This document shows, in pieces, positions 1 to 64,000 of a DNA stretch of 64,000 bases. The stretch covers positions 186,001-250,000 of the forward strand of contig NZ_JAROAV010000028.1 of assembly GCF_029439465.1 (NCBI RefSeq), written 5' to 3'. The notes below the pieces were generated by a model, which searched no databases, was not told where the DNA came from, and saw nothing but the letters and a program-made list of their open reading frames with translations. The stretch comes from Luteipulveratus flavus (GTDB lineage Bacteria > Actinomycetota > Actinomycetes > Actinomycetales > Dermatophilaceae). Both the position numbers and the translations under genes were made by a program. Position 1 is the first letter of the stretch, and each line of letters begins with the position of its first letter.

Positions 1-38
1 GTTGACTCTTCCACGGTGTGAGAGCCCAGGCTGACCGC

Positions 39-857
39 ATGACCGGCACCTCCGATCTCCTGCCCATCGGCCGCTTCTCCGCCCTCACGCGGATCAGCGT
101 CCGGATGCTGCGGCACTACGACGAGCACGACGTCCTGCGACCGGCGTACGTCGACGACGCCACCGGCTACCGGTGGTACGCGACGACCCAGACCGACGAC
201 GCCCTGCTCGTCCGACAGCTGCGCGACGTGGGGTTCGGCGTGCCCGCCATCGGTGCCCTGCTCGCCGCCCGGAACGGCTCCACCTTCGGCCACGCGCTCG
301 ACCAGCAGCGCGCGGTCCTCGTGGACGACCTACGGGTGGCGTCGCACCGCCTCACTCTCATCGACCGGATGCGCGAGGCGCACCACCAGGAGCCGACCAT
401 GGACATCACCATCGACAGCACGCCGTTCGAGGCACGCACCGTCGCCGCGCTGCGCGGCACGATCCCGACCTACGGCGACGAGCAGCAGCTGTGGGACCGG
501 ATCCTCCCCGAGCTCGGCCGGCAGGGCATCGCCCTGACCGGGCCGTGCGGGGCGATCGACCTCGACGAGGAGTACCAGGAGCAGGACGTCGACAAGGAGG
601 TCTTCGTGCCCGTCGCACCCGGCACCGAGGCCGCCGAGCCGCTGGCCGTGCGCGAGCTGCCGGAGCAGCCCGCCGCGCGCGCCGTGGTCACCGGGCCGTA
701 CGAGCAGCTCGCTGAGGCGTGCGACCAGCTCGTCCGCTGGGCCGCCGACCGGGGCACCCCGGGCGTGGCCGGGATGCGCTACGTCTACCTCAACGACCCG
801 AGCACCACCCCGCCGGAGCAGCTGGTCACCGAGATCTACCTGCCGATCAGCGGCTGA
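39..857 (+). CDS. MerR-family transcriptional regulator with GyrI-like effector domain
   Basis: A 272-residue one-component regulator. Residues about 8-78 are a MerR winged helix (GRFSALTRISVRMLRHYDE, then LRPAYVDDATGYRWY), followed by a dimerisation helix. From about residue 120 (MDITIDSTPFEARTVAALRG) to the end lies a GyrI/AraC-E-type small-molecule binding domain, the arrangement of BmrR/TipA-like multidrug sensors. I start at the ATG at 39. A GTG at 18 would add seven residues ahead of the normal MerR N-terminus. No transporter or enzyme target lies beside it in the window, so the ligand and regulon are unknown. The gene ends at a strong hairpin shared with the opposite-strand tRNA. Confidence 0.85.
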   Translation: MTGTSDLLPIGRFSALTRISVRMLRHYDEHDVLRPAYVDDATGYRWYATTQTDDALLVRQLRDVGFGVPAIGALLAARNGSTFGHALDQQRAVLVDDLRVASHRLTLIDRMREAHHQEPTMDITIDSTPFEARTVAALRGTIPTYGDEQQLWDRILPELGRQGIALTGPCGAIDLDEEYQEQDVDKEVFVPVAPGTEAAEPLAVRELPEQPAARAVVTGPYEQLAEACDQLVRWAADRGTPGVAGMRYVYLNDPSTTPPEQLVTEIYLPISG

Positions 858-888
858 TCGGCAGGCGAGGACAGCACGACGGCACGGC

Positions 889-919
889 GAAGGCCCCGGG
901 ACGTGGTCCCGGGGCCTTC
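889..919. terminator. Perfect 14-bp hairpin, probable bidirectional terminator
   Basis: A perfect inverted repeat with arms 889-902 and 906-919 and a 3-nt loop. It sits between the MerR gene (plus strand) and the 3' end of tRNA-Tyr (minus strand). No T-tract follows on either side, as is common for hairpin terminators in high-GC actinobacteria. Confidence 0.75.
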
Positions 920-926
920 TGCACTG

Positions 927-1010
927 TGGTGCCAGGTCAAGGATTCGAACCTTGGAAGCTTTCGCGACGGATTTACAGTCCGTTCCCATTGGCCGCTCGG
1001 GCAACCTGGC
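927..1010 (-). tRNA. tRNA-Tyr (anticodon GTA)
   Basis: Read on the minus strand, an 84-nt class II tRNA. The acceptor stem GCCAGGT pairs with ACCTGGC, the anticodon loop is CTGTAAA with anticodon GTA, a long variable arm follows, and the T arm carries GGTTCGAATCC. The discriminator A and the CCA end are encoded. The gene lies just downstream of the clpP pair on the same strand and is followed by the hairpin at 889-919. In Streptomyces coelicolor a tRNA-Tyr gene near nuo2 and yajQ is, as I recall, the SLP1 attachment site. No integrase or duplicated tRNA 3' end is visible here. Confidence 0.97.
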
Positions 1011-1059
1011 GTGAGTGCACGAGGAGGATAGCAACGGGACCGGGCAGTTCTCCAATCGA

Positions 1060-1662
1060 CTACTCGGCGGCGTCCTTGCGGTAGGCCACCACATGGTCGG
1101 CCAGGCCGTACGCCACCGCGGACTCGGGGTCGAAGATGCGGTCCCGGTCGGTGTCCCTTCGCAGCGTCTCGACCTCCTGCCCGGTGTGCTGGCTGAGTAC
1201 CAGCTCGGCAGCGGCCCGCAGCCGGATGACCTCGTCGGCCTGCAGGATCAGGTCGGGGATGGCGCCCCTCCCCTGCCCGGACGGCTGGCTGAGCAGCACC
1301 CGCGCGTGCGGCAGCACCCCGCGAGCGCCCTTCGTGCCGGCGGCCAGCAGCAGCGCGGCCGTCGAGCAGGCCTGGCCGACGACGGTGGTGGCGATGCGCG
1401 GGCGGACGTACCGCATGGCGTCGTACACCGCGAAGGCCGCGGTCAGGGAGCCGCCGGGCGAGTTGATGTAGAGGTTGATCTCGCGGGTCGGGTCCTGGGA
1501 CTCCAGGTGCAGGATCTGGGCGATCAGCGCGTTGGAGACGCCGTCGTCGATCTCGGTGCCGAGGTAGACGATCCGCTCGGACAGCAGGTGGCTGTAGACG
1601 TCCATCACCCGGTCGCCGCGCGGGTGGCTCGCGATGACGTTGGGGATCGTGTAGGTGCTCAT
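1060..1662 (-). CDS. ClpP-family subunit lacking the catalytic histidine (ClpR-like)
   Basis: A 200-residue ClpP fold protein ([12 protein letters not shown], then [17 protein letters not shown]). Aligned on the family spacing of 49 residues between catalytic His and Asp, the nucleophile Ser100 and Asp174 (in TDRDRIF) are present. The His position is Ser125, in VLLSQPSG instead of the usual MHQP; the codon is clearly AGC. This subunit is therefore probably inactive or strongly impaired alone. Its start overlaps the stop of the upstream clpP gene by four bases (ATGA), so the two are made together and likely form a mixed tetradecamer. Neither clpX nor tig is adjacent, so this looks like an accessory clpP pair and not the main actinobacterial clpP1P2. 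Confidence 0.88.
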
Positions 1663-2282
1663 CGCGCACCTGCCATCGCGCCCAGCCCGATCCGGGTCCG
1701 CGGCCTGGGGCGTACCTCGTCCAGGTCGTGCAGCACGTCGTCGATGAACCCGTACGCCTTCGCGGCCTCGGCGGTGTACCACCGGTCGCGCAGCGAGTCC
1801 TCGAAGATCCGCTCCACGGTCTGCCCGGTCATCTGCGCCATCAGCGCGAGGACGGTGTCGCGGGTCAGGCGCAGGTCGTCCGCCTGCAGCTCGATGTCGA
1901 CCGCGCTGCCGCCGATGCCGGCCGACCCCTGGTGCATCAGGATCTTGGCGTGCGGCAGGGCGTACCGGTACCCCGGCGTACCCGAGGTGAGCAGGAACTG
2001 CCCTGCGCTGCAGGCGATCCCGAGCGCGAGCGTCGACACGGTGTTCGGGATGAGCCGCATCGTGTCCATGATCGCGAGCATCGCCGGGACGGATCCGCCG
2101 GGCGAGTTGATCCACAGGCTGATGTCGGCCTCGGGGTCGGCCGCCGAGAGCAGGAACAGCTGCGAGCACAGCCGGGTGCCGCCGGCGTCGTCCAGCTCGC
2201 CGTCCAGGAGCAGGATGCGCCGCTCCAGCAGCTGGGTCGCGGACAGCTGGTCCATCGGGTTCGGTGCGCGTTCGTCGCTCAT
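1659..2282 (-). CDS. clpP: ATP-dependent Clp protease proteolytic subunit ClpP
   Basis: A 207-residue serine peptidase subunit with a complete triad: Ser92 ([11 protein letters not shown]), His117 (ILMHQGS) and Asp166 ([11 protein letters not shown]). It forms the first gene of a two-gene clpP operon, and its stop overlaps the start of the second by ATGA. It would assemble in the cytoplasm as heptameric rings that degrade proteins delivered by a Clp ATPase not encoded here. I start at the ATG at 2282 ([12 protein letters not shown]). There is no clear ribosome binding site upstream, so leaderless translation or a start at the internal Met10 are possible. The pairing recalls the Streptomyces clpP3-clpP4 operon, but assignment to that lineage is inference. 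Confidence 0.9.
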
Positions 2283-2403
2283 GACCGCAACGATCGGCCC
2301 GCCGACGCGCTCGCACCAGGGATCTTCGCTGACGGCAGAGCACGGCATACTCGGGCGCGGCAGCACGCCGTACCGCCGCACCCGCCGTACCCCAGGAGGA
2401 GCC

Positions 2404-2901
2404 ATGGCCGACAGCTCGTTCGACATCGTGAGCAAGACCGACAAGCAGGAGGTCAACAACGCGCTGAACCAGGCGGCCAAGGAGATCTCCACCCGGTACG
2501 ATTTCCGGAACGTCGGCGCGTCGCTGGAGTGGTCCGGCGAGACGATCGTCATGAAGGCGAACTCCGAGGAGCGGGTGCGCGCCGTGCTCGACGTCTTCCA
2601 GACCAAGCTGGTCAAGCGGGGCGTGTCGCTGAAGTCGCTGGAGTACTCCGGCGACGGCGACCCGAAGCCGTCCGGCAAGGAGTACCGCCTGGACGCCACC
2701 CTCAAGGACGGCATCTCCCAGGAGAACGCCAAGAAGATCTCCAAGATCATCCGCGACGAGGGCCCGAAGACGGTCAAGTCCCGCATCGAGGGGGACGAGC
2801 TGCGGGTCACCTCCAAGTCGCGCGACGACCTGCAGGAGGTCCAGCGGCTGCTGAAGTCCGCCGACCTGGACGTCGCCCTGCAGTTCACCAACTACCGATG
2901 A
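2404..2901 (+). CDS. yajQ: YajQ-family nucleotide-binding protein
   Basis: A 165-residue protein of the usual YajQ length, starting [17 protein letters not shown] and ending [11 protein letters not shown], both hallmarks of the family. YajQ proteins fold as two ferredoxin-like domains. Some bind cyclic di-GMP and act through transcription factors, others bind nucleic acid or nucleotides, and the role in actinobacteria is not settled. A good ribosome binding site (AGGAGG) lies a few bases before the ATG. The gene is divergent from the clpP pair, with 121 bp between them for both promoters. The next gene starts inside its stop codon (ATGA), so the two are coupled. Confidence 0.93.
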
Positions 2902-3341
2902 CCTCGCGGCCGGAGGACGTCGCCGCGGTCCGGGCCGTCGTCGAGACGTTCCTCGGCGCGTTCGTCGACGGGCCCGACTCGGTCGACCGCCTCGACGCGC
3001 TGCGGGCGCTGTTCGTCCCCGGCGCGATCGTCGTCGCGACCTGTGGTCGGCCCGAGCCGGCGGTGTACGACGTGGACGGGTTCATCACGCCGCGCCAGGA
3101 GCTGCTCGCCGGCGGGTCGCTCACGGAGTTCACCGAGTGGCCCGAGAGCGGCCGCGTCGAGATGTTCGGCGACATCGCGCACTGGTTCGGCAGCTATTCG
3201 AAGTCCGGGACGCAGGACGGGGAGGCCTTCACCGGCCGCGGGATGAAGTCGATGCAGCTGGTCCGCTTCCCCGAGGGCTGGCGGATCAGCGCGATCGCCT
3301 GGGACGACGAGCGCGAGGGCCTGACGATCGACCAGCCCTGA
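2898..3341 (+). CDS. SnoaL/NTF2-like domain protein
   Basis: A 147-residue cytosolic protein with no signal peptide. Its pattern is an NTF2-like cone: an N-terminal helix pair ([19 protein letters not shown]), then beta strands carrying [12 protein letters not shown] and a final strand pair ([20 protein letters not shown]). Such domains occur in small isomerases, hydrolases and ligand-binding proteins, and no catalytic set is recognisable, so function is unknown. Its ATG overlaps the yajQ stop by four bases, indicating translational coupling. It ends 6 bp from the convergent FrnE-like gene. Confidence 0.75.
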
Positions 3342-3347
3342 CCGGGT

Positions 3348-4088
3348 TCAGGCGGGGCGCTCGCAGACGTCGCCCTCACCGGCGCTGCCGCAGCCGCCGG
3401 CGCCGCACCCGCAGCCCCCGCCACAGCCGGACGCGCGCGGCGTCGGCTCGGTGCCGCGGTCGTCGTACGCCTGCTGCAGCCCCGCGAGGAACGTCTCCAC
3501 CGGCTGGGCGCCGGACACGAGGTACTTGCGGTCGAGCACGAACGCCGGCACGGCCTGGATGCCGATCTGCCGGGCGGTCGCCTCGTCGGTGCGGACGTCG
3601 ATACCGAACGCGTCGGACTCCAGCATCTCTGTGACGCCGGCTCGGTCGAGACCGCCCTCGACGGCGAGGTCCACCAGCGTCGGGCGGTCGCCGATGGCGC
3701 GGCCCTCGGAGTACCAGCCGCGCATGATCCGCTCGGTGACCGGCTGCTCCAGGTCGAGGCTGCGCGCGTAGTGGATGACGCGGTGGGCGTCGTGGGAGCT
3801 GCCGCCGCGGATCTGCTCCCACTGGAAGTCCAGCCCGACCGCGGCCGCCTGCTGCGCCATCAGCCGGTGCTGCGCCTCGACCTCGGCGACCGGAGCGCCG
3901 TACTTACGGGCGATCGCCTCCAGGTGCGGCCCCTCGGTGGTCGCGGGCGCCTGTGGGTCCAGCTCGAAGCTGTGCCAGACGACCTCCACCTCGTCGGCGT
4001 GCTCGAACTGCTCCAGCGCGAGCTCCAGGTGGCGTCGACCGATGTGGCAGAACGGGCAGACGATGTCGCTCCAGGCGTCGATGATCAC
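3348..4088 (-). CDS. FrnE-like DsbA-family oxidoreductase with Cys-rich C-terminal tail
   Basis: A 246-residue cytoplasmic thioredoxin-fold enzyme of the FrnE group. The active-site motif CPFC is at residues 11-14. A DsbA-type helical insertion follows, and the cis-proline loop lies in GIQAVPAFVLD. Members are thiol-disulfide oxidoreductases or isomerases acting on small thiols or unfolded proteins. The unusual part is the last 30 residues, where five cysteines sit in a glycine-rich stretch (SGCGGGCGCGAGGCG, then DVCERPA). That looks like a metal or redox tail and is absent from the core family. There is no signal peptide. Substrate is not predictable. Confidence 0.88.
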   Translation of the reverse strand: MIIDAWSDIVCPFCHIGRRHLELALEQFEHADEVEVVWHSFELDPQAPATTEGPHLEAIARKYGAPVAEVEAQHRLMAQQAAAVGLDFQWEQIRGGSSHDAHRVIHYARSLDLEQPVTERIMRGWYSEGRAIGDRPTLVDLAVEGGLDRAGVTEMLESDAFGIDVRTDEATARQIGIQAVPAFVLDRKYLVSGAQPVETFLAGLQQAYDDRGTEPTPRASGCGGGCGCGAGGCGSAGEGDVCERPA

Positions 4089-4121
4089 GGGTTCAACGAT
4101 AAGTCGCCGCGCGGCGCCGGC

Positions 4122-4166
4122 CTAACGGGTGTACAAGCGCGTGACATACGCCGCGTTCGTACACCC
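4122..4166. repeat. 45-bp direct repeat, left copy (imperfect palindrome)
   Basis: Identical over 44 of 45 bases to 5142-5186, exactly 1,020 bp to the right; the one difference is A4135 versus G5155. The core is an inverted repeat with 15-bp arms starting GGGTGTAC and ending GTACACCC around a 10-nt centre. In this copy two of the 15 pairs are disrupted. It lies between the divergent FrnE-like and DUF559 genes. The sequence does not occur elsewhere in the window as far as I can see. Confidence 0.9.
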
Positions 4167-4224
4167 ACCGTGGCTGTCCACAGGGACTCCCGCGACGGTT
4201 CGGCTCTCGCGTCACACTCGGCCG

Positions 4225-5145
4225 GTGCCCGATCGTCACACCCGCCGGCGCCTCGTGGCGCCGCTCGCCCACCGCCAGGGCGGCGTTATCAGCCGCCGAC
4301 AGCTCGCCGCGCTCGGCATCGACCGGCACGACGTGCGATCCGAGGTCACGGCCGGACGGTGGCAGGTCCTTGGCCCGCAAGTGGTGGCCGTTGCCGAGGT
4401 GACCGGCGAGGGGCGGTACGCCGCCGCACTGCTCGGCGTCCGCGGGCTGGCGCGGCTGGACGGCACCTCGGCACTGATCTACTGCGGACTCACCGGCTGG
4501 CGCGAGGACGCCGTCCACGTGTCCGTGCCTCATGACACCCACGTCCGGTCGAGCGCGGGCGTGCGGGTCCACCGGGTGCGAGGGCTGGAACCGCCTGCGG
4601 TCGGCATCGGGCTCGCGACGAGCCATCCGACGTACGCCGTCATCCGTGCCGCGTCCTGGGCTCGCTCGGACCGGGCGGCCGCCACGATCGTCGCCATGGC
4701 CGTCCAGCAGGGCGTGGTCCAGCCGGACCGGCTGATCACGGTGTGGCGGGGCTGGCAGCGCCGCATCGCCCGCCGCGCCCTCATCGACCAGGTCGTGCGC
4801 GACGTGTGCGACGGTGCCCACTCGCTGGGCGAGCTCGACTTCGCCCGGCTGTGCCGCCGCCGTGGCCTGCCCGAGCCCGATCGACAGGTCGTACGCCGGG
4901 GGCCTCGCGGCCGCATCTACCTGGACGTGCGCTGGTCCCGCCTCGGGGTGGTGGTCGAGGTGGACGGCGCGCAGCACGGATGGGGTCTCGCTCCGGTCGA
5001 CGACGCGCTCCGGCAGAACACCGTGGTGCTGGACGGCGACGTGGTTCTGCGCGTCCCGGTGCTCGGCCTGCGGGTGAGCCCAGAGCCGTTCATGGATCAG
5101 GTCGAGCGGGCCCTGGCCGCTGCCGAACGCCGACTCGCCGGCTAA
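4225..5145 (+). CDS. AbiEi-like / DUF559 (PD-(D/E)XK-type) protein
   Basis: A 306-residue protein starting at GTG 4225; earlier in-frame starts would read through the left repeat. Residues about 5-60 look like the winged-helix domain of AbiEi-type antitoxins (LVAPLAHRQGGVISRRQLAALG, then GRWQVLGPQVV). The C-terminal third is a DUF559/Vsr-like nuclease fold: a strand with YLDVRW, then VVEVDGAQH about ten residues on, and VVLRVPVLGL near the end, giving the D, E and H spacing of PD-(D/E)XK enzymes. Such orphan genes are scattered through actinobacterial genomes and their role is unproven. No AbiEii toxin neighbours it. Its TAA stop falls inside the right-hand 45-bp repeat, so repeat and gene form one unit. 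Confidence 0.7.
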   Translation: MPDRHTRRRLVAPLAHRQGGVISRRQLAALGIDRHDVRSEVTAGRWQVLGPQVVAVAEVTGEGRYAAALLGVRGLARLDGTSALIYCGLTGWREDAVHVSVPHDTHVRSSAGVRVHRVRGLEPPAVGIGLATSHPTYAVIRAASWARSDRAAATIVAMAVQQGVVQPDRLITVWRGWQRRIARRALIDQVVRDVCDGAHSLGELDFARLCRRRGLPEPDRQVVRRGPRGRIYLDVRWSRLGVVVEVDGAQHGWGLAPVDDALRQNTVVLDGDVVLRVPVLGLRVSPEPFMDQVERALAAAERRLAG

Positions 5146-5186
5146 CGGGTGTACGAGCGCGTGACATACGCCGCGTTCGTACACCC
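5142..5186. repeat. 45-bp direct repeat, right copy (hairpin, includes the DUF559 stop codon)
   Basis: Right-hand copy of the element at 4122-4166. Here the palindrome is better: arms 5147-5161 and 5172-5186 form 15 pairs with a single G:U in RNA, around a 10-nt loop. It lies between the convergent DUF559 and TetR genes, where a hairpin could end transcription from both. That role would not explain the near-identical copy in front of the same gene. Confidence 0.9.
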
Positions 5187-5191
5187 GTTCA

Positions 5192-5809
5192 TCAGGCGAC
5201 GACCATCCGCAGCGCGGCCTCGGCCTGGTGCTCGGCGATCTGCTCGGGCGTCCAGGGGCCACCGTCCTCGTACCAGCGGGCCACGTCGACGCCCATCCCG
5301 GCGATCGACCGGGCGATCAGCTCGATGTCGTCCAGGCGGAACTCCCCGGACCCCTGGCCGGCGGCGAGCACGTCGTGCATCACCTCGCCGATCTCGTCGC
5401 GCAGCCCGTCGACGACCTCGCGGTGCTCGGCGGTCAGCGCGGCGGCCTCGTAGTAGACGACCCGCGCGGAGGTGTGGTGGGCGGCGTGCCGGTAGGCGAA
5501 CGTCCAGACGAGGGCGCGCAGCTGAGCGGTCGGTGTGTCGTGCTCGACGACGGCCGCGCGGACGGCGTCCAGGATCGCCTGGTGGCCGTGCCGGGAGATC
5601 TGGAAGAGCAGCGACTCCTTGCTCGGGTGGTGGACGTACACCGCGGCCGGGCTCATGCCGGCCGCAGCGGCGATGTCGCGGGTCGTCGTCCCGTGAAAGC
5701 CCTTCTGCGCGAACGCATTCCGCGCCGCCTCGATGATGCCCGCACCCGCAACCGCATCGCCGTCGCGCGGCGTGCGGCCACCCGCACCCGGTCGCGCCAC
5801 CTGCGCCAT
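5192..5809 (-). CDS. TetR-family repressor, probable regulator of the fatty/steroid acyl-CoA cluster
   Basis: A 205-residue TetR protein. The helix-turn-helix spans about residues 23-70 (IIEAARNAFAQKGFHGTTTRDIA, then GMSPAAVYVHHPSKESLL), and the ligand-binding domain contains WTFAYRHAAHHTSARVVYYE. I start at ATG 5809, which has GGAGG upstream. Longer frames reach back through the operator. It is divergent from the acyl-CoA dehydrogenase operon, with a perfect palindrome between them, the standard layout for TetR repressors of lipid or steroid catabolism whose inducer is an acyl-CoA. The half-sites resemble the published KstR2 box (AAGCAAG, 2 nt, CTTGCTT), which suggests but does not prove a KstR2-like role. 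Confidence 0.85.
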   Translation of the reverse strand: MAQVARPGAGGRTPRDGDAVAGAGIIEAARNAFAQKGFHGTTTRDIAAAAGMSPAAVYVHHPSKESLLFQISRHGHQAILDAVRAAVVEHDTPTAQLRALVWTFAYRHAAHHTSARVVYYEAAALTAEHREVVDGLRDEIGEVMHDVLAAGQGSGEFRLDDIELIARSIAGMGVDVARWYEDGGPWTPEQIAEHQAEAALRMVVA

Positions 5810-5909
5810 CTCCCGACCTCCGACACCTCGACGTGCACGGCCGCCGCCCTCGGGGCCGTCGGCAATTCTGCCCTGCGCGTTGACGAGGATCCCGCCGTGA
5901 GGGACGCTA

Positions 5910-5938
5910 AGCAAGCGCTTACCGTGTAAGCGCTTGCT
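5910..5938. promoter_or_regulatory. Perfect 13-bp inverted repeat, probable TetR operator
   Basis: The arms AGCAAGCGCTTAC (5910-5922) and its exact reverse complement (5926-5938) flank a 3-nt spacer. The site ends 26 bp before the acyl-CoA dehydrogenase start and lies about 100 bp upstream of the divergent TetR gene, so one repressor could control both. Each arm contains a KstR2-like AAG-CG-CTT core. Confidence 0.8.
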
Positions 5939-5964
5939 CACCCGCAGACGAAGGAGACCTCCGC

Positions 5965-7110
5965 ATGCCCCGCAACATCTACTCCGAGGACCACGAGGCG
6001 TTCCGTGCGTCGGTGCGCGAGTTCGTCGAGCGGACCCTGGAGCCGCGCGCCGAGGAGATGATCCGCGAGCACGTCATCCCGCGCGACATCTGGCAGGAGG
6101 CGGGCAAGCAGGGCTTCCTCGGCCTGGACATCCCGGAGGAGCTCGGCGGCGCGGGCGCGGGCGACTACCGCTTCAACGCAGTGTTCGCCGAGGAGGTCAG
6201 CGGCTTCACCGCGGCCGTCTCCAGCTGCTTCGGCATCCACGCCGACGTGTGCCCGCCGTACATCGTCGACCTCGGCACCGAGGAGCAGAAGCAGCGCTGG
6301 CTGCCCGGCATCGCCTCCGGCGAGCTGATCTGCTCCATCGGCATGACCGAGCCGTCCGGCGGCTCCGACCTCGCCGCGCTGAAGACCACCGCCGTCCGCG
6401 ACGGCGAGGACTGGGTCATCAACGGCTCCAAGACCTTCATCACCAACGGCCACCAGTGCGACCTCGCGATCGTCGCCGTGCGCACCGACCCCAGCAAGGG
6501 CGCCAAGGGCATCACGCTTTTCGTGCTCGAGGCGGGCACCGAGGGCTTCACCAAGGGCAACAAGCTGGACAAGGTCGGCCAGGTCGAGTCCGACACCTCC
6601 GAGCTGTTCTTCGACAACGTGCGCGTGCCGGACGCCAACCGTCTCGGACCCGAGGGCCAGGGCTTCATCGCGATGATGCAGCGCCTGCCGCAGGAGCGCA
6701 TCGGCGCCGCCGTCTCCAACGTCGCCCACGCGGCGAAGATCCTCGAGGAGACGATCGAGTACACCAAGGAGCGCAAGGCGTTCGGTCAGGCGATCGGCTC
6801 CTTCCAGCACAACAAGTTCAAGCTCGCCGAGCTGGTCACGCGCATCGAGGTGACCCAGGCGTACGTCGACGACTGCGTGGCCGCGCACGCCGAGGGCCGG
6901 CTGACCCCGGTGGACGCCGCGAAGGCCAAGTGGTTCTCCGCCCAGGTCCAGAACGACGTGCTCGACGAGTGCGTGCAGCTGTACGGCGGTTACGGCTTCA
7001 TGAACGAGTACCGGGTGGCCCGTGCCTGGCGCGACGCCCGCGTGACCAAGATCTGGGCCGGCTCGAACGAGATCATGAAGGAGCTGATCGGTCGTGACCT
7101 CGGGCTCTAG
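5965..7110 (+). CDS. Acyl-CoA dehydrogenase (LCAD/isovaleryl type by base position)
   Basis: A 381-residue FAD-dependent acyl-CoA dehydrogenase catalysing alpha,beta-desaturation of an acyl-CoA, passing electrons to ETF. The FAD/substrate signatures are SIGMTEPSGGSDLAAL and QLYGGYGFMNEYRVAR. The common C-terminal catalytic Glu motif (YEGT) reads IWAGSNEIMKEL here, so the base is not in that place. Glu244 in MQRLPQERIG matches the alternative helix-G base used by long-chain and isovaleryl-CoA dehydrogenases. A ribosome binding site (AAGGAG) precedes the ATG, and the operator lies just upstream. It is the first gene of an operon with three SDRs and a hydratase. The natural acyl chain is not predictable. 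Confidence 0.93.
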   Translation: MPRNIYSEDHEAFRASVREFVERTLEPRAEEMIREHVIPRDIWQEAGKQGFLGLDIPEELGGAGAGDYRFNAVFAEEVSGFTAAVSSCFGIHADVCPPYIVDLGTEEQKQRWLPGIASGELICSIGMTEPSGGSDLAALKTTAVRDGEDWVINGSKTFITNGHQCDLAIVAVRTDPSKGAKGITLFVLEAGTEGFTKGNKLDKVGQVESDTSELFFDNVRVPDANRLGPEGQGFIAMMQRLPQERIGAAVSNVAHAAKILEETIEYTKERKAFGQAIGSFQHNKFKLAELVTRIEVTQAYVDDCVAAHAEGRLTPVDAAKAKWFSAQVQNDVLDECVQLYGGYGFMNEYRVARAWRDARVTKIWAGSNEIMKELIGRDLGL

Positions 7111-7855
7111 GTTGTCCGGCAAGGTCGCGATCGTCACGGGCGCGAGCCGCGGCATCGGGTACGCGACCGCGGAGCGTCTGGTCGCCGAGGGCGCGAAGGT
7201 GTGCATCACCGCGCGCAAGCAGGAGGCGCTGGACGAGGCCGCGGCCCGGCTGGGCGGCCCGGAGGTCGCGATCGCGGTCGCCGGGCGCGCGGACGACGCC
7301 GAGCACCAGGCGGACGCGATCGCGCGCACGGCCGAGGCGTTCGGCCGCGTCGACGTGCTGGTCAACAACACCGGCATCAACCCGGCGTACGGGCCGCTGC
7401 TCGACCTGGACCCCGGCGCCGCGCGCAAGATGTTCGACGTCAACGTGCTCTCCGCGCTGGCGTGGACCAAGGCCGTGCACGCCGCCGGGATGAAGGAGCA
7501 CGGCGGCTCGGTCGTCAACGTCGCCTCGATCGCCGGCATCCGCCCGGCGCCGGGCATCGGCATGTACGGCGTCACCAAGGCCGCGCTGATCCACCTCACC
7601 GAGGAGCTCGCGATGGAGCTCGGGCCGAAGGTCCGGGTCAACGCGGTCGCTCCCGCCGTGGTGAAGACGCAGTTCGCGACCGCGCTGTACGAGGGCCGCG
7701 AGGAGCAGGTCTCGGCGCAGTACCCGCTCAAGCGGCTCGGCGTCCCCGAGGACATCGGCTCGGCCGTCGCCTTCCTGGCCTCGGACGACGCGTCCTGGGT
7801 GACCGGCCAGACGATCGTCCTGGACGGCGGCGTGACGCTGCGCGGAGGCGTGTGA
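7094..7855 (+). CDS. SDR-family oxidoreductase (first of three)
   Basis: A 253-residue classical short-chain dehydrogenase/reductase. The cofactor motif TGASRGIG is at about residues 15-22. The usual NNAG is NNTG, and the catalytic set includes Ser in VASIAG and YGVTK. It ends with the normal TGQTIVLDGG strand. The GTG start at 7094 overlaps the acyl-CoA dehydrogenase stop by 17 bases, so it is translationally coupled. By position it could oxidise a 3-hydroxyacyl-CoA formed after desaturation and hydration, but SDR substrates cannot be read from sequence. Confidence 0.88.
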   Translation: MTSGSRLSGKVAIVTGASRGIGYATAERLVAEGAKVCITARKQEALDEAAARLGGPEVAIAVAGRADDAEHQADAIARTAEAFGRVDVLVNNTGINPAYGPLLDLDPGAARKMFDVNVLSALAWTKAVHAAGMKEHGGSVVNVASIAGIRPAPGIGMYGVTKAALIHLTEELAMELGPKVRVNAVAPAVVKTQFATALYEGREEQVSAQYPLKRLGVPEDIGSAVAFLASDDASWVTGQTIVLDGGVTLRGGV

Positions 7856-7856
7856 C

Positions 7857-8672
7857 GTGAGCGCCTGGCTGGGAAAGGGCGTCGTCGTCACCGGCGCCGC
7901 CCGCGGGATCGGCCGCGCGATCGCCACTCGGCTGCACGCCGAGGGCGCGCGGCTCGTCGTGGCCGACGTCCTCGACGAGCCGCTGGCCGCGCTCGCCGGC
8001 GAGCTGGACGCCGTCGCCGTACCCGGTGACTGCGCGTCCGAGGCCGGCGCCGCACGGCTGGTCGACCAGGCCCGGGAAGCGCTCGGGTCGATCGATGTGT
8101 GGGTCGGCAACGCCGGCGTGCTGCGCGGGCTGGAGCTGGACCGGACCAGCGAGGACGACTGGGCGACGTCCTGGGACGTCAACGTCATGGCGCACGTCCG
8201 CGCCGCCCGGCTGCTGCTGCCGGACTGGCTGGAGCGCGGCGAGGGCCGGTTCGTGGTGACCGCCTCCGCCGCCGGGCTGCTCACCATGCTGGGCGCACCG
8301 GCGTACAGCGTGACCAAGCACGCGACCGAGTCGTTCGCGGAGTGGCTCGCGGCGACGTACGGCCACCGCGGCGTGAGCGTCCACGCCATCTGCCCGCAGG
8401 GCGTGCGCACCGAGATGTACGACCAGCCGGGCAGCGCCGTCCTCACCGACATCGTCGGCCACGACGGCGCGCTCGCACCCGAGGCGGTGGCCGACGCCCT
8501 CGTGGACGCCGTCGCCGCCGAGCGCTTCCTCGTCCTGCCGCACCCGGAGGTGCAGGACTACCTCGCCTTCCGTGCCACCCGGACCGACCGGTGGCTCGCG
8601 GGCATGCAGGCGCTGCAGGCTCGCGTCGACGACGCATCTGCCACGATCGATCAACCCGACACCAAGGAGTGA
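7857..8672 (+). CDS. SDR-family oxidoreductase (second of three)
   Basis: A 271-residue short-chain dehydrogenase with TGAARGIG near residue 12, GNAG in place of NNAG, catalytic Ser in TASAAG and YSVTK. It differs from the first and third SDRs by a longer C-terminus (LPHPEVQDYLAFRA, then WLAGMQALQARV) of the kind seen in SDRs with bulky hydrophobic substrates. A GTG start one base after the preceding stop shows tight coupling. It is probably cytoplasmic and NAD(P)(H)-dependent, substrate unknown. Confidence 0.87.
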   Translation: MSAWLGKGVVVTGAARGIGRAIATRLHAEGARLVVADVLDEPLAALAGELDAVAVPGDCASEAGAARLVDQAREALGSIDVWVGNAGVLRGLELDRTSEDDWATSWDVNVMAHVRAARLLLPDWLERGEGRFVVTASAAGLLTMLGAPAYSVTKHATESFAEWLAATYGHRGVSVHAICPQGVRTEMYDQPGSAVLTDIVGHDGALAPEAVADALVDAVAAERFLVLPHPEVQDYLAFRATRTDRWLAGMQALQARVDDASATIDQPDTKE

Positions 8673-8677
8673 CCTGA

Positions 8678-9433
8678 ATGCCTGAGACCCGTACCGCCAT
8701 CGTCACCGGCTCCGCGCGCGGCATCGGCGCGGCCGTCGCCAAGCGCCTGGCCAAGGACGGCCTGCAGGTGGCCGTGATCGACCTGGACGAGGCCGCCTCG
8801 CAGAAGGTCGCCGACGAGATCACCGCCGACGGCGGCAAGGCCGTCGGCATCGGCTGCGACGTCAGCGACGAGGCCGCCGTCACCGCGGCCGTCGAGCGGG
8901 TCGCGTCCGAGCTGGGCGCGCCGACCGTGCTGGTCAACAACGCGGGCGTGCTGCGCGACAACCTCATCTTCAAGATGAGCGCCGACGACTGGGACACCGT
9001 CATGAACGTGCACCTGCGCGGCTCGTTCCTGATGACGCGCGCCGTCCAGAAGCACATGACCGACGCGAAGTTCGGTCGCATCGTCAACCTGTCCTCGACG
9101 TCCGCACAGGGCAACCGCGGTCAGGTGAACTACTCCGCCGCGAAGGCCGGCCTGCAGGGCTTCACCAAGACGCTGGCCATCGAGCTCGGCAAGTTCAACG
9201 TGACGGCCAACGCGATCGCGCCGGGGTTCATCGCCACCGACATGACCGCCGCGACCGCCGAGCGCGTCGGCATGGAGTTCGAGGCGTTCAAGGCTGCTGC
9301 GGCGCAGCAGATCCCGGTGCAGCGCGTCGGCACGCCCGAGGACATCGCGGCCGCGGCGTCTTTCTTCGTCAGCGAGGAGGCCGGGTTCGTCTCCGGTCAG
9401 GTGCTGTACGTCGCCGGCGGACCGCAGGACTGA
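8678..9433 (+). CDS. SDR-family oxidoreductase, FabG-like (third of three)
   Basis: A 251-residue classical SDR with TGSARGIG, LVNNAGVLRD, Ser in NLSSTSAQG and YSAAK, ending VSGQVLYVAGG. It is the closest of the three to 3-oxoacyl-ACP/CoA reductases (FabG, FadB-type), so NADP(H)-dependent interconversion of 3-oxo- and 3-hydroxyacyl thioesters is the likely activity. It follows the second SDR by five bases and has GGAGTGA upstream of its ATG. It is followed four bases later by the MaoC hydratase, a common pairing in beta-oxidation-like clusters. Confidence 0.9.
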   Translation: MPETRTAIVTGSARGIGAAVAKRLAKDGLQVAVIDLDEAASQKVADEITADGGKAVGIGCDVSDEAAVTAAVERVASELGAPTVLVNNAGVLRDNLIFKMSADDWDTVMNVHLRGSFLMTRAVQKHMTDAKFGRIVNLSSTSAQGNRGQVNYSAAKAGLQGFTKTLAIELGKFNVTANAIAPGFIATDMTAATAERVGMEFEAFKAAAAQQIPVQRVGTPEDIAAAASFFVSEEAGFVSGQVLYVAGGPQD

Positions 9434-9436
9434 GTC

Positions 9437-9889
9437 ATGCGTCGTTTCAACGGTATCGACGACGCCAAGAGCGCCGTCGGCGAGCACCTCGGCTTCAGCG
9501 AGTGGCACCAGGTCACGCAGGAGGCCGTCGACCAGTTCGCCGAGGCGACCGGGGACCACCAGTGGATCCACGTCGACGTCGAGAAGGCGAAGACGGGTCC
9601 GTTCGGCGGCACCATCGCGCACGGCTACCTCACGCTGTCCCTGGTCCCGATGCTCGTCGGACAGGTCTACACCGTCGAGGGAGTCTCGATGGGCGTGAAC
9701 TACGGCGCGAACAAGGTCCGCTTCCCCACCCCGGTGCCGGTCGGCTCGAAGGTACGGGCGGGCGTGGAGATGCTGGCCATCGACCAGGCGTCGCTCGGCT
9801 ACCAGGCCACGATCAAGGTCACCGTCGAGCTCGAGGGCGCCGACAAGCCCGCGTGCGTCGCGGAGAACCTGTTCCTCATCGTCCCGTGA
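9437..9889 (+). CDS. MaoC-family (R)-specific enoyl-CoA hydratase
   Basis: A 150-residue single hot-dog domain. The hydratase-2 motif is intact: FAEATGDHQWIHVD supplies the Asp/His pair and PFGGTIAHGYLTL supplies the loop. It would hydrate a trans-2-enoyl-CoA to the (R)-3-hydroxyacyl-CoA, the step between the acyl-CoA dehydrogenase and an SDR of the same operon. It is the last gene of the operon and ends 17 bp from a convergent gene. No thiolase or acyl-CoA ligase is present, so the pathway is incomplete within the window. Confidence 0.92.
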   Translation: MRRFNGIDDAKSAVGEHLGFSEWHQVTQEAVDQFAEATGDHQWIHVDVEKAKTGPFGGTIAHGYLTLSLVPMLVGQVYTVEGVSMGVNYGANKVRFPTPVPVGSKVRAGVEMLAIDQASLGYQATIKVTVELEGADKPACVAENLFLIVP

Positions 9890-9906
9890 CGTCGTCGCGG
9901 GTCGCC

Positions 9907-10908
9907 TCAGAGCCGGCCCGCGGCGGCGAGGACCGCGAGCGCCTTGACCGTCACCCAGGGGTTCGGCGTCCGCCGATCGGCCGCTCCCCAGTCGACGTAG
10001 TCGATGGACGCTCCGGGCTCCGTCCCGACGCCGCGGTAGTAGCGCCCCTGGGCCGACCACCACCCGCTCGGAAGTCGTTGCTGTTCCAGCAGGTCCAGCG
10101 CCTGGGCGCACCGCTCGTCGCGGAGCAGACCGAGCTCGTCCAGCGCGACGAGTCCGACCAGCAGCCCGTAGTGCCAGTACGCGGGGTACCGCAGGCGCAA
10201 CCAGTCGCGATGGCCGGGCTGGTCCGACGAGCGCCGCAGGACGACCCGCCGCGCCAGCAGCACCTCCGCCGCGCGGCGGGCCGCCCCCGCCGCGGTCTCG
10301 TCGTCGGCGTCCACGGCATAGGCGTGCAGGCCGCGCATCGGCAACCAGGTCTCGTGGGCCGAGCTGCTGATCGCGTGGGTGTGCCGGTCGCAGTTCCAGC
10401 CGCCGTCGTCCCACTGCCAGCGCCGCAGCATGCCGGCGAGTGTCACGACCCGCTCGTCCTGCGGCCCGAGCCGGACGGCCGACAGCAGTGCACTGCCCTG
10501 CAGCGACGCGTGGACGCGGTGCCGTCCGGCGACGACGGGCACGACCGATCCGGAGGACCGGCCGATCAGCACCTGCGAGCGGCGGAAGTACGGGGCCGTC
10601 CACGCGGTCAGCACCTCGTCCAGCAGCGGCTGGACCTCCGCCTGCCCCGACGGGTACCCCAGCTCGGTCAGATGGGCCAGCACCCAGTGCGCCCCACGCC
10701 ACTTGCCGTAGGTGTCCGGCCGGAGCTCGGCGTGACCGTCGAGCAGTGCGCGGACCCGGACGGACTCGCGGATCTCGCCTCGCAACCGGACACAGGCCGG
10801 CGAGCCGTCGTCCTCGTGCAGGACCGTCGTTCGCGTCAACCAGCGGATCGAGGGTTCGTCGTGCTCCAGCAGGTCGTCGACGACCTGGGCACGGACCGCG
10901 GTGGTCAT
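9907..10908 (-). CDS. Alpha/alpha-barrel (prenyltransferase/squalene-cyclase-like) protein of unknown function
   Basis: A 333-residue soluble protein made almost entirely of helix pairs. QW-like turns such as RWQWDDGGWNCD, LPSGWWSAQ and YGKWRGAHWVLAHL resemble the terpenoid cyclase/prenyltransferase barrel. The acidic cyclase signature DXDD is not evident, so a terpene cyclase activity is not supported. Similar proteins are often annotated only as hypothetical with squalene-cyclase-like repeats. It begins 36 bases after the HIT gene on the same strand and is probably the last gene of the peptidase operon. Confidence 0.65.
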   Translation of the reverse strand: MTTAVRAQVVDDLLEHDEPSIRWLTRTTVLHEDDGSPACVRLRGEIRESVRVRALLDGHAELRPDTYGKWRGAHWVLAHLTELGYPSGQAEVQPLLDEVLTAWTAPYFRRSQVLIGRSSGSVVPVVAGRHRVHASLQGSALLSAVRLGPQDERVVTLAGMLRRWQWDDGGWNCDRHTHAISSSAHETWLPMRGLHAYAVDADDETAAGAARRAAEVLLARRVVLRRSSDQPGHRDWLRLRYPAYWHYGLLVGLVALDELGLLRDERCAQALDLLEQQRLPSGWWSAQGRYYRGVGTEPGASIDYVDWGAADRRTPNPWVTVKALAVLAAAGRL

Positions 10909-10944
10909 GGGCCTGAACGTACTCCTGGTGGAGCCGCGTGCCCA

Positions 10945-11442
10945 TCATCTGCGCGGGGCGGGGTCCTCCTGCACGTCCGTGGTCCGGGTCAGGCGACTGG
11001 CGATCGCGGCGCGCAACGGGTCGTGCTGGGGGCCGAGCGCAGTGGTCGGGTCGCTCCACCGTTCCCGTGGGTACCACCAGACCGGGCCGCCGATGATGTC
11101 GGCGGGCTCCCACTCGTAGCGCGGGAAGATGTGCGTGTGCAGGTACGGGTCGGTGTTGCCGAGGATCTCGATGTTGACGCGGCGGAACGCGGGATCCGCT
11201 GACGCACAGGCTTGCTCGACCGCAGTGGACAGGCGCTCGACACTCTCCAGGTAGGCCAGGCGCTGCTCGCGTGGCAGATCCGTGAGCCGGCCGACCGCCG
11301 GGTCGTCGGTCAGCAGGACGCAGTAGCCGGGCAGCCACTGCACGTCGCCGATGACCGCGAACGACTCGGGCAGTCGGGCGAGGACCGTCGGGTTCTCACC
11401 CCGATAGGCCGCGGTGATCCGGTCCCGTCTCCAGTCCTGCAC
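10945..11442 (-). CDS. HIT-family hydrolase/transferase
   Basis: A 165-residue histidine-triad protein. The motif is YLHTHIFPRYEW with His102 and His104; a Phe-Pro replaces the final residues of the common HxHxHxx. Asn and Asp residues in RVNIEILGNTDPY precede it. HIT proteins hydrolyse or transfer nucleotidyl groups from AMP-lysine or dinucleoside polyphosphate-like substrates. The GTG start at 11442 has GGCGGGAG upstream and overlaps the end of the serine hydrolase gene by 47 bases, so the two are coupled. Confidence 0.85.
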   Translation of the reverse strand: MQDWRRDRITAAYRGENPTVLARLPESFAVIGDVQWLPGYCVLLTDDPAVGRLTDLPREQRLAYLESVERLSTAVEQACASADPAFRRVNIEILGNTDPYLHTHIFPRYEWEPADIIGGPVWWYPRERWSDPTTALGPQHDPLRAAIASRLTRTTDVQEDPAPRR

Positions 11443-12211
11443 GACGAATCTCCCGCCCGATCAGGCGCATCCGAGCGAGCACCTCATCACGATGATCGGC
11501 GTCGCCCTCCCAGCTGGCCAGGACAGCGTAGGCGACGGTGCGTCCACCGAGCGTGACGAGACCGACGTCGGCCCGTACGGAGCTGTCGGTGCCGGTCTTG
11601 TTCAGCAGCAGCACATCTCGATCCGGGTCGGCGTGCGCGAGCGGGTCGAGACCGAACGCCGCGGCGACCATCGACAGGTCGCTTCCGAGCGCCAGCCAGT
11701 CGCGCACCGTCGGCTGGACGGTGCCGTCGTGCAGCAGGCGGAGGTACCGGACGACCGAGCGTGCGGACGCGCGGGACAGCGTCGGCGCGACGCCGGGCTG
11801 CGACGGGTCGCGGGCCTCACGGACCCGGTCCAGCAACGCCATCGGCGCCAGGTCGTGCTCGCTCGCGAACCTCGCCACTGCGTCCAGCCCGACGTGGCGC
11901 AGCAGCACGTTGGTCGCCAGGTTGTCGCTCACCGCGCCGACGAGCCGGCACGCGTCCACCACCGAGAGGTCACGCTGGTCGAGTGCGTGCCACAAGCCGG
12001 AGTCGCGGACGAATTCACCACTGTCCCAGCGAAGTCGCTCGGTCGGATCCTGCTCGCCGGAGGCGATCCGCTCGGCGATGACGGCGAGCAGGATCAGCTT
12101 GCCCACCGACGCCGTACGCAGCACCTCGTCAGGGGTCTCCGACCACCACGGCTCACCGCCCGGGCCGTCCAGCGGCTCGACGTGGATGCCCCAGCTGACG
12201 GAGCCACTCAT
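11396..12211 (-). CDS. Cytoplasmic serine hydrolase of the class A beta-lactamase fold
   Basis: A 271-residue protein carrying the three penicillin-recognising motifs in order: S35-V-G-K38 (TASVGKLILL), S95-D-N97 (GAVSDNLAT) and K205-T-G207 (LLNKTGTDS). It has no signal peptide or membrane segment, and no clear ExxLN omega-loop glutamate, so it is unlikely to be an exported antibiotic-degrading enzyme. It may be an intracellular esterase or peptidase. The ATG overlaps the stop of the upstream PepN gene (ATGA), tying it to peptide metabolism. Substrate is unknown. Confidence 0.85.
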   Translation of the reverse strand: MSGSVSWGIHVEPLDGPGGEPWWSETPDEVLRTASVGKLILLAVIAERIASGEQDPTERLRWDSGEFVRDSGLWHALDQRDLSVVDACRLVGAVSDNLATNVLLRHVGLDAVARFASEHDLAPMALLDRVREARDPSQPGVAPTLSRASARSVVRYLRLLHDGTVQPTVRDWLALGSDLSMVAAAFGLDPLAHADPDRDVLLLNKTGTDSSVRADVGLVTLGGRTVAYAVLASWEGDADHRDEVLARMRLIGREIRRAGLETGPDHRGLSG

Positions 12212-14706
12212 CCGGCGAATCGCTCCAGAGAGCGCAGCGCGTCGTCGAGGTGCGACCGGGCGTCGACCATCGCCCGGCGGACCGCCGGTGAGAGGTCCGT
12301 GCGAGCCAGCGCCGCGTCGGCCGCGTCCCGGGTCGCCGGGGTGACCACCGGCCACGGGAACGTCAGCTCCGCTACCCGCTGCAGGGCGTCCTCACCGACC
12401 CACTGCACCATCGCGGGCACGTCCGCGAAGTAGCGGTCGACGTACGGCTCCAGCAGGTCTCGCTGCGAGGTGCGCCAGAAGCCGGTGGCGAGGAAGTTGA
12501 GCTCGTAGTTGGAGCGCCCGGTCTGCTCGGTGATCTGCTGCCAAGCCCACGACTTGGCGGCATCCGTCGGCGCAGAAGCCTTGGCGCGCAACGCGTTACG
12601 GTCACCGCTCATCGTCCGGTCCTGCTCGTGGACCGCGTCGATCTCGCGGTCCCCGGCCTCGCCGAGCACGACCAGCCTCGTCACCGCCGCCCAGCGGATG
12701 TCGTCGTCGCTCTCGAGGCCCACCGGCAGCTGCTCTCCGTGCGACCAGGCGCGCAGCAGGTCGGTGTCGCTGGTCGTGGCCGCGAGCAGCCGCGCCGCCA
12801 CGAGGGACTCGGGCGACCCCGGCTGGTGCCGGTCGAGCACCTGCTGCGCGGCGTGTGCACGGTCGGCCCGGATGCCGTCCTGCTCCTCCTGCCGGACGGC
12901 GCTGAGCACCGGCGGACCGAGGTGACGCGGCACCGTCGCCAGGATCGTCAGGGAGCGCTCCAGCGGCCAGGCCTGCATGAACACCCGGTGCACGTGGCGA
13001 GGATCGACGCTCGCCGTACGGACGCCGTCCAGGAGGGCACCCCAGACGACCACCCGCGCCGGGTCGTCCGGCACCGACGCGAGGTGGTCCGGCAGCGCCG
13101 CCTGCGTCGCCGGGTCGAGCTCGACCATGGCCCAGGTCAGGTCGGAGGCGTTGGGCACCAGGACATCGGGTCGTCCGCTCGCCGTGACCTCCACGGTCGC
13201 CGGCTGACCGGCCCAGGCGGTCGTCTCGCCGGTGAGAACCGTTGCCTCGCCGGCGTATCCGGCGACGTCCACCCGGTGCGGGCGGTGCGCCGGGTGGTCC
13301 TGCGGCGAGCGTACGGTGACGGTCGCCGAGCTCACCTCGCCATCGCTGTCACGCTCGTCGAGCCGGACGGCGATCGTGTCGCGGCCCTCGGTACGCAGCC
13401 AGGCCTGAGCCCAATCCTGCAGGTCCGTCCCGCTCGACCGCTCCATGGCGGACAGGAAGTCGGCGAACGCGGCGTTGCCGTGGCGGTGCTCGGCGAGGTA
13501 CGCACGGATGCCGGCCACGAACGCCTCGTCGCCGATGAACGCGATCAGCTGGCGCAGCACAGATGCGCCCTTGGCGTAGGAGATGCCGTCGAAGTTCATC
13601 AGCGCCGACGCCGCGTCGGGTGCCTCGCCGCCGGCCACCGGGTGGGTCGACGGCGTGTGCTCGACGCCGTACCCCCACAGCTTGCGGACGATGCCGAAGT
13701 CGACCCAGCTCTCCGCGAACTCCGTTGCGGCGTCGAGGGTCCGGTGCGACATGTACTCGGCGAACGACTCGTTCAGCCACAGGTCGTCCCACCAGCGCAG
13801 GGTCACCATGTCGCCGAACCACATGTGCGCCATCTCGTGGGCGATGGTGCTGCTGCGGGTCATCACGTCGTTGCGGGTGTACGCGCCCCGGAAGACGTAC
13901 TGGTCGCGGAACGTCACGCAGCCGGGGTTCTCCATGGCGCCGGCGTTGAACTCCGGCACGAACACCTGGTGGTACTCGCCGTACTCGTACGGCACCCCGA
14001 ACAGCTGGTCGTAGTAGTCGAACGACTGCTTGGTCACCTCGAGGATCTGCGGTGCCTGCTCGCGCAGCTCATCTTCCAGCGACGCCCGGACGTGCACGCC
14101 GAGCGGGACTCCGCGGTGCTCGTCGTGCACCGAGACGTACGGACCGGCGCAGACCGTGACGAAGTACGTCGCCAGCGGCTTGGTCGTGGAGAGCCGCCAC
14201 TCCCCCGGTGACGTCCGCGTCGGGTCACCGTTGCCGAGCACGATCCAGTCCTGCGGGGCGCGCACAGTGACGTCGTACGGCGCCTTGAGGTCGGGCTGGT
14301 CGAAGCAGGCGAACACCTTCGGCGCCGCGTCCAGGAAGAGGTGCCCGTAGACGTAGTGACGTCCGTCGGCGTGGTCGACCGCGCGGTGCAGGCCCTGCCC
14401 GTCCCGGCTGTACGCCATCGTGGCGCGCACCTGCAGCGTGCACCGCTCCGGCAGGTCGGTCAGCGTGAGGCGTCGGCCGTCGATCCGGGAGGGGTCGATC
14501 GGGTCGTCGTTCAGGGTGATCGAGTGGACGCGCACCGCGTCGAGGTCCAGGAACGTGGACCCGCCCGGCTCGCGGCAGGTGAAGTCGATCGTGCTCGTCG
14601 ACTCGAACGTCTCCTCACCGGTGTCCAGGTCGAGGTGGACGGTGTACCCGGTGACGTCGAGCAGCGCGGCGCGCGCGTGGGCCTCCGTACGCAGCAGCGA
14701 CGTCAC
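12208..14706 (-). CDS. pepN: Aminopeptidase N (M1 family), downstream paralogue
   Basis: An 832-residue cytoplasmic zinc aminopeptidase of normal actinobacterial PepN length. The exopeptidase motif is NAGAMENPG. Zinc ligands are His290 and His294 (HEMAH) with Glu313 in WLNESFAEY. The C-terminal half is the ERAP1/ARM-type helical domain. It releases N-terminal residues from peptides. I start at the GTG at 14706, which overlaps the stop of the upstream PepN paralogue by four bases; longer frames only read through that gene in another phase. The two proteins align collinearly from their first residues. Confidence 0.95.
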   Translation of the reverse strand: MTSLLRTEAHARAALLDVTGYTVHLDLDTGEETFESTSTIDFTCREPGGSTFLDLDAVRVHSITLNDDPIDPSRIDGRRLTLTDLPERCTLQVRATMAYSRDGQGLHRAVDHADGRHYVYGHLFLDAAPKVFACFDQPDLKAPYDVTVRAPQDWIVLGNGDPTRTSPGEWRLSTTKPLATYFVTVCAGPYVSVHDEHRGVPLGVHVRASLEDELREQAPQILEVTKQSFDYYDQLFGVPYEYGEYHQVFVPEFNAGAMENPGCVTFRDQYVFRGAYTRNDVMTRSSTIAHEMAHMWFGDMVTLRWWDDLWLNESFAEYMSHRTLDAATEFAESWVDFGIVRKLWGYGVEHTPSTHPVAGGEAPDAASALMNFDGISYAKGASVLRQLIAFIGDEAFVAGIRAYLAEHRHGNAAFADFLSAMERSSGTDLQDWAQAWLRTEGRDTIAVRLDERDSDGEVSSATVTVRSPQDHPAHRPHRVDVAGYAGEATVLTGETTAWAGQPATVEVTASGRPDVLVPNASDLTWAMVELDPATQAALPDHLASVPDDPARVVVWGALLDGVRTASVDPRHVHRVFMQAWPLERSLTILATVPRHLGPPVLSAVRQEEQDGIRADRAHAAQQVLDRHQPGSPESLVAARLLAATTSDTDLLRAWSHGEQLPVGLESDDDIRWAAVTRLVVLGEAGDREIDAVHEQDRTMSGDRNALRAKASAPTDAAKSWAWQQITEQTGRSNYELNFLATGFWRTSQRDLLEPYVDRYFADVPAMVQWVGEDALQRVAELTFPWPVVTPATRDAADAALARTDLSPAVRRAMVDARSHLDDALRSLERFAG

Positions 14707-17219
14707 GCGGGAACCCCACTCAACGCTGGGAACGCCTCGCGCGACGCGAGCACCTCGGTGAGCCGGCCGCTCATGTCGGTGTAGACCTTGCCCAGGACGG
14801 CCGGCAGATCGGTGTTGGCCACGGCCGCGCGGGTGCGCTTGAGGGTCAGCGGCTCCACCACCGCCAGCGGGTAGGCGACGTACGCCAGCGACATCAGTGA
14901 GAAGCCGGTGATCGTGCGCGACAGGTCCTTCATCGCACCGAAGTAGCGCTCGACGTACGGCTGCACCAGGGCGGGCTCGGGCGTCACCCAGAACGTGCCG
15001 GCCACCGCGTCCCGCTCCTCGGCGGACAGGTCGGACTCGCCGAACACCTGGTCCCAGGCCCACTCCTTCGCCTCCGCCGTGGGCCGCACCGCCTTGGCCG
15101 ACAGGGCGCTGAGGTGGCCGGAGACGGTGTTGTCCTGCTCGGCGAGGCGGTCGATCTCTGCCGCGTCCAGCTCGTCCAGCCGCGCCAGCCGGACCGCGAC
15201 GGCCCAGCCGAACTCGGTGTCGCCGCGCAGCTGCTCCGGGCGGTCCTCGTCGGCGAGCCACCGGCGCAGCAACGCCGTGTCGGAGGAGGACCGGGCGACC
15301 AGCCGAGCGGCGGTGAGGGCGGTGGTGCCGGCAGGGTCGGCGGTGGCCAGCAGGCCGTGGCCGACGTCGGCCAGCCGGTCGCTCCAGTGCGCGCGCTCCG
15401 CCTCCGGCAGGTACAGGTCGCAGTACAGCTCACCGGCCCGACGTGCCACGAGCTCCAGGATCGAGGCGTTCTGCTCGCTCGGCAGCGAGGAGACGGCGAT
15501 CTCCAGCGCCGTCCTGGGGTCCACCTGGGCGCGGGCCACGCCGTTGTCCAGAGCCGCCCAGACGGCCGAGCGGGCCAGCGCGTCGGGGATGAGCGGCAGC
15601 TGCTCGGGCAGCGCCGCCGTGGTGGCCTCGTCATAGACGACCGCCGCGAAGGTGAGGTCGGCGGCGTTCGGGATCAGCACCGCGGGAGCGGTCGCCCCGG
15701 CGAAGGAGGAGATCCGCTGCTCGGGCTGCTTGAGCTCGACCTGCTCGGAGAGGACGACCTCGCCGTCGGTGAAGCCGGTGAGGTCCAGGACGTGCGGCCG
15801 CTCGGCCGGGAAGTCCGACGGCGGGGTCCGCCGCAGCGTCACCTCGGTGAGGGCACCGTCCTGCGCCGCGACGTCCAGACGCAGCGTGTCGGTGCCGGCG
15901 GTCTGCAGCCACGCGCGGGACCAGGTGCTGAGGTCGCGGCCGCTCGCCGAGGCCATCGCCCGCAGGAAGTCGCTCAGCGTGGCGTTGCCCCAGACGTGGT
16001 CGCGCAGGTAGGTCCGTACGCCCGCGAGGAAGGCGTCGTCACCCAGGTACGCGGCGAGCTGGCGCAGTGCGCTCGCGCCCTTGGCGTAGGAGATCATGTC
16101 GCAGTTCTGCAGCGCCGAGCTGACGTCAGGCGCCGGCATACCGGCGATCGGGTGCGTCGCCGGCGACCGGTCGTTGGTGTAGCCGGTGCTCTTGCGCGCC
16201 GCTCCGAAGTTGACCCACGCGTCGGTGAACCGGGTGGCCTCGGACAGGGCCCGGTAGGCCATGTACTCGGCGAACGACTCGTTCAGCCACAGGTCGTCCC
16301 ACCAGCGCATCGTGACCATGTCGCCGAACCACATGTGCGCCATCTCGTGGGCGATGACGTTCGCGCGCTCCAGCCGCTGCGCCTCGCTGATGGAGCCGAC
16401 GAAGACGTACTGGTCCCGGAAGGTGACGCAGCCGGGATTCTCCATCGCGCCGACACCCGGCGGCAGCTCGGGCACGAACGCCTGGTGGTACTGGCCGTAC
16501 GGGTACTCGATCTCGTAGGCGTCCCGGTAGTAGTCCAGGCACTCCTTGGTGATCTCCAGCATCTCGGGCGCCTGCTCCCGCAGCTGCCGCTCGAGGGAGG
16601 CGCGGGTGTGCAGCGCCAGCGGGATGCCGTCGTGCTCGTCGGTGACGCTGACGTACTCGCCGGCCACCAGGGTGACGTAGTACGGGGCCAGCGGGGGCGT
16701 CGTCGCCAGCCGCCAGTGCGTCTCGTCGACGCGCTCGGCCGCGCCGTTGCCGTACGCCACCCAGGCCTGCGGCACCGCCACCTCGATGTCGAACGGCGCC
16801 TTGAGGTCCGGCTGGTCGAAACAGGCGAACCAGCGGGGCGCGTCGGCCGGCGCGCTGAGCGCCTGGAGGTAGACCTTGTCGTCGGCCGGGTCGACCGCAC
16901 GGTGCAGCCCGGACCCGTCCCGGCTGTAGCGCATCGTGGCGCGGACGACGACCTCGTTCTCCGCGGCCAGGTCGGCGAGCACGACGCGGTTGTTCTCCAG
17001 CGCCGCCTCGACCGGCTCGCCGTTGAGCAGGACCGACTCGATCTGGACCGGACTGACGTCGATGAACGTCTCGGCACCCGGCTCACGGCAGGTGAAGGTC
17101 ACGGTCGTCGTCGACCCGAAGGTCTCCGTCCCCTGGTCGAGGTCGAGACGGACGTCGTACGCGCTGACGGTGATCAGGCTCGCGCGCCGTTGCGCTTCCT
17201 GCAGTGTGAGCGAGGGCAT
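14703..17219 (-). CDS. pepN: Aminopeptidase N (M1 family), upstream paralogue
   Basis: An 838-residue M1 zinc aminopeptidase. GVGAMENPG, HEMAH at 291-295 and the downstream Glu314 in WLNESFAEY are intact, so it should be active. I choose the ATG at 17219 because its N-terminus (MPSLTLQEAQRRA) aligns with that of the paralogue; a GTG three codons earlier is possible. It heads a coupled minus-strand set: pepN, pepN, serine hydrolase, HIT, barrel protein. It follows htpX by 49 bases and may be cotranscribed with it. It resembles the downstream copy throughout, which points to tandem duplication. Confidence 0.95.
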   Translation of the reverse strand: MPSLTLQEAQRRASLITVSAYDVRLDLDQGTETFGSTTTVTFTCREPGAETFIDVSPVQIESVLLNGEPVEAALENNRVVLADLAAENEVVVRATMRYSRDGSGLHRAVDPADDKVYLQALSAPADAPRWFACFDQPDLKAPFDIEVAVPQAWVAYGNGAAERVDETHWRLATTPPLAPYYVTLVAGEYVSVTDEHDGIPLALHTRASLERQLREQAPEMLEITKECLDYYRDAYEIEYPYGQYHQAFVPELPPGVGAMENPGCVTFRDQYVFVGSISEAQRLERANVIAHEMAHMWFGDMVTMRWWDDLWLNESFAEYMAYRALSEATRFTDAWVNFGAARKSTGYTNDRSPATHPIAGMPAPDVSSALQNCDMISYAKGASALRQLAAYLGDDAFLAGVRTYLRDHVWGNATLSDFLRAMASASGRDLSTWSRAWLQTAGTDTLRLDVAAQDGALTEVTLRRTPPSDFPAERPHVLDLTGFTDGEVVLSEQVELKQPEQRISSFAGATAPAVLIPNAADLTFAAVVYDEATTAALPEQLPLIPDALARSAVWAALDNGVARAQVDPRTALEIAVSSLPSEQNASILELVARRAGELYCDLYLPEAERAHWSDRLADVGHGLLATADPAGTTALTAARLVARSSSDTALLRRWLADEDRPEQLRGDTEFGWAVAVRLARLDELDAAEIDRLAEQDNTVSGHLSALSAKAVRPTAEAKEWAWDQVFGESDLSAEERDAVAGTFWVTPEPALVQPYVERYFGAMKDLSRTITGFSLMSLAYVAYPLAVVEPLTLKRTRAAVANTDLPAVLGKVYTDMSGRLTEVLASREAFPALSGVPA

Positions 17220-17268
17220 GAGCCCCACTCTTTCATTTGCACGCGCCCCACGGCCGCTGAGTTGTCGA

Positions 17269-18138
17269 TCAGCCGATCTGGCTGCGCGCCATGCCCTCCA
17301 GCCGCGCGATCCGCTCGGCGGTGGGCGGGTGCGTCGAGAACAGCTTCGAGACGTCCTGGGCTCGGAACGGGTTCGCGATCATCATGTGCGAGGCGTTCAC
17401 GACGGCCGGCTCCGGAGCCAGCGGCGCGCGGGCGACCCCGGTCTCGAGCTTGTGCAGCGCCGAGGCGAGGGCGAGCGGGTCGCCAGTGAGCTTGGCGCCG
17501 TCCTCGTCCGCGTCGTACTCGCGGGTGCGGCTGATCGCCAGCTGGATGACCGTCGCGGCCATCGGCGCCAGCAGCGACATGGCCAGCAGGGCGAGGGGGT
17601 TCGGACGGTCTTCGTCGCTGCCGCCGCCGAAGATGTTCATGAACATCAGCATCTGGGCGACCGAGGTGATGACGCCGGCGATCGCGGCCGCCACGGAGGA
17701 GGTCAGGATGTCGCGGTTGTAGACGTGCATCAGCTCGTGGCCGAGCACGCCGCGCAGCTCTCGCTCGTCCAGCAGGTCCAGGATGCCGGCGGTGGCGCAG
17801 ACGGCGGCATTCTGCGGGTTGCGGCCCGTGGCGAACGCGTTCGGCGCCTGGGTCGGGGAGATGTACAGCCGGGGCATGGGCTTGCCGGCGCGGGTGGAGA
17901 GCTCACGCACGATGCGGTACATCGCGGGCGCCTCGGCCTCGCTGACCGGCTGCGCGCGCATGGCGCGGATGGCCAGCTTGTCGCTGTTCCAGTAGCCGTA
18001 GAACGTGGTGCCGACGCCGATCAGGGCGAACAGCCAGATGAACCGGCCGCCCTGGATGAGGGCCCCGATGCCGAGCAGGAGGGCCCAGATGCCGCCGAAG
18101 AGGGCAGCGGTCTTCAGGCCGTTGTAATGGCGGTGCAT
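17269..18138 (-). CDS. htpX: Protease HtpX (membrane M48 zinc metalloprotease)
   Basis: A 289-residue membrane protease. Two N-terminal membrane helices (about residues 10-30 and 32-50), the zinc motif HELMH at 134-138, a further hydrophobic pair at about 148-200 and the third ligand in [11 protein letters not shown] match HtpX. It degrades damaged membrane proteins. It follows nuoN of the partial complex I set by 49 bases on the same strand, an arrangement I also recall from Streptomyces, so it may share that transcript and act in quality control of membrane complexes. Confidence 0.95.
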
Positions 18139-18187
18139 GTCCAGGAAACGATCAGGACCGCTGCTCTGTTCCGCGCGGGCTGCGTCC

Positions 18188-19630
18188 TCAGCCGGCGAGG
18201 CCGAGGAGGAGCTGCGGGGCGACGCTGGTCACCCCGAGCGCGAGGAGCCCGAGAACGACGAGGGCCAGGTGCAGCCGGTGCGGCCGGTCGTCGACGGTGT
18301 CCGGCGCCGGAGTGCCGGCCATCGCGAGCATCCAGCGCAGGTAGACGGCCAGACCGAGCATCGCGTTGACCGCGGCCACGATCGCGAGCCACCACAGGCC
18401 GTCCGCGGCGACCGGCCGCAGCGCGAGCACCTTGGCCACCAGGCCGACGACGCTCGGCGGCAGACCCGCCAGTGTCAGCAGCGCCACCGCCAGGGTGACG
18501 GCGGCGAGCGGACGACGGCGGAACAGACCGGCGTACGAGGACAGGCCCACCACCCGCCCACGACCCTCGGCGTGCGCGACCAGGGTGACGACGGCGAAGG
18601 CGACGATCGTCGCGAGGCCGTACACCAGCAGGTAGCCCGTGGCGGCCCGGACGGCACCGCGCGCGACCGTCGCGAGCGGCAGGATCACCCAGCCGGCCTG
18701 CGCGACCGTCGACCACGCCAGCAGACGCAGCGCGGAGGACTCCCGCAGCGCCATGACGTTGCCGAGAGTCATCGACACCGCCGCCACCACCGCGATCGCC
18801 TGCAGCGCCGGAGCGCCGAGCACGGTGACCCCGCGCAGGACCACCAGCAGCGCCGCGAGCGCGGCGAACTTGGACGTCACCGCCAGGAACGCACCGATCG
18901 GGACGGACGCACCCGCGTACGCCTCGGGGGTCCAGGCGTGGAACGGGACTAGCGAGAGCTTGAAGCCCAGGCCCGCGACGATGAGGACCACCGCGAGCAC
19001 CAGCACGCGCTTGGCCTGCGGGTCCGCAGCCGCGGCGAGCACGGCGTCGCCGTCCAGCAGGGCGGAGCCGGTCGCGGCGAACCACAGGGCTGCCCCGAGC
19101 GCGAGCACCGCGAAGGACACCAGCGAGGTGGTCAGCAGGGACAGGGCTCCGTCGACCGCCGAACGACGCGCGCGGAACGCCACCAGGGCGACCGTCGGGA
19201 TGGTCGCGAGCTCGATCAGCACCAGCCAGGACCCGAGGTCGCGGGCGGCCGCGACGCCGGCCCCGCCGGAAGCGGCGGTGAGGACCAGGGCCGAGGCGAT
19301 CGGCGTACGGTCCGCGGGCGAGCGCACGGGGAGGACCAGCAGCGCGACGACGGCCGCGGAGACGAGGGTCGCGGTCTGCAGCGCGGAGCCCGGACGGTCG
19401 GCGACGTACAGGCACTGGGTGGCGTCGAGGCACAGGGTGCGGCGCGCGTCGCTCCCGGACAGGAACGCCGGGACGCAGGCCGCGGCGCCCGCGATCAGCA
19501 GGACGGCCGCGATCGCCCAGTGCCAGCGGCCCAGCCGCGGCAGCACCGCGTCGACGAGCAGCACGAGGACGGCGCCCAGCGCCGGGATCAGGACCGGCGC
19601 GAGAACGCCGTAGTCGAGGGTGACGTTCAT
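18188..19630 (-). CDS. nuoN: Complex I-like subunit NuoN, second set
   Basis: A 480-residue antiporter-like membrane subunit with about 14 helices. The proton-channel residues are in place: Glu in [13 protein letters not shown] and Lys in [17 protein letters not shown]. The ATG at 19630 overlaps the nuoM stop (ATGA). It is the last gene of the second, partial complex I set and is clearly diverged from the NuoN at 51.3-52.8 kb, so it is not a recent duplicate. Confidence 0.93.
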
Positions 19631-21159
19631 CGCGCCGCCACCTCCAGCAGGTGCAGCACGGCAGGCTCCGTGGAGTCGAGCAGGACGGTGGGCAGCACCC
19701 CGAGCGCGACGGCACCCAGGACGAGCACGCCGACGACGGCCCACTCGTACCCGTCGGCGTCGACCGGTCGTGGCGCCGGCCGCGGTGCCTGTGCTGCCTC
19801 GGGCGTCCCCGGAGCGGCGGCCTGCTCGGCGGGCGAGCCCTCGGCCCAGACGACGCGCAGCACCCGCAGGGCGTACCCCGCGGCCAGCACGGTGCCGAGC
19901 GCTGCGGCGAGGGCGAGCACCCGGAAGAGCAGGACCGGACGGGAGCCGTCGGGGTTCCAGACCGACGCCACGGCCAGCAGCTCACCCCAGAACCCGGCCA
20001 GTCCGGGGAGGCCGAGCAGTGCGGCCATGCCCACCACCAGGGCGAACCCGAGCCGCGGGGCGGTGTCCCGCAGCGAGGCGCGGGCGACGGCGAGGTCGTC
20101 CCCGCCCCAGCGCTGCTTCAGCCCGCCGACGACGAAGAACAGCAACGCCGAGACGATGCCGTGCGCGATGTTGCCGAACAGCGCGGCCTGCAGGCCGAGG
20201 CGGGTGCCGCTCATCAGGCCGAGGACGACGAAACCCATGTGGGCGACGGAGGACCAGGCGATGAGCCGTTTCAGGGAGCGCTCGACGAGGCAGACGAGGC
20301 CGCCCCACAGGATGCCGACGGCCGCGAGGACGCCGACCACGGGCGCGAGCCGCTCGACGCCCGCAGGCAGGACCGGGACGACCAGCCGCGCGATGCCGTA
20401 CGTGCCCATCTTCAGCAGGACGCCCGCGAGCAGCACCGAGCCGCCGGTCGGCGCGGCGGTGTGCGCGGCGGGGAGCCAGGAGTGCAGCGGCCACAGCGGC
20501 ACCTTGATGCCGAGGCCGATCAGGAGTATCGCCGCGAGCACCGTCTGCTGGGTGGTGGACAGCCCCGCCCCGCCGACCAGGCCGTCGATGTCCGCGGTGC
20601 CCGCGAGGTAGACCGTGCCGAGGATGCCGACGAGCATCAGGGTGGAGCCGAGCACGGTGTAGAGGACGAACTTCGCGGACGCGCTCGCCCGGTGCTTCGG
20701 GTCGCCGAACCCCTTGATCAGCAACCACATCGGCACGAGCACGATCTCGAACGCGAGGAAGAACAGGATGGCGTCGCGGGCGAGGAAGGTCGCGATCGCC
20801 CCACCGGTGACGAGCAGCAGGCAGCCGAGGTACGTGCCGTGCCCGGTCCGGGTGGGCGGCTCGACGCGGGCGTGCAGCACCACGAGGACGCCGAGCGCGG
20901 CGGTGAGCAGCAGCAGCGGCGCGCTGATGCCGTCGACGGCCAGGTGCAGGCGCATCCCGATCGCCGGGACCCATTCGTGGTCCAGCTCGGGGCGGCGCCA
21001 CACCGCGAGGACGACGCAGGCGGCGGTGACGACCGAGCCCAGCACCGCGACCACCCACGACGTGAGGGCGCCGACGGCCGGACTGAACCGGTCACCGGTG
21101 ATCAGCAGGGCACCGGTCACGACCGGGACGACGATCGCGCACAGCAGCACGGCTACCAC
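19627..21159 (-). CDS. nuoM: Complex I-like subunit NuoM, second set
   Basis: A 510-residue antiporter-like proton-pumping subunit. Glu in FEIVLVPMWLLIKGFGD and Lys in GIKVPLWPLHSWLPAAHT match the conserved channel charges, and LLAGVLLKMGTYG is the discontinuous-helix signature. The start is the GTG at 21159, inside the last codons of nuoL; a GTG at 21150 is also possible. The open frame runs much further upstream but only as an antisense-type artefact of GC-rich DNA, not a fusion. It carries an Ala/Pro-rich cytoplasmic loop near residue 450. Confidence 0.92.
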   Translation of the reverse strand: MVAVLLCAIVVPVVTGALLITGDRFSPAVGALTSWVVAVLGSVVTAACVVLAVWRRPELDHEWVPAIGMRLHLAVDGISAPLLLLTAALGVLVVLHARVEPPTRTGHGTYLGCLLLVTGGAIATFLARDAILFFLAFEIVLVPMWLLIKGFGDPKHRASASAKFVLYTVLGSTLMLVGILGTVYLAGTADIDGLVGGAGLSTTQQTVLAAILLIGLGIKVPLWPLHSWLPAAHTAAPTGGSVLLAGVLLKMGTYGIARLVVPVLPAGVERLAPVVGVLAAVGILWGGLVCLVERSLKRLIAWSSVAHMGFVVLGLMSGTRLGLQAALFGNIAHGIVSALLFFVVGGLKQRWGGDDLAVARASLRDTAPRLGFALVVGMAALLGLPGLAGFWGELLAVASVWNPDGSRPVLLFRVLALAAALGTVLAAGYALRVLRVVWAEGSPAEQAAAPGTPEAAQAPRPAPRPVDADGYEWAVVGVLVLGAVALGVLPTVLLDSTEPAVLHLLEVAAR

Positions 21160-23159
21160 AGCGCCACCCCCAGGACACCGACGACGAGGACGCCGCCGAC
21201 CACCGCGAGCAGCCCGCTGGTGGGACGACGCGTGTGGACGCCGGAGGTGCGGTCGCCGAGCGAACGGATCAGGCCGGGTGTGGCCTCCACGCCGCGGTCG
21301 AGGCGGGCGTCCAGGCTCGCCACCGTCCGGGCGAGGGCGAGGACCGGGCGCACGACCAGGCCGACGTACGCGTCGTCGACGCCCAGGCCTCGCGAGGCGA
21401 GCAGCCGCCACGACTGCGGGAGCCGCTCGGACGCGTCGCCGTACGTCGTGCCGAGCGAGGCCACCCGGACCAGGAGCGCCGCGGCGACCATCAGCAGGAG
21501 CGCGGCGGCGATCAGCAGCCAGTCCGGGCTCTGCCAGTCCAGGTCGAGCAGCGGGCTGGCGACCACGGCACCGCCCACGACGCTGAGGAAGGACAGGATG
21601 AGCAGGCCGGTGGACGGCAGCAGGCCCGGCTGCGGCTCCAGGTCGTGGTCCGCGGACGCCACCCAGTCCGCCACCGGGATCTCCCGCCCCCACTCGTCGA
21701 CTTGCGGGGAGTCGCGGAAGAGCTCGACGATGCCGACGTTCTCCACCGAGTAGCTGTCCTCGAAGCTCTCGCGGTCGTCGCGCCGCTCCAGCACGGTGCT
21801 GTGGTGCACGATCAGCCACGCGCGCATGGCGTACGCCGCGGTCAGCACCGTCGTGATGCCGAGCAGGACCAGCCCGAGCAGAGCGGGGCCGTCGCCGTCC
21901 GCGGCGTGGTGGGCGGCGGAGTCGAGGATGAGGTCCTTGCTGACGAACCCGACCAGCGGCGGGACACCGGCGAGCGCGAGGAACCCGACCGCCAGCATCC
22001 GGCGCAGCTCGGGGTAGCGGCGGACGACGCCGGAGATGCGCGGCACGACGGTGCCGCCGACGAGCACGGTGGCCCACCCGAACATCAGGAACAGCAGCGC
22101 CTTGAACGCCGCGTGCCCGATCAGGTGGGTGATCGCGGTGTCCGGCCCGGAGCCGACGGGCAGGACGCCGAGCGCGGTCAGCATGATGCCGACCTGGCTG
22201 ACCGTCGACCAGGCGAGCAGCTTCTTGAGGTCCTGCTGGAAGAACGCGAGCAGGGCGGCGACCACCGTCGTGCCGCCCGCCAGGAGGACGAGCAGCAGCC
22301 GGACGTGGTCGGCGTGCTGGACGAGCGGGAGCAGCCGGGCCAGGACCACGGTGCCGGCGGCGACCATCGTCGCGGCATGGATGAGGGCGGACGCGGGCGT
22401 CGGGCCCTCCATCGCGTCCGGCAGCCAGTCCTGGAACGGGATCTGCGCCGACTTGCCGAGCACGCCGCAGACGATGCCGAGGACCGCGACGGTCAGCGTC
22501 GTGGCACTGGCGTGCGGCTCGGTCAGCCAGAAGCGCAGGACGGTCGGGATGTCGGTGCTGCGCGCGCCGACCGCCAGCGCTGCGATGCCGACCAGGAGGG
22601 GCGCGTCCGCGAACCGGGTGACCAGGAACGCCTTGTACGCCGCCCGCCGCGCCTTCTCGCGCTCGGACTCGTGGCCGATCAGCAGGTAGGAGCACCAGCC
22701 CATGAGCTCCCAGCCCACGAGGGTCAGGACCAGGTCGCCGGAGAGGACGACCAGCTGCATCGCGGCGGTGAACAGCCCGACGGTGGCGGCGAACTGGCGG
22801 TAGCGGGGGTCGGTCCACAGGTACCAGCGGGCGAAGGTCTGCACGACGAACGCGACGAGCGCCACGGCCACGCAGACCAGCACCGACCAGTCGTCGACCA
22901 GCAGTCGCAGCGGGGCCGTGACGCCTCCGCCGAGCGCGAGGTCGCCGATCGTGCGCGGCGAGCGGGCGACGTCCCCCTCGACCTGCTGCGCCAGCAGCGC
23001 GCACGCGCCGAACAGGCCGAGGAAGCTCGCGCCCATCGCGATCGTCGCCGCGAGCCGGGAGCTGCGCCGGACGAGCACCAGCGTGACGACCGCGCCGAGT
23101 GCCGGCAGCAGGATCGCCAGGTGACTCGGCTGCACCGGGGCGTCGATACCGAGGTTCAC
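21153..23159 (-). CDS. nuoL: Complex I-like subunit NuoL, second set
   Basis: A 668-residue antiporter-like subunit of full NuoL length. The signatures are LVGWELMGWCSYLLIG with the channel Glu, GKSAQIPFQDWLPDAMEGPTP with the Lys, and [15 protein letters not shown]-terminal hydrophilic and amphipathic region precedes the last membrane helix. The GTG start overlaps the nuoK stop (GTGA). All pumping residues look intact, so this set appears functional and not decaying. Confidence 0.94.
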   Translation of the reverse strand: MNLGIDAPVQPSHLAILLPALGAVVTLVLVRRSSRLAATIAMGASFLGLFGACALLAQQVEGDVARSPRTIGDLALGGGVTAPLRLLVDDWSVLVCVAVALVAFVVQTFARWYLWTDPRYRQFAATVGLFTAAMQLVVLSGDLVLTLVGWELMGWCSYLLIGHESEREKARRAAYKAFLVTRFADAPLLVGIAALAVGARSTDIPTVLRFWLTEPHASATTLTVAVLGIVCGVLGKSAQIPFQDWLPDAMEGPTPASALIHAATMVAAGTVVLARLLPLVQHADHVRLLLVLLAGGTTVVAALLAFFQQDLKKLLAWSTVSQVGIMLTALGVLPVGSGPDTAITHLIGHAAFKALLFLMFGWATVLVGGTVVPRISGVVRRYPELRRMLAVGFLALAGVPPLVGFVSKDLILDSAAHHAADGDGPALLGLVLLGITTVLTAAYAMRAWLIVHHSTVLERRDDRESFEDSYSVENVGIVELFRDSPQVDEWGREIPVADWVASADHDLEPQPGLLPSTGLLILSFLSVVGGAVVASPLLDLDWQSPDWLLIAAALLLMVAAALLVRVASLGTTYGDASERLPQSWRLLASRGLGVDDAYVGLVVRPVLALARTVASLDARLDRGVEATPGLIRSLGDRTSGVHTRRPTSGLLAVVGGVLVVGVLGVALW

Positions 23160-23464
23160 GAGTCGACCTCACCCGCCCGGGTGACGTCGATGTCGCCGCG
23201 GGCGCGGAAGACCGCGACCACCAGCGCGAGCGCGACGGCGATCTCGGCGGCCGCGATGGTGATGACGAAGATCGTGAGGACGTGGCCGGCGCGCAGCGGG
23301 TCGGCGAGCGTCGAACCCATCGTCACCATCAGCAGGCCGGCCGAGGCCAGGACCAGCTCGACTCCGATGAGCACGAGCACGGCGTTGCGCCGCGCGAGGA
23401 TGCCGTAGACGCCCGTGCCGGCGAGGACGGCGACGAGCAGCAGCGGGAGCTCCAGGTGGATCAC
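23156..23464 (-). CDS. nuoK: Complex I-like subunit NuoK, second set
   Basis: A 102-residue subunit with three membrane helices. The two conserved buried glutamates are present, in LIGVELVLASAG and in TIAAAEIAVALAL. It overlaps both neighbours by four bases (GTGA) and is part of the coupled chain nuoI-J-K-L-M-N. It is distinct in sequence from the NuoK at 56.4 kb. Confidence 0.94.
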   Translation of the reverse strand: MIHLELPLLLVAVLAGTGVYGILARRNAVLVLIGVELVLASAGLLMVTMGSTLADPLRAGHVLTIFVITIAAAEIAVALALVVAVFRARGDIDVTRAGEVDS

Positions 23465-24033
23465 GACGCCTCCGTCCGGCTCGCGATGGGCTCACGCTCC
23501 GGGGGCGCCGTCGCGACGGCGTCCACCGCGTCGCCGGGAGAGGTGGCCAGGCGGGCCAGCGCCAGCGCGGCCACGAGAGCGATGAGCAGCAGGAGCGACA
23601 GCAGCTCGAACGGCCACACCCAGGTGCCGAACAACCGCTGGGCCAGGAGTCCGGTCGAACCGCCCTGCACGTCCACCTCGCCGCCGAAGGCGCTGATCAG
23701 CGTCGCGGCGAGCAGGGCCGCCGTCGCGGCACCGGCGATCAGCGCGGCCACCCGCTGGGTGACGCTGCCGTCATGGGCGGTCGAGCGCCCTATCGGCGCG
23801 TGGGTCAGCATCAGCGCGAACAGCACCAGCACCACGACCGCGCCCACGTAGACCAGCAGCTGGACCAGCGCGACGAGCTCGGCACCCAGGACGAGGTAGC
23901 AGCCGCTCAGGGCGCCCAGGCTCACGACGAGCCAGAGAGCGGCGTGCACCAGGTGCTTGGTCGTCACCGACAGCACGGCGCTCGCACCCGTGATCAGCCC
24001 GACGAGCAGGAACAGCACGTCGTGGGTCGTCAC
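23461..24033 (-). CDS. nuoJ: Complex I-like subunit NuoJ, second set
   Basis: A 190-residue five-helix membrane subunit. The segment [21 protein letters not shown] is the characteristic pi-bulge helix of NuoJ. It is much shorter than the 266-residue NuoJ of the main operon because it lacks the long hydrophilic C-terminus. GTG start coupled to the nuoI stop. Confidence 0.92.
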
Positions 24034-24677
24034 GGGGCCGTCCCGTCATCGGCAGCAGGGGGACGCTCAGGGGGACGCGCGGGTGGGCTGGCCGCGGTCG
24101 CAGCCGCGTCCGGTCCACCGGCGGCGGCAGGACCTGTACGGGTCCGCGGGGTGCGGGCGGGCTTGTTCGCAGCGGCGACCTCGGTCGCCTCGGGCGCGCC
24201 GGCCGTGAGGGCGGGCGGCGGCGGAACGGTCGGCATCCACTCCCCCAGCCGGTCCTTCTCGTGCAGCAGGTCGCGGATGTCCAGCTCGGCGTACTCGAAC
24301 TCCGGGCTCCAGAAGAGGGCGTCGAACGGGCACACCTCGATGCAGATGCCGCAGTACATGCACAGGCTGAAGTCGATGGCGAAGCGGTCCAGGACGTTCT
24401 GCTGACGGTCGCGGCCGCCCTCCGGCCCGGCGGGGATCGTCTCCTTGTGGGAGTCGATGTAGATGCACCAGTCCGGGCACTCGCGCGCGCACAGCATGCA
24501 GGACGTGCAGTTCTCGGCGAGGAGGGCGATCACACCTCGCGAGCGCGGCGGGAGGTCCGGCTTCACGTCGGGGTACTGCTGGGTGTGCGCCGGCCGCGTC
24601 ATGGTCCGGGCGGTGGTGGCCATGCCCTTCATCAGGCCCGGGACCAGGCTGCGACCGCGCTTCTTGGAGCCCGCCAT
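24030..24677 (-). CDS. nuoI: Complex I-like subunit NuoI, second set (two 4Fe-4S clusters)
   Basis: A 215-residue ferredoxin-like subunit. Two complete four-cysteine motifs are present: [12 protein letters not shown] at about 57-68 and [12 protein letters not shown] at about 105-116. It would pass electrons to the quinone-reducing cluster of NuoB. The last 60 residues are a low-complexity Ala/Pro/Thr tail not found in NuoI of the main operon. It is the first gene after the non-nuo interval, so the block nuoI-N must have its own promoter in 24678-24850, a 173-bp divergent gap in which I could not identify convincing promoter boxes. Confidence 0.93.
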
Positions 24678-24850
24678 GTCGTTCTCTCGCGCTCCTTCTC
24701 CGTGCCGCTGAGGCCTGCTTCGCTCCCGGAACGCTACCGGGACCGGCCCTGCGGTCCTAGCACCGACCCGGATGTGGACGTCTGCCGCTCACCCCGTACC
24801 GGCCTCGTCGCCCTGTGGACACCGCTGGTGGACGTCGCGACGATGGACCG

Positions 24851-25589
24851 GTGAGCGATCTCTCTCGCGAGACCATCGACCTGCCCGTACCCGACTCCTC
24901 CGCCATGCGCGTGCATCTCGCGCGGCCCGATGGCGCCGGCCCCCACCCGGCCGTGCTGGTGCTGCACGAGCTGTTCGGGGTCAACGACGACATCCTCGCC
25001 GTGCTGGGCGAGCTGGCCGGCCGCGGGTTCGTCGCCGCCGCGCCGGAGCTGTACCACCGCGGGTTCGAACCCGGTCGCTCGCTGCCCCGGGACGACGCGG
25101 GCCGGGCTGCGGGGTTCGAGCAGCTGAACGCGCTGACCCGGGACGCGGTGGTCGCCGACGTCCGCGCCGGGCTCGACCACCTTTCAGCACGTCCGGAGGT
25201 GAGCGGCCCCGCGGGCCCTCATGGGCTTCAGCATGGGCGGCCATGCGGCGTACCTCGCCGCGACCGCGCTGCCCGTCCCACGCACGGTCGTCCTGTACGC
25301 CGGGTGGCTGACCGGCACCGACGTCCCGCTCAGCCGGCCGGAGCCGACGTACGACCTGACCTCGGGCCTCACCGGCGAGGTGCTGATGATCGTCGGCGCA
25401 GCCGATCCGCTGGTCGACGCGGCGACACGCGAGGCACTCGCTGCGCGGCTCGCCGAGGCGGGCGTACCGCACGAGCTCGTGGTGCTGCCCGGTGTCGAGC
25501 ACGCGTTCTTCTGGCCGGGGACGCCGGCGTACGACACGGATGCGGTGGCCGAGTCGTGGCGCCGGATCGAGGCGTTCCTGCGCGCCTGA
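24851..25589 (+). pseudogene. Dienelactone hydrolase-family protein, disrupted by a one-base frameshift
   Basis: The N-terminal half (from GTG 24851, VSDLSRETIDLPVPD, then PAVLVLHELFGVND) and the C-terminal half (from 25221, MGFSMGGHAAYLA) belong to one alpha/beta hydrolase but sit in different frames. One extra C in the run CCC at 25216-25218 accounts for it; removing it restores PAGLMGFSMGG, the nucleophile elbow. The triad would be Ser in GFSMGG (classic dienelactone hydrolases use Cys here), Asp in VGAADPLV and His in GVEHAFFW. It is either a recent pseudogene or a base-call error, since both halves are otherwise undecayed. It is divergent from nuoI. Confidence 0.85.
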
Positions 25590-25611
25590 CGCGCCGGGAG
25601 GAGCGGAGCCC

Positions 25612-25977
25612 ATGGCATCGGTCGATGACGTCCTGCCGCTGGGGACCGAGCTCGAGCGCTCGTACCCGGTGTACGTGCGGGGTCGGCTGAAGTTCCGCGT
25701 CAAGCAGATCGTCTACGTCGCGTTCTCCCTGGACGAGACGGTGATGGGCTTCGCGTTCCCGAAGGAGGAACGCGAGGCGATGGTCGGCGCGAGGCCGGAC
25801 GCCTTCCGCACGCCGTCCGCGTCCGACCTACGGTTCCACTGGATCGAGTCCGACCTGGCCGCTCTTGACCCCACCGAGGCACGCGAGCTGGTGGTCGACG
25901 CCTGGCGGATGGTGGTGCCCCAGAAGCTCTCTCGCGCGTACGACTTGACGTACCCCAACGGCCCGGGCGCGCCCTGA
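25612..25977 (+). CDS. MmcQ/YjbR-like protein
   Basis: A 121-residue protein with the YjbR fold pattern: RLKFRVKQIVYVAFSLDETVMGFAFPKEEREAMV, then a final helix (ELVVDAWRMVVPQKLSRAYD). YjbR proteins are small cyclophilin-like-fold proteins with suggested DNA binding, and their cellular role is unclear. A good ribosome binding site (GGGAGGAG) precedes ATG 25612. It follows the frameshifted hydrolase by 22 bases on the same strand and lies in the interval that splits the second nuo set. Confidence 0.75.
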   Translation: MASVDDVLPLGTELERSYPVYVRGRLKFRVKQIVYVAFSLDETVMGFAFPKEEREAMVGARPDAFRTPSASDLRFHWIESDLAALDPTEARELVVDAWRMVVPQKLSRAYDLTYPNGPGAP

Positions 25978-26029
25978 CCAGCCGCTTCGGAGCGCTCGAA
26001 ACCCCGCCCACACACCATCGTGCGGCTCC

Positions 26030-26058
26030 TTGCCGCGCTCCGTCCTGCGCGCTATTAT
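26030..26058 (+). promoter_or_regulatory. Sigma-70-type promoter of the DUF222/HNH gene
   Basis: TTGCCG at 26030-26035 and TATTAT at 26053-26058 are separated by 17 bp, a textbook spacing in otherwise GC-rich DNA. The predicted transcription start (about 26065) falls inside the LexA box that begins at the last base of the -10 element. Confidence 0.75.
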
Positions 26059-26073
26059 CGAACACACATTCGA
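26058..26073. promoter_or_regulatory. LexA (SOS) box
   Basis: TCGAACACACATTCGA matches the mycobacterial/actinobacterial SOS box TCGAAC-N4-GTTCGA at 11 of the 12 fixed positions. It overlaps the -10 element and start point of the promoter for the DUF222/HNH gene, where bound LexA would block transcription until DNA damage. Confidence 0.8.
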
Positions 26074-26092
26074 ATCACTGAGGGAGGTCGCC

Positions 26093-27775
26093 GTGACTGA
26101 CACATCCATCCACGAGCCCGTGCTCTCCCTCGCGGGTCTCCCCGCGCACCTCGTCGACTGGCTCTCCGCCGTCGTCGCGGCTGGAACGGGCGCCGCCGAG
26201 GGCTCGCCCGACGCAGGTGGTGGCTCGGTGGGCGAGCAGGACGCGGCGCGCGCGTCTGCCGGCCTGCTGGTCGCGGCCGCGCGCGGCGTTCAGGCGTGGG
26301 CCGAGGGTGTCGAGGTCGAGGCGATCAGGCGGCTGGTCCGGTCGATCGAGGACGACCCCGGCATCGACGTCGGCCAGCACGAGTCGCGCTCGACGCGGCA
26401 GACCCGAGCCGGGCTCGCGCGCACCGCCGCGGCCGTCGAGCTGCAGCTGCTGACCGGTCTACCGCTGACCCAGTGCCGTGACCGGGTCGCGCTGGCCTCC
26501 GCGTGTCCGGCTCGGGGTGACTACCTGCGCCTCCGGATGGCCGCCGGCACGCTCAGCGCGTGGCGTGCGGTCACGCTGCTCAAGGAGACGCGGCACCTCG
26601 ATCCGCTGGCGGCCGACGAGATCACTCGCCAGGCGCTGCGCCCCATCGGGCTCGTCGCGCCCGAGGAGACAGTCGCTCCGGCCCGAGCCGCAGAAGCCGA
26701 GCTCGCGGCGGTCCTCGCCCGAGAGCCGTTGTCCCAGGCCACCTTTCGCCGCCGTCTCGCCCGAGCGCTGACTCTTGCGGAGTCGTCCAGCCAGTACGCC
26801 CACCGCCGGGCGCACGAGGCTCGCGACCTGCGCGACGCACAGACAGCACCCGAGTCGCACGGCATGGCTTGTACGACCGTCACGGCCTCCCGCGAGCGCG
26901 CCTTCGCCGCCCAGCAGCGCGTGACCCAGCTCGCACGTCGAGCCCGGGCAGCAGGAGACGGCCGGACGCTCGCGCAGCTGCGCTCGGACATCGCGACGGA
27001 TCTGCTGATCCGCGGTCAGGTGCCCGGCGACGCGCTGCTCGCCGATGCGCCGCCGGCGCGGCTCCAGGTCGTCGTCAGCCTGGCGACGCTGCTGGACAAG
27101 GACGGAGTCGCAGAGGTCCCCGGCGCCGGTTTCCTGACCGCCGAGCAGGTGCGGCGGGTCGCGGTCGCCGAGGGTAGCGTCTGGTGTCGGCTGGTCACCG
27201 ATCCGACAACCGGCTCCGTGATCGACGCCGCGTCCACCTATCGCCCGCCAGCAGCGATGCGGCGCGCCGTGCAGGCACGCGACCAGCGCTGCTGGGCGCC
27301 CGGGTGTGAGCACCCGGCCGCCGAGTGCGACCTCGACCACGTCGTCACCTGGAACGCCCTCGCCTGCGAACCAGCCCACGGCGCAACGCATCCCGACAAC
27401 CTGCATGCCCTGCACCGTGCCCATCACGTGGCCAAGACGCGCGGCTGGTGGCGATCGACGCAGTCCTCCGGCGGCATCGTGCACTGGACCACCCTCACCG
27501 GCCGCCGCATCACCACCCGCCCGATGAACCACCACGACCTGACCGACCTGCCAGGTCTGCCGGGTGGGCCTGCCTCGCTGATCGAACGTGCGCTGGCCGT
27601 CCTGATCGAGGACGCCACCGACCCGTTACCGCTCAGCCCGGCCGCCGCCGCTCTCGAGACGGTCGTCGTCCCGTCACGCGAACGCGTCTTCCTGGTGCTC
27701 GCACCGCCTGAGCCGCCCGACCCGTCGTGGCCGCCGTCGCCGGCGTCGGAGGACGGAGAGCCGCCACCGTTCTGA
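26093..27775 (+). CDS. DUF222 / HNH endonuclease-domain protein (13E12-repeat type), SOS-controlled
   Basis: A 560-residue protein of the DUF222-HNH family. The long helical DUF222 region fills residues about 60-380. The HNH domain begins near residue 400 (RDQRCWAPGCEHPAAECDLDHV) and continues through NLHALHRAHHVAKTRGWW, giving the Cys pair, the DH dyad, Asn and final His residues. I start at GTG 26093, with AGGGAGG upstream. Mycobacterial relatives (REP13E12) include members preceded by LexA boxes, and the box here is consistent with DNA-damage induction. Biochemical activity of the family is poorly known. The gene runs against the nuo2 operon and sits inside it. Confidence 0.88.
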   Translation: MTDTSIHEPVLSLAGLPAHLVDWLSAVVAAGTGAAEGSPDAGGGSVGEQDAARASAGLLVAAARGVQAWAEGVEVEAIRRLVRSIEDDPGIDVGQHESRSTRQTRAGLARTAAAVELQLLTGLPLTQCRDRVALASACPARGDYLRLRMAAGTLSAWRAVTLLKETRHLDPLAADEITRQALRPIGLVAPEETVAPARAAEAELAAVLAREPLSQATFRRRLARALTLAESSSQYAHRRAHEARDLRDAQTAPESHGMACTTVTASRERAFAAQQRVTQLARRARAAGDGRTLAQLRSDIATDLLIRGQVPGDALLADAPPARLQVVVSLATLLDKDGVAEVPGAGFLTAEQVRRVAVAEGSVWCRLVTDPTTGSVIDAASTYRPPAAMRRAVQARDQRCWAPGCEHPAAECDLDHVVTWNALACEPAHGATHPDNLHALHRAHHVAKTRGWWRSTQSSGGIVHWTTLTGRRITTRPMNHHDLTDLPGLPGGPASLIERALAVLIEDATDPLPLSPAAAALETVVVPSRERVFLVLAPPEPPDPSWPPSPASEDGEPPPF

Positions 27776-27784
27776 GCCACCGCC

Positions 27785-28252
27785 TCAGAACGCCGGTACG
27801 CCCGCTCGGTCGATCTCTGCGTGCACTGCGGCGACCCGGCGGGAGCAGACCACAGCGAGCAGCACGACGGCAGCGAGGATGCCGAGCGCAGCGAGCCATC
27901 CGAACCGTCCACCGACGGGAATGGCCAGGGCCGCCAGCAGCGCGGCACCCACCTGGCGGAGGAGCCGCCAGTCGCCGACCCTGCTGACGAGCCTGTCCGC
28001 CGCCCGCCGGGTCGACGCGAGCGGGACTCCGGCTCCGCGGCGTCGGCAGGCCTCGAGCAGATGCTCCGGCCGGTCCACGTTCAGGACAAGCGCGTCGGTG
28101 TACTCCCACCGGCACGGCAGTGGCAGCGTCGTCCGCCTGGAGGCCAAGGTCGCGTATGTCATCGAGGCAAGGGCGCCCCGAGCCGAGACAGGTCGGGCCG
28201 GCCCGGTCATCTCGACCGTCACGTTCGGTGAGCATCCAGGCAGGCCGAGCAT
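27785..28252 (-). CDS. Small membrane protein of unknown function
   Basis: A 155-residue protein from ATG 28252, with GGAGAC upstream. After a soluble N-terminal half (EYTDALVLNVDRPEHLLEA) it has two membrane segments at about residues 105-122 and 124-143 (LLAALAIPVGG, then LGILAAVVLLAVVC) and a short cytoplasmic end. No family recognised. It lies downstream of nuoH of the second set on the same strand and may be cotranscribed with it, but no Nuo-like feature is seen. Confidence 0.6.
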   Translation of the reverse strand: MLGLPGCSPNVTVEMTGPARPVSARGALASMTYATLASRRTTLPLPCRWEYTDALVLNVDRPEHLLEACRRRGAGVPLASTRRAADRLVSRVGDWRLLRQVGAALLAALAIPVGGRFGWLAALGILAAVVLLAVVCSRRVAAVHAEIDRAGVPAF

Positions 28253-28441
28253 CACCGAGGTCTCCTCGCCCCTGCGACGACTGCCCTCCCGCCGGACCCC
28301 CTGCTCTCGATCCGGAAAGCCGACATCCCGCCGAGCAGGACGATGACGACCAGCGGGCACGCCCACAGCGTCGCCCCCTTGAGCAGAAAGGTGCTCCCGG
28401 TCAGGCACGTCAGCCGGTAGGTCTCCGACGTTCTGCGCGGG
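28253..28441. other. 189-bp spacer in the nuo2 operon with no confident gene
   Basis: Between nuoH and the small membrane gene. One minus-strand frame ends in TGATG, overlapping the next start by one base, and would encode a hydrophobic segment (LWACPLVVIVLLGG). It has no ATG, GTG or TTG before a Met 24 residues from its end. I see it as either a remnant or chance and do not call a gene. Confidence 0.5.
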
Positions 28442-29407
28442 TCAGGCAGTGAGGACGACACCGACGGCGGTGATCGCGAGCTGCAGCAGGGCGACCGGGA
28501 CCAGACCGAGCCAGGCGAACCGCTGCAGCTGGTCCTCTCGCAGGCGCGGCCACGACACCCGCATCCAGATGATGACGACGGCCACCAGGAACCCCTTGAG
28601 CAGCGTCCACAGCCAGCCGAGCGCGTCGTCGAACGGCCCCGTCCAGCCGCCGAGGTAGAGCACCGCGAACAACAGCGACATGACCACGATGCCGGCGTAC
28701 TCACTGAGCAGGAAGAAGGCGAAGCGCAGCCCGGTGTACTCCGTGTACGGACCCATGACGAGCTCGGAGTCGGCGACCGGCATGTCGAACGGCGGACGCT
28801 GCAGCTCGGCCGTCGCGGCGACCAGGAACACCAGCGCTCCGGGCAGCTGCCAGATCAGCCAGACCGGCGTCCAGGCGTGCGCGATGCCGGTGAGCGACAG
28901 GGTGCCGGCGGCCATGGCGAACGAGGCGGACGCGAGGATCAGCGGCAGCTCGTACGAGACCAGCTGGGCGGCCGAGCGCATGGCGCCGATGAGCGAGTAC
29001 TTGTTGCCCGAGGACCACCCGGCCATCAGGGTCCCCACGGTGCCGATGCCGGACACCGCGAGCACGAGCAGCAGCGACCCGGGCACGTCCGCACCGACCA
29101 TCGACGGCGAGAACGGGACGGCCGCGAGCGCCAGCAGGTACGACACCAGCGCCACCGCGGGCGCCCAGCGGAAGGCGCCGCGGTCGGCGGCCGCCGGGAC
29201 GATGTCCTCCTTCTGGGTGAACTTCACCCCGTCCGCGATCAGCTGCGCCCAGCCGTGGAAACCGCCGGCGTACATCGGGCCGAGCCGGCCCTGCATGTGC
29301 GCCATGACCTTGTGCTCGGTCTGCCCGACGAGCAGCGGCATGGTCAGGAACCCAACGAGCACGATCACCGCGCGCAGGACGACGTCGAACCAGGAGAGAT
29401 CGACCAT
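28442..29407 (-). CDS. nuoH: Complex I-like subunit NuoH, second set
   Basis: A 321-residue eight-helix membrane subunit that forms part of the quinone chamber. Conserved loops include GRLGPMYAGGFHGWAQLIADG, KFTQKEDIVPAAADR and AELQRPPFDMPVADSELV. The ATG at 29407 overlaps the nuoC stop by one base (TGATG); a GTG five codons upstream is less likely. It lacks the 100-residue hydrophilic C-terminal tail of the main-operon NuoH. It is the last nuo gene before the 3.8-kb interruption. Confidence 0.93.
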   Translation of the reverse strand: MVDLSWFDVVLRAVIVLVGFLTMPLLVGQTEHKVMAHMQGRLGPMYAGGFHGWAQLIADGVKFTQKEDIVPAAADRGAFRWAPAVALVSYLLALAAVPFSPSMVGADVPGSLLLVLAVSGIGTVGTLMAGWSSGNKYSLIGAMRSAAQLVSYELPLILASASFAMAAGTLSLTGIAHAWTPVWLIWQLPGALVFLVAATAELQRPPFDMPVADSELVMGPYTEYTGLRFAFFLLSEYAGIVVMSLLFAVLYLGGWTGPFDDALGWLWTLLKGFLVAVVIIWMRVSWPRLREDQLQRFAWLGLVPVALLQLAITAVGVVLTA

Positions 29408-29940
29408 CACCGCGGTCCCCACGAGGGGTCGGGCACTCCGGGCGGCAGGTTCTTGCGGCGACCCGCGCGGCGAGGGGTGTCACCGGACTCACCGGGGTCC
29501 TTCGCGCCGGGCCACGGCTTGGACGCCCGGGCGGCCAGCACGAACGACTTGCGCAGCGGCGTCCCGACGAAGCCGTCCGGCAGCAGCAGCGGACGCATCC
29601 CGAGGCCGGTGCCGTCGTCGAACCCGCTGAACTCGATGCCGAACATCTCGTGGGTCTCCCGCTCGTGCCATGCCGCTCCGCACCACAGCGACGTGAGGCT
29701 CGGCACGGGCGTGCCCTCCGGTACCCGGCAGCGGAGCAGGGTGCCGCGCACGGCCCCCGGCGTCATGTCGTACAGGTGGAGCACGACGTCGAACCCTGGC
29801 GACTCCTCGCGGTCGGTCTCGTCGACCGCGGTGAGCCAGTCGAAGTAGTCGAAGCCCTCGCCGCGCAGCTCCTGGACGGTCTCGACCCAGCCGTCGAGCT
29901 CGCAGTCGCGCAAGGGCGTCTGCTCGGTCGCGGACGTCAC
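29407..29940 (-). CDS. nuoC: Complex I-like subunit NuoC (30-kDa), second set
   Basis: A 177-residue hydrophilic subunit. The family signature region is [15 protein letters not shown], with a weakened continuation ([19 protein letters not shown]). The Gly-His-Pro that usually follows is missing. GTG start overlaps the nuoB stop (GTGA). Directly downstream one expects nuoD (49-kDa), but nuoH follows with a one-base overlap, so NuoD was never between them or has been cleanly lost. Confidence 0.88.
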
Positions 29941-30548
29941 GAGCGCGCCTCCCGGGGAGCGACCGGCGCGACCGGCACCCGGGTCGCACCGGCGCCCGGC
30001 TCCTGCACGGCCGGCCGGGTCACCGCGCCCGCCAGCCGGCGACGGTCGGCGTAGGAACGGGTCGACAGCTGCTCGGCGGCGATCTTGTCCTGCAGGCGCA
30101 GGATGCCGTGCAGCAGCGCCTCGGGCCGCGGCGGGCAGCCGGGTACGTACACATCGACCGGGATCAGCTGGTCGACACCCTTGGTGACGGCGTATGAGTC
30201 CCAGTACGGGCCGCCGGAGTTGGAGCAGGCCCCGAAGGAGATGACGTACTTCGGCTCGGGCATCTGGTCGTACAGCCGGCGGACTGCGGGCGCCATCTTG
30301 TCGGTGACGGTGCCCGAGACGACCATCAGGTCCGCCTGCCGCGGCCCGGGCGCGAACGGGATGACGCCGAGCCGGATGAAGTCGTGCCGGGCCATCGACG
30401 CCGCGATGAACTCGATCGCGCAGCAGGCGAGCCCGAAGTTGAAGACCCACAGCGAGTAGCGGCGACCCCAGTTGAGGACCAGCCGCATGGGCTTGGGCGC
30501 CGCGTCCTGCAGCGGACCGACCCGCGGGGTGGGGAGGTCAACGGTCAT
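29937..30548 (-). CDS. nuoB: Complex I-like subunit NuoB (cluster N2), second set
   Basis: A 203-residue subunit with all four N2 4Fe-4S ligands: the adjacent pair in GLACCAIEF, then [10 protein letters not shown] and [13 protein letters not shown]2 is the last cluster before quinone. The C-terminal 45 residues are an extra Pro/Ala/Val-rich tail. Start ATG 30548, overlapping the nuoA stop (ATGA). Confidence 0.94.
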
Positions 30549-30919
30549 GGCAGCCACCTCAGCAGGCCGCGGCGCGCGGCGTGGACGAGTCCGACCAGCA
30601 GGACGGCGATGAAGATGCCCATCTCGGCCAGGCTGGCCGCACCGAGGTCGGCGTCCCGCAGCACGGTCGCCCACGGGAACAGGTAGACCGCGTCGACGGC
30701 GAAGATCACGTAGAGGAAGGCGAATCCGAGGTAGCGCACCTGGGTCTGCGCCCAGTGGCTGCCGACCGGGTCGACACCGGACTCGTAGGTCGTGAGGCGC
30801 ACCGGGTTGGCCGACACCGGCGCCAGCAGCCGGCGCATGACCATCGCGACGCCGAAGAGCAGCAGGCCGGCGACGCCGACCGCCGCCACGACGAGATATC
30901 CCGCTACGTCCGCGCTCAC
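30545..30919 (-). CDS. nuoA: Complex I-like subunit NuoA, second set
   Basis: A 124-residue three-helix membrane subunit with the conserved loop [10 protein letters not shown] and the second helix [25 protein letters not shown] start. It is the first gene of the second complex I set and is divergent from the methionine importer operon across 286 bp that also hold the riboswitch. Confidence 0.93.
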
Positions 30920-31025
30920 CCCGGCAGCCTAACGATCCGGCCCACGAAGGCGGGGGACCCACCCGCACCACGAGGTGAGCGCACGACGGTGTGATCCAAC
31001 TCATAACGTCTCGTTTGCTTATAAA

Positions 31026-31055
31026 TTGACTTCTCAATGGATGAATTCCTAGCCT
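31026..31055 (+). promoter_or_regulatory. Promoter of the metQNI operon
   Basis: TTGACT (31026-31031) and TAGCCT (31050-31055) with an 18-bp spacer lie in a short AT-rich stretch. The predicted start, around 31062, coincides with the first base of the riboswitch P1 stem. Confidence 0.65.
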
Positions 31056-31062
31056 GAGCCCC

Positions 31063-31163
31063 GGTCAAGAGATCCAGCGACAAGCCCTGGCTTGCTGGAC
31101 GGCAACCCTCACGGATGTGGCGGGGTGCTCCAGGTGACGACCCGGCGCGACCACCCCTCGCGC
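31063..31163 (+). promoter_or_regulatory. SAM riboswitch, SAM-IV type (SAM-I/IV clan)
   Basis: The leader closely follows the actinobacterial SAM-IV aptamer. P1 is formed by GGTC (31063-31066) with GACC (31139-31142). An arm reads CCAGCGACAAGCC, then GGCTTGCTGG. The conserved core is CGGCAACCCTC, followed by GGCGGGGTGCTCCAGGTGACGACC. A further hairpin outside P1 (31145-31150 with 31158-31163), typical of SAM-IV, follows. It lies 42 bp upstream of metQ, so S-adenosylmethionine would repress methionine import. Whether it acts on translation or termination is not clear. Confidence 0.9.
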
Positions 31164-31205
31164 AAGCACCGTCCACTCCCCAGTGGCTGATCCCGAGGAC
31201 GACCC

Positions 31206-32168
31206 ATGTCTGAAACCCCTGACACCCCTCCCACCGAGCAGACCGCACCGGCCCTGCCCGACAAGCCCGGACGCGGAAGGGGCGCTCTGCTCGGTGGCGT
31301 CGCCGCCGGCGTCGTCGTGCTGGTCGCGGCCGGCTTCGCGATCAAGGCGGTGGCCTCCGATGACGACGGCAGCGGCGCCGCCGGGACCAAGACCGTCACC
31401 ATCGGGACGACAGAGGCCAGCGCGCCGTACTGGAAGCCGCTGAAGGACCTCGCCGCCAAGGAGGGCATCTCCATCACGGTGGTCAACTTCGGCGACTACA
31501 CCCAGGCCAACCCGGCGCTGGCGCAGAAGCAGACCGACCTCAACCTGTTCCAGCACCTGCAGTTCCTCGCGACGTACGACGTCGAGGCCAAGCAGGACCT
31601 CACCCCGATCGGCTCGACCGTCGTCGTCCCGCTCGGCCTGTACTCCAAGAAGCACACCGCCCTCGCGCAGATCCCGCAGGGCGGCAAGGTCGCCATCCCG
31701 AACGACCCGACGAACCAGGCGCGGGCGCTGCTGGTCCTGCAGCAGGCGGGCCTGCTGAAGCTCAAGGGCGGCGGCAACACGCTGTCCACGCCGAAGGACG
31801 TCGACGCGAGCGCGTCCAAGGTGACGGTCGCCCCGGTCGACGCCGCGCAGACCGTCGCCTCGCTGCCGTCGGTGGACGCCTCGGTCGTGAACAACAACTT
31901 CGCCCTCGACGCGAAGCTGGACCCGAGCAAGGCGCTGTTCAACGACGACCCGAAGCGACCCGAGGCCGAGCCGTACATCAACGCGTTCGTGGCCCGCGCC
32001 GCGGACAAGGACAACCCGACGTACCTGAAGATCGCCCGGCTCTACCACGACCCGTCGGTCGTCAAGCAGGTCGAGGCGTACTCCAAGGGCACCGCGGTCA
32101 TCGTCGACAAGCCGCAGGCCGACCTGCAGAAGATCCTGGACCGGCTGAAGGCGGACGCGAAGAAGTGA
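31206..32168 (+). CDS. metQ: Methionine ABC transporter substrate-binding protein MetQ (membrane-anchored)
   Basis: A 320-residue NlpA/MetQ-type receptor for D/L-methionine on the outer face of the membrane. The binding domain starts at about residue 62 (KTVTIGTTEASAPYWKPL) and contains NFGDYTQANPAL and NLFQHLQFL. Most MetQ proteins are lipoproteins. This one has a 27-residue hydrophilic Pro-rich N-terminus, then one membrane helix at about 28-48, and no lipobox cysteine, so it is probably held by an uncleaved anchor. It lies first in the riboswitch-controlled operon and its stop overlaps the metN start (GTGA). Confidence 0.92.
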   Translation: MSETPDTPPTEQTAPALPDKPGRGRGALLGGVAAGVVVLVAAGFAIKAVASDDDGSGAAGTKTVTIGTTEASAPYWKPLKDLAAKEGISITVVNFGDYTQANPALAQKQTDLNLFQHLQFLATYDVEAKQDLTPIGSTVVVPLGLYSKKHTALAQIPQGGKVAIPNDPTNQARALLVLQQAGLLKLKGGGNTLSTPKDVDASASKVTVAPVDAAQTVASLPSVDASVVNNNFALDAKLDPSKALFNDDPKRPEAEPYINAFVARAADKDNPTYLKIARLYHDPSVVKQVEAYSKGTAVIVDKPQADLQKILDRLKADAKK

Positions 32169-33178
32169 GCGCTCCGCTGATCTCCCTGCGAGGCGTCGGC
32201 AAGACCTTCGCCCGGGGCGGCAGCACCGTCACCGCCCTGCGGGACATCGATCTCGATGTCCCGCAGGGCTCGGTGTTCGCGGTCATCGGGTACTCCGGCG
32301 CCGGCAAGTCCACCCTGGTCCGCCTCGTCAACGGCCTGGAGACGCCCACGACGGGTCAGGTCGTCGTCGAGGGCCAGGACCTGACGACGTTGCGCGCCAA
32401 GCAGATTCGCGCAGTGCGCGCCCGGATCGGCATGGTCTTCCAGCAGTTCAACCTGTTCTCCTCACGCACGGTGTACGGCAACCTCGCCTACCCGCTGCAG
32501 CTGGCCGGCTGGTCCAAGCAGCAGCAGAAGGACCGGGTCGCCGAGCTGCTGTCGTTCGTCGGCCTGACCGACAAGGCGTGGGCCTACCCCGAGGAGCTGT
32601 CCGGCGGGCAGAAGCAGCGCATCGGCATCGCCCGGGCGCTCGCGACGAACCCGCCGATCCTGCTCGCCGACGAAGCCACCAGCGCCCTCGACCCGGACAC
32701 CACCCAGGACGTGCTGCGGCTGCTGCGCCGCGTCAACGAGGAGCTCGGCGTCACGATCGTGGTGATCACCCACGAGATGGACGTCGTGCGCACCCTTGCC
32801 GACCACGTCGCGGTCCTGGACGACGGACGGCTGGTCGAGACCGGCCCCGTACGCGAGGTGCTCGGCCGCCCGGCCGCCGCGACCACCCGACGGTTCCTGG
32901 ACGCGACGCTGCGCACGCGCCCGGACAGCAGCCTGGCCGACGAGCTGGCCACCGGGACCGGCGGCGAGCTGGTCACCGTGACCGTGGACGACCGGCACAC
33001 CATCGGCGGGCTGCTCACCGACGTCGTCCGCCGGCACGACGTGACGTTCGAGATCGTCCACGGCGGCTACACGGCCATCAAGGACGACGCGCTCGGCACG
33101 TTCACCGTGCTGCTGCAGGGCGAGCCCGACGCCGTCCGCGCGGCCGCCGCCGACCTGCACGCGGGGGTCCCGGCATGA
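32165..33178 (+). CDS. metN: Methionine ABC transporter ATPase MetN
   Basis: A 337-residue ATPase. Walker A is GYSGAGKST at 42-50, the signature is ELSGGQKQRIGIA, and Walker B is ILLADEATSALD followed by the H-loop VITHEMD. The C-terminal 90 residues are a NIL/ACT-like domain that in MetN senses methionine and inhibits transport. GTG start overlaps metQ. Its stop overlaps metI (ATGA). Confidence 0.96.
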   Translation: MSAPLISLRGVGKTFARGGSTVTALRDIDLDVPQGSVFAVIGYSGAGKSTLVRLVNGLETPTTGQVVVEGQDLTTLRAKQIRAVRARIGMVFQQFNLFSSRTVYGNLAYPLQLAGWSKQQQKDRVAELLSFVGLTDKAWAYPEELSGGQKQRIGIARALATNPPILLADEATSALDPDTTQDVLRLLRRVNEELGVTIVVITHEMDVVRTLADHVAVLDDGRLVETGPVREVLGRPAAATTRRFLDATLRTRPDSSLADELATGTGGELVTVTVDDRHTIGGLLTDVVRRHDVTFEIVHGGYTAIKDDALGTFTVLLQGEPDAVRAAAADLHAGVPA

Positions 33179-33834
33179 CCGACTGGAACGAGCTGCGCCC
33201 CGTCTTCCTGGACTCCGTCCAGCAGACGCTGGTCATGGTGTCGCTGACGCTGCTGATCGGCGGGCTGCTCGGGCTCGGGCTCGGCGTCCTGCTGCACACG
33301 ACACGGCGCGGGGGGCTCCTGCAGAACGTGCCGCTCTACACCGTCCTCAACGTGCTGGTGAACCTCGTCCGGCCGATCCCGTTCATCATCCTGATCACCG
33401 CGATCGGACCCCTGACGATGAAGGCCGTCGGCACGACCATCGGCATCAAGGCGGCGACGTTCGCCCTGATCGTCGCCGCGACGTTCGGCGTCTCGCGCAT
33501 CGTGGAGCAGAACCTCGTGTCGGTCGACCCCGGCGTCATCGAGGCGGCGCAGTCGATGGGCGCCTCACCGTGGCGGATCATCCGGACCGTCCTGGTGCCC
33601 GAGGCGCTCGGACCGCTGATCCTGGGGTTCACGTTCGCCTTCGTGGCCGTGGTCGACATGTCCGCCGCAGCAGTCGCGATCAACGGCGGCGGGCTCGGCC
33701 AGTTCGCCATCTCCTACGGGTACCAGCGGTTCAGCTGGGACGTCACCTGGGCGGCCGTCGCGGCGATCGTGGTCATCGTGCAGATCGCCCAGTTCGGCGG
33801 TCTGTGGCTGGCCCGCCGCGTCATGCGCCGCTGA
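33175..33834 (+). CDS. metI: Methionine ABC transporter permease MetI
   Basis: A 219-residue permease with five membrane helices. The EAA coupling loop is VIEAAQSMGASPWRIIRTVLVPEA cut at GVIEAAQSMGASPW. It forms the channel with MetN. Last gene of the operon; a strong hairpin follows 40 bases after its stop. Confidence 0.95.
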   Translation: MTDWNELRPVFLDSVQQTLVMVSLTLLIGGLLGLGLGVLLHTTRRGGLLQNVPLYTVLNVLVNLVRPIPFIILITAIGPLTMKAVGTTIGIKAATFALIVAATFGVSRIVEQNLVSVDPGVIEAAQSMGASPWRIIRTVLVPEALGPLILGFTFAFVAVVDMSAAAVAINGGGLGQFAISYGYQRFSWDVTWAAVAAIVVIVQIAQFGGLWLARRVMRR

Positions 33835-33874
33835 CCCGTCCGGTCGCCGGCCGGCTCCGAACCCCTCGTGGCAG

Positions 33875-33907
33875 CCCACTGCTCGTCAAGAAGCGGCGAG
33901 CAGTGGG
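33875..33907 (+). terminator. Hairpin terminator after metQNI
   Basis: A perfect 11-bp stem (33875-33885 with 33897-33907) around an 11-nt loop, 40 bp after the metI stop. There is no T-tract. It lies in the 137-bp gap before mmsA. Confidence 0.65.
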
Positions 33908-33971
33908 GTGCCCGCACCCGGCGGGTGAACGGGGCGTTGCCACCGGAGCCAGGCCGACCTAGCGTCGGGAC

Positions 33972-35462
33972 ATGGCGCAACGGACCCGGGTCGGGCACTA
34001 CATCGGCGGCGAGCAGGAGCCCGGCGGCGAACGCGTCGGCCCGGTGTTCAACCCCGCCACCGGTGAGCACACCACGGACGTCGCGCTGGCCAGCGCGGAC
34101 GACGTCCGCCGCGCCGTGCAGGTCGCGGCGGACGCATTCCCCGGGTGGCGCCGGACCCCGCTGACCAAGCGGGCCGACGTGATGTTCCGGATGCGGCACC
34201 TGCTGACCGAGCACCAGGACGAGATCGCCCGCATCATCACCTCCGAGCACGGCAAGGTCGTCAGCGACGCGGCCGGTGAGGTGGCGCGCGGGCTGGAGAA
34301 CGTCGAGTTCGCGACCGGGCTGATGAGCCACCTCAAGGGCGACCACTCCCAGCAGGTGGCCTCGGGGGTGGACGTCCACCAGGTGCGCCAGCCGCTCGGC
34401 GTCGTCGCGTGCATCACGCCGTTCAACTTCCCCGCGATGGTGCCGCTGTGGATGGTCGGCTCGGCGATCGCCGCCGGCAACACGGTGGTGCTCAAGCCGT
34501 CCGAGCGGGACCCGTCGGCGGCGCTCCGGCTGGCCGAGCTGTTCACCGAGGCGGGCCTGCCGCCGGGCGTCCTCAACGTCGTCAACGGCGACAAGGAGGC
34601 CGTCGACGCCCTGCTGGACGACCCGACGGTGCAGGCGGTCTCGTTCGTGGGCTCAACCCCGGTCGCGGCGTCGATCTACGAGCGGGCGGCCGCCACGGGC
34701 AAGCGGGTCCAGGCTCTCGGCGGCGCGAAGAACCACATGGTCGTCATGCCCGACGCCGACCTGGACTCCGCCGCCGACGCGGCCGTCTCCGCGGCGTACG
34801 GGTCGGCCGGCGAGCGCTGCATGGCGGTGTCGGTGCTCGTCGCGGTCGGCGAGGTCGCCGACCCGCTCGTCGAGCGCATCGCCGACCGGGTCGGACGGCT
34901 GCGCATCGGCGACGGCACCGACCCCGCCTCGGAGATGGGCCCGCTCATCACCGCCCACGCCCGCGAGCGCGTCGCCTCCTACGTGGCCGGCGCGACCGAC
35001 GAGGGCGCCACCGTGGTGGTGGACGGGCGCGAGCAGGAGATCGATGGCGACGGCTTCTTCATCGGCGTCTCCCTGGTCGACCAGGTCAAGCCCGGCATGA
35101 AGGTGTACGACGACGAGATCTTCGGCCCGGTGCTCTCGGTCGTCCGGGTGCCCTCGTACGACGAGGCGGTCGCGCTGGTCAACGCCAACGACCACGCCAA
35201 CGGCGTCGCGGTCTTCACCCGCGACGGCAAGACGGCGCGCGAGTTCGAGCTGGACATCGAGGTCGGCATGGTCGGCGTCAACGTGCCGATCCCCGTCCCG
35301 GTCGGCGCGTACTCGTTCGGTGGCTGGAAGCGGTCGTTGTTCGGCGACACGCACGTCTACGGCCCGGAGTCGTTCGACTTCTACACGCGCCGCAAGGTCG
35401 TGACGACCCGCTGGCCGGACCCCTCGGACAGCCAGATCAACCTCGGATTCCCCACGCACTGA
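33972..35462 (+). CDS. mmsA: CoA-acylating methylmalonate-semialdehyde dehydrogenase
   Basis: A 496-residue aldehyde dehydrogenase of the MmsA/IolA branch. It oxidises (methyl)malonate semialdehyde to propionyl- or acetyl-CoA in valine, thymine or inositol breakdown, using NAD and CoA. Evidence is the N-terminus YIGGEQEPG, the pocket ITPFNFPAMVPLWM, the nucleophile Cys283 in GERCMAVS and the branch-typical VPIPVPVGAYSFGGWK. No other valine or inositol genes are adjacent. It is followed nine bases later by a DinB-like gene with its own ribosome binding site. Confidence 0.94.
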   Translation: MAQRTRVGHYIGGEQEPGGERVGPVFNPATGEHTTDVALASADDVRRAVQVAADAFPGWRRTPLTKRADVMFRMRHLLTEHQDEIARIITSEHGKVVSDAAGEVARGLENVEFATGLMSHLKGDHSQQVASGVDVHQVRQPLGVVACITPFNFPAMVPLWMVGSAIAAGNTVVLKPSERDPSAALRLAELFTEAGLPPGVLNVVNGDKEAVDALLDDPTVQAVSFVGSTPVAASIYERAAATGKRVQALGGAKNHMVVMPDADLDSAADAAVSAAYGSAGERCMAVSVLVAVGEVADPLVERIADRVGRLRIGDGTDPASEMGPLITAHARERVASYVAGATDEGATVVVDGREQEIDGDGFFIGVSLVDQVKPGMKVYDDEIFGPVLSVVRVPSYDEAVALVNANDHANGVAVFTRDGKTAREFELDIEVGMVGVNVPIPVPVGAYSFGGWKRSLFGDTHVYGPESFDFYTRRKVVTTRWPDPSDSQINLGFPTH

Positions 35463-35471
35463 AGGAGACTC

Positions 35472-35978
35472 ATGAGCGCCGCCATCGACATCCTGACCGA
35501 CGGCTTCGACCGCGTGCACGACAACGTCGGCGCGGTCCTGGACGGACTGACCACCGAGCAGCTCCTCGCCCGACCGACGCCGCGGGCCAACTCGGTCGCC
35601 TGGCTGGTCTGGCACCTGAGTCGAGTCCAGGACTCCCACATCGCCGGCCTCCTGGACACCGAGCAGGTCTGGCACAGCGAGGGGTTCGCCGATCGGTTCG
35701 CCCTGCCGTACGACGCTTCGGCGACGGGGTACGGCCAGTCGCCGGAGGAGGTCGGCGCGTTCCGGTTGCAGGAGCCGGGCCTGCTGCGCGAGTACCACGA
35801 GGCCGCGCACGAGCTGACGCTCACCGCGCTCAAGGGCCTGCGCGACCAGGACCTCGGCGAGGTGATCGACCGCAGCTGGGACCCGCCCGTCACCAAGGCC
35901 GTACGCCTGGTGTCGGTGGTCGACGACGCCGCCCAGCACGTCGGTCAGGCGGCGTACGTCCGCGGCCTGGTGACGTGA
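35472..35978 (+). CDS. DinB/DUF664-family protein
   Basis: A 168-residue four-helix-bundle protein. Potential metal ligands are His in VWHLSRVQDSHIAGL and His in DDAAQHVGQAAYVRGL, as in DinB-like thiol transferases that use mycothiol or bacillithiol. AAGGAG precedes the ATG by six bases. Proteins of this type handle or detoxify electrophiles. The link with the aldehyde dehydrogenase just upstream is positional only. Confidence 0.8.
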   Translation: MSAAIDILTDGFDRVHDNVGAVLDGLTTEQLLARPTPRANSVAWLVWHLSRVQDSHIAGLLDTEQVWHSEGFADRFALPYDASATGYGQSPEEVGAFRLQEPGLLREYHEAAHELTLTALKGLRDQDLGEVIDRSWDPPVTKAVRLVSVVDDAAQHVGQAAYVRGLVT

Positions 35979-36070
35979 CACCCCGTGGCCCGGGCGTGCG
36001 GCTGTCGGGTCGCGGACTTAGGGTGTGAAGAGAGCCTTACCCGTACACGCTAAGCCTGGTGAGCCAGACC

Positions 36071-37939
36071 ATGAGTTCCAAGTCCGTCGAGCGGCTCGGC
36101 CGTGTTGTCATCCGTTTCGCCGGCGACTCCGGCGACGGCATGCAGCTCACCGGTGACCGGTTCACCGCCGAGACCGCGAGCCTGGGCAACGACCTGTCCA
36201 CGCTGCCCAACTTCCCCGCCGAGATCCGCGCGCCGCAGGGCACGCTGCCGGGCGTCAGCAGCTTCCAGGTGCAGTTCGCCGACCACGACGTCCTGACCCC
36301 GGGCGACGCGCCGGACGTGCTGGTGGCGATGAACCCCGCCGCCCTGCGCGCCAACCTCGGCGACCTGCCGCGCGGCGCCACGGTCATCGTCAACACCGAC
36401 GAGTTCACCAAGCGCAACCTCGGCAAGGTCGGCTACACCGCCAACCCGCTGGACGACGACAGCCTCGACTCGTGGCAGGTGCACGCCGTGCCCCTGACCT
36501 CGATCACGGTCGAGGCCCTGGACACCTTCGACCTCACCCGCAAGGACAAGGAACGCGCGAAGAACATGTTCGCGCTCGGCCTGCTGTCCTGGATGTACAA
36601 CCGTCCGACCGCCGGCACCGAGGCGTTCCTGAAGACCAAGTTCGCCACCAAGCCGGAGATCCTCGCCGCCAACGTCGCCGCCCTGCACGCCGGCCACGCC
36701 TACGGCGAGACGACCGAGTCCTTCGCGGTCTCCTACGACATCTCCCCCGCGCCGATGGCCGCGGGCACCTACCGCAACATCACCGGCAACCTGGCGCTGG
36801 CGTACGGCTTCGTCGCCGCCTCCTACCGCAGCGGGCTGCCGCTCGTGCTCGGCAGCTACCCGATCACCCCCGCGTCGGACGTGCTGCACACGCTCTCGAC
36901 GTTGAAGCGGTTCGGCGTGACCACGATCCAGGCCGAGGACGAGATCGCCGGGGTGGGTGCCGCGCTCGGTGCCGCGTACGGCGGGGCCCTGGGGCTGACG
37001 ACCACCTCCGGGCCCGGGCTGGCGCTGAAGTCGGAGACGATCGGCCTCGCGGTGTCGCTGGAGCTGCCGCTGGTGATCGTCGACGTCCAGCGAGGCGGCC
37101 CCTCCACCGGACTGCCGACCAAGACCGAGCAGGCCGACCTGCTGCAGGCGATGTTCGGGCGCAACGGCGAGTCGCCCGTCGCGGTGATCGCCCCGTCCAG
37201 CCCGACCGACTGCTTCGACGCCGCGCTCGAGGCCGTCCGCATCGCGACGACCTACCGCACACCGGTCATCCTGCTGTCCGACGGGTACCTCGCCAACGGC
37301 TCCGAGCCGTGGCAGGTCCCGGACGTCGACGCCCTGCCCGACCTGACCGTGGAGCTGGCGACCGAGCCCAACGACGTGGACGACGAGGGCAACCCGGTCT
37401 TCCACCCGTACCTGCACGACGAGACCACGTTGGCCCGCCCCTGGGCGGTGCCGGGCACCCCCGGGCTGGAGCATCGCGTCGGCGGCATCGAGAAGGCCGA
37501 CATCACCGGCAACATCAGCTATGACCCGGGCAACCACGACCACATGGTCCGGCTGCGCCAGCGCAAGATCGACACGATCGCGCAGAGCCTGCCCGACCTC
37601 GAGGTCGACGACCCGTCCGGTGAGGCGAGGGTCCTCGTCCTCGGCTGGGGGTCGACGTACGGCCCGATCAAGGCGGCGACCCGGCTGGTGCGCGGCACGG
37701 GCGCCAAGGTCGCCCAGGCGCACCTGCGTCACCTGAACCCGTTCCCGGCCAACCTCGGCGACGTCCTGCGCTCGTACGACCGCGTCGTCGTGCCCGAGAT
37801 GAACCTCGGCCAGCTCGCCCTGCTGCTGCGGGCGAAGTACCTCGTCGACGTGCGCAGCCACACGGCCGTGCGCGGGCTGCCGTTCGCCACGACCGAGCTC
37901 GCCGATGTGATCGACCAGCACCTGAAGGAGCTCGCATGA
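36071..37939 (+). CDS. korA: 2-oxoglutarate:ferredoxin oxidoreductase, alpha (gamma-alpha fused) subunit
   Basis: A 622-residue subunit. Residues about 8-190 form the gamma domain (VVIRFAGDSGDGMQLTGDRF). After it come the pyrimidine-binding alpha domain (LGSYPITPASDVLH, then IQAEDEIAGVGAALGAAYGG and TTTSGPGLALKSE) and a transketolase-C-like end. Together with KorB it converts 2-oxoglutarate and CoA to succinyl-CoA, CO2 and reduced ferredoxin. I prefer ATG 36071 because GGTGAG lies seven bases before it; the GTG at 36059 is part of that ribosome binding site. The stop overlaps the korB start (ATGA). Confidence 0.94.
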   Translation: MSSKSVERLGRVVIRFAGDSGDGMQLTGDRFTAETASLGNDLSTLPNFPAEIRAPQGTLPGVSSFQVQFADHDVLTPGDAPDVLVAMNPAALRANLGDLPRGATVIVNTDEFTKRNLGKVGYTANPLDDDSLDSWQVHAVPLTSITVEALDTFDLTRKDKERAKNMFALGLLSWMYNRPTAGTEAFLKTKFATKPEILAANVAALHAGHAYGETTESFAVSYDISPAPMAAGTYRNITGNLALAYGFVAASYRSGLPLVLGSYPITPASDVLHTLSTLKRFGVTTIQAEDEIAGVGAALGAAYGGALGLTTTSGPGLALKSETIGLAVSLELPLVIVDVQRGGPSTGLPTKTEQADLLQAMFGRNGESPVAVIAPSSPTDCFDAALEAVRIATTYRTPVILLSDGYLANGSEPWQVPDVDALPDLTVELATEPNDVDDEGNPVFHPYLHDETTLARPWAVPGTPGLEHRVGGIEKADITGNISYDPGNHDHMVRLRQRKIDTIAQSLPDLEVDDPSGEARVLVLGWGSTYGPIKAATRLVRGTGAKVAQAHLRHLNPFPANLGDVLRSYDRVVVPEMNLGQLALLLRAKYLVDVRSHTAVRGLPFATTELADVIDQHLKELA

Positions 37940-39024
37940 GCACCGACCTCGGCATCCCGACCCTGCGCAGCGGTACCGACGGCGTCCCGACGCTGCCGGA
38001 GGGTGAGACGCAGAACCGCAAGGAGTTCACCTCCGACCAGGAGGTGCGCTGGTGCCCCGGCTGCGGTGACTACGCGATCCTCGCGGCGGTGCAGGGCTTC
38101 CTGCCCGACCTCGGCCTGCGCCGCGAGAACATCGTGTTCGTCTCCGGCATCGGCTGCTCCAGCCGCTTCCCGTACTACCTGGACACCTATGGCATGCACT
38201 CCATCCACGGGCGCGCGCCGGCGATCGCGACGGGCCTGGCGACCTCGCGGGGCGACCTGTCGGTGTGGGTCGTGACCGGCGACGGCGACGCGCTGTCGAT
38301 CGGCGGCAACCACCTGATCCACGCGATGCGGCGCAACGTCAACATGACCATCCTGCTGTTCAACAACAAGATCTACGGCCTCACCAAGGGGCAGTACTCC
38401 CCCACCTCGGACGTGGGCGCGATCACCAAGTCCACGCCGCTCGGCTCGGTCGACCACCCGTTCAACCCGGTGTCGCTGGCGCTCGGCGCCGAGGCGTCGT
38501 TCGTGGCGCGGACCATGGACTCCGACCGCAAGCACCTCACCGAGACGCTGCGGGCCGCGGCCGAGCACCGCGGCACGTCGCTGGTCGAGATCTACCAGAA
38601 CTGCCCGATCTTCAACGACGGCGCGTTCCAGCTGCTGAAGGACCGCGACGAAGCCACCGCCCGGATCCTGCACCTGGTCGACGGCGAGCCGGTGCGCGCC
38701 GGCTCCGGGGACGCCACCCGCGTGGTCGTCCGCGACGACGAGGGACGTCTGCAGGTCGTCCCCGAGGCCGACGCGGACCCCGGCCGGCTCGTCCGCCACC
38801 GGGTGGCCGACCCCGACCCGAGCCAGGCGTTCGCGCTCAGCCGGCTGGACGACCCGGCCTTCGCGCAGGTCCCGATGGGCATCTTCCGCAACGCGCCGCG
38901 ACCGACGTACGACGACGGCGTCCGCGCCCAGGTCTCGGCGGCGGTCGACGACGCCGGCGGCCGCGCGGCGCACGCCGACCTGACGGCGCTGCTGCACGGC
39001 AAGGACACCTGGACGGTCGCCTGA
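37936..39024 (+). CDS. korB: 2-oxoglutarate:ferredoxin oxidoreductase, beta subunit
   Basis: A 362-residue thiamine-diphosphate and 4Fe-4S subunit. Cluster ligands are Cys40 and Cys43 (WCPGCGDY), Cys74 (GIGCSS) and Cys223 (YQNCPIF). The thiamine motif is GDGDALSIGGNHLIHAMRRN. It produces low-potential ferredoxin electrons. The partial complex I set without an NADH module lies 5 kb upstream in the window, transcribed away from korAB, which makes a functional link plausible. Confidence 0.95.
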   Translation: MSTDLGIPTLRSGTDGVPTLPEGETQNRKEFTSDQEVRWCPGCGDYAILAAVQGFLPDLGLRRENIVFVSGIGCSSRFPYYLDTYGMHSIHGRAPAIATGLATSRGDLSVWVVTGDGDALSIGGNHLIHAMRRNVNMTILLFNNKIYGLTKGQYSPTSDVGAITKSTPLGSVDHPFNPVSLALGAEASFVARTMDSDRKHLTETLRAAAEHRGTSLVEIYQNCPIFNDGAFQLLKDRDEATARILHLVDGEPVRAGSGDATRVVVRDDEGRLQVVPEADADPGRLVRHRVADPDPSQAFALSRLDDPAFAQVPMGIFRNAPRPTYDDGVRAQVSAAVDDAGGRAAHADLTALLHGKDTWTVA

Positions 39025-39150
39025 GCGCCGCTGCTCGCAGGTAAAGGCTTGGCCCCGACTCGCGAGTAGGTCTGGCCGGGGCGGTCCGACGGGGGCTAGG
39101 GAAGGAGAACGGCCCGCCATCCCGGGCCGACCTGAATCCCAGGAGGCACC

Positions 39151-40662
39151 ATGCCCGCTCGCACGTCCAGGCTCCTTCGGCTCACCGTCGCCTCGGCAGT
39201 CGCTCTCGGCGTCGGCACCTCGACCGCGCTGGCCGCACCCGCCGACGTCGGCGCCCCCGGCATCGGTGATCCGTACTACAAGAACTACGGCAACGGCGGG
39301 TACGACGTCGGCCACTACGGCATCAACGTCGCCTACGACCCTTCCTCCGACCTCCTGACCGGCACGACGACGATCACCGCCACGGCCACGCAGGACCTGC
39401 GCCGTTTCAACCTGGACTTCGTGCTCAAGGCGAGCGCGGTCACCGTCAACGGCGCGCCGGCCCGGTTCGCGGCCTCCTCCCACGAGCTGACCGTCACCCC
39501 GGCCACACCGGTCATCAGCGGCGGGGCCATGACCATCGTCGTCACGTATGCGGGCGTGCCGTCGAAGGTCTCCGACAACGGCATCCGGCCCTGGGTCAAG
39601 ACCGCCGACGGCGCCGTCGCGGTCGGCGAGCCGGAGATCGCGGCCTGGTGGTACCCGAGCAACGACCACCCGCGGGACAAGGCCACCTTCGATGTGCGGG
39701 CGACCGTCCCCAAGGGCGTGGAAGCCCTCAGCAACGGTCTGGTCAAGCGCATCACCTACGGCAAGACGACCGACACCTGGGTCTGGAAGTCGGCCAAGCC
39801 GCAGGCGACGTACCTGACGTTCCTCGCCGTCGGCCAGTTCGACGTGACGCAGGGGACGAGCGCCAGCGGTCTGCCGTGGATCAACGCGGTCGCCTCCAAC
39901 GGCGGCCAGGAGGGCACGTACGCCAAGGCCGACCTCGCGCGTACCCCCGAGGTCATCGACTGGCACACCCGCGCCTGGGGGAAGTACCCGTTCGAGGCCA
40001 CCGGTGGTGTGGCGCCGGCGGCGGACTTCGGCTTCGCGCTGGAGAACCAGACCCGACCGGTCTACACCCGCGGCTTCTGGCGCAACGGCCCGAACATCTA
40101 CGTGGTCGTGCACGAGCAGGGCCACCAGTGGTACGGCGACGGCGTGAGCGTCCACAACTGGAAGGACATCTGGCTGAACGAGGGCTTCGCGACCTTCACG
40201 ACCTGGTACTGGTCGGAGACGCACGGGGAGGGCACCGGTCAGCAGATCCTGCAAGAGGTGTATGCGACCCCGGCGACGGACGCCTTCTGGTCCACCGTGA
40301 TCGGCGACCCCGGAGCGGGCAACGAGTTCAACGGAGCCGTCTACGACCGCGGCGCGGCGACGCTGCAGGCGCTGCGCAACCGGATCGGCGATCCGGCGTT
40401 CTTCCAGGTGATGCGGACCTGGGCGGCGAAGCACCGGTACGGCAACGCGCAGATCGCCGACTTCATCGCGCTCGCCGAGAGGGTCTCCGGTCAGGACCTG
40501 GGCCGCTTCTTCCACCACTGGCTCTACACCGGCACCAAACCGGCGGCGACCGCTGAGAACGGCCTCGACGGCGTGAGCCCGACCGCCGCACGGGTCGCGG
40601 CGCCGAAGTCGCTGGACAAGATCCGGGCCGTCCAGAAGGTCGAGGTCTCCGCTCGCCACTGA
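39151..40662 (+). CDS. Secreted M1-family zinc metallopeptidase
   Basis: A 503-residue exported peptidase. A Sec signal peptide covers residues 1-28 (hydrophobic TVASAVALGVGTS, cut after TALA). The M1 N-terminal beta domain runs to about 230. The zinc site is His321 and His325 (HEQGHQWYGD) with Glu344 in WLNEGFATFT. The exopeptidase loop reads FALENQTRP instead of GAMEN. It lacks the large C-terminal helical domain of PepN, and belongs with the short secreted M1 group. AGGAGG precedes the ATG. It follows korB by 126 bp that include a small hairpin. Confidence 0.92.
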   Translation: MPARTSRLLRLTVASAVALGVGTSTALAAPADVGAPGIGDPYYKNYGNGGYDVGHYGINVAYDPSSDLLTGTTTITATATQDLRRFNLDFVLKASAVTVNGAPARFAASSHELTVTPATPVISGGAMTIVVTYAGVPSKVSDNGIRPWVKTADGAVAVGEPEIAAWWYPSNDHPRDKATFDVRATVPKGVEALSNGLVKRITYGKTTDTWVWKSAKPQATYLTFLAVGQFDVTQGTSASGLPWINAVASNGGQEGTYAKADLARTPEVIDWHTRAWGKYPFEATGGVAPAADFGFALENQTRPVYTRGFWRNGPNIYVVVHEQGHQWYGDGVSVHNWKDIWLNEGFATFTTWYWSETHGEGTGQQILQEVYATPATDAFWSTVIGDPGAGNEFNGAVYDRGAATLQALRNRIGDPAFFQVMRTWAAKHRYGNAQIADFIALAERVSGQDLGRFFHHWLYTGTKPAATAENGLDGVSPTAARVAAPKSLDKIRAVQKVEVSARH

Positions 40663-40743
40663 GGCACCCGGTGCCGGGCGGTCCGTCCCACGATGAGGCC
40701 GCCCGGCGCCGCTGTCGCAGGGCGCTCGTATCGTGGCGGGGTG

Positions 40744-41685
40744 ATGCTGCAGGGCCGGAGCGAGACGAGCCGGGGTACGGCGTACGGCTTCCTCGCCTAC
40801 TTCCTCTGGGGTGCGATGCCCCTCTACTTCGACGCGCTGGTGCCCGCCGGCGCATGGGAGATCCTGGCCCACCGGGTGCTGTGGACCCTCGTCCTGCTCG
40901 GGGTCGGGCTCGCCCTGTGGCGGCGCCTCGGTTTCGTCGGCGACCTGGTCCGGCGACCCCGGCGGCTCGCCGCCGTGGCAGCCGCCGGCCTGCTCATCGC
41001 GACGAACTGGACGATCTACGTCGCCGCCGTCGTCTCCGGCCGGGCCACGGAGGCCGCCCTCGGCTACTTCCTCAACCCCCTCGTCACGGTGGCTCTCGGC
41101 GTCGTCGTGCTCCGGGAGCGGCTGCGTCCGACGCAGTGGACGGCCGTCGCCGTCGGGGCGATCGCCTGCGTCTACCTCGCGATCGACCACGGCAGCCCGC
41201 CGTGGATCTCCATCGGGCTCGCCCTTTCGTTCGCCACGTACGGCCTGCTGAAGAACCGTCTGGGCGGGTCGATGACCGCCGTCGAGAGCCTGACCGCCGA
41301 GACGATGGTGCTCGCGCCGATCGCAGCGGTGCTCCTAGTCGTGCTGACCCTGCGCGGCAGCACGACGTTCACCACCGAGGGCGGCGGCCACACCGCCCTG
41401 CTCGTGCTCGCCGGCGTCGTGACCGCCGGCCCGCTGCTGCTGTTCGCCGCGGCCGCGCGTCGGGTCCCGCTGGTCACCATCGGCCTGCTGCAGTTCATCA
41501 CCCCGATCCTGCAGCTGCTGTGCGCGGTCCTCCTGCTGGACGAGCACATGCCGCTGAGCCGCTGGGTCGGGTTCGGGATCGTGTGGATCGCGCTCGTGCT
41601 GCTGGCCACCGACTCGGTCCGCCACGCCCGGCGCAGCCGCCGGGCCCGGCTGCAGGCGGCGTCCGTCGAGGCCGCCTGTCCTTGA
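40744..41685 (+). CDS. rarD: RarD-like EamA-family transporter
   Basis: A 313-residue membrane protein with ten predicted helices in two EamA repeats. GTAYGFLAYFLWGAMPLYF and LAHRVLWTLVLL at the start, and LLQFITPILQLLCAVLLLDE near the end, identify the RarD subgroup. It is a drug/metabolite-type exporter or permease with unknown substrate. ATG 40744 is directly preceded by an in-frame GTG that could also start it. It ends five bases from a convergent gene. Confidence 0.9.
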   Translation: MLQGRSETSRGTAYGFLAYFLWGAMPLYFDALVPAGAWEILAHRVLWTLVLLGVGLALWRRLGFVGDLVRRPRRLAAVAAAGLLIATNWTIYVAAVVSGRATEAALGYFLNPLVTVALGVVVLRERLRPTQWTAVAVGAIACVYLAIDHGSPPWISIGLALSFATYGLLKNRLGGSMTAVESLTAETMVLAPIAAVLLVVLTLRGSTTFTTEGGGHTALLVLAGVVTAGPLLLFAAAARRVPLVTIGLLQFITPILQLLCAVLLLDEHMPLSRWVGFGIVWIALVLLATDSVRHARRSRRARLQAASVEAACP

Positions 41686-41690
41686 GCGAC

Positions 41691-43016
41691 TCAGTCGCCG
41701 AGGACGCTCGCCAGGTAGGGGTTGCCGAAGACCCGCTCCGGGTCCAGCTCGTCCCGCAGGGACACGAAGTCGTCGTACCGCGGGTAGGCGACCCGCAGCT
41801 CGTCCGCGGTGAAGTCGTGCATCTTGCCCCAGTGCGGGCGGGCGCCGAGGACGCCGCGGGCCATCGACCAGAACGCCTGGAAGTAGGCGGCGTGGTCACG
41901 CCGGTGGTACTGGTGGATCGCGATGTACCCGGTCTCCCGGCCGTGCGCGGTCGACATCCACCGGTCGTCGGCGGCCGTGAAACGCACCTCGACCGGGAAC
42001 GCCACGACCTCGTCGCGACGGTCGCAGTACGCCTTCAGCTCGGTCAGCAGCGCCGGCACCGCCTCGCGCGGGACCGCGAGCTCGGACTCCCGGAACCGCA
42101 CCGTGCGCTGAGTCGCGAACACGCGGTACGACGCGTCGGTGTACGTCCGCTCGGACAGGGCGCGCCCGGACACCTGGTTCAGGGTCGGGATCGCCTGCGG
42201 CACAGCGGTGGTCACGCGGTTGAGCCCCTCGAACACGGTGTTCGACAGGATCCGGTCGTCCAGGACGGACCGCCAGCGCGGCAGCGGCGCGTACAGCGTG
42301 AGGTCCGACAGCCGCGTGTTGGTCTTGGTGAGGACTCGGTCGGTGTGGGGGAACCAGTAGAACTCGAAGTGGTCCGACTCCTTCACCGTGGACTCCAGCC
42401 CGTCCAGGACGGCGTCCAGGGTCGAGGGCGCCTCGTGAGCGCGCAGCAGGTAGGACGGGACGCACTGCAGCTCGTACTCGGTGACGACGCCGAGCGCGCC
42501 CAGACCGAGTGCGGCGGCGGGGACCAGCTCGGGCCGGTGCGCGTCGTCGTACCGCACGACCGACCCGTCCGCGAGCACCATCTCGACCCCGACGACGAAC
42601 CCCGACAGGCCGGTGAAGTCCAGACCCGTCCCGTGCGTCCCCGTCGACAGCGCACCGGAGAGGGTCTGCTGGTCGATGTCACCGAGATTCGGCATCGCCA
42701 GGCCGAGCCGCTCCAGGGCCGGGTTGAGCACGTGCAGCGGCGTGCCGGCCCGGACGCGGACCCGGCCGGTCTCCGGGTCGTGGGCGACGATGCCGGTGAT
42801 GCGGTGCAGCTGCAGCTGCAGGTCGACCGGCTCGCCGATGGCGGTGAAGGAGTGACCGGCGCCGATCGGCTTGACCTTGCGGCCGGTCCGCGCGGCGAGC
42901 GAGACCGCCTTCGCGAGATCCTCGACGTCCTTCGGGGCGTACACGTCGACGTCGTCGGCGCGTACAGTGCCGGCCCAGTTCGTCCACGTCCTGCCGGTCC
43001 CGTGCGTCCTAGCCAA
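41691..43016 (-). CDS. FAD-linked sugar-1,4-lactone oxidase (D-arabinono/L-gulono-lactone type)
   Basis: A 441-residue oxidoreductase of the ALO/GulDH family. The family opening TWTNWAGTVRAD is followed by the FAD-binding PCMH domain (KVKPIGAGHSFTAIGE, then GALSTGTHGTG). The C-terminal ALO domain ends in MHDFTADELRVAYPRYDDF and ERVFGNPYL. It probably oxidises an aldono-lactone, passing electrons to a cytochrome or oxygen. The start is uncertain: TTG 43016 has an excellent GAGGTGAGGG seven bases upstream, while GTG 43031 lies within that site. It overlaps the PLP-enzyme gene by eight bases. Confidence 0.88.
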   Translation of the reverse strand: MARTHGTGRTWTNWAGTVRADDVDVYAPKDVEDLAKAVSLAARTGRKVKPIGAGHSFTAIGEPVDLQLQLHRITGIVAHDPETGRVRVRAGTPLHVLNPALERLGLAMPNLGDIDQQTLSGALSTGTHGTGLDFTGLSGFVVGVEMVLADGSVVRYDDAHRPELVPAAALGLGALGVVTEYELQCVPSYLLRAHEAPSTLDAVLDGLESTVKESDHFEFYWFPHTDRVLTKTNTRLSDLTLYAPLPRWRSVLDDRILSNTVFEGLNRVTTAVPQAIPTLNQVSGRALSERTYTDASYRVFATQRTVRFRESELAVPREAVPALLTELKAYCDRRDEVVAFPVEVRFTAADDRWMSTAHGRETGYIAIHQYHRRDHAAYFQAFWSMARGVLGARPHWGKMHDFTADELRVAYPRYDDFVSLRDELDPERVFGNPYLASVLGD

Positions 43017-44184
43017 AGTTCTTGCCCTCACCTCGGTACGTCGGCAGCCGCCCCACGACCTGCCCTTGCTCCAGCAGTACGACCTCGTCGAAACGCTCGC
43101 ACATCTCACCGGCCTTGGCGTGCCGGAACCAGATGAGGTCGCCCAGCTCCATGCTGCGCGCGGCCTCGCCGCGCAGCGGGGTCTGCACCTCGCCGACGCC
43201 TTCCTGCCCGAACGGCCGCAGGCCCTGGGGGAACGCCACGGACGGGACGCGGGACCGGCCGGCGGGACCGCTCGCGGCGTACCCGCCGGCGAAGGCGACC
43301 ACCACGTCGTCCGCGGGCTTGCGCACGACCGGTGAGACGAAGAACGCGGCCGGGTGCAGCCGGGCACCGTCGTACCCGTCGAACAGGGTCGGGGTGAACA
43401 GGCCCGAGCCCGCGGCGAGGTCGGTGACGACCGGGTCGTCGCGCAGCAGGTGCAGGCTGCCGGTGCCGCCGGCGTTGACGAAGTCGAGGGCGCCGTGCCG
43501 GCTCACCGCGGCGACGACCCGGCGACGACGACGGGCGAGATCGGCGAGGGAGGCACGCTTCATCAGCCGCACCGCGCTGCTGGTGTCCTGGACGCCGGCG
43601 ACCTGCGCGTCGTAGAACATCAGACCGGAGAGCTGCAGCCCCTCGGTCGAGGCGACCAGGGCGGCCAGCCGCTCCGCGTCCTCGACGGAGCGGACGCTCG
43701 AGCGGTGCGCACCGATGGACACCGGGCCCACCCGCAGCGAGCAGTCGACGTCGATCGCGACGCGCAGCGGGAACTCCCCCACCGCCGCGGCGACCAGCCG
43801 GACGTGCTCGGGCAGGTCGACCATGAACGCGATCTCGGCGGCGGCCGTCTCGTTCGCGCTGACCGCCGCGAGGGTGGCGCGGTCGACCGTCGGGTAGGCG
43901 ACCACGACGTCGCGCACCCCGTGCTCGACCAGCCACAGCGCCTCGGCCGCGGAGTAGGCCAGCACGCCGGCGAACCCGTCTTGGTATAGGAGGCGCTCGA
44001 TCAGCCCACGGACGCGGATCGACTTGGAGGCGAGACGGATCGGCAGATCGCCGGCCCGCTGCCGCATCTCGCGGGCGTTGGCCAGGAAGGCACCGAGATC
44101 GATCACCGCAGTGGGTGACGCGACACCGGACAGCCCGGCGTGCTGCACCTCCGCGGGCGAAGTTGGTCGCTCGTCCAAGTTCAC
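43009..44184 (-). CDS. Alanine racemase-fold PLP enzyme (D-threonine aldolase / amino-acid deaminase-like)
   Basis: A 391-residue fold-type III PLP enzyme. The cofactor lysine is in LASKSIRVRGLIERLL near the N-terminus. Barrel strands include VAIDVDCSLRVGP and GLMFYDAQVAGVQ, and the beta domain carries NAGGTGSLHLL. Family members cleave or deaminate D-amino acids. It is coupled to the downstream lactone oxidase by an eight-base overlap, an unusual partner. GTG 44184 (VNLDERPTSPAEV) is the best start; upstream reading is GC-rich spacer. Confidence 0.85.
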   Translation of the reverse strand: MNLDERPTSPAEVQHAGLSGVASPTAVIDLGAFLANAREMRQRAGDLPIRLASKSIRVRGLIERLLYQDGFAGVLAYSAAEALWLVEHGVRDVVVAYPTVDRATLAAVSANETAAAEIAFMVDLPEHVRLVAAAVGEFPLRVAIDVDCSLRVGPVSIGAHRSSVRSVEDAERLAALVASTEGLQLSGLMFYDAQVAGVQDTSSAVRLMKRASLADLARRRRRVVAAVSRHGALDFVNAGGTGSLHLLRDDPVVTDLAAGSGLFTPTLFDGYDGARLHPAAFFVSPVVRKPADDVVVAFAGGYAASGPAGRSRVPSVAFPQGLRPFGQEGVGEVQTPLRGEAARSMELGDLIWFRHAKAGEMCERFDEVVLLEQGQVVGRLPTYRGEGKNFG

Positions 44185-44285
44185 CCGGCGAGTGTACGCA
44201 GACGTCCGCTGCTGACGCAGCCCCACCACGCGATCGATGCCCACCCGACATGATCGCGCCGGCGCCACGCGTGAGGCGACGCTAC

Positions 44286-44307
44286 GTCACCGTCCCTTCA
44301 CCGAGCC
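44286..44307 (+). promoter_or_regulatory. Candidate PHO box upstream of phoX
   Basis: Two adjacent 11-bp units, GTCACCGTCCC and TTCACCGAGCC, agree at eight positions and carry the TCACC core with the 11-bp period of actinobacterial PhoP direct repeats. The site lies about 95 bp before the phoX start. A further single unit (GTTCACCCGGC) occurs at 44179-44189. Confidence 0.4.
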
Positions 44308-44401
44308 TTCCTCCATCCTTCGCCGGAACACCCGGGTGGAGGGCTAGACGGTCTCCTAGCGTGCCGGAGGTCCACCTCTCCCGTCATGAAGGACACCCCC
44401 A

Positions 44402-46423
44402 GTGACTACCCCCGACACGCCCGCGCGACGCATCCTCCCGCTGCTGCGCACGGCCCATCCCGGCGGCCGCAGCGCGATGACCTGCCACTACCGCTGCGAC
44501 GACGCCTGCGCCAAGCCCGTCCCGAACACCTCCGAGAACACCTACTTCGGCGACATCGTCCGGGCCGGCATCTCTCGCCGTACCGCGCTGAAGGCCTCCG
44601 GTGTCACGGCCGCGTTCGCCGGCCTGTACGCCGTCGCGGGGACCTCACCCGCCGCCGCCTCGGGACCCACCGGCAAGCCCGGCGCCCGCTCGCCGTACGT
44701 CCACGACTTCGAGGCGACCGCTCCGCAGCCCTTCGCGACCGACGCGGTCGTCACGCCCGAGGGCTTCACCTGGTCGCCGGTGGTTCGCTGGGGCGACCCG
44801 ATCGTGGCCGGTGCGCCGGCGTTCGACTTCGACCACCAGAGCGCAGCGGCGCAGGAGAAGCAGTTCGGCTACAACTGTGACTACGTCGGACTCGTCCGCA
44901 AGGGCTCGCATGACAAGGGCCTGCTGGTGGTGAACAACGAGTACACCAACGAGGAGCTGATGTTCCGGGGTTACACCGGAGCCGCCTCGCTCACGACCGA
45001 GCAGATCAAGATCGTCATGGCCGCGCACGGCATGTCCGTGGTCGAGGTGCACAAGAACGGCCGCGAGTGGAAGGCCCGGATGGGCTCCTCGGCGAACCGC
45101 CGCGTCACCGCCACCACACCGTTCGAGCTCGTCGGCCCGGCTGCCGGCTCGCCGCTGCTGCGCACCAAGGCCGACCCGACCGGTCGCCGTGTCCTCGGCA
45201 CGTTCGGCAACTGCGCCGGCGGCACCACGCCGTGGGGCACCGTGCTCTCCGGCGAGGAGAACTTCAACGGCTACTTCAAGGTCGACGCCGCGCCCGCCGG
45301 CCAGGAGGACGCCTTCAAGCGGTACGGCCTCACCGGCTCCAAGGGCCGCGCGTGGGAGAAGGTCGACCCGCGCTTCGACGGCGCGGTCGAGGCGAACGAA
45401 CCGAACCGGTTCGGCTACATCGTCGAGCTCGACCCCACCGACCCGACCTCCACGCCGCGCAAGCTCACCGCGCTCGGCCGCCTCAAGCACGAGGGCGCCA
45501 CCGTCTCCATCGCCCCCGACCGCCGCGTCGTCGCCGTCATGGGTGACGACGAGCGCTTCGACTACATGTACAAGTTCGTCTCGAAGGCGAAGTACCGCGA
45601 GGGCGACCGTCGGCACAACCTGACCCTTCTGGAGGAGGGCGACCTGTACGTCGCCAGGTTCACCGGCGACGGCTTCCAGGACGGCGTGAGTGACGGCACC
45701 GGTGAGTGGCTGCCGCTCATCGTCGGCGGCGTCTCCAAGGTCGCGGGCATGAGCGTGGAGCAGGTGCTGGTGCACACTCGGCTGGCCGCCGACAAGGTCG
45801 GCCCGACCAAGATGGACCGCCCCGAGGACGTCGAGCTCAACCCGGTCAACGGGCGGGTGTACGCGGCCCTGACGAACAACTCCAACCGCCAGCCGAGCCA
45901 GATCGACGAGGCCAACCCGCGCGCGAGCAACAAGCACGGCCAGGTCATCGAGATCACCGCGACCGGCGGCGACCACACGACGACGACCTTCACCTGGAAG
46001 CTCGTGCTGATCTGCGGCGACCCGAAGGACCCGTCGACCTACTTCGACGGCTTCGACCGTACGCAGGTGAGCCCGATCTCCTGCCCGGACAACCTCGCGT
46101 TCGACTCTCGCGGCAACCTGTGGATCTCCACCGACGGCAACGCTCTCGGCAACGCCGACGCGTTCTTCATGATGCCGCTGGAGGGCCCGGAGCGCGGTCA
46201 CCTCCAGCAGTTCCACACGGTGCCGTACGGCGCGGAGTCCGCCGGCCCGCTCATCGTCGACGACACCACGGTGCTCTGCTCGGTGCAGCACCCGGGCGAG
46301 GTGACCGGCGCCTCACCGGACAAGCCGGTCAGCCGGTTCCCGTACGACGGCACCGGCCAGCCGCGCCCGTCGGTCATCCAGGTGTTCGTGGACAAGCCCG
46401 GCCGGGGTCACGGCCGCGACTGA
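44402..46423 (+). CDS. phoX: PhoX-family (DUF839) alkaline phosphatase, Tat-exported
   Basis: A 673-residue protein. The PhoX opening motif CHYRCDDACAKPVPN is at 28-42. The twin-arginine signal is S58-R-R-T-A-L-K64, followed by a hydrophobic stretch and AAAS cleavage site, an unusually long n-region typical of this group. The propeller follows, with TPEGFTWSP, VNNEYTNEELMF, TPWGTVLSGEENFNGYF and RPEDVELNPVNGRVY. PhoX enzymes are Ca/Fe-dependent phosphomonoesterases released under phosphate starvation. GTG start at 44402 with AAGGA upstream. A strong hairpin follows. Confidence 0.92.
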   Translation: MTTPDTPARRILPLLRTAHPGGRSAMTCHYRCDDACAKPVPNTSENTYFGDIVRAGISRRTALKASGVTAAFAGLYAVAGTSPAAASGPTGKPGARSPYVHDFEATAPQPFATDAVVTPEGFTWSPVVRWGDPIVAGAPAFDFDHQSAAAQEKQFGYNCDYVGLVRKGSHDKGLLVVNNEYTNEELMFRGYTGAASLTTEQIKIVMAAHGMSVVEVHKNGREWKARMGSSANRRVTATTPFELVGPAAGSPLLRTKADPTGRRVLGTFGNCAGGTTPWGTVLSGEENFNGYFKVDAAPAGQEDAFKRYGLTGSKGRAWEKVDPRFDGAVEANEPNRFGYIVELDPTDPTSTPRKLTALGRLKHEGATVSIAPDRRVVAVMGDDERFDYMYKFVSKAKYREGDRRHNLTLLEEGDLYVARFTGDGFQDGVSDGTGEWLPLIVGGVSKVAGMSVEQVLVHTRLAADKVGPTKMDRPEDVELNPVNGRVYAALTNNSNRQPSQIDEANPRASNKHGQVIEITATGGDHTTTTFTWKLVLICGDPKDPSTYFDGFDRTQVSPISCPDNLAFDSRGNLWISTDGNALGNADAFFMMPLEGPERGHLQQFHTVPYGAESAGPLIVDDTTVLCSVQHPGEVTGASPDKPVSRFPYDGTGQPRPSVIQVFVDKPGRGHGRD

Positions 46424-46439
46424 CGCCTGACGTACGACC

Positions 46440-46477
46440 GCGAGCCGCACCCCGGGACCCGTCGGGGTGCGGCTCGC
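46440..46477. terminator. Perfect 15-bp hairpin, bidirectional terminator
   Basis: Arms 46440-46454 and 46463-46477 are fully complementary around an 8-nt loop. It lies between the convergent phoX and Gly/Pro/Gln-rich genes and can serve both. Confidence 0.85.
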
Positions 46478-46494
46478 GCGTCAGCGGCAGCGGG

Positions 46495-46773
46495 TCAGGG
46501 GGCGGCGGCTCCTCCCGGGGCCGCGGCGCCGGGAGCCTGACCCTGCTGGTTCTGGCCCTGCTGCTGTAGCCACGGCGGCTGCTGACCACCGCCCCGCATC
46601 GTGCCGGGTGGGCCACCCGTCCCGCCACCGCCGGACCCCTGCGGCAGCGCGGCCGCCGCGGCGATCGACCCGCCGGAGGCGAGGCTGAGCGCGAGCGCCG
46701 CCGTCACCGCGGTCTTCTTCCCCGACCAGCGGGGCTCACGGATCGCCGGTGCGGTGGGTTGCTGGTCGTCCAT
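46495..46773 (-). CDS. Short exported Gly/Pro/Gln-rich protein of unknown function
   Basis: A 92-residue protein. A basic N-terminal region (REPRWSGKKTA) is followed by a hydrophobic segment (VTAALALSLASGGSIAAAAAL) that is a signal peptide or single anchor. The remainder is low-complexity Gly, Pro and Gln. AGGAGATCC precedes ATG 46773. It is divergent from the glycosyltransferase whose extracytoplasmic loop has similar Gly-rich stretches, so it may work with it. No family known. Confidence 0.6.
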   Translation of the reverse strand: MDDQQPTAPAIREPRWSGKKTAVTAALALSLASGGSIAAAAALPQGSGGGGTGGPPGTMRGGGQQPPWLQQQGQNQQGQAPGAAAPGGAAAP

Positions 46774-46956
46774 CGGATCTCCTCGAGGTTGTTGCACGTT
46801 CGGGCGAACGCCGCTGGTCGGGACTGTGCTCACCTCACCTGTGGCGCTGCTGTGCCCGGCCCATGACCGCGGTACGCGGTGGGCCCGACCCGGCTCACCC
46901 CGGCGCCAAAGGCGCGCCACAGGATCCGCACAGCGCCCGTCGCGAATCTCCTCGCC

Positions 46957-48960
46957 ATGGACACCATGACCTTCACCCCAGGCTCCTCCGCGAGCCGCCG
47001 GCGAGGCACGCCGACCGGGTCCGAGGGCGCAGTCGCCGCCCCCGTCCGGTCACGCGGCCGACGCTGGTGGCGCGGCCCCGACGACGACCCGCGCTGGGCG
47101 CGCCCGGCGCTCCTGGCCCTGCTGCTGGCGACGGCGGCGTTCTACGTCACCAACCTGACGGCCAGCGGGTACGCGAATTCCTTCTACTCCGCCGCCGTGC
47201 AGGCGGGCGGCGACAGCTGGAAGGCGTTCTTCTACGGCAGCTCCGACGCCGCGAGCTCGATCACCGTCGACAAACCACCCGCCTCCCTGTGGCTGATGGC
47301 GTTGTCCGTCCGGGTGCTCGGGCTCAGCTCGTTCGCCATCCTGCTGCCCCAGGTGCTGATGGGGGTCGGCACCGTCGCCGTCGTGTACGCGTCGGTCAAG
47401 CGGTACGCGTCCGCGGCGGCCGGTCTCGTCGCCGGCGCCGTCATGGCGCTCACCCCGGTGGCCGTGCTGATGTTCCGGTTCAACAACCCGGACGCGCTGC
47501 TCACCTTCCTGATGGCCCTCGGCGCCTGGGCGACGATGCGGTCGATCGAGAAGGGCTCGGTCCGGTGGATGGTGCTGGTCGGTGCCTTCATCGGGCTCGG
47601 CTTCCTGACCAAGACGCTGCAGGTCCTGCTGGTCGTACCGTTCTTCGGCATCGCCTACCTCGTCGCCGCGCGGACCTCGTTGCCGCGCAGAGTGATCGGC
47701 GCCCTCGCGGGCGTCGCGGCCATGGTGCTGTCCGCCGGCTGGTGGGTCGCGGTCGTCGAGCTCGTCCCGGCGAGCGCGCGGCCCTACATCGGCGGCAGCC
47801 AGACCAACTCCTTCCTGGAGCTGACGTTCGGGTACAACGGCCTCGGCCGGATCAACGGCAACGAGTCCGGCTCCGTCGGCGGCGGTGGTGGAGGCGGCGG
47901 CTGGGGTCAGACCGGCCTGTTCCGGATGTTCTCCTCCTCGGTGGGCGGTCAGATCAGCTGGCTGATCCCGTCCGCGCTGATCCTGCTGGTCGTCGGCCTG
48001 GTCCTGCGTGGCCGCGCGCCTCGCTCAGACCTGCGCCGCGCCGCGTACCTGGTGTGGGGCGGTTGGCTGGTCGTCACGATGCTGACGTTCTCGTTCATGG
48101 CCGGCATCTTCCACGAGTACTACACCGTGGCCCTGGCCCCGGCGATCGCCGCGCTCGTCGGCCTCGGCGGCTGGGAGGCGTGGCAGCGCCGGGACCGCTC
48201 GGTCGGCTCGGTCACCCTCGCTGCGGCCACGGCAGCGGCCGCGACCTGGAGCTTCATCCTGCTGTCCCGCACGACCGCGTTCGGCCCGCTGCGGATCGGC
48301 GTCCTCGCCGTCGGCATGGCGGCCGCGCTGCTCCTGCTCGCGCTGCGCTGGATGCACCGTCGGGCCGTTCCGCTGGTGCTCGCGGGTGCGCTGGCCGCCG
48401 GACTCGCCGGCCCGGCCGCGTACAGCATCGACACCGTGCAGCAGGCGCACACCGGCTCGATCGTCACCGCGGGTCCGAGCACCGGCGGCATGGGTGGTCC
48501 GGGTGGTGGCGGCGGCGGTCGTCCGCCCGGCGGTACGGGTGGCGCACCTGGTGGGACGACGCAGGCGGGTCCTGCTGGTGGCATGGGCGGTCTGCTGAAC
48601 GCCTCGACCGCCAGCAGCACGGTCGTGCAGGCCCTGCGCAGCGACGCCTCGACCTACACCTGGGTCGCCGCGGCCATCGGTTCGCAGAACGCGGCCGGCC
48701 TCCAGCTGGGCTCCCAGCTGCCGGTGATGGCGATCGGCGGGTTCAACGGCTCCGACCCGAGCCCGACGCTCGCACAGTTCAAGCAGTACGTCGCCGAGGG
48801 CAAGATCCACTACTTCCTCGCCGGCGGCGGCATGGGCGGTGGCATGGGTGGAAGCGGCACCGGAAGCCAGATCAGCAGCTGGGTCCAGCAGAACTTCACG
48901 TCGGTGACGATCGGCGGGCAGACGTTCTACGACCTCACCCAGCCGTCCTCGGGCAGTTGA
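46957..48960 (+). CDS. GT39/ArnT-like membrane glycosyltransferase with Gly-rich extracytoplasmic domains
   Basis: A 667-residue protein with about ten membrane helices. The catalytic first loop is NLTASGYANSFYSAAVQ and ITVDKPPASLWLMAL, where an acidic residue follows the typical pattern of polyprenyl-phosphate-sugar glycosyltransferases (PMT_2). Two unusual glycine-rich segments are present, around residues 305-320 (GSVGGGGGGGGWGQ) and 506-550, and a third (GGGMGGGMGGSG) near the end. The donor would be a lipid-linked sugar made by the GT2 enzyme encoded next. ATG 46957; no clear ribosome binding site. Confidence 0.88.
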   Translation: MDTMTFTPGSSASRRRGTPTGSEGAVAAPVRSRGRRWWRGPDDDPRWARPALLALLLATAAFYVTNLTASGYANSFYSAAVQAGGDSWKAFFYGSSDAASSITVDKPPASLWLMALSVRVLGLSSFAILLPQVLMGVGTVAVVYASVKRYASAAAGLVAGAVMALTPVAVLMFRFNNPDALLTFLMALGAWATMRSIEKGSVRWMVLVGAFIGLGFLTKTLQVLLVVPFFGIAYLVAARTSLPRRVIGALAGVAAMVLSAGWWVAVVELVPASARPYIGGSQTNSFLELTFGYNGLGRINGNESGSVGGGGGGGGWGQTGLFRMFSSSVGGQISWLIPSALILLVVGLVLRGRAPRSDLRRAAYLVWGGWLVVTMLTFSFMAGIFHEYYTVALAPAIAALVGLGGWEAWQRRDRSVGSVTLAAATAAAATWSFILLSRTTAFGPLRIGVLAVGMAAALLLLALRWMHRRAVPLVLAGALAAGLAGPAAYSIDTVQQAHTGSIVTAGPSTGGMGGPGGGGGGRPPGGTGGAPGGTTQAGPAGGMGGLLNASTASSTVVQALRSDASTYTWVAAAIGSQNAAGLQLGSQLPVMAIGGFNGSDPSPTLAQFKQYVAEGKIHYFLAGGGMGGGMGGSGTGSQISSWVQQNFTSVTIGGQTFYDLTQPSSGS

Positions 48961-48989
48961 GCAGCGCTGAGAACCAGGGAGATCCGGAC

Positions 48990-50252
48990 ATGACAACCCT
49001 GCAGAGCCCGACGGCGCCGGTCCCGGCCGGCGCCGTCCGGCCCACCGCCGTGCTGGACGTGGTCGTCCCGGTGTACAACGAGGAGCACGTGCTCGCTGCC
49101 TCCATCACGCGACTGCACACCTACCTGGTCGAGCACCTCGTCTACCCGTTCCGGATCACGGTGGCCGACAACGCCAGCACCGACGGCACTCTGGCGGTGG
49201 CGCACCGGTTGCAGGACGCGCTGCCCGAGGTGGCGGTGGTCGTCCTCCCCGAGAAGGGTCGCGGCCGGGCACTGCGGCAGGTGTGGCTCGCCAGCGACGC
49301 GCCGGTCCTCGCGTACATGGACGTCGACCTGTCGACCGACCTGGCGGCGCTCGGACCACTCATCGCTCCCCTGCTGTCCGGCCACTCCGACCTGGCGATC
49401 GGATCACGGATCGCCCACGGCGCCAACGTCGTTCGGGGTACGCAGCGAGAGGTGATCTCGCGGTGCTACAACCGGGTGCTCCGGCTCGGGCTGGGTGCGC
49501 GGTTCTCCGACGCCCAGTGCGGGTTCAAGGCGATCCGACGGGACGTGGCCCAGGAGCTGCTGCCCCTGGTGGAGGACGACACCTGGTTCTTCGACACCGA
49601 GCTGCTCGTCCTCGCCCAGCGCTGCGGGCTGCGCATCCACGAGGTCCCGGTCGACTGGTACGACGACCCGGACAGCCGCGTCGATGTCCTCCGGACCGCC
49701 AAGGACGACCTGCGTGGCGTGCTGCGGGTACGGCGAGCGCTGCGGTCCGGCGCCCTGCCCGTGGACGACATCGCCGGCCGGCTCGGACGCGGCTCGGTGG
49801 TCCTCGACGGACCCGACGGCCCGGTCGTCCAGGTCGCTCGCTCCGGCTCGCCGCTCGGCGGTCAGCTCGCGCGGTTCGCCGTGGTCGGGGTGCTGAGCAC
49901 CGTGCTGCACCTGGGCCTGTTCGCCCTGCTCGCCACCGGCGGGATCGAGCGGCAGGCGGCGAACCTGCTCGCGCTGCTGGTGGCTACCGTCCTCAACACC
50001 GCGGCCAACCGGTCGTGGACCTTCGGGGTACGGGGCCGGTCCCGCGCGCTGGTGCAGCACGGCCAGGCGTTGCTGATCTTCGCGATCACCTGGTCCACGA
50101 CGGCGCTCGCCCTGGCCGTGCTGAACGCCGTCACCGACGGTGCGGGCACCGGCGTCGCGACGACCGTCGTCGCTGTCGCGAACCTGGTCGCGACGGCGGT
50201 CCGGTTCGCGGCGATGCGGCGGTGGATCTTCCGCGAGCGACCGGCGCTCTGA
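48990..50252 (+). CDS. GT2 polyprenyl-phosphate sugar transferase fused to a GtrA-like membrane domain
   Basis: A 420-residue two-domain protein. Residues about 20-260 are a DPM1/ArnC-type GT2 domain: VVVPVYNEEHVL, VADNASTDGTL, the metal-binding AYMDVDLSTD and DAQCGFKAIRRD. Residues about 290-415 form a four-helix GtrA domain (LARFAVVGVLSTVLHLGLFALL, then AMRRWIF). The first would load a sugar on polyprenyl phosphate, the second would help flip it, and the GT39 enzyme 29 bp upstream would transfer it outside the cell. Acceptor unknown. Confidence 0.92.
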   Translation: MTTLQSPTAPVPAGAVRPTAVLDVVVPVYNEEHVLAASITRLHTYLVEHLVYPFRITVADNASTDGTLAVAHRLQDALPEVAVVVLPEKGRGRALRQVWLASDAPVLAYMDVDLSTDLAALGPLIAPLLSGHSDLAIGSRIAHGANVVRGTQREVISRCYNRVLRLGLGARFSDAQCGFKAIRRDVAQELLPLVEDDTWFFDTELLVLAQRCGLRIHEVPVDWYDDPDSRVDVLRTAKDDLRGVLRVRRALRSGALPVDDIAGRLGRGSVVLDGPDGPVVQVARSGSPLGGQLARFAVVGVLSTVLHLGLFALLATGGIERQAANLLALLVATVLNTAANRSWTFGVRGRSRALVQHGQALLIFAITWSTTALALAVLNAVTDGAGTGVATTVVAVANLVATAVRFAAMRRWIFRERPAL

Positions 50253-50264
50253 ACGCCGGCTGTC

Positions 50265-51266
50265 TCAGGCCGTGCGGCGTGCCACGGCCAGGGGCAGCTG
50301 GCGCAGCGCGTCCTGCGCCGGCCCGTCGCCCAGCGTGGCGATGAGGTCGGCCGCGCGCTGCGCCAGGCCGATGGTGTGCTCGCGGGCCTGCCGGACCGCG
50401 GCGTGCGACCGCAGCAGGTCCAGCGCCTCCGCGTGCAGCGTGTCGTCGGTGAGGTCGGCGCTCAGCAGCTCCTGCAGCCGCGCGTCGGCCGGGTCGTCGG
50501 ACGCGCGGGCGTACAGCACCGGCAGCGTGACCACGCCCTCGCGCAGGTCCGTGCCGGGCATCTTGCCGGACTCGTCCTGCTCGGAGGTGATGTCGAGGAT
50601 GTCGTCGGACAGCTGGAAGACCATGCCGACCAGCTCGCCGTACTCGCGCAGCACCTCGACCGTCGAGTCCGGACAGCCGCCGAACATCGCGCCGTAGCGG
50701 GCCGCGGTCGCGATGAGGACGCCCGTCTTGTCGGCCAGCACCTGCAGGTAGTGCTGCATCGGGTCGGCACCCCGGGGCGCCTGCCGCTCGTCCTGGATCT
50801 GCCCGGCGCACAGCCGGACGAACGTCTGCGCCTGGATCAGCACGGCGTCCGAGCCGAGGCCGGCCACGAGCTCGGAGGCCTTCCCGAACAGCAGGTCACC
50901 GACCAGGATCGCGGTCGAGTTGTCGTACGCGGCGTTGGCGCTGCGGACGCCGCGGCGCACGCTCGCCTCGTCCATGACGTCGTCGTGGTAGAGCGAAGCC
51001 AGGTGCGTCAGCTCCACCCCGGCGGCGGCGTCGACCACCTGGGCGTTGCGGCCCGAGCCCAGCTCGGCGGTCAGCAGGGTCAGCAGCGGACGGAACCGCT
51101 TGCCGCCCGCGTCCACCAGGTGGTGCGACGCACCGGCGATGAACGGGTCGTCGTGGTCGACGACCTCGCGCAGCCGGCGGTCGACCTCACCCAGCCCCTC
51201 GAACAGACGGGCGCTGAGCTCCTCGGACAGCCCGGGCAGGACGGCGAGCGGCGCGGACGTGGTCAT
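50265..51266 (-). CDS. Long-chain polyprenyl diphosphate synthase (menaquinone side chain)
   Basis: A 333-residue trans-prenyltransferase. GGKRFRP at 54-60, first aspartate motif D95-D-V-M-D99 and second D221-D-I-L-D225 are intact. Residue 90, five before the first motif, is Ala, not aromatic, which favours long chains (C35 or more) as for menaquinone. The ATG overlaps the nuoN stop (ATGA), so the enzyme is made with complex I. That links quinone tail supply to the quinone-reducing complex and is a known actinobacterial arrangement. Confidence 0.92.
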   Translation of the reverse strand: MTTSAPLAVLPGLSEELSARLFEGLGEVDRRLREVVDHDDPFIAGASHHLVDAGGKRFRPLLTLLTAELGSGRNAQVVDAAAGVELTHLASLYHDDVMDEASVRRGVRSANAAYDNSTAILVGDLLFGKASELVAGLGSDAVLIQAQTFVRLCAGQIQDERQAPRGADPMQHYLQVLADKTGVLIATAARYGAMFGGCPDSTVEVLREYGELVGMVFQLSDDILDITSEQDESGKMPGTDLREGVVTLPVLYARASDDPADARLQELLSADLTDDTLHAEALDLLRSHAAVRQAREHTIGLAQRAADLIATLGDGPAQDALRQLPLAVARRTA

Positions 51267-52825
51267 GGCAGGAACAGCGACGAGTCGTGCGCCAGGTCCA
51301 GCAGCGGCGACGGGACGATGCCCAGCAGCAGGGTCGCGGCGACGCCGATCGTCACAGCGGTCGAGGTCAGCACCGACGGCGTGAGCACCGCGGTGTCACC
51401 GGAGGGCTCGGAGAAGTACATCAGCACGATCACCCGGACGTAGACGAACGCCGTCACCGCCGAGGCGAGGACACCGATCACGGCCAGCCAGGTGCCGTCG
51501 TGGGCGATGGCCGCTCCGAACACCGCGAACTTCGCGGTGAAGCCGGAGGTCAGCGGGATGCCCGCGAACGCCAGCATCAGGAACGAGAACGCTCCCGCCA
51601 GGACCGGGCTGCTCTTGCCCAGACCGGCCCACTGGGACAGGTGGGTCGCCTCCGAGCCGGACGAGCGGACGAGGGCGATCAGCGCGAACGCGGCGATCGT
51701 CGAGAAGCCGTACGCGACCAGGTAGAACATCGTGGAGGAGACCCCGGTCCGGTCCATCGCCAGGACCCCGACCAGGACGAACCCGGCGTGGGTGATGGAG
51801 GAGTACGCGAGCAGCCGCTTGACGTCGGTCTGCGTCACCGACAGCACGGCGCCGACGATCATCGTCAGGGCGGCGACGACCGCGACCACCGGCTGCCAGT
51901 TCCAGCGCAGCCCCTCGAACGCGACGTACAGCACTCGCAGCAGCGCACCGAAGGCGGCGATCTTGGTGCAGGCGGCCATGAAGCCGGTCACCGGCGTCGG
52001 GGCCCCCTGGTAGACGTCCGGCGTCCAGGAGTGGAACGGCACCGCGCCGATCTTGAAGAGCAGGCCGACCGCGATCAGCAGGACGCCCGGCACGGCGATG
52101 CTGTCCATCCCGCCGACCTGGGGCACGGCCTTGGCGATCTCGCCGAAGCGCACCGAACCGGCGAAGCCGTAGATCAGCGCAGACCCGAACAGGAAGAACG
52201 CGGAGGAGAACGCGCCGAGCAGGAAGTACTTCAGCGAGGCCTCCTGCGACAGCAGGCGACGGCGTCGGGCCAGGCCGGTGAGGATGTACAGCGGCAGCGA
52301 GAGCACCTCGAGCGCGACGAACATCGTCAGCAGGTCACCGGCCGCGGGGAACATCATCATGCCGCTGATCGCGAACAGGACGAGCGGGAAGACCTCGGTG
52401 GTCGTCGCGCCCATCCGGACCGCGGCGGCCTCCTGGGGAGAGCCCGGCACGGCCGACCCGGACTGGGTGAACGTGTCGGGAGCCGCGCTGTCCAGCCGCT
52501 CGGCCATCGCCAGCAGGCCGACGGCCCCGAGGACCAGCACCGTGCCCTGGAGGAACAGCGCCGGGCCGTCGATCACGATCGCGCCACCGGCCGTCTTGGC
52601 CTGGTGGTCGCGGGAGTACAGGACCAGCACCAGGAACGCGGCGACCAGACCCCCGAGGGTCAGCACCAACTGAATCGGGTACCGCACCCGCCGCGGCGCG
52701 AACGCCTCGACGAGGACCCCGACCAGAGCCATGCCGAACACGATGAACATCGGCAGGACTGCGGCGTACTCGACCTTCGTCGCGACGAAGTCGGCAGCGG
52801 GCACGCTGCTCAGCGCGGCGGTCAC
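51263..52825 (-). CDS. nuoN: NADH-quinone oxidoreductase subunit N
   Basis: A 520-residue antiporter-like subunit of respiratory complex I. The channel Glu (FVALEVLSLPLYILTG), Lys (LFKIGAVPFHSWTPDVYQGAPTP cut at FHSW) and LAYSSITHAGFVLVG are conserved. GTG start overlaps the nuoM stop. Its own stop overlaps the polyprenyl synthase start. Part of the main 14-gene nuo operon, whose nuoA-D lie beyond the right edge. Confidence 0.95.
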   Translation of the reverse strand: MTAALSSVPAADFVATKVEYAAVLPMFIVFGMALVGVLVEAFAPRRVRYPIQLVLTLGGLVAAFLVLVLYSRDHQAKTAGGAIVIDGPALFLQGTVLVLGAVGLLAMAERLDSAAPDTFTQSGSAVPGSPQEAAAVRMGATTTEVFPLVLFAISGMMMFPAAGDLLTMFVALEVLSLPLYILTGLARRRRLLSQEASLKYFLLGAFSSAFFLFGSALIYGFAGSVRFGEIAKAVPQVGGMDSIAVPGVLLIAVGLLFKIGAVPFHSWTPDVYQGAPTPVTGFMAACTKIAAFGALLRVLYVAFEGLRWNWQPVVAVVAALTMIVGAVLSVTQTDVKRLLAYSSITHAGFVLVGVLAMDRTGVSSTMFYLVAYGFSTIAAFALIALVRSSGSEATHLSQWAGLGKSSPVLAGAFSFLMLAFAGIPLTSGFTAKFAVFGAAIAHDGTWLAVIGVLASAVTAFVYVRVIVLMYFSEPSGDTAVLTPSVLTSTAVTIGVAATLLLGIVPSPLLDLAHDSSLFLP

Positions 52826-54444
52826 TTGGAGCTCCCCTCAGCAGAACCACCGGACGTGCTGTCGGCGGCGGGCAGGACATCGGGCTTGGGGTCGCTGACG
52901 CCGACGTAGTGCAGCGTCGTGCTGACCGCGGGACGCAGCAGGTCCAGCGCCGGCTTCGGGAAGAAGCCGAGGAGCACGAGCAGGGCGATCAGCGGAGCGG
53001 CGACCAGCTTCTCGCGCGCCGTCAGGTCGCGCACCATGCTCGTCGCACCGGCGGGCGTGCCTGCGGACGTGCCGGCAGAGTCGGCGGCACCGACGCTCTC
53101 GAGCTCGGGCTTCGGACCGGTCATCACGTCGCGGTACATCAGCAGGATGTAGAGCGCCGCGAGGACCACGCCCGCGACGGCGATCGACGTCGCGACCTTG
53201 TACTTGGCGAACGCCCCTGCCATCACGAGGAACTCGGAGACGAAGGAGTTCAGGCCCGGCAGCGACAGCGCGGACAGACCGGCCACCAGGAACACGCCGC
53301 CGAGCGCGGGGGTGACCCGCTGCCAGCCGCCGTAGTCGCCGATGTTCTTGCTGCCACGGCGCGCGACCAGCATGCCGGCGAACAGGAACAGCGCGGCCGT
53401 GGTGAACCCGTGGTTGACCATGTACAGCGTCGAGCCGAGGTGCGCGGTGCTGGTCATCGCGAAGATGCCCAGCACGATGAAGCCGAAGTGGCTCACCGAG
53501 GTGTACGCGATCAGCCGCATCATGTCGGTCTGACCGATGGCGACCAGCGCCGCGTACAGGATCGAGATCACCGCGAGGGTGATCACGACCGGCGTGGCCC
53601 ACTTGGCGGCGTCCGGGAAGAGCTGCAGGCAGAAGCGGATCATCCCGAAGGTGCCGACCTTGTCCAGCACGCCGACGAGCAGCACGGCAGTCGCCGGGCG
53701 CGCCTCGGTGGCGGCGTCGGGCAGCCAGGTGTGCACCGGCCACATCGGCGCCTTCACCGCGAAGGCGAAGAAGAAGCCGACGAACAGCCAGCGCTCGGTC
53801 CCGGTGGAGATGTCCAGGCCGGTGAGACGGGAGATCAGGAAGCCGTCCGCGCCACCTGGGCCCTGGACGTACAGCGCGATGACGGCGACGAGCATGATCA
53901 GCCCGCCGAGCAGCGAGAAGAGCAGGAACTTCACCGCGGCGTACTGCCGGTTGGCGCCGCCGAAGGACCCGATCAGGAAGTAGACCGGGATCAGCATCGC
54001 CTCGAAGAACACGTAGAACAGGAAGACGTCGGTCGCGGAGAAGACGCCGATCATGAACGTCAGCAGCACCAGCATGAGCGCGTAGTACGTCTGCTGCCGG
54101 CGGCCCGGGTGGGGGACGTCGTCCCACGCGGCGACCAGGCAGATCGGCACCAGCACCAGGCTCATCAGGATCAGGCTGAGCGCGATGCCATCGACGCCCA
54201 GCGCGTACGAGACGCCGAACTGCTTGATCCAGGAGTGGGTCTCGGTGAGCTGGAACTGCTCACGACCGGCGCCGTCCCAGCTGAACTGGAACGCGGCGAG
54301 GATCCCGACCACGAGGGTCAGCAGCGAGAAGCCCAGCGCCAGCGGACGGGCCAGCCGGGCAGCACCGCCGGGCAGGAACCCGACGACGAGCGCACCGACG
54401 AGAGGGATGACCCCCAGAGCGGTCAACCAGGGAAAGTCGGACAT
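52822..54444 (-). CDS. nuoM: NADH-quinone oxidoreductase subunit M
   Basis: A 540-residue antiporter-like subunit. FFEAMLIPVYFLIGSFG holds the channel Glu and FAVKAPMWPVHTWLPDA the Lys; LLVGVLDKVGTFGM is the broken helix. The ATG at 54444 ([10 protein letters not shown]) overlaps the nuoL stop by one base (TGATG). A GTG five codons earlier is less likely. An Ala/Gly/Thr-rich loop near residue 465 is the only odd part. Confidence 0.96.
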   Translation of the reverse strand: MSDFPWLTALGVIPLVGALVVGFLPGGAARLARPLALGFSLLTLVVGILAAFQFSWDGAGREQFQLTETHSWIKQFGVSYALGVDGIALSLILMSLVLVPICLVAAWDDVPHPGRRQQTYYALMLVLLTFMIGVFSATDVFLFYVFFEAMLIPVYFLIGSFGGANRQYAAVKFLLFSLLGGLIMLVAVIALYVQGPGGADGFLISRLTGLDISTGTERWLFVGFFFAFAVKAPMWPVHTWLPDAATEARPATAVLLVGVLDKVGTFGMIRFCLQLFPDAAKWATPVVITLAVISILYAALVAIGQTDMMRLIAYTSVSHFGFIVLGIFAMTSTAHLGSTLYMVNHGFTTAALFLFAGMLVARRGSKNIGDYGGWQRVTPALGGVFLVAGLSALSLPGLNSFVSEFLVMAGAFAKYKVATSIAVAGVVLAALYILLMYRDVMTGPKPELESVGAADSAGTSAGTPAGATSMVRDLTAREKLVAAPLIALLVLLGFFPKPALDLLRPAVSTTLHYVGVSDPKPDVLPAADSTSGGSAEGSSK

Positions 54445-56390
54445 CACTGAACCACCCACACGACACCGAGAACTGCGACGACGCCGAGCAGCATCGTCAG
54501 GGCATAGGACCGGACGTAGCCGTTCTGGACACGCTTGATGCGGGCCGACGTGCCGCCGATCATGGCGGCCGTACCGCCGACCGCGCCGTCGACGCCCTTG
54601 TTGTCGGCGTAGACCAGCGCGCGGGTCAGGTGCAGACCCGGACGCGCGAGGAGCGCCTCGTTGACGTCGTCCTGGAACAGGTCGCGGCGTGCCGCGCGTG
54701 TCGCGACCGACCCGACGGGCGGGGTGACGGGTACGGCGTCACGCAGGTACCGCAGCCACGCCAGCGCGACGCCGCCCGCGACGAGCACCAGCGTCAGACC
54801 GGTGATCACCGGCACGGCCAGCACCGGGTGGTGCTCCTCGCCGCCGCCCACGACCGGCTCCAGCCAGTCGGTGATGACGCCGGTCGGGCCGAGCGCCAGG
54901 CCCAGGAACGCCGAGCCGAACCCGAGGATCATCATCGGCACCGTCATGGTGGCCGGCGACTCGTGCGGGTGCACGTCCTCGGTCCAGCGGCGCTTGCCGT
55001 GGAAGGTCATGAAGAACAGCCGCGACATGTAGAACGCGGTGATGCCGGCGCCGATCAGCGCGGCGAGGCCGAACACCCACGGGCGCCAGCCGTCGCCGAC
55101 GAAGGCCGACTCGATGATCTTGTCCTTGGACCAGAAGCCGGACAGCCCGGGGAAGCCGATGATGGCCAGCCAGCCGAGACCGAAGGTGATCCAGGTGATC
55201 TTCATGAAGGTGGCCAGGCCACCGAAGCGGCGCATGTCGACCTGGTCGTTCATGCCGTGCATGACCGAGCCGGCGCCGAGGAACATGCCGGCCTTGAAGA
55301 AGCCGTGCGTGAGCAGGTGGAAGATCGCGAAGGCGTACCCCACCGGGCCGAGCCCGGCGGCGAGCACCATGTAGCCGATCTGCGACATGGTCGAGGCGGC
55401 CAGCGCCTTCTTCATGTCGTCCTTGGCGCAACCGACGATCGCACCGAACAGCAGCGTGATCGCGCCGACGATCGTGACGGCGAGGCGCGCGTCCGGGGCG
55501 GCGTCGAAGATCGCGCTGCTGCGCACGATCAGGTAGACGCCGGCGGTCACCATGGTCGCCGCGTGGATGAGCGCGGACACCGGCGTCGGGCCGGCCATCG
55601 CGTCGCCCAGCCAGCTCTGCAGTGGGAACTGCGCGGACTTACCGCACGCTCCCACCAGCAGCAGCAGGCCGATCGCGGTCAGGGCGCCCTGCGAGGCGTT
55701 GCCGACGGCGGCGTTCACCCCGGCGAAGTCCACCCGGCCGAACGTCGCGAACATCGTGAAGATCGCCAGCAGCATGCCGGCGTCGCCGACACGGTTGACG
55801 ATGAACGCCTTGTTGGCCGCCGTGGCGTACGCCGGGTTCCAGTTCCAGAACCCGATGAGCAGGTACGACGCCAGGCCCACGCCCTCCCAGCCGACGAACA
55901 GCAGCAGGTAGGAGTCGGCGAGCACCAGCAGCAGCATGGCCGCGATGAAGAGGTTGAGGTAGGCGAAGAACCGGCGCTTGTCCGGGTCGTGCGCCATGTA
56001 CCCCAGGGAGTACACGTGGATCAGCGAGCCGACGAACGTGATCAGCATGACGAACGTCAGGGACAGCTGGTCCAGCTGGAGGCCGGCGTCCAGGTTGAAG
56101 CCGCCGGCGGGCATCCAGGAGTAGAGGTGCAGGTGCTGCGCACGCTCCTCGGCGCCACGGCCGAGCATCTCGGTGATGATCGCGACGCCGACGCCGAAGC
56201 TGGCCCAGGACAACCCGGTCGCCAGGGCGGGGCCGATCTTGTTCAGCGTCTTGCCGCCGAGCAGCAGGATCGCTGCTCCCGCGAGGGGCAGGGCCACCAG
56301 CAGCCAGGCGTACGACGCCGTCCCGGTGGCGTCATGGACCGTGCCGGTGGACTCGGCCACCAGCACGGCCGCGGTACTCAGGTGAGGCAC
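54444..56390 (-). CDS. nuoL: NADH-quinone oxidoreductase subunit L
   Basis: A 648-residue proton-pumping subunit with the long amphipathic C-terminal helix region. [39 protein letters not shown] and [16 protein letters not shown] are the diagnostic segments. GTG start at 56390, nine bases after the nuoK stop. Proton translocation at the distal end of the membrane arm. Confidence 0.97.
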
Positions 56391-56399
56391 GCCGGCTCC

Positions 56400-56699
56400 T
56401 TACAGCTTCAGCAGGTTGGCGTCGTCGACCGAGGCCGACCGACGCGCACGGAAGATGGCCATGATGATCGCGAGGCCGACGACGACCTCCGCGGCCGCCA
56501 CGACCATCACGAACAGGGCGATGACCTGGCCGTCCAGCTGCCCGTGCATCCGGGCGAAGGTGACGAAGGCCAGGTTGGCGGCGTTGAGCATCAGCTCCAC
56601 GCCCATGAAGACGATGATCGCGTTGCGGCGCAGCAGCACCGTCGCGGCGCCGATCGAGAACAGGATCGCGGACAGGTAGACGTAGTTCGTGAGGCTCAT
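56400..56699 (-). CDS. nuoK: NADH-quinone oxidoreductase subunit K
   Basis: A 99-residue three-helix subunit, with buried Glu residues in [13 protein letters not shown] and [16 protein letters not shown] at 56699 overlaps the nuoJ stop (ATGA). Normal length for the family. Confidence 0.96.
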
Positions 56700-57496
56700 G
56701 CGTCGTCGTCCTTCCGCGTCGTGGCCTGCTCGTCGCTCTCGTCGCCGACCTCGTGCTCGATCTCCTGGGTGACCTGGGTGAGGGCTCCGGTCGTGCCGAC
56801 CTGGCCGCGTGCCCGCAGCACCCGCGAGATCGACAGCTCGGCCGGGCTGCCGTCCGGCAGCAGGGCCGGGGTGTCGACGGCGTTGTGGCGGGCGTACACA
56901 CCGGGGGCGGGCAGACCGGCGACGTTCTCGCCGCTGCGGATCCGCTCCCGGGACCAGTCCGCCTGGGTGGCCTTCGGGGTGAGTCGCTCGCGGTGGGCAA
57001 GCAGCATCGCGCCGAGCGCGGCGGTGATCAGCAGGGCGCTGGTGGCCTCGAAGGCCCACACGTAGTCACCGAAGATGAGTCGCGCGGCACCGCTGACGTT
57101 GCCGTCCTTGTTGGCCTCGGCCAGACCGCGCGGGGTGCCGAACGCCGCCTTGCCGATGCCGGCGATGGTGATCGCGGCCAGGCCCGCGGCGAGCAGCAGG
57201 CCCGCCCAGCGCTGACCGCGGATCGTCTCCACCAGCGAGTCGGAGGAGTCGACGCCGATGAGCATGATGACGAACAGGAACAGCATCATGACCGCGCCGG
57301 AGTAGACGAAGATCTGGATGACGCCGAGGAACTCGGCCTGCTGGGCGATGTAGAAGATGCCCAGCACGATCATCGCGGTCGCCATCCCGACCGCCGCGTG
57401 CACGGCCTTGCGCGCGAAGAGCAGCGCCAGGGCGCCGGCCACCGCGAGCGGCCCGGCGATCCAGAACAGTGCGGACTCCGCACCTCCGACGGTCAT
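56696..57496 (-). CDS. nuoJ: NADH-quinone oxidoreductase subunit J
   Basis: A 266-residue subunit: five membrane helices ([20 protein letters not shown] is the signature helix) followed by an about 85-residue charged cytoplasmic tail common in actinobacterial NuoJ and absent from the second-set copy. ATG at 57496 overlaps the nuoI stop. Confidence 0.95.
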
Positions 57497-58122
57497 GCCG
57501 GGTCCTTCCCGTCGTGCGCGGCGTCCGCCGCGGCGAGCTCGCGCTCGCGCTGGTCCATCCAGGCCGCCTGCTCCGGCGTCGCCTGGCTGACCTTGCCCTG
57601 GTAGTAGTCGCGCTCCTCCATGCCCTCGACCATCGGGTGCGGGGCAGCGAGCATGCCGTTCTGCAGCGGCGCGAGCAGCTGCTCCTTGGTGAAGATCAGG
57701 TCGGCGCGGTTGTCGTCGGCCAACTCGTACTCGTTGGTCATCGTGAGCGCGCGCGTCGGGCACGCCTCGATGCACAGCCCGCAGAAGATGCAGCGCAGGT
57801 AGTTGATCTGGTAGACGCGGCCGTAGCGCTCGCCGGGCGAGAACCGCTCGCCGGCGGCGTCGTCGTTGTCGGCGCCCTCGACGAAGATCGCGTCCGCCGG
57901 GCAGGCCCAGGCGCACAGCTCGCAGCCGACGCACTTCTCCAGCCCGTCGGGGTGACGGTTGAGCTGGTGCCGGCCGTGGAAGCGCAGCTGCGTGGGGCGC
58001 TTCTCCTCCGGGTACTGCTCGGTCTCGATCTTGCGGAACATCGTCCCGAAGGTCACGCCGAAGCCGGCGATCTTCGCGCCGAGGCCCGGCTCCTTGTCCT
58101 GGGGCGGCTTGCGGTCAGCCAC
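57493..58122 (-). CDS. nuoI: NADH-quinone oxidoreductase subunit I
   Basis: A 209-residue subunit with two 4Fe-4S motifs, [12 protein letters not shown] and [12 protein letters not shown], after the N-terminal amphipathic region ([15 protein letters not shown]). It carries electrons from the NuoG branch towards NuoB. GTG start overlaps the end of nuoH by eight bases. Confidence 0.97.
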
Positions 58123-59491
58123 GGTTCTCCTCCGAACCTGAGTCGGTCACGGGTGCGGGACGGGCGGCGCTCAGCGCGAGCGGCGGCTCGACCAGTCGCT
58201 GTCCGGGCAGCGGCGGGACGGGGTGGCCGCCGGCGAACGGGTCGATCTCCTCGTCCATGGCGCGAGCCTCCTCCAGCTCGGCCCGCCGCTTCACCTGGTG
58301 GTTGTCGTAGAACCACGCCGCCACGAGGACGGCCAGCGCGATGCACGCGATGATGAACAGGGTCGCGCGTGGGAAGTCACGACCCAGCAGGCTCACCTTG
58401 CTGTCGCCGAGGAAGCCCAGCTCGGCGGCGCGGATGAAGGCCACCATGACGACCCACACCAGCGTCGTCGGGATGAGGACCTTCCAGCCCAGCCGCATGA
58501 ACTGGTCGTACCGGACGCGCGGCAGCGAGCCGCGCAGCCAGACGAAGAAGAACATGAACAGCCACAGCTTCACGACGAACCACAGCAGGCCCCACCAGCC
58601 GCCGTTGAGCATGCCGTCGCCGATGGCCGCGATGCCGGGAGGCGCCGCCGGTCCGCCGAGGAACAGCGTGGTCGCCAGCGCCGAGACGGTGAACATGTTG
58701 ACGTACTCGCCGAGGAAGAACATCGCGAACTTCAGCGAGGAGTACTCGGTGTGGAAGCCACCGGTCAGCTCGCCCTCACCCTCGGCGAGGTCGAACGGGA
58801 GCCGGTTGGTCTCGCCGACCATCGTGATGACGTACACCACGAAGGAGAAGAACGCCGGCACGATGTACCACAGGTCGTTCTGGGCGAACACGATCTGGCT
58901 GGTCGACATCGAGCCCGCGTAGAGGAAGACCGCGACCAGCGCCAGGCCCATCGCGATCTCGTACGAGATCACCTGGGCCGAGCTGCGCAGACCACCGAGC
59001 AGCGGGTACGTCGAACCGGAAGACCAGCCCGCGAGGACGATGCCGTACACGCCCACACCCGCGACGGCCAGCACGAGCAGCGTGGCGATCGGGGTGTCGG
59101 TCAGCTGCAGGGGCGTCTTGTGGCCGAACATCCAGACGGTGCCGCCCATCGGGATGATCGCGAACGACACGAAGGCCATCGCGCCGGCGATCGCCGGGGC
59201 CGCCCAGAACATGATCTTGTCCGCGGCCTTGGGGACGATGTCCTCCTTGAGCGCGAGCTTCACACCGTCGGCGAGGGTCTGCAGCAGACCGAACGGGCCG
59301 GCGCGGTTCGGGCCGGGACGCTGCTGCATCCGGCCGATCACGCGGCGCTCGAACCAGATGACCAGCAGCGTGTTGATCAGCAGGAAGACGAAGACCAACA
59401 GGGCCTTGACCAGCGAGAGCCACCACGGGGTGTCGCCGAAGTCGGCCACCGGGTTGTCCGTGGTCGCCGCGAGCGCCGCGAGCGTGCTCAT
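58115..59491 (-). CDS. nuoH: NADH-quinone oxidoreductase subunit H
   Basis: A 458-residue subunit. The eight-helix core includes [35 protein letters not shown] and [20 protein letters not shown], which line the quinone chamber. The last 60 residues are a hydrophilic Pro/Glu-rich tail typical of actinobacteria. ATG at 59491 overlaps the nuoG stop (ATGA). Confidence 0.97.
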
Positions 59492-61995
59492 GCGCTGATC
59501 TCCTTCGAGGTCGCAGCCACGGCCAGCTGCACGATGGTGCCGCTGTCCGCGGACAGGGTTGCGCGGACGGCGGAGCCCGGCGAGTTGGTCGGCAGCCAGA
59601 CGACGTGGTCGGGCATGTCGGTGATCAGGACCGGCAGGGTGATCGCGCCGTGCCGGGTCGAGACCGCCAGGCCCTGACCGTCGGTCACGCCGACCTCGCG
59701 GGCCGTCGCGGCGGAGACGCGGGCGACCGGCGTGCGGGCCGTCCCGGCGAGGAATGGCTCCCCCGCCTGCATCCGGCCCTGGTCCAGCATCTGCGCCCAG
59801 GTGGCCAGCACGGCCTCGCCGACCAGCGGCCGGGGCACGCTGCCGTTGCTCACCCGCGGACGGACCGGACGGGCGCCGGTCCACGGACCGAGCTCGGCCA
59901 TCTCGGCGCGGATCTCGGCCACCGATCGGGTTCCGAGGAACTCCCCCATCTCGGCGGCGAGCAGGTCCAGGACCCGGTGGTCGGGCATGGCGACCGACTC
60001 CAGCGCCTGCTCGAACGGACGCACGCGTCCCTCCCAGCTGACGAACGAGCCGGCCTTCTCCTGCTGCGGGGCGATCGGCAGGACGACGTCGGCGTACGCC
60101 GGCAGCTCGCCCTTGCGGATCTCCAGCGCCACCACGAACGCCCGCTCCAGCGCGGCGGTCGCGGCCTTCTGGTCCGGCAGGTCGGCCGGGTCGACACCGG
60201 CGACGACCAGGCCGGCGAGCGTGCCGTCCGCGGCTGCCGTCAGGATCGCGGCGGTGTCGCGGCCGACGGCGTCGGGGAGCTCGCCGGCCCCCCAGACCGC
60301 ACCGACCTGCGAACGCGCCTCGGCGCTGCCGACGGGGCGGCCGCCGGGCAGCAGGTTCGGCAGGGCGCCGACCTCCAGCGCGCCACGCTCACCGGCCCGG
60401 GTCGGGACCCAGGCGATCCGGGCGCCCTTGGCGTCGGCGAGGGCCAGGACCGCGGACAGCGCACCGGGCACGGACGCCGTCCGGCTGCCGACCAGGATCA
60501 GGCTGTCGCGGCCGAGCGCCTCACCGGCGCGGGCCAGCGGACCGTCGCCGGTGCCGAGCGCGCCGAGCACCTCGGCCTCGGTGCCGGGAGCCGTCGGCAC
60601 CAGGGTGCCGCCCATCTTCTCCAGGCCACGGGTGGCGTACGGCGCGAGCGAGAAGATCTCGCTCTTGTTCTTGCGCCACGCCTTGCGCAGCCGCAGGAAC
60701 AGGATCGGCGACTCGTCCTCCGGCTCCAGCCCGACCAGCAAGGTCGAGGCCGACCGCTCGACGTCGGCGTAGGTGACCGCACCGGCGTCCGGGCCGGTCG
60801 CAACGACCGCGTGCGCGAGGAACTCGGCCTCCTCGACCGAGTGCGGGCGGGCGCGGAAGTCGACGTCGTTGGTGCCGAGCACGAGACGCGCGAACTTGCT
60901 GTACGCGTACGCGTCCTCGGCGCTCAGGCGGCCACCGGTGAGGACACCGACGCCACCGGCCGCGCGGGCCTTGGCCAGGCCGTCGGCCGCGGCGGCGAGC
61001 GCCTCGGGCCAGCCGGACACCTGGAGCCGGCCCTCGGCGTCCCGCACCAGCGGGGCGTCGAGGCGGTCCTTGGCCGTGGCGTAGGTGAACGCCCACCGGC
61101 CCTTGTCGCAGTTCCACTCCTCGTTGACCGCCGGGTCCTCCAGCGCCATGCGGCGCAGCACGACGCCGCGGCGGTGGTCGACGCGGATGGCGCAGCCGTC
61201 GGCGCAGTGCTCGCACACGCTCGGCGTGGAGACCAGGTCGAACGGGCGAGACCGGAACCGGTACGCCGCGCCGGTGAGCGCGCCCACCGGGCAGATCTGA
61301 ACCGTGTTGCCCGAGAAGTAGGACTCGAACGGCTGCTCCTCGTAGATGCCGACCTGCTGCAGCGCACCACGCTCGATGAGCGCGATGAACGGGTCGCCGG
61401 CGACCTGGTCGGAGAAGCGGGTGCAGCGCGCGCAGAGCACGCAGCGCTCGCGGTCCAGCAGCACCTGGGAGGAGATGTTGATCGGCTTGGGGAACGTGCG
61501 CTTGACGTCCTCGAAGCGGGACATCGGCCGGCCGTTGGACATCGCCTGGTTCTGCAGCGGGCACTCCCCGCCCTTGTCGCAGACCGGGCAGTCCAGCGGG
61601 TGGTTGATGAGCAGCAGCTCCATCACGCCGTGCTGGGCCTTGTCGGCGACCGGGGAGGTCTGCTGGGTCTTGACCTCCATGCCCTCGGCGACCTCCATCG
61701 TGCAGGAGGCCTGCGGCTTCGGCATCGGTCGCATCGAGCCGTCCGGCGCCTTGGTCGAGACCTCGACCAGGCACTGGCGGCAGGCGCCGACCGGCTCCAG
61801 CAGCGGGTGGTCGCAGAAGCGCGGGATCTGGATGCCGACCTGCTCGGCGGCCCGGATGATCAGCGTCCCCTTGGGCACGCTGACCTCGACGCCGTCGACG
61901 GTCAGGCCGATCTCGGCCGGCTTGGCCGGCACCGCGGCGTCGCCGCCGGACGAGACGGCGTTCCCGCCGGCGGCGGGTGAGGTGACGGTGCTCAT
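59488..61995 (-). CDS. nuoG: NADH-quinone oxidoreductase subunit G
   Basis: An 835-residue iron-sulfur subunit. In order: a 2Fe-2S domain ([15 protein letters not shown]), the His-Cys 4Fe-4S motif ([14 protein letters not shown]), a further 4Fe-4S set (CVLCARC), and the molybdopterin-type CEHCADGC motif with a fourth Cys in [10 protein letters not shown], so the extra cluster N7 is probably present. The remainder is a degenerate molybdopterin oxidoreductase fold with no cofactor role. ATG at 61995 ([11 protein letters not shown]) overlaps the nuoF stop. Confidence 0.97.
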
Positions 61996-63311
61996 GCGCT
62001 CACGGTCTCCTTGGCGCGGACGGGGAAAAGCACGGACTTCTCCGGCGGGAAGAGCTCCCACCAGGGCTGGCTGGTGCCGGCCCCGAACTCCTCGCGGAAG
62101 TACTGCACGGCCGAGGTGATCGGCGAGGTGGCGCCGTCACCGAGCGCGCAGAAGCTGCGGCCCAGGATGTTGTCGCAGATGTCGACGAGCTTGTCGATGT
62201 CCTCCTGGGTGCCCTGGCCGTGCTCGAGCCGGGTCATGATCTGCTTCAGCCAGAAGGTGCCCTCGCGGCACGGCGTGCACTTGCCGCACGACTCGTGGGC
62301 GTAGAAGTCGGTCCAGCGCGAGACGGCCCGCACGACCGACACGGTCTCGTCGAAGATCTGCAGCGCGCGGGTCCCGAGCATCGAGCCGGCCGCCGCGACG
62401 GACTCGAAGTCCAGCGGGACGTCCCAGTGCGCGTCGGTGAAGATCGGCGTCGAGGAGCCACCCGGCGTCCAGAACTTCAGCCGGTGACCCTCGCGGATGC
62501 CGCCCGCCATGTCGACGAGCTCGCGCAGCGTGATGCCGAGCGGCGCCTCGTACTGACCCGGACGGGTGACGTGACCGGACAGGCTGAAGATGCCGAAGCC
62601 CTGGGACTTCTCGGTGCCCATGTCGGCGAACCAGTCTGCTCCGCGCGACAGGATCGGCGGGATCGAGGCGATCGACTCGACGTTGTTGACGACGGTCGGA
62701 CGCGCGTACAGACCGGCGACGGCCGGGAACGGCGGCTTGAGGCGCGGCTGCCCGCGACGGCCCTCGAGGCTGTCCAGCAGCGCGGTCTCCTCACCGCAGA
62801 TGTACGCGCCGGCGCCGGCGTGCACGGTGACGTCCAGGTCGAAGCCGGTGCCGAGGATGTCCTTGCCGAGGTAGCCCGCGGCGTACGCCTCCTCGACCGC
62901 GCGCAGCAGCCGGCGGTAGACGTGCACGACCTCGCCGCGCAGGTAGATGAAGGCGTGGTTGCAGCCGATGGCGTAGGAGGTGATCGCCACACCCTCGATG
63001 AGGAACTGCGGCGCCGCCATCATCAGCGGGATGTCCTTGCAGGTGCCCGGCTCGGACTCGTCGGCGTTGACCACCAGGTAGCGGGGGCCGCCGTCCGGCG
63101 GGGGCAGGAAGCCCCACTTCATTCCGGTCGGGAAGCCGGCGCCGCCACGACCGCGCAGACCGGAATCCTTGGTCATCTGGACCAGGTCGGCGGCCGGCAT
63201 GGCCAGCGCCTTGCGCAGCGCCTGGTAGCCCTGCTTGTCCTCGTACGTCTCCAGGGTCCAGCTGTTCGGGTGGTCCCAGAACTCGGTGAGGATCGGCGTC
63301 AGGTCGGTCAT
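61992..63311 (-). CDS. nuoF: NADH-quinone oxidoreductase subunit F (NADH- and FMN-binding)
   Basis: A 439-residue subunit that oxidises [20 protein letters not shown] binds [23 protein letters not shown] is the second glycine-rich signature, and [12 protein letters not shown] with a later Cys in GRSFCALGD holds cluster N3. ATG at 63311 overlaps the nuoE stop (ATGA). Confidence 0.98.
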
Positions 63312-64000
63312 GACTGCTGCTCCTTCGATGCCTCGGGGGCGGGAGCCGGTGCGGTACGGGTGTACGTCTGCTCGCCCGAGGCGATGCGCAGGCCCTCCAG
63401 GGAGGCCGGCCCTGCGCCGACGCCCTCGTCCGCGCGGCCGTCGGAGAACCCCGCGAGCACGCGCGACATCTGCTTGAACGAGCACACCGAGGTGGCGCCG
63501 CGGGTCGGCGTGACGTCCTTGCCCGCGCGCAGGTCCTCGACCAGCCGGACGGTCGACTCGGGGGTCTGGTTGTCGAAGAACTCCCAGTTGGCCATCACGA
63601 CGGGCGCGTAGTCGCATGCCGCGTTGCACTCGACGCGCTCGAGGGTGACCTTGCCGTCCTCGGTCGTCTCGTCGTGGCCGATGCCCAGGTGCTCCGAGAC
63701 GGTGTCCCAGATCAGGTCGCCGCCCATGACCGCGCACAGCGTGTTGGTGCAGACACCGACGGTGTACTCGCCGTTGGGGTGGCGCTTGTACTGGGTGTAG
63801 AACGTCGCGACGCCCGAGACCTCGGCCTCGGTGAGGTCGAGCTGCTCGGCGCAGAACGTCACGCCGCGCCCGGTGACGTACCCGTCGACGCTCTGGATCA
63901 GGTGCAGCAGCGGCAGCAGCGCCGAGCGCTTCTGCGGGTAGCGCGCGACGATCAGCTCCGCGTCGCGGACGAGGTCGGCCAGCGTCTGCGGGTCGTACGG
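63308..64000 (-). CDS. nuoE: NADH-quinone oxidoreductase subunit E, 5' end beyond the window
   Basis: The reading frame stays open to the right edge, giving 230 visible residues without the N-terminus (YDPQTLADLVRDAEL at the edge, then KRSALLPLLHLIQ). The 2Fe-2S ligands are in GVCTNTLCAVMGG and VECNAACDYAPV. Beyond the thioredoxin-like domain is a Pro/Ala/Glu-rich C-terminal tail. Electron transfer from NuoF side cluster N1a. nuoA-D are expected to the right. Confidence 0.96.
   Translation of the reverse strand, partial: PYDPQTLADLVRDAELIVARYPQKRSALLPLLHLIQSVDGYVTGRGVTFCAEQLDLTEAEVSGVATFYTQYKRHPNGEYTVGVCTNTLCAVMGGDLIWDTVSEHLGIGHDETTEDGKVTLERVECNAACDYAPVVMANWEFFDNQTPESTVRLVEDLRAGKDVTPTRGATSVCSFKQMSRVLAGFSDGRADEGVGAGPASLEGLRIASGEQTYTRTAPAPAPEASKEQQS

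Follow-up and report, generated by a model that had tools for sequence, protein, structure and literature searches.

The window, that is, the whole 64,000-nucleotide stretch of Luteipulveratus flavus DNA that was analysed, contains a gene for a predicted AbiEi-like nuclease bracketed by two copies of a palindrome. The features of the locus are:

4122 to 4166, plus strand: left cognate palindrome (copy A), which sits in the promoter region separating two divergent genes, the DsbA-like gene (minus strand) and the AbiEi-nuclease gene (plus strand).
4225 to 5145, plus strand: AbiEi-nuclease gene, 306 amino acids, with a predicted AbiEi-like two-domain module (residues ~1-195) and a predicted Vsr/EDxHD-like nuclease (residues ~199-302).
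5142 to 5186, plus strand: right cognate palindrome (copy B), which contains the stop codon of the gene and lies between the convergent AbiEi-nuclease gene and TetR gene (minus strand).

Two adjacent open reading frames at 1060-2343 on the minus strand resemble, as we assume from a motif, ClpP-type protease genes.

The initial annotation had described two 45-nucleotide repeats around the gene, and this description was borne out: the copies agree at 44 of 45 positions (98%, one difference), their starts are 1,020 bp apart, and the TAA stop codon of the AbiEi-nuclease open reading frame (5143-5145) falls inside the right copy. Each copy had also been taken for an imperfect inverted repeat of 15 bp, which holds insofar as both copies fold as hairpins, but the right palindrome is longer than that, with arms at 5144-5161 and 5172-5189 that are 18 nucleotides in length and 94% complementary, forming a near-perfect hairpin from 5144 to 5189. 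The folding energy was -23.7 kcal/mol (z -3.8) for the left copy and -33.7 kcal/mol (z -6.5) for the right copy. A 24-base half-element, with up to three mismatches permitted, detected just the two known copies within the window and gave 0 matches in 100 shuffles of the window, in keeping with the earlier claim that the similarity is not due to chance. The window genome has two further copies of this palindrome, 84-87% identical, at unrelated intergenic sites, and it also carries other genes of the AbiEi-nuclease family with different repeats. When the genome and 37 relatives were searched, the window palindrome was matched in 2 of the 38 genomes, the window genome itself and the congener G002.

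The gene had been assigned to a DUF559/AbiEi type. The AbiEi part of this assignment was supported (AbiEi_4, 26.2 bits against a Pfam cut-off of 25), but DUF559 stayed below threshold (12.5 against 20.6); across the family, DUF559 matches 8 of 32 members, with E values up to 0.01. The PADLOC AbiEi profile matched the window protein with an E value of 4.5e-11. In an AlphaFold2 model of the protein (mean pLDDT 90), residues 2-195 could be placed on the AbiEi antitoxin of S. agalactiae (6y8q) with a Z score of 12.8 over 181 residues, and both the N-terminal winged helix and the C-terminal AbiEi domain are present. The same fold comparison placed residues 199-302 on the catalytic domain of I-Bth0305I with a Z score of 7.5, which is under Z 8, and on the AbaSI/PvuRts1I enzymes with Z scores of 6.0 and 5.8; PvuRts1I was also matched in a profile search with the window protein (E 0.0033). 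I-Bth0305I and PvuRts1I/AbaSI share a Vsr-like core. Residues E203, D234, E245, H251 and D260 are invariant in 32 sequences and again in 39, the latter alignment having been made after exclusion of 11 of 50 initial proteins, including two with stop codons, and we take these to be the putative catalytic residues of a PD-(D/E)XK-type core. The predicted protein is a fusion of an AbiEi-like module with a nuclease of Vsr/EDxHD-like (PD-(D/E)XK-like) type. No AbiEii-type toxin gene was found on either side of the window gene, the neighbours being the DsbA-like and TetR genes.

Comparison with congeners bears on how the two copies are maintained. The ortholog in G001, whose protein is 70% identical, occupies the corresponding position, again beside the DsbA-like gene, and is flanked by two identical palindromes of a different sequence from that of the window. 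The two copies within a genome agree at 39 of 40 positions in the window and 40 of 40 in G001. Between the two species, the palindromes agree at 23 of 40 positions without gaps, or at 29 of 37 aligned positions (78%) when gaps are admitted; the corresponding values are 77% for the DNA of the gene and 78-81% of aligned positions for the adjoining spacers. The ungapped value had led us to consider that the palindromes diverge faster than their surroundings, and this idea was dropped, since the gapped palindromes are as similar as the spacers. The argument for concerted evolution stands without it: both copies within each species carry the differences between the species, and the comparison therefore shows, at the level of sequence, that the left and right copies at the window locus evolve in concert. 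A tandem-duplication scar, one of the three options offered initially, would fit a single locus viewed alone, but the identical layout with a different palindrome in G001 contradicts it. The pairs found at 67 of 96 loci (see below) and the 0 of 100 shuffles count against a scar or chance, and we give this explanation next to no credence.

The syntenic site in G002 has the same neighbour genes, separated by ~440 bp, and neither the gene nor a window-type palindrome; although it lacks the gene at this locus, G002 retains a window-type palindrome elsewhere. One could envisage from the absence of the gene and both palindromes that the unit is a mobile cassette, a single-gene transposon with hairpin ends, and ends that can be direct (45 pairs) or inverted (22 pairs) would be compatible with this. 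However, the gene holds a syntenic position in two congeners (G000 and G001), and inspection by eye against G002 revealed no target-site duplication at the window locus. None of 72,556 plasmid records matched the gene, and the single match among 50,697 phage records was to a fecal scaffold with a GC content of 74%, unannotated and titled 'UNVERIFIED'. The phage-labelled homolog on this scaffold, which is outside our survey, has a palindrome pair too (score 30). Single-gene transposition was also considered for G085, which has two near-identical copies of the gene, and was rejected because this duplicate, the one recent case examined, lies in a duplicated segment at least 21,985 bp long. The cassette claim therefore fared poorly, and we regard it as highly improbable. 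The G085 duplication is direct and 99.96% identical (C1, ~5,322-27,306 and 96,000-117,984), with its right end at an insertion sequence. This insertion sequence, presumably IS481-like, lies inside a downstream palindrome at locus L154 (~5956-7265), and at L155 it adjoins one half of another such palindrome, of different sequence.

A homolog of the gene is present in 151 of the 186 genomes of the window's family. The survey of loci (33 plus 80 named, minus 9 duplicates, equal to 104) yielded 96 with both flanks, some of which are truncated or interrupted matches; four have in-frame stops. Pairing was measured as the best local match between the upstream and downstream flanks (+1 for a match, -2 for a mismatch), with a threshold of at least 18. 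A shared flank repeat at this threshold was found in 67 of the 96 deduplicated loci, which upholds the earlier proposal that the flanking repeat could serve as a handle on the family. Among control comparisons, the threshold was reached by 1 of 227 neighbouring genes, that one lying beside the gene in L044, by none of 93 outer flanks taken before deduplication, and by 93 of 9,120 flank pairs mismatched between loci, which probably come from loci with related palindrome types. The other 29 loci fell below the threshold, 20 of them scoring under 16, and when the flanks of these low scorers were extended to 1 kb, one match appeared (L147), which is not palindrome-like in appearance. It had also been suggested that one repeat might be common to DUF559 genes. 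No such repeat was found among these loci, where the palindromes vary by lineage; the window pattern was absent from the other homolog loci tested except that of G001 and a chance-like match at L053/L069.

Most of the shared stretches are imperfect to near-perfect palindromes, and a few form no more than weak hairpins. The arms are usually ~15-24 bases (24 being the maximum scored) and the loops 3-9 bases (the range searched). The 67 pairs comprise 45 in direct and 22 in inverted orientation, and the median position relative to the matched span is -153 for the upstream copy and +51 for the downstream copy. Where a neighbouring gene was called, 21 of 62 upstream copies lie between divergent genes, and 46 of 64 downstream copies precede a convergent gene. 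In-frame stops within the matched span were seen in the homologs at L084, L117, L135 and L137, the last of which keeps a clear palindrome pair. By eye, many loci have a YAT-like triplet in the loop region within a GC-rich inner stem and mismatches in mid-stem; the triplet and the mismatches may mark a core for cleavage or recognition.

The more alike two proteins are, the more alike are their palindromes (Mantel r 0.51, p 0.001) among 51 of the 67 paired loci, 16 having been dropped for a weak hairpin score, an in-frame stop or a short match. Joint regression attributed this relation to the AbiEi-like half (0.24 and 0.32) and not to the nuclease (0.01), though in sliding windows nuclease residues 241-265 gave correlations equal to those of the AbiEi-like half (0.24-0.29); all of these values may be inflated by shared ancestry. 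AbiEi binds two 23-bp inverted repeats that are 3 bp apart, and neither AbiEi nor Rv2827c binds the sites of the other (PMC7319586). This known site size and private specificity fit the palindromes found here. I-Bth0305I, for its part, binds as a dimer to a target nearly 60 bp long (PMC3943268).

Twelve joined cognate palindromes were compared with the 12 genomes to which they belong, with at most 40 candidates scored per genome. Among the matches listed, 150 rows represented 109 distinct places, and every one matched the genome's own palindrome. At least 83 of these places are away from the cognate gene, with at least one such place in each of the 12 genomes, and the number of places per genome ranged from at least 3 to at least 19. 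Copies away from the cognate gene are called dispersed here, and some of them may adjoin other genes of the family. For a further 12 palindromes, the search covered 10 genomes: the genome of L145 was left out, and two of the palindromes share G204, which matches both. Among the matches listed, 145 of 150 rows were again on a genome's own palindromes. The remaining five rows represent four places in G207 that match the palindrome of another Micromonospora. Two of the four are 1,063 bp apart and bracket a gene of the same family, which is 77% identical to the gene of the other species and 51% identical to the other gene of G207 itself. Judged from these identities, palindrome type in this one test case is following the lineage of the gene, not the genome. 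That the palindromes are associated with the gene, and that each type is specific to its gene, we regard as close to certain.

The surroundings of 60 dispersed copies were surveyed at 42 loci in 7 of the first 12 genomes with a custom gene caller. Intergenic DNA contained 57 of the 60 copies, mostly at the 3' ends of genes, while the surveyed DNA was 21% intergenic by the same caller. The neighbouring genes were convergent for 33 copies, in the same direction for 23 and divergent for 1; 1 copy was inside a called gene and 2 had no assignment. Twenty of the 60 copies are not independent, as they belong to five clusters in G124 (L207-L211). Each of these is a tandem array of 3-5 dispersed palindromes, with a period of ~62 in L208, L210 and L211, 73 in L209 and 103-134 in L207. 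Compensatory changes in the stems were found in the G041 family, where only 0 or 1 of 500 shuffles reached the observed value, and had no support in the G126 family, where 76 to 267 of 500 shuffles did so. Six G041 sites were compared by eye with the congeners G039 and G040, one of which, L192, was unalignable across the site. The palindrome is missing from L191 in both congeners and from L193 and L194 in G039. In G040, L193 and L194 have another hairpin at the corresponding position, as do L187 and L189 in either congener. These differences would fit a turnover of palindromes, of which the clean absences alone would indicate gain or loss; a different hairpin at an orthologous site could instead reflect local divergence.

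The initial annotation had held that its idea would fail if the repeat proved to be an ordinary intergenic terminator found genome-wide and unrelated to DUF559 genes. This applies by half: the repeat does occur at scattered sites, yet it remains linked to the gene. Alternatively, the AbiEi-nuclease gene could be a bystander, and the hairpins either ordinary transcription terminators or REP-like elements that another enzyme spreads; their preference for 3' ends and the 46 of 64 downstream copies before a convergent gene agree with this, and REPs behave similarly (PMC3733652). Against it, the Y1/HUH transposase (RAYT/IS200-type; PF01797) was matched in 0 of 12 genomes, in a search that gave control matches in 5 of 14 known genomes, which also makes a RAYT hidden elsewhere in the genome unlikely. 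Moreover, the palindrome type in G207 goes with gene orthology and not with the genome, and paired flanks are rare at neighbouring genes (1 of 227). We consider the bystander explanation improbable.

The main rival is that the AbiEi-like protein is a transcription regulator acting on operators across a regulon, the identity of the sites being kept by selection for binding. AbiEi proteins autoregulate via inverted repeats near the promoter (PMC7319586), and the position of 21 of 62 upstream copies between divergent genes would suit such a role. The 3'-end sites of the dispersed copies, however, count against a regulon: convergent (33) and same-direction (23) positions dominate and 1 of 60 is divergent, copies occur in tandem clusters of 3-5 in G124, and the downstream copy that precedes a convergent neighbour (46 of 64) has no obvious operator role. 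A regulator with its regulon is thus unlikely in our estimation.

The arrangement resembles in several respects the REPtrons, which combine REPs with RAYT (TnpA-REP). In both, intergenic palindromes are found chiefly at 3' sites between genes that converge or run in the same direction, and in short tandem clusters, the palindrome type is specific to the enzyme, and the enzyme gene is flanked by cognate copies (here at 67 of 96 loci and in the G207 case). REPs are also targets of insertion sequences (PMC8450116), and one palindrome here has an insertion sequence inside it; by analogy, that insertion sequence may target these palindromes. Unlike in REPtrons, the enzyme here is predicted to be not Y1/HUH but AbiEi-like and PD-(D/E)XK-like, and because it fails the Y1/HUH test by which REPtrons are defined, the system is REPtron-like and not a REPtron. 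REPs are 20-40 bp long and usually present in more than 100 copies (PMC3733652, PMC2817692), whereas the palindromes here are somewhat longer (~40-50 bp) and the listed copies fewer (at least 3 to at least 19 per genome). A GTAG or CGTC end tag was not noticed by eye as a shared feature of the 67 palindrome pairs. CGTC-tagged REPs, too, are dispersed palindromes that lack an associated RAYT (PMC3733652); they have no known dedicated enzyme, whereas the palindromes here have a candidate.

Each half of the protein also has known relatives. AbiEi antitoxins, of the type IV toxin-antitoxin system AbiE, and Rv2827c have the two-domain fold seen in residues 2-195, and their 23-bp inverted-repeat pair is about the size of one palindrome here (PMC7319586). 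In contrast to AbiEi, the protein here is fused to a nuclease domain, the window gene has no AbiEii-type toxin gene beside it, and the sites are also found downstream of the gene and genome-wide. EDxHD/Vsr-like homing endonucleases such as I-Bth0305I, together with PvuRts1I/AbaSI, gave the best fold matches for the C-terminal half; unlike for homing endonucleases, no intron, intein or phage context was seen here, and it is the palindrome that would spread and not the gene.

On balance, we think it probable that the locus represents a chromosomal, self-paired palindrome-nuclease system, REPtron-like but with an unrelated enzyme. Weighing against this are the 29 loci below the pairing threshold, the presence of just two dispersed, diverged copies in the window genome, the palindrome that G002 has elsewhere although it lacks the gene at this locus, the unclear compensation in the G126 family and the nuclease fold match under Z 8. 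Among the three options originally listed, this is the nuclease gene with its own recognition hairpins, recognition being something that we infer. We have good confidence that the AbiEi-like half recognises the cognate palindrome, which it could read as two half-sites of ~20 bp, by analogy with the 23-bp repeat pairs of AbiEi. For copying of the palindrome driven by the nuclease, we see the chances as even. The Vsr/EDxHD-like half would nick or cut the DNA in or close to the palindrome, or where a new copy is to be inserted, and repair templated by another copy would homogenise the pair and seed dispersed copies, a process akin to homing but with the palindrome in place of the gene as its object; the upstream copy may double as an autoregulatory operator. 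The system would then be an undescribed selfish or domesticated element in which the AbiEi-nuclease drives copying of its private hairpin, and not of its own gene, to sites around the chromosome, a proposition that could fall either way. On that reading, and with the same evenly divided expectation, the REP/RAYT strategy would have arisen a second time, independently and with a nuclease of the homing type, in an actinobacterial family in which most genomes have a homolog.

No description of private palindromes paired with an AbiEi/DUF559 nuclease was found in the open-access literature searched, and we take the palindrome-nuclease pairing to be new; its mechanism is what we infer. Among the palindrome families in the literature searched, REPs alone have a candidate enzyme, and the spread of REPs is still termed poorly understood (PMC8266576). 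If our interpretation is true, a second, unrelated enzyme with private palindromes would mean that the strategy has evolved at least twice, and the question would become testable through dozens of natural, swappable enzyme-site pairs. It would also provide a function for a large family of proteins named merely 'DUF559' or 'AbiEi antitoxin'.
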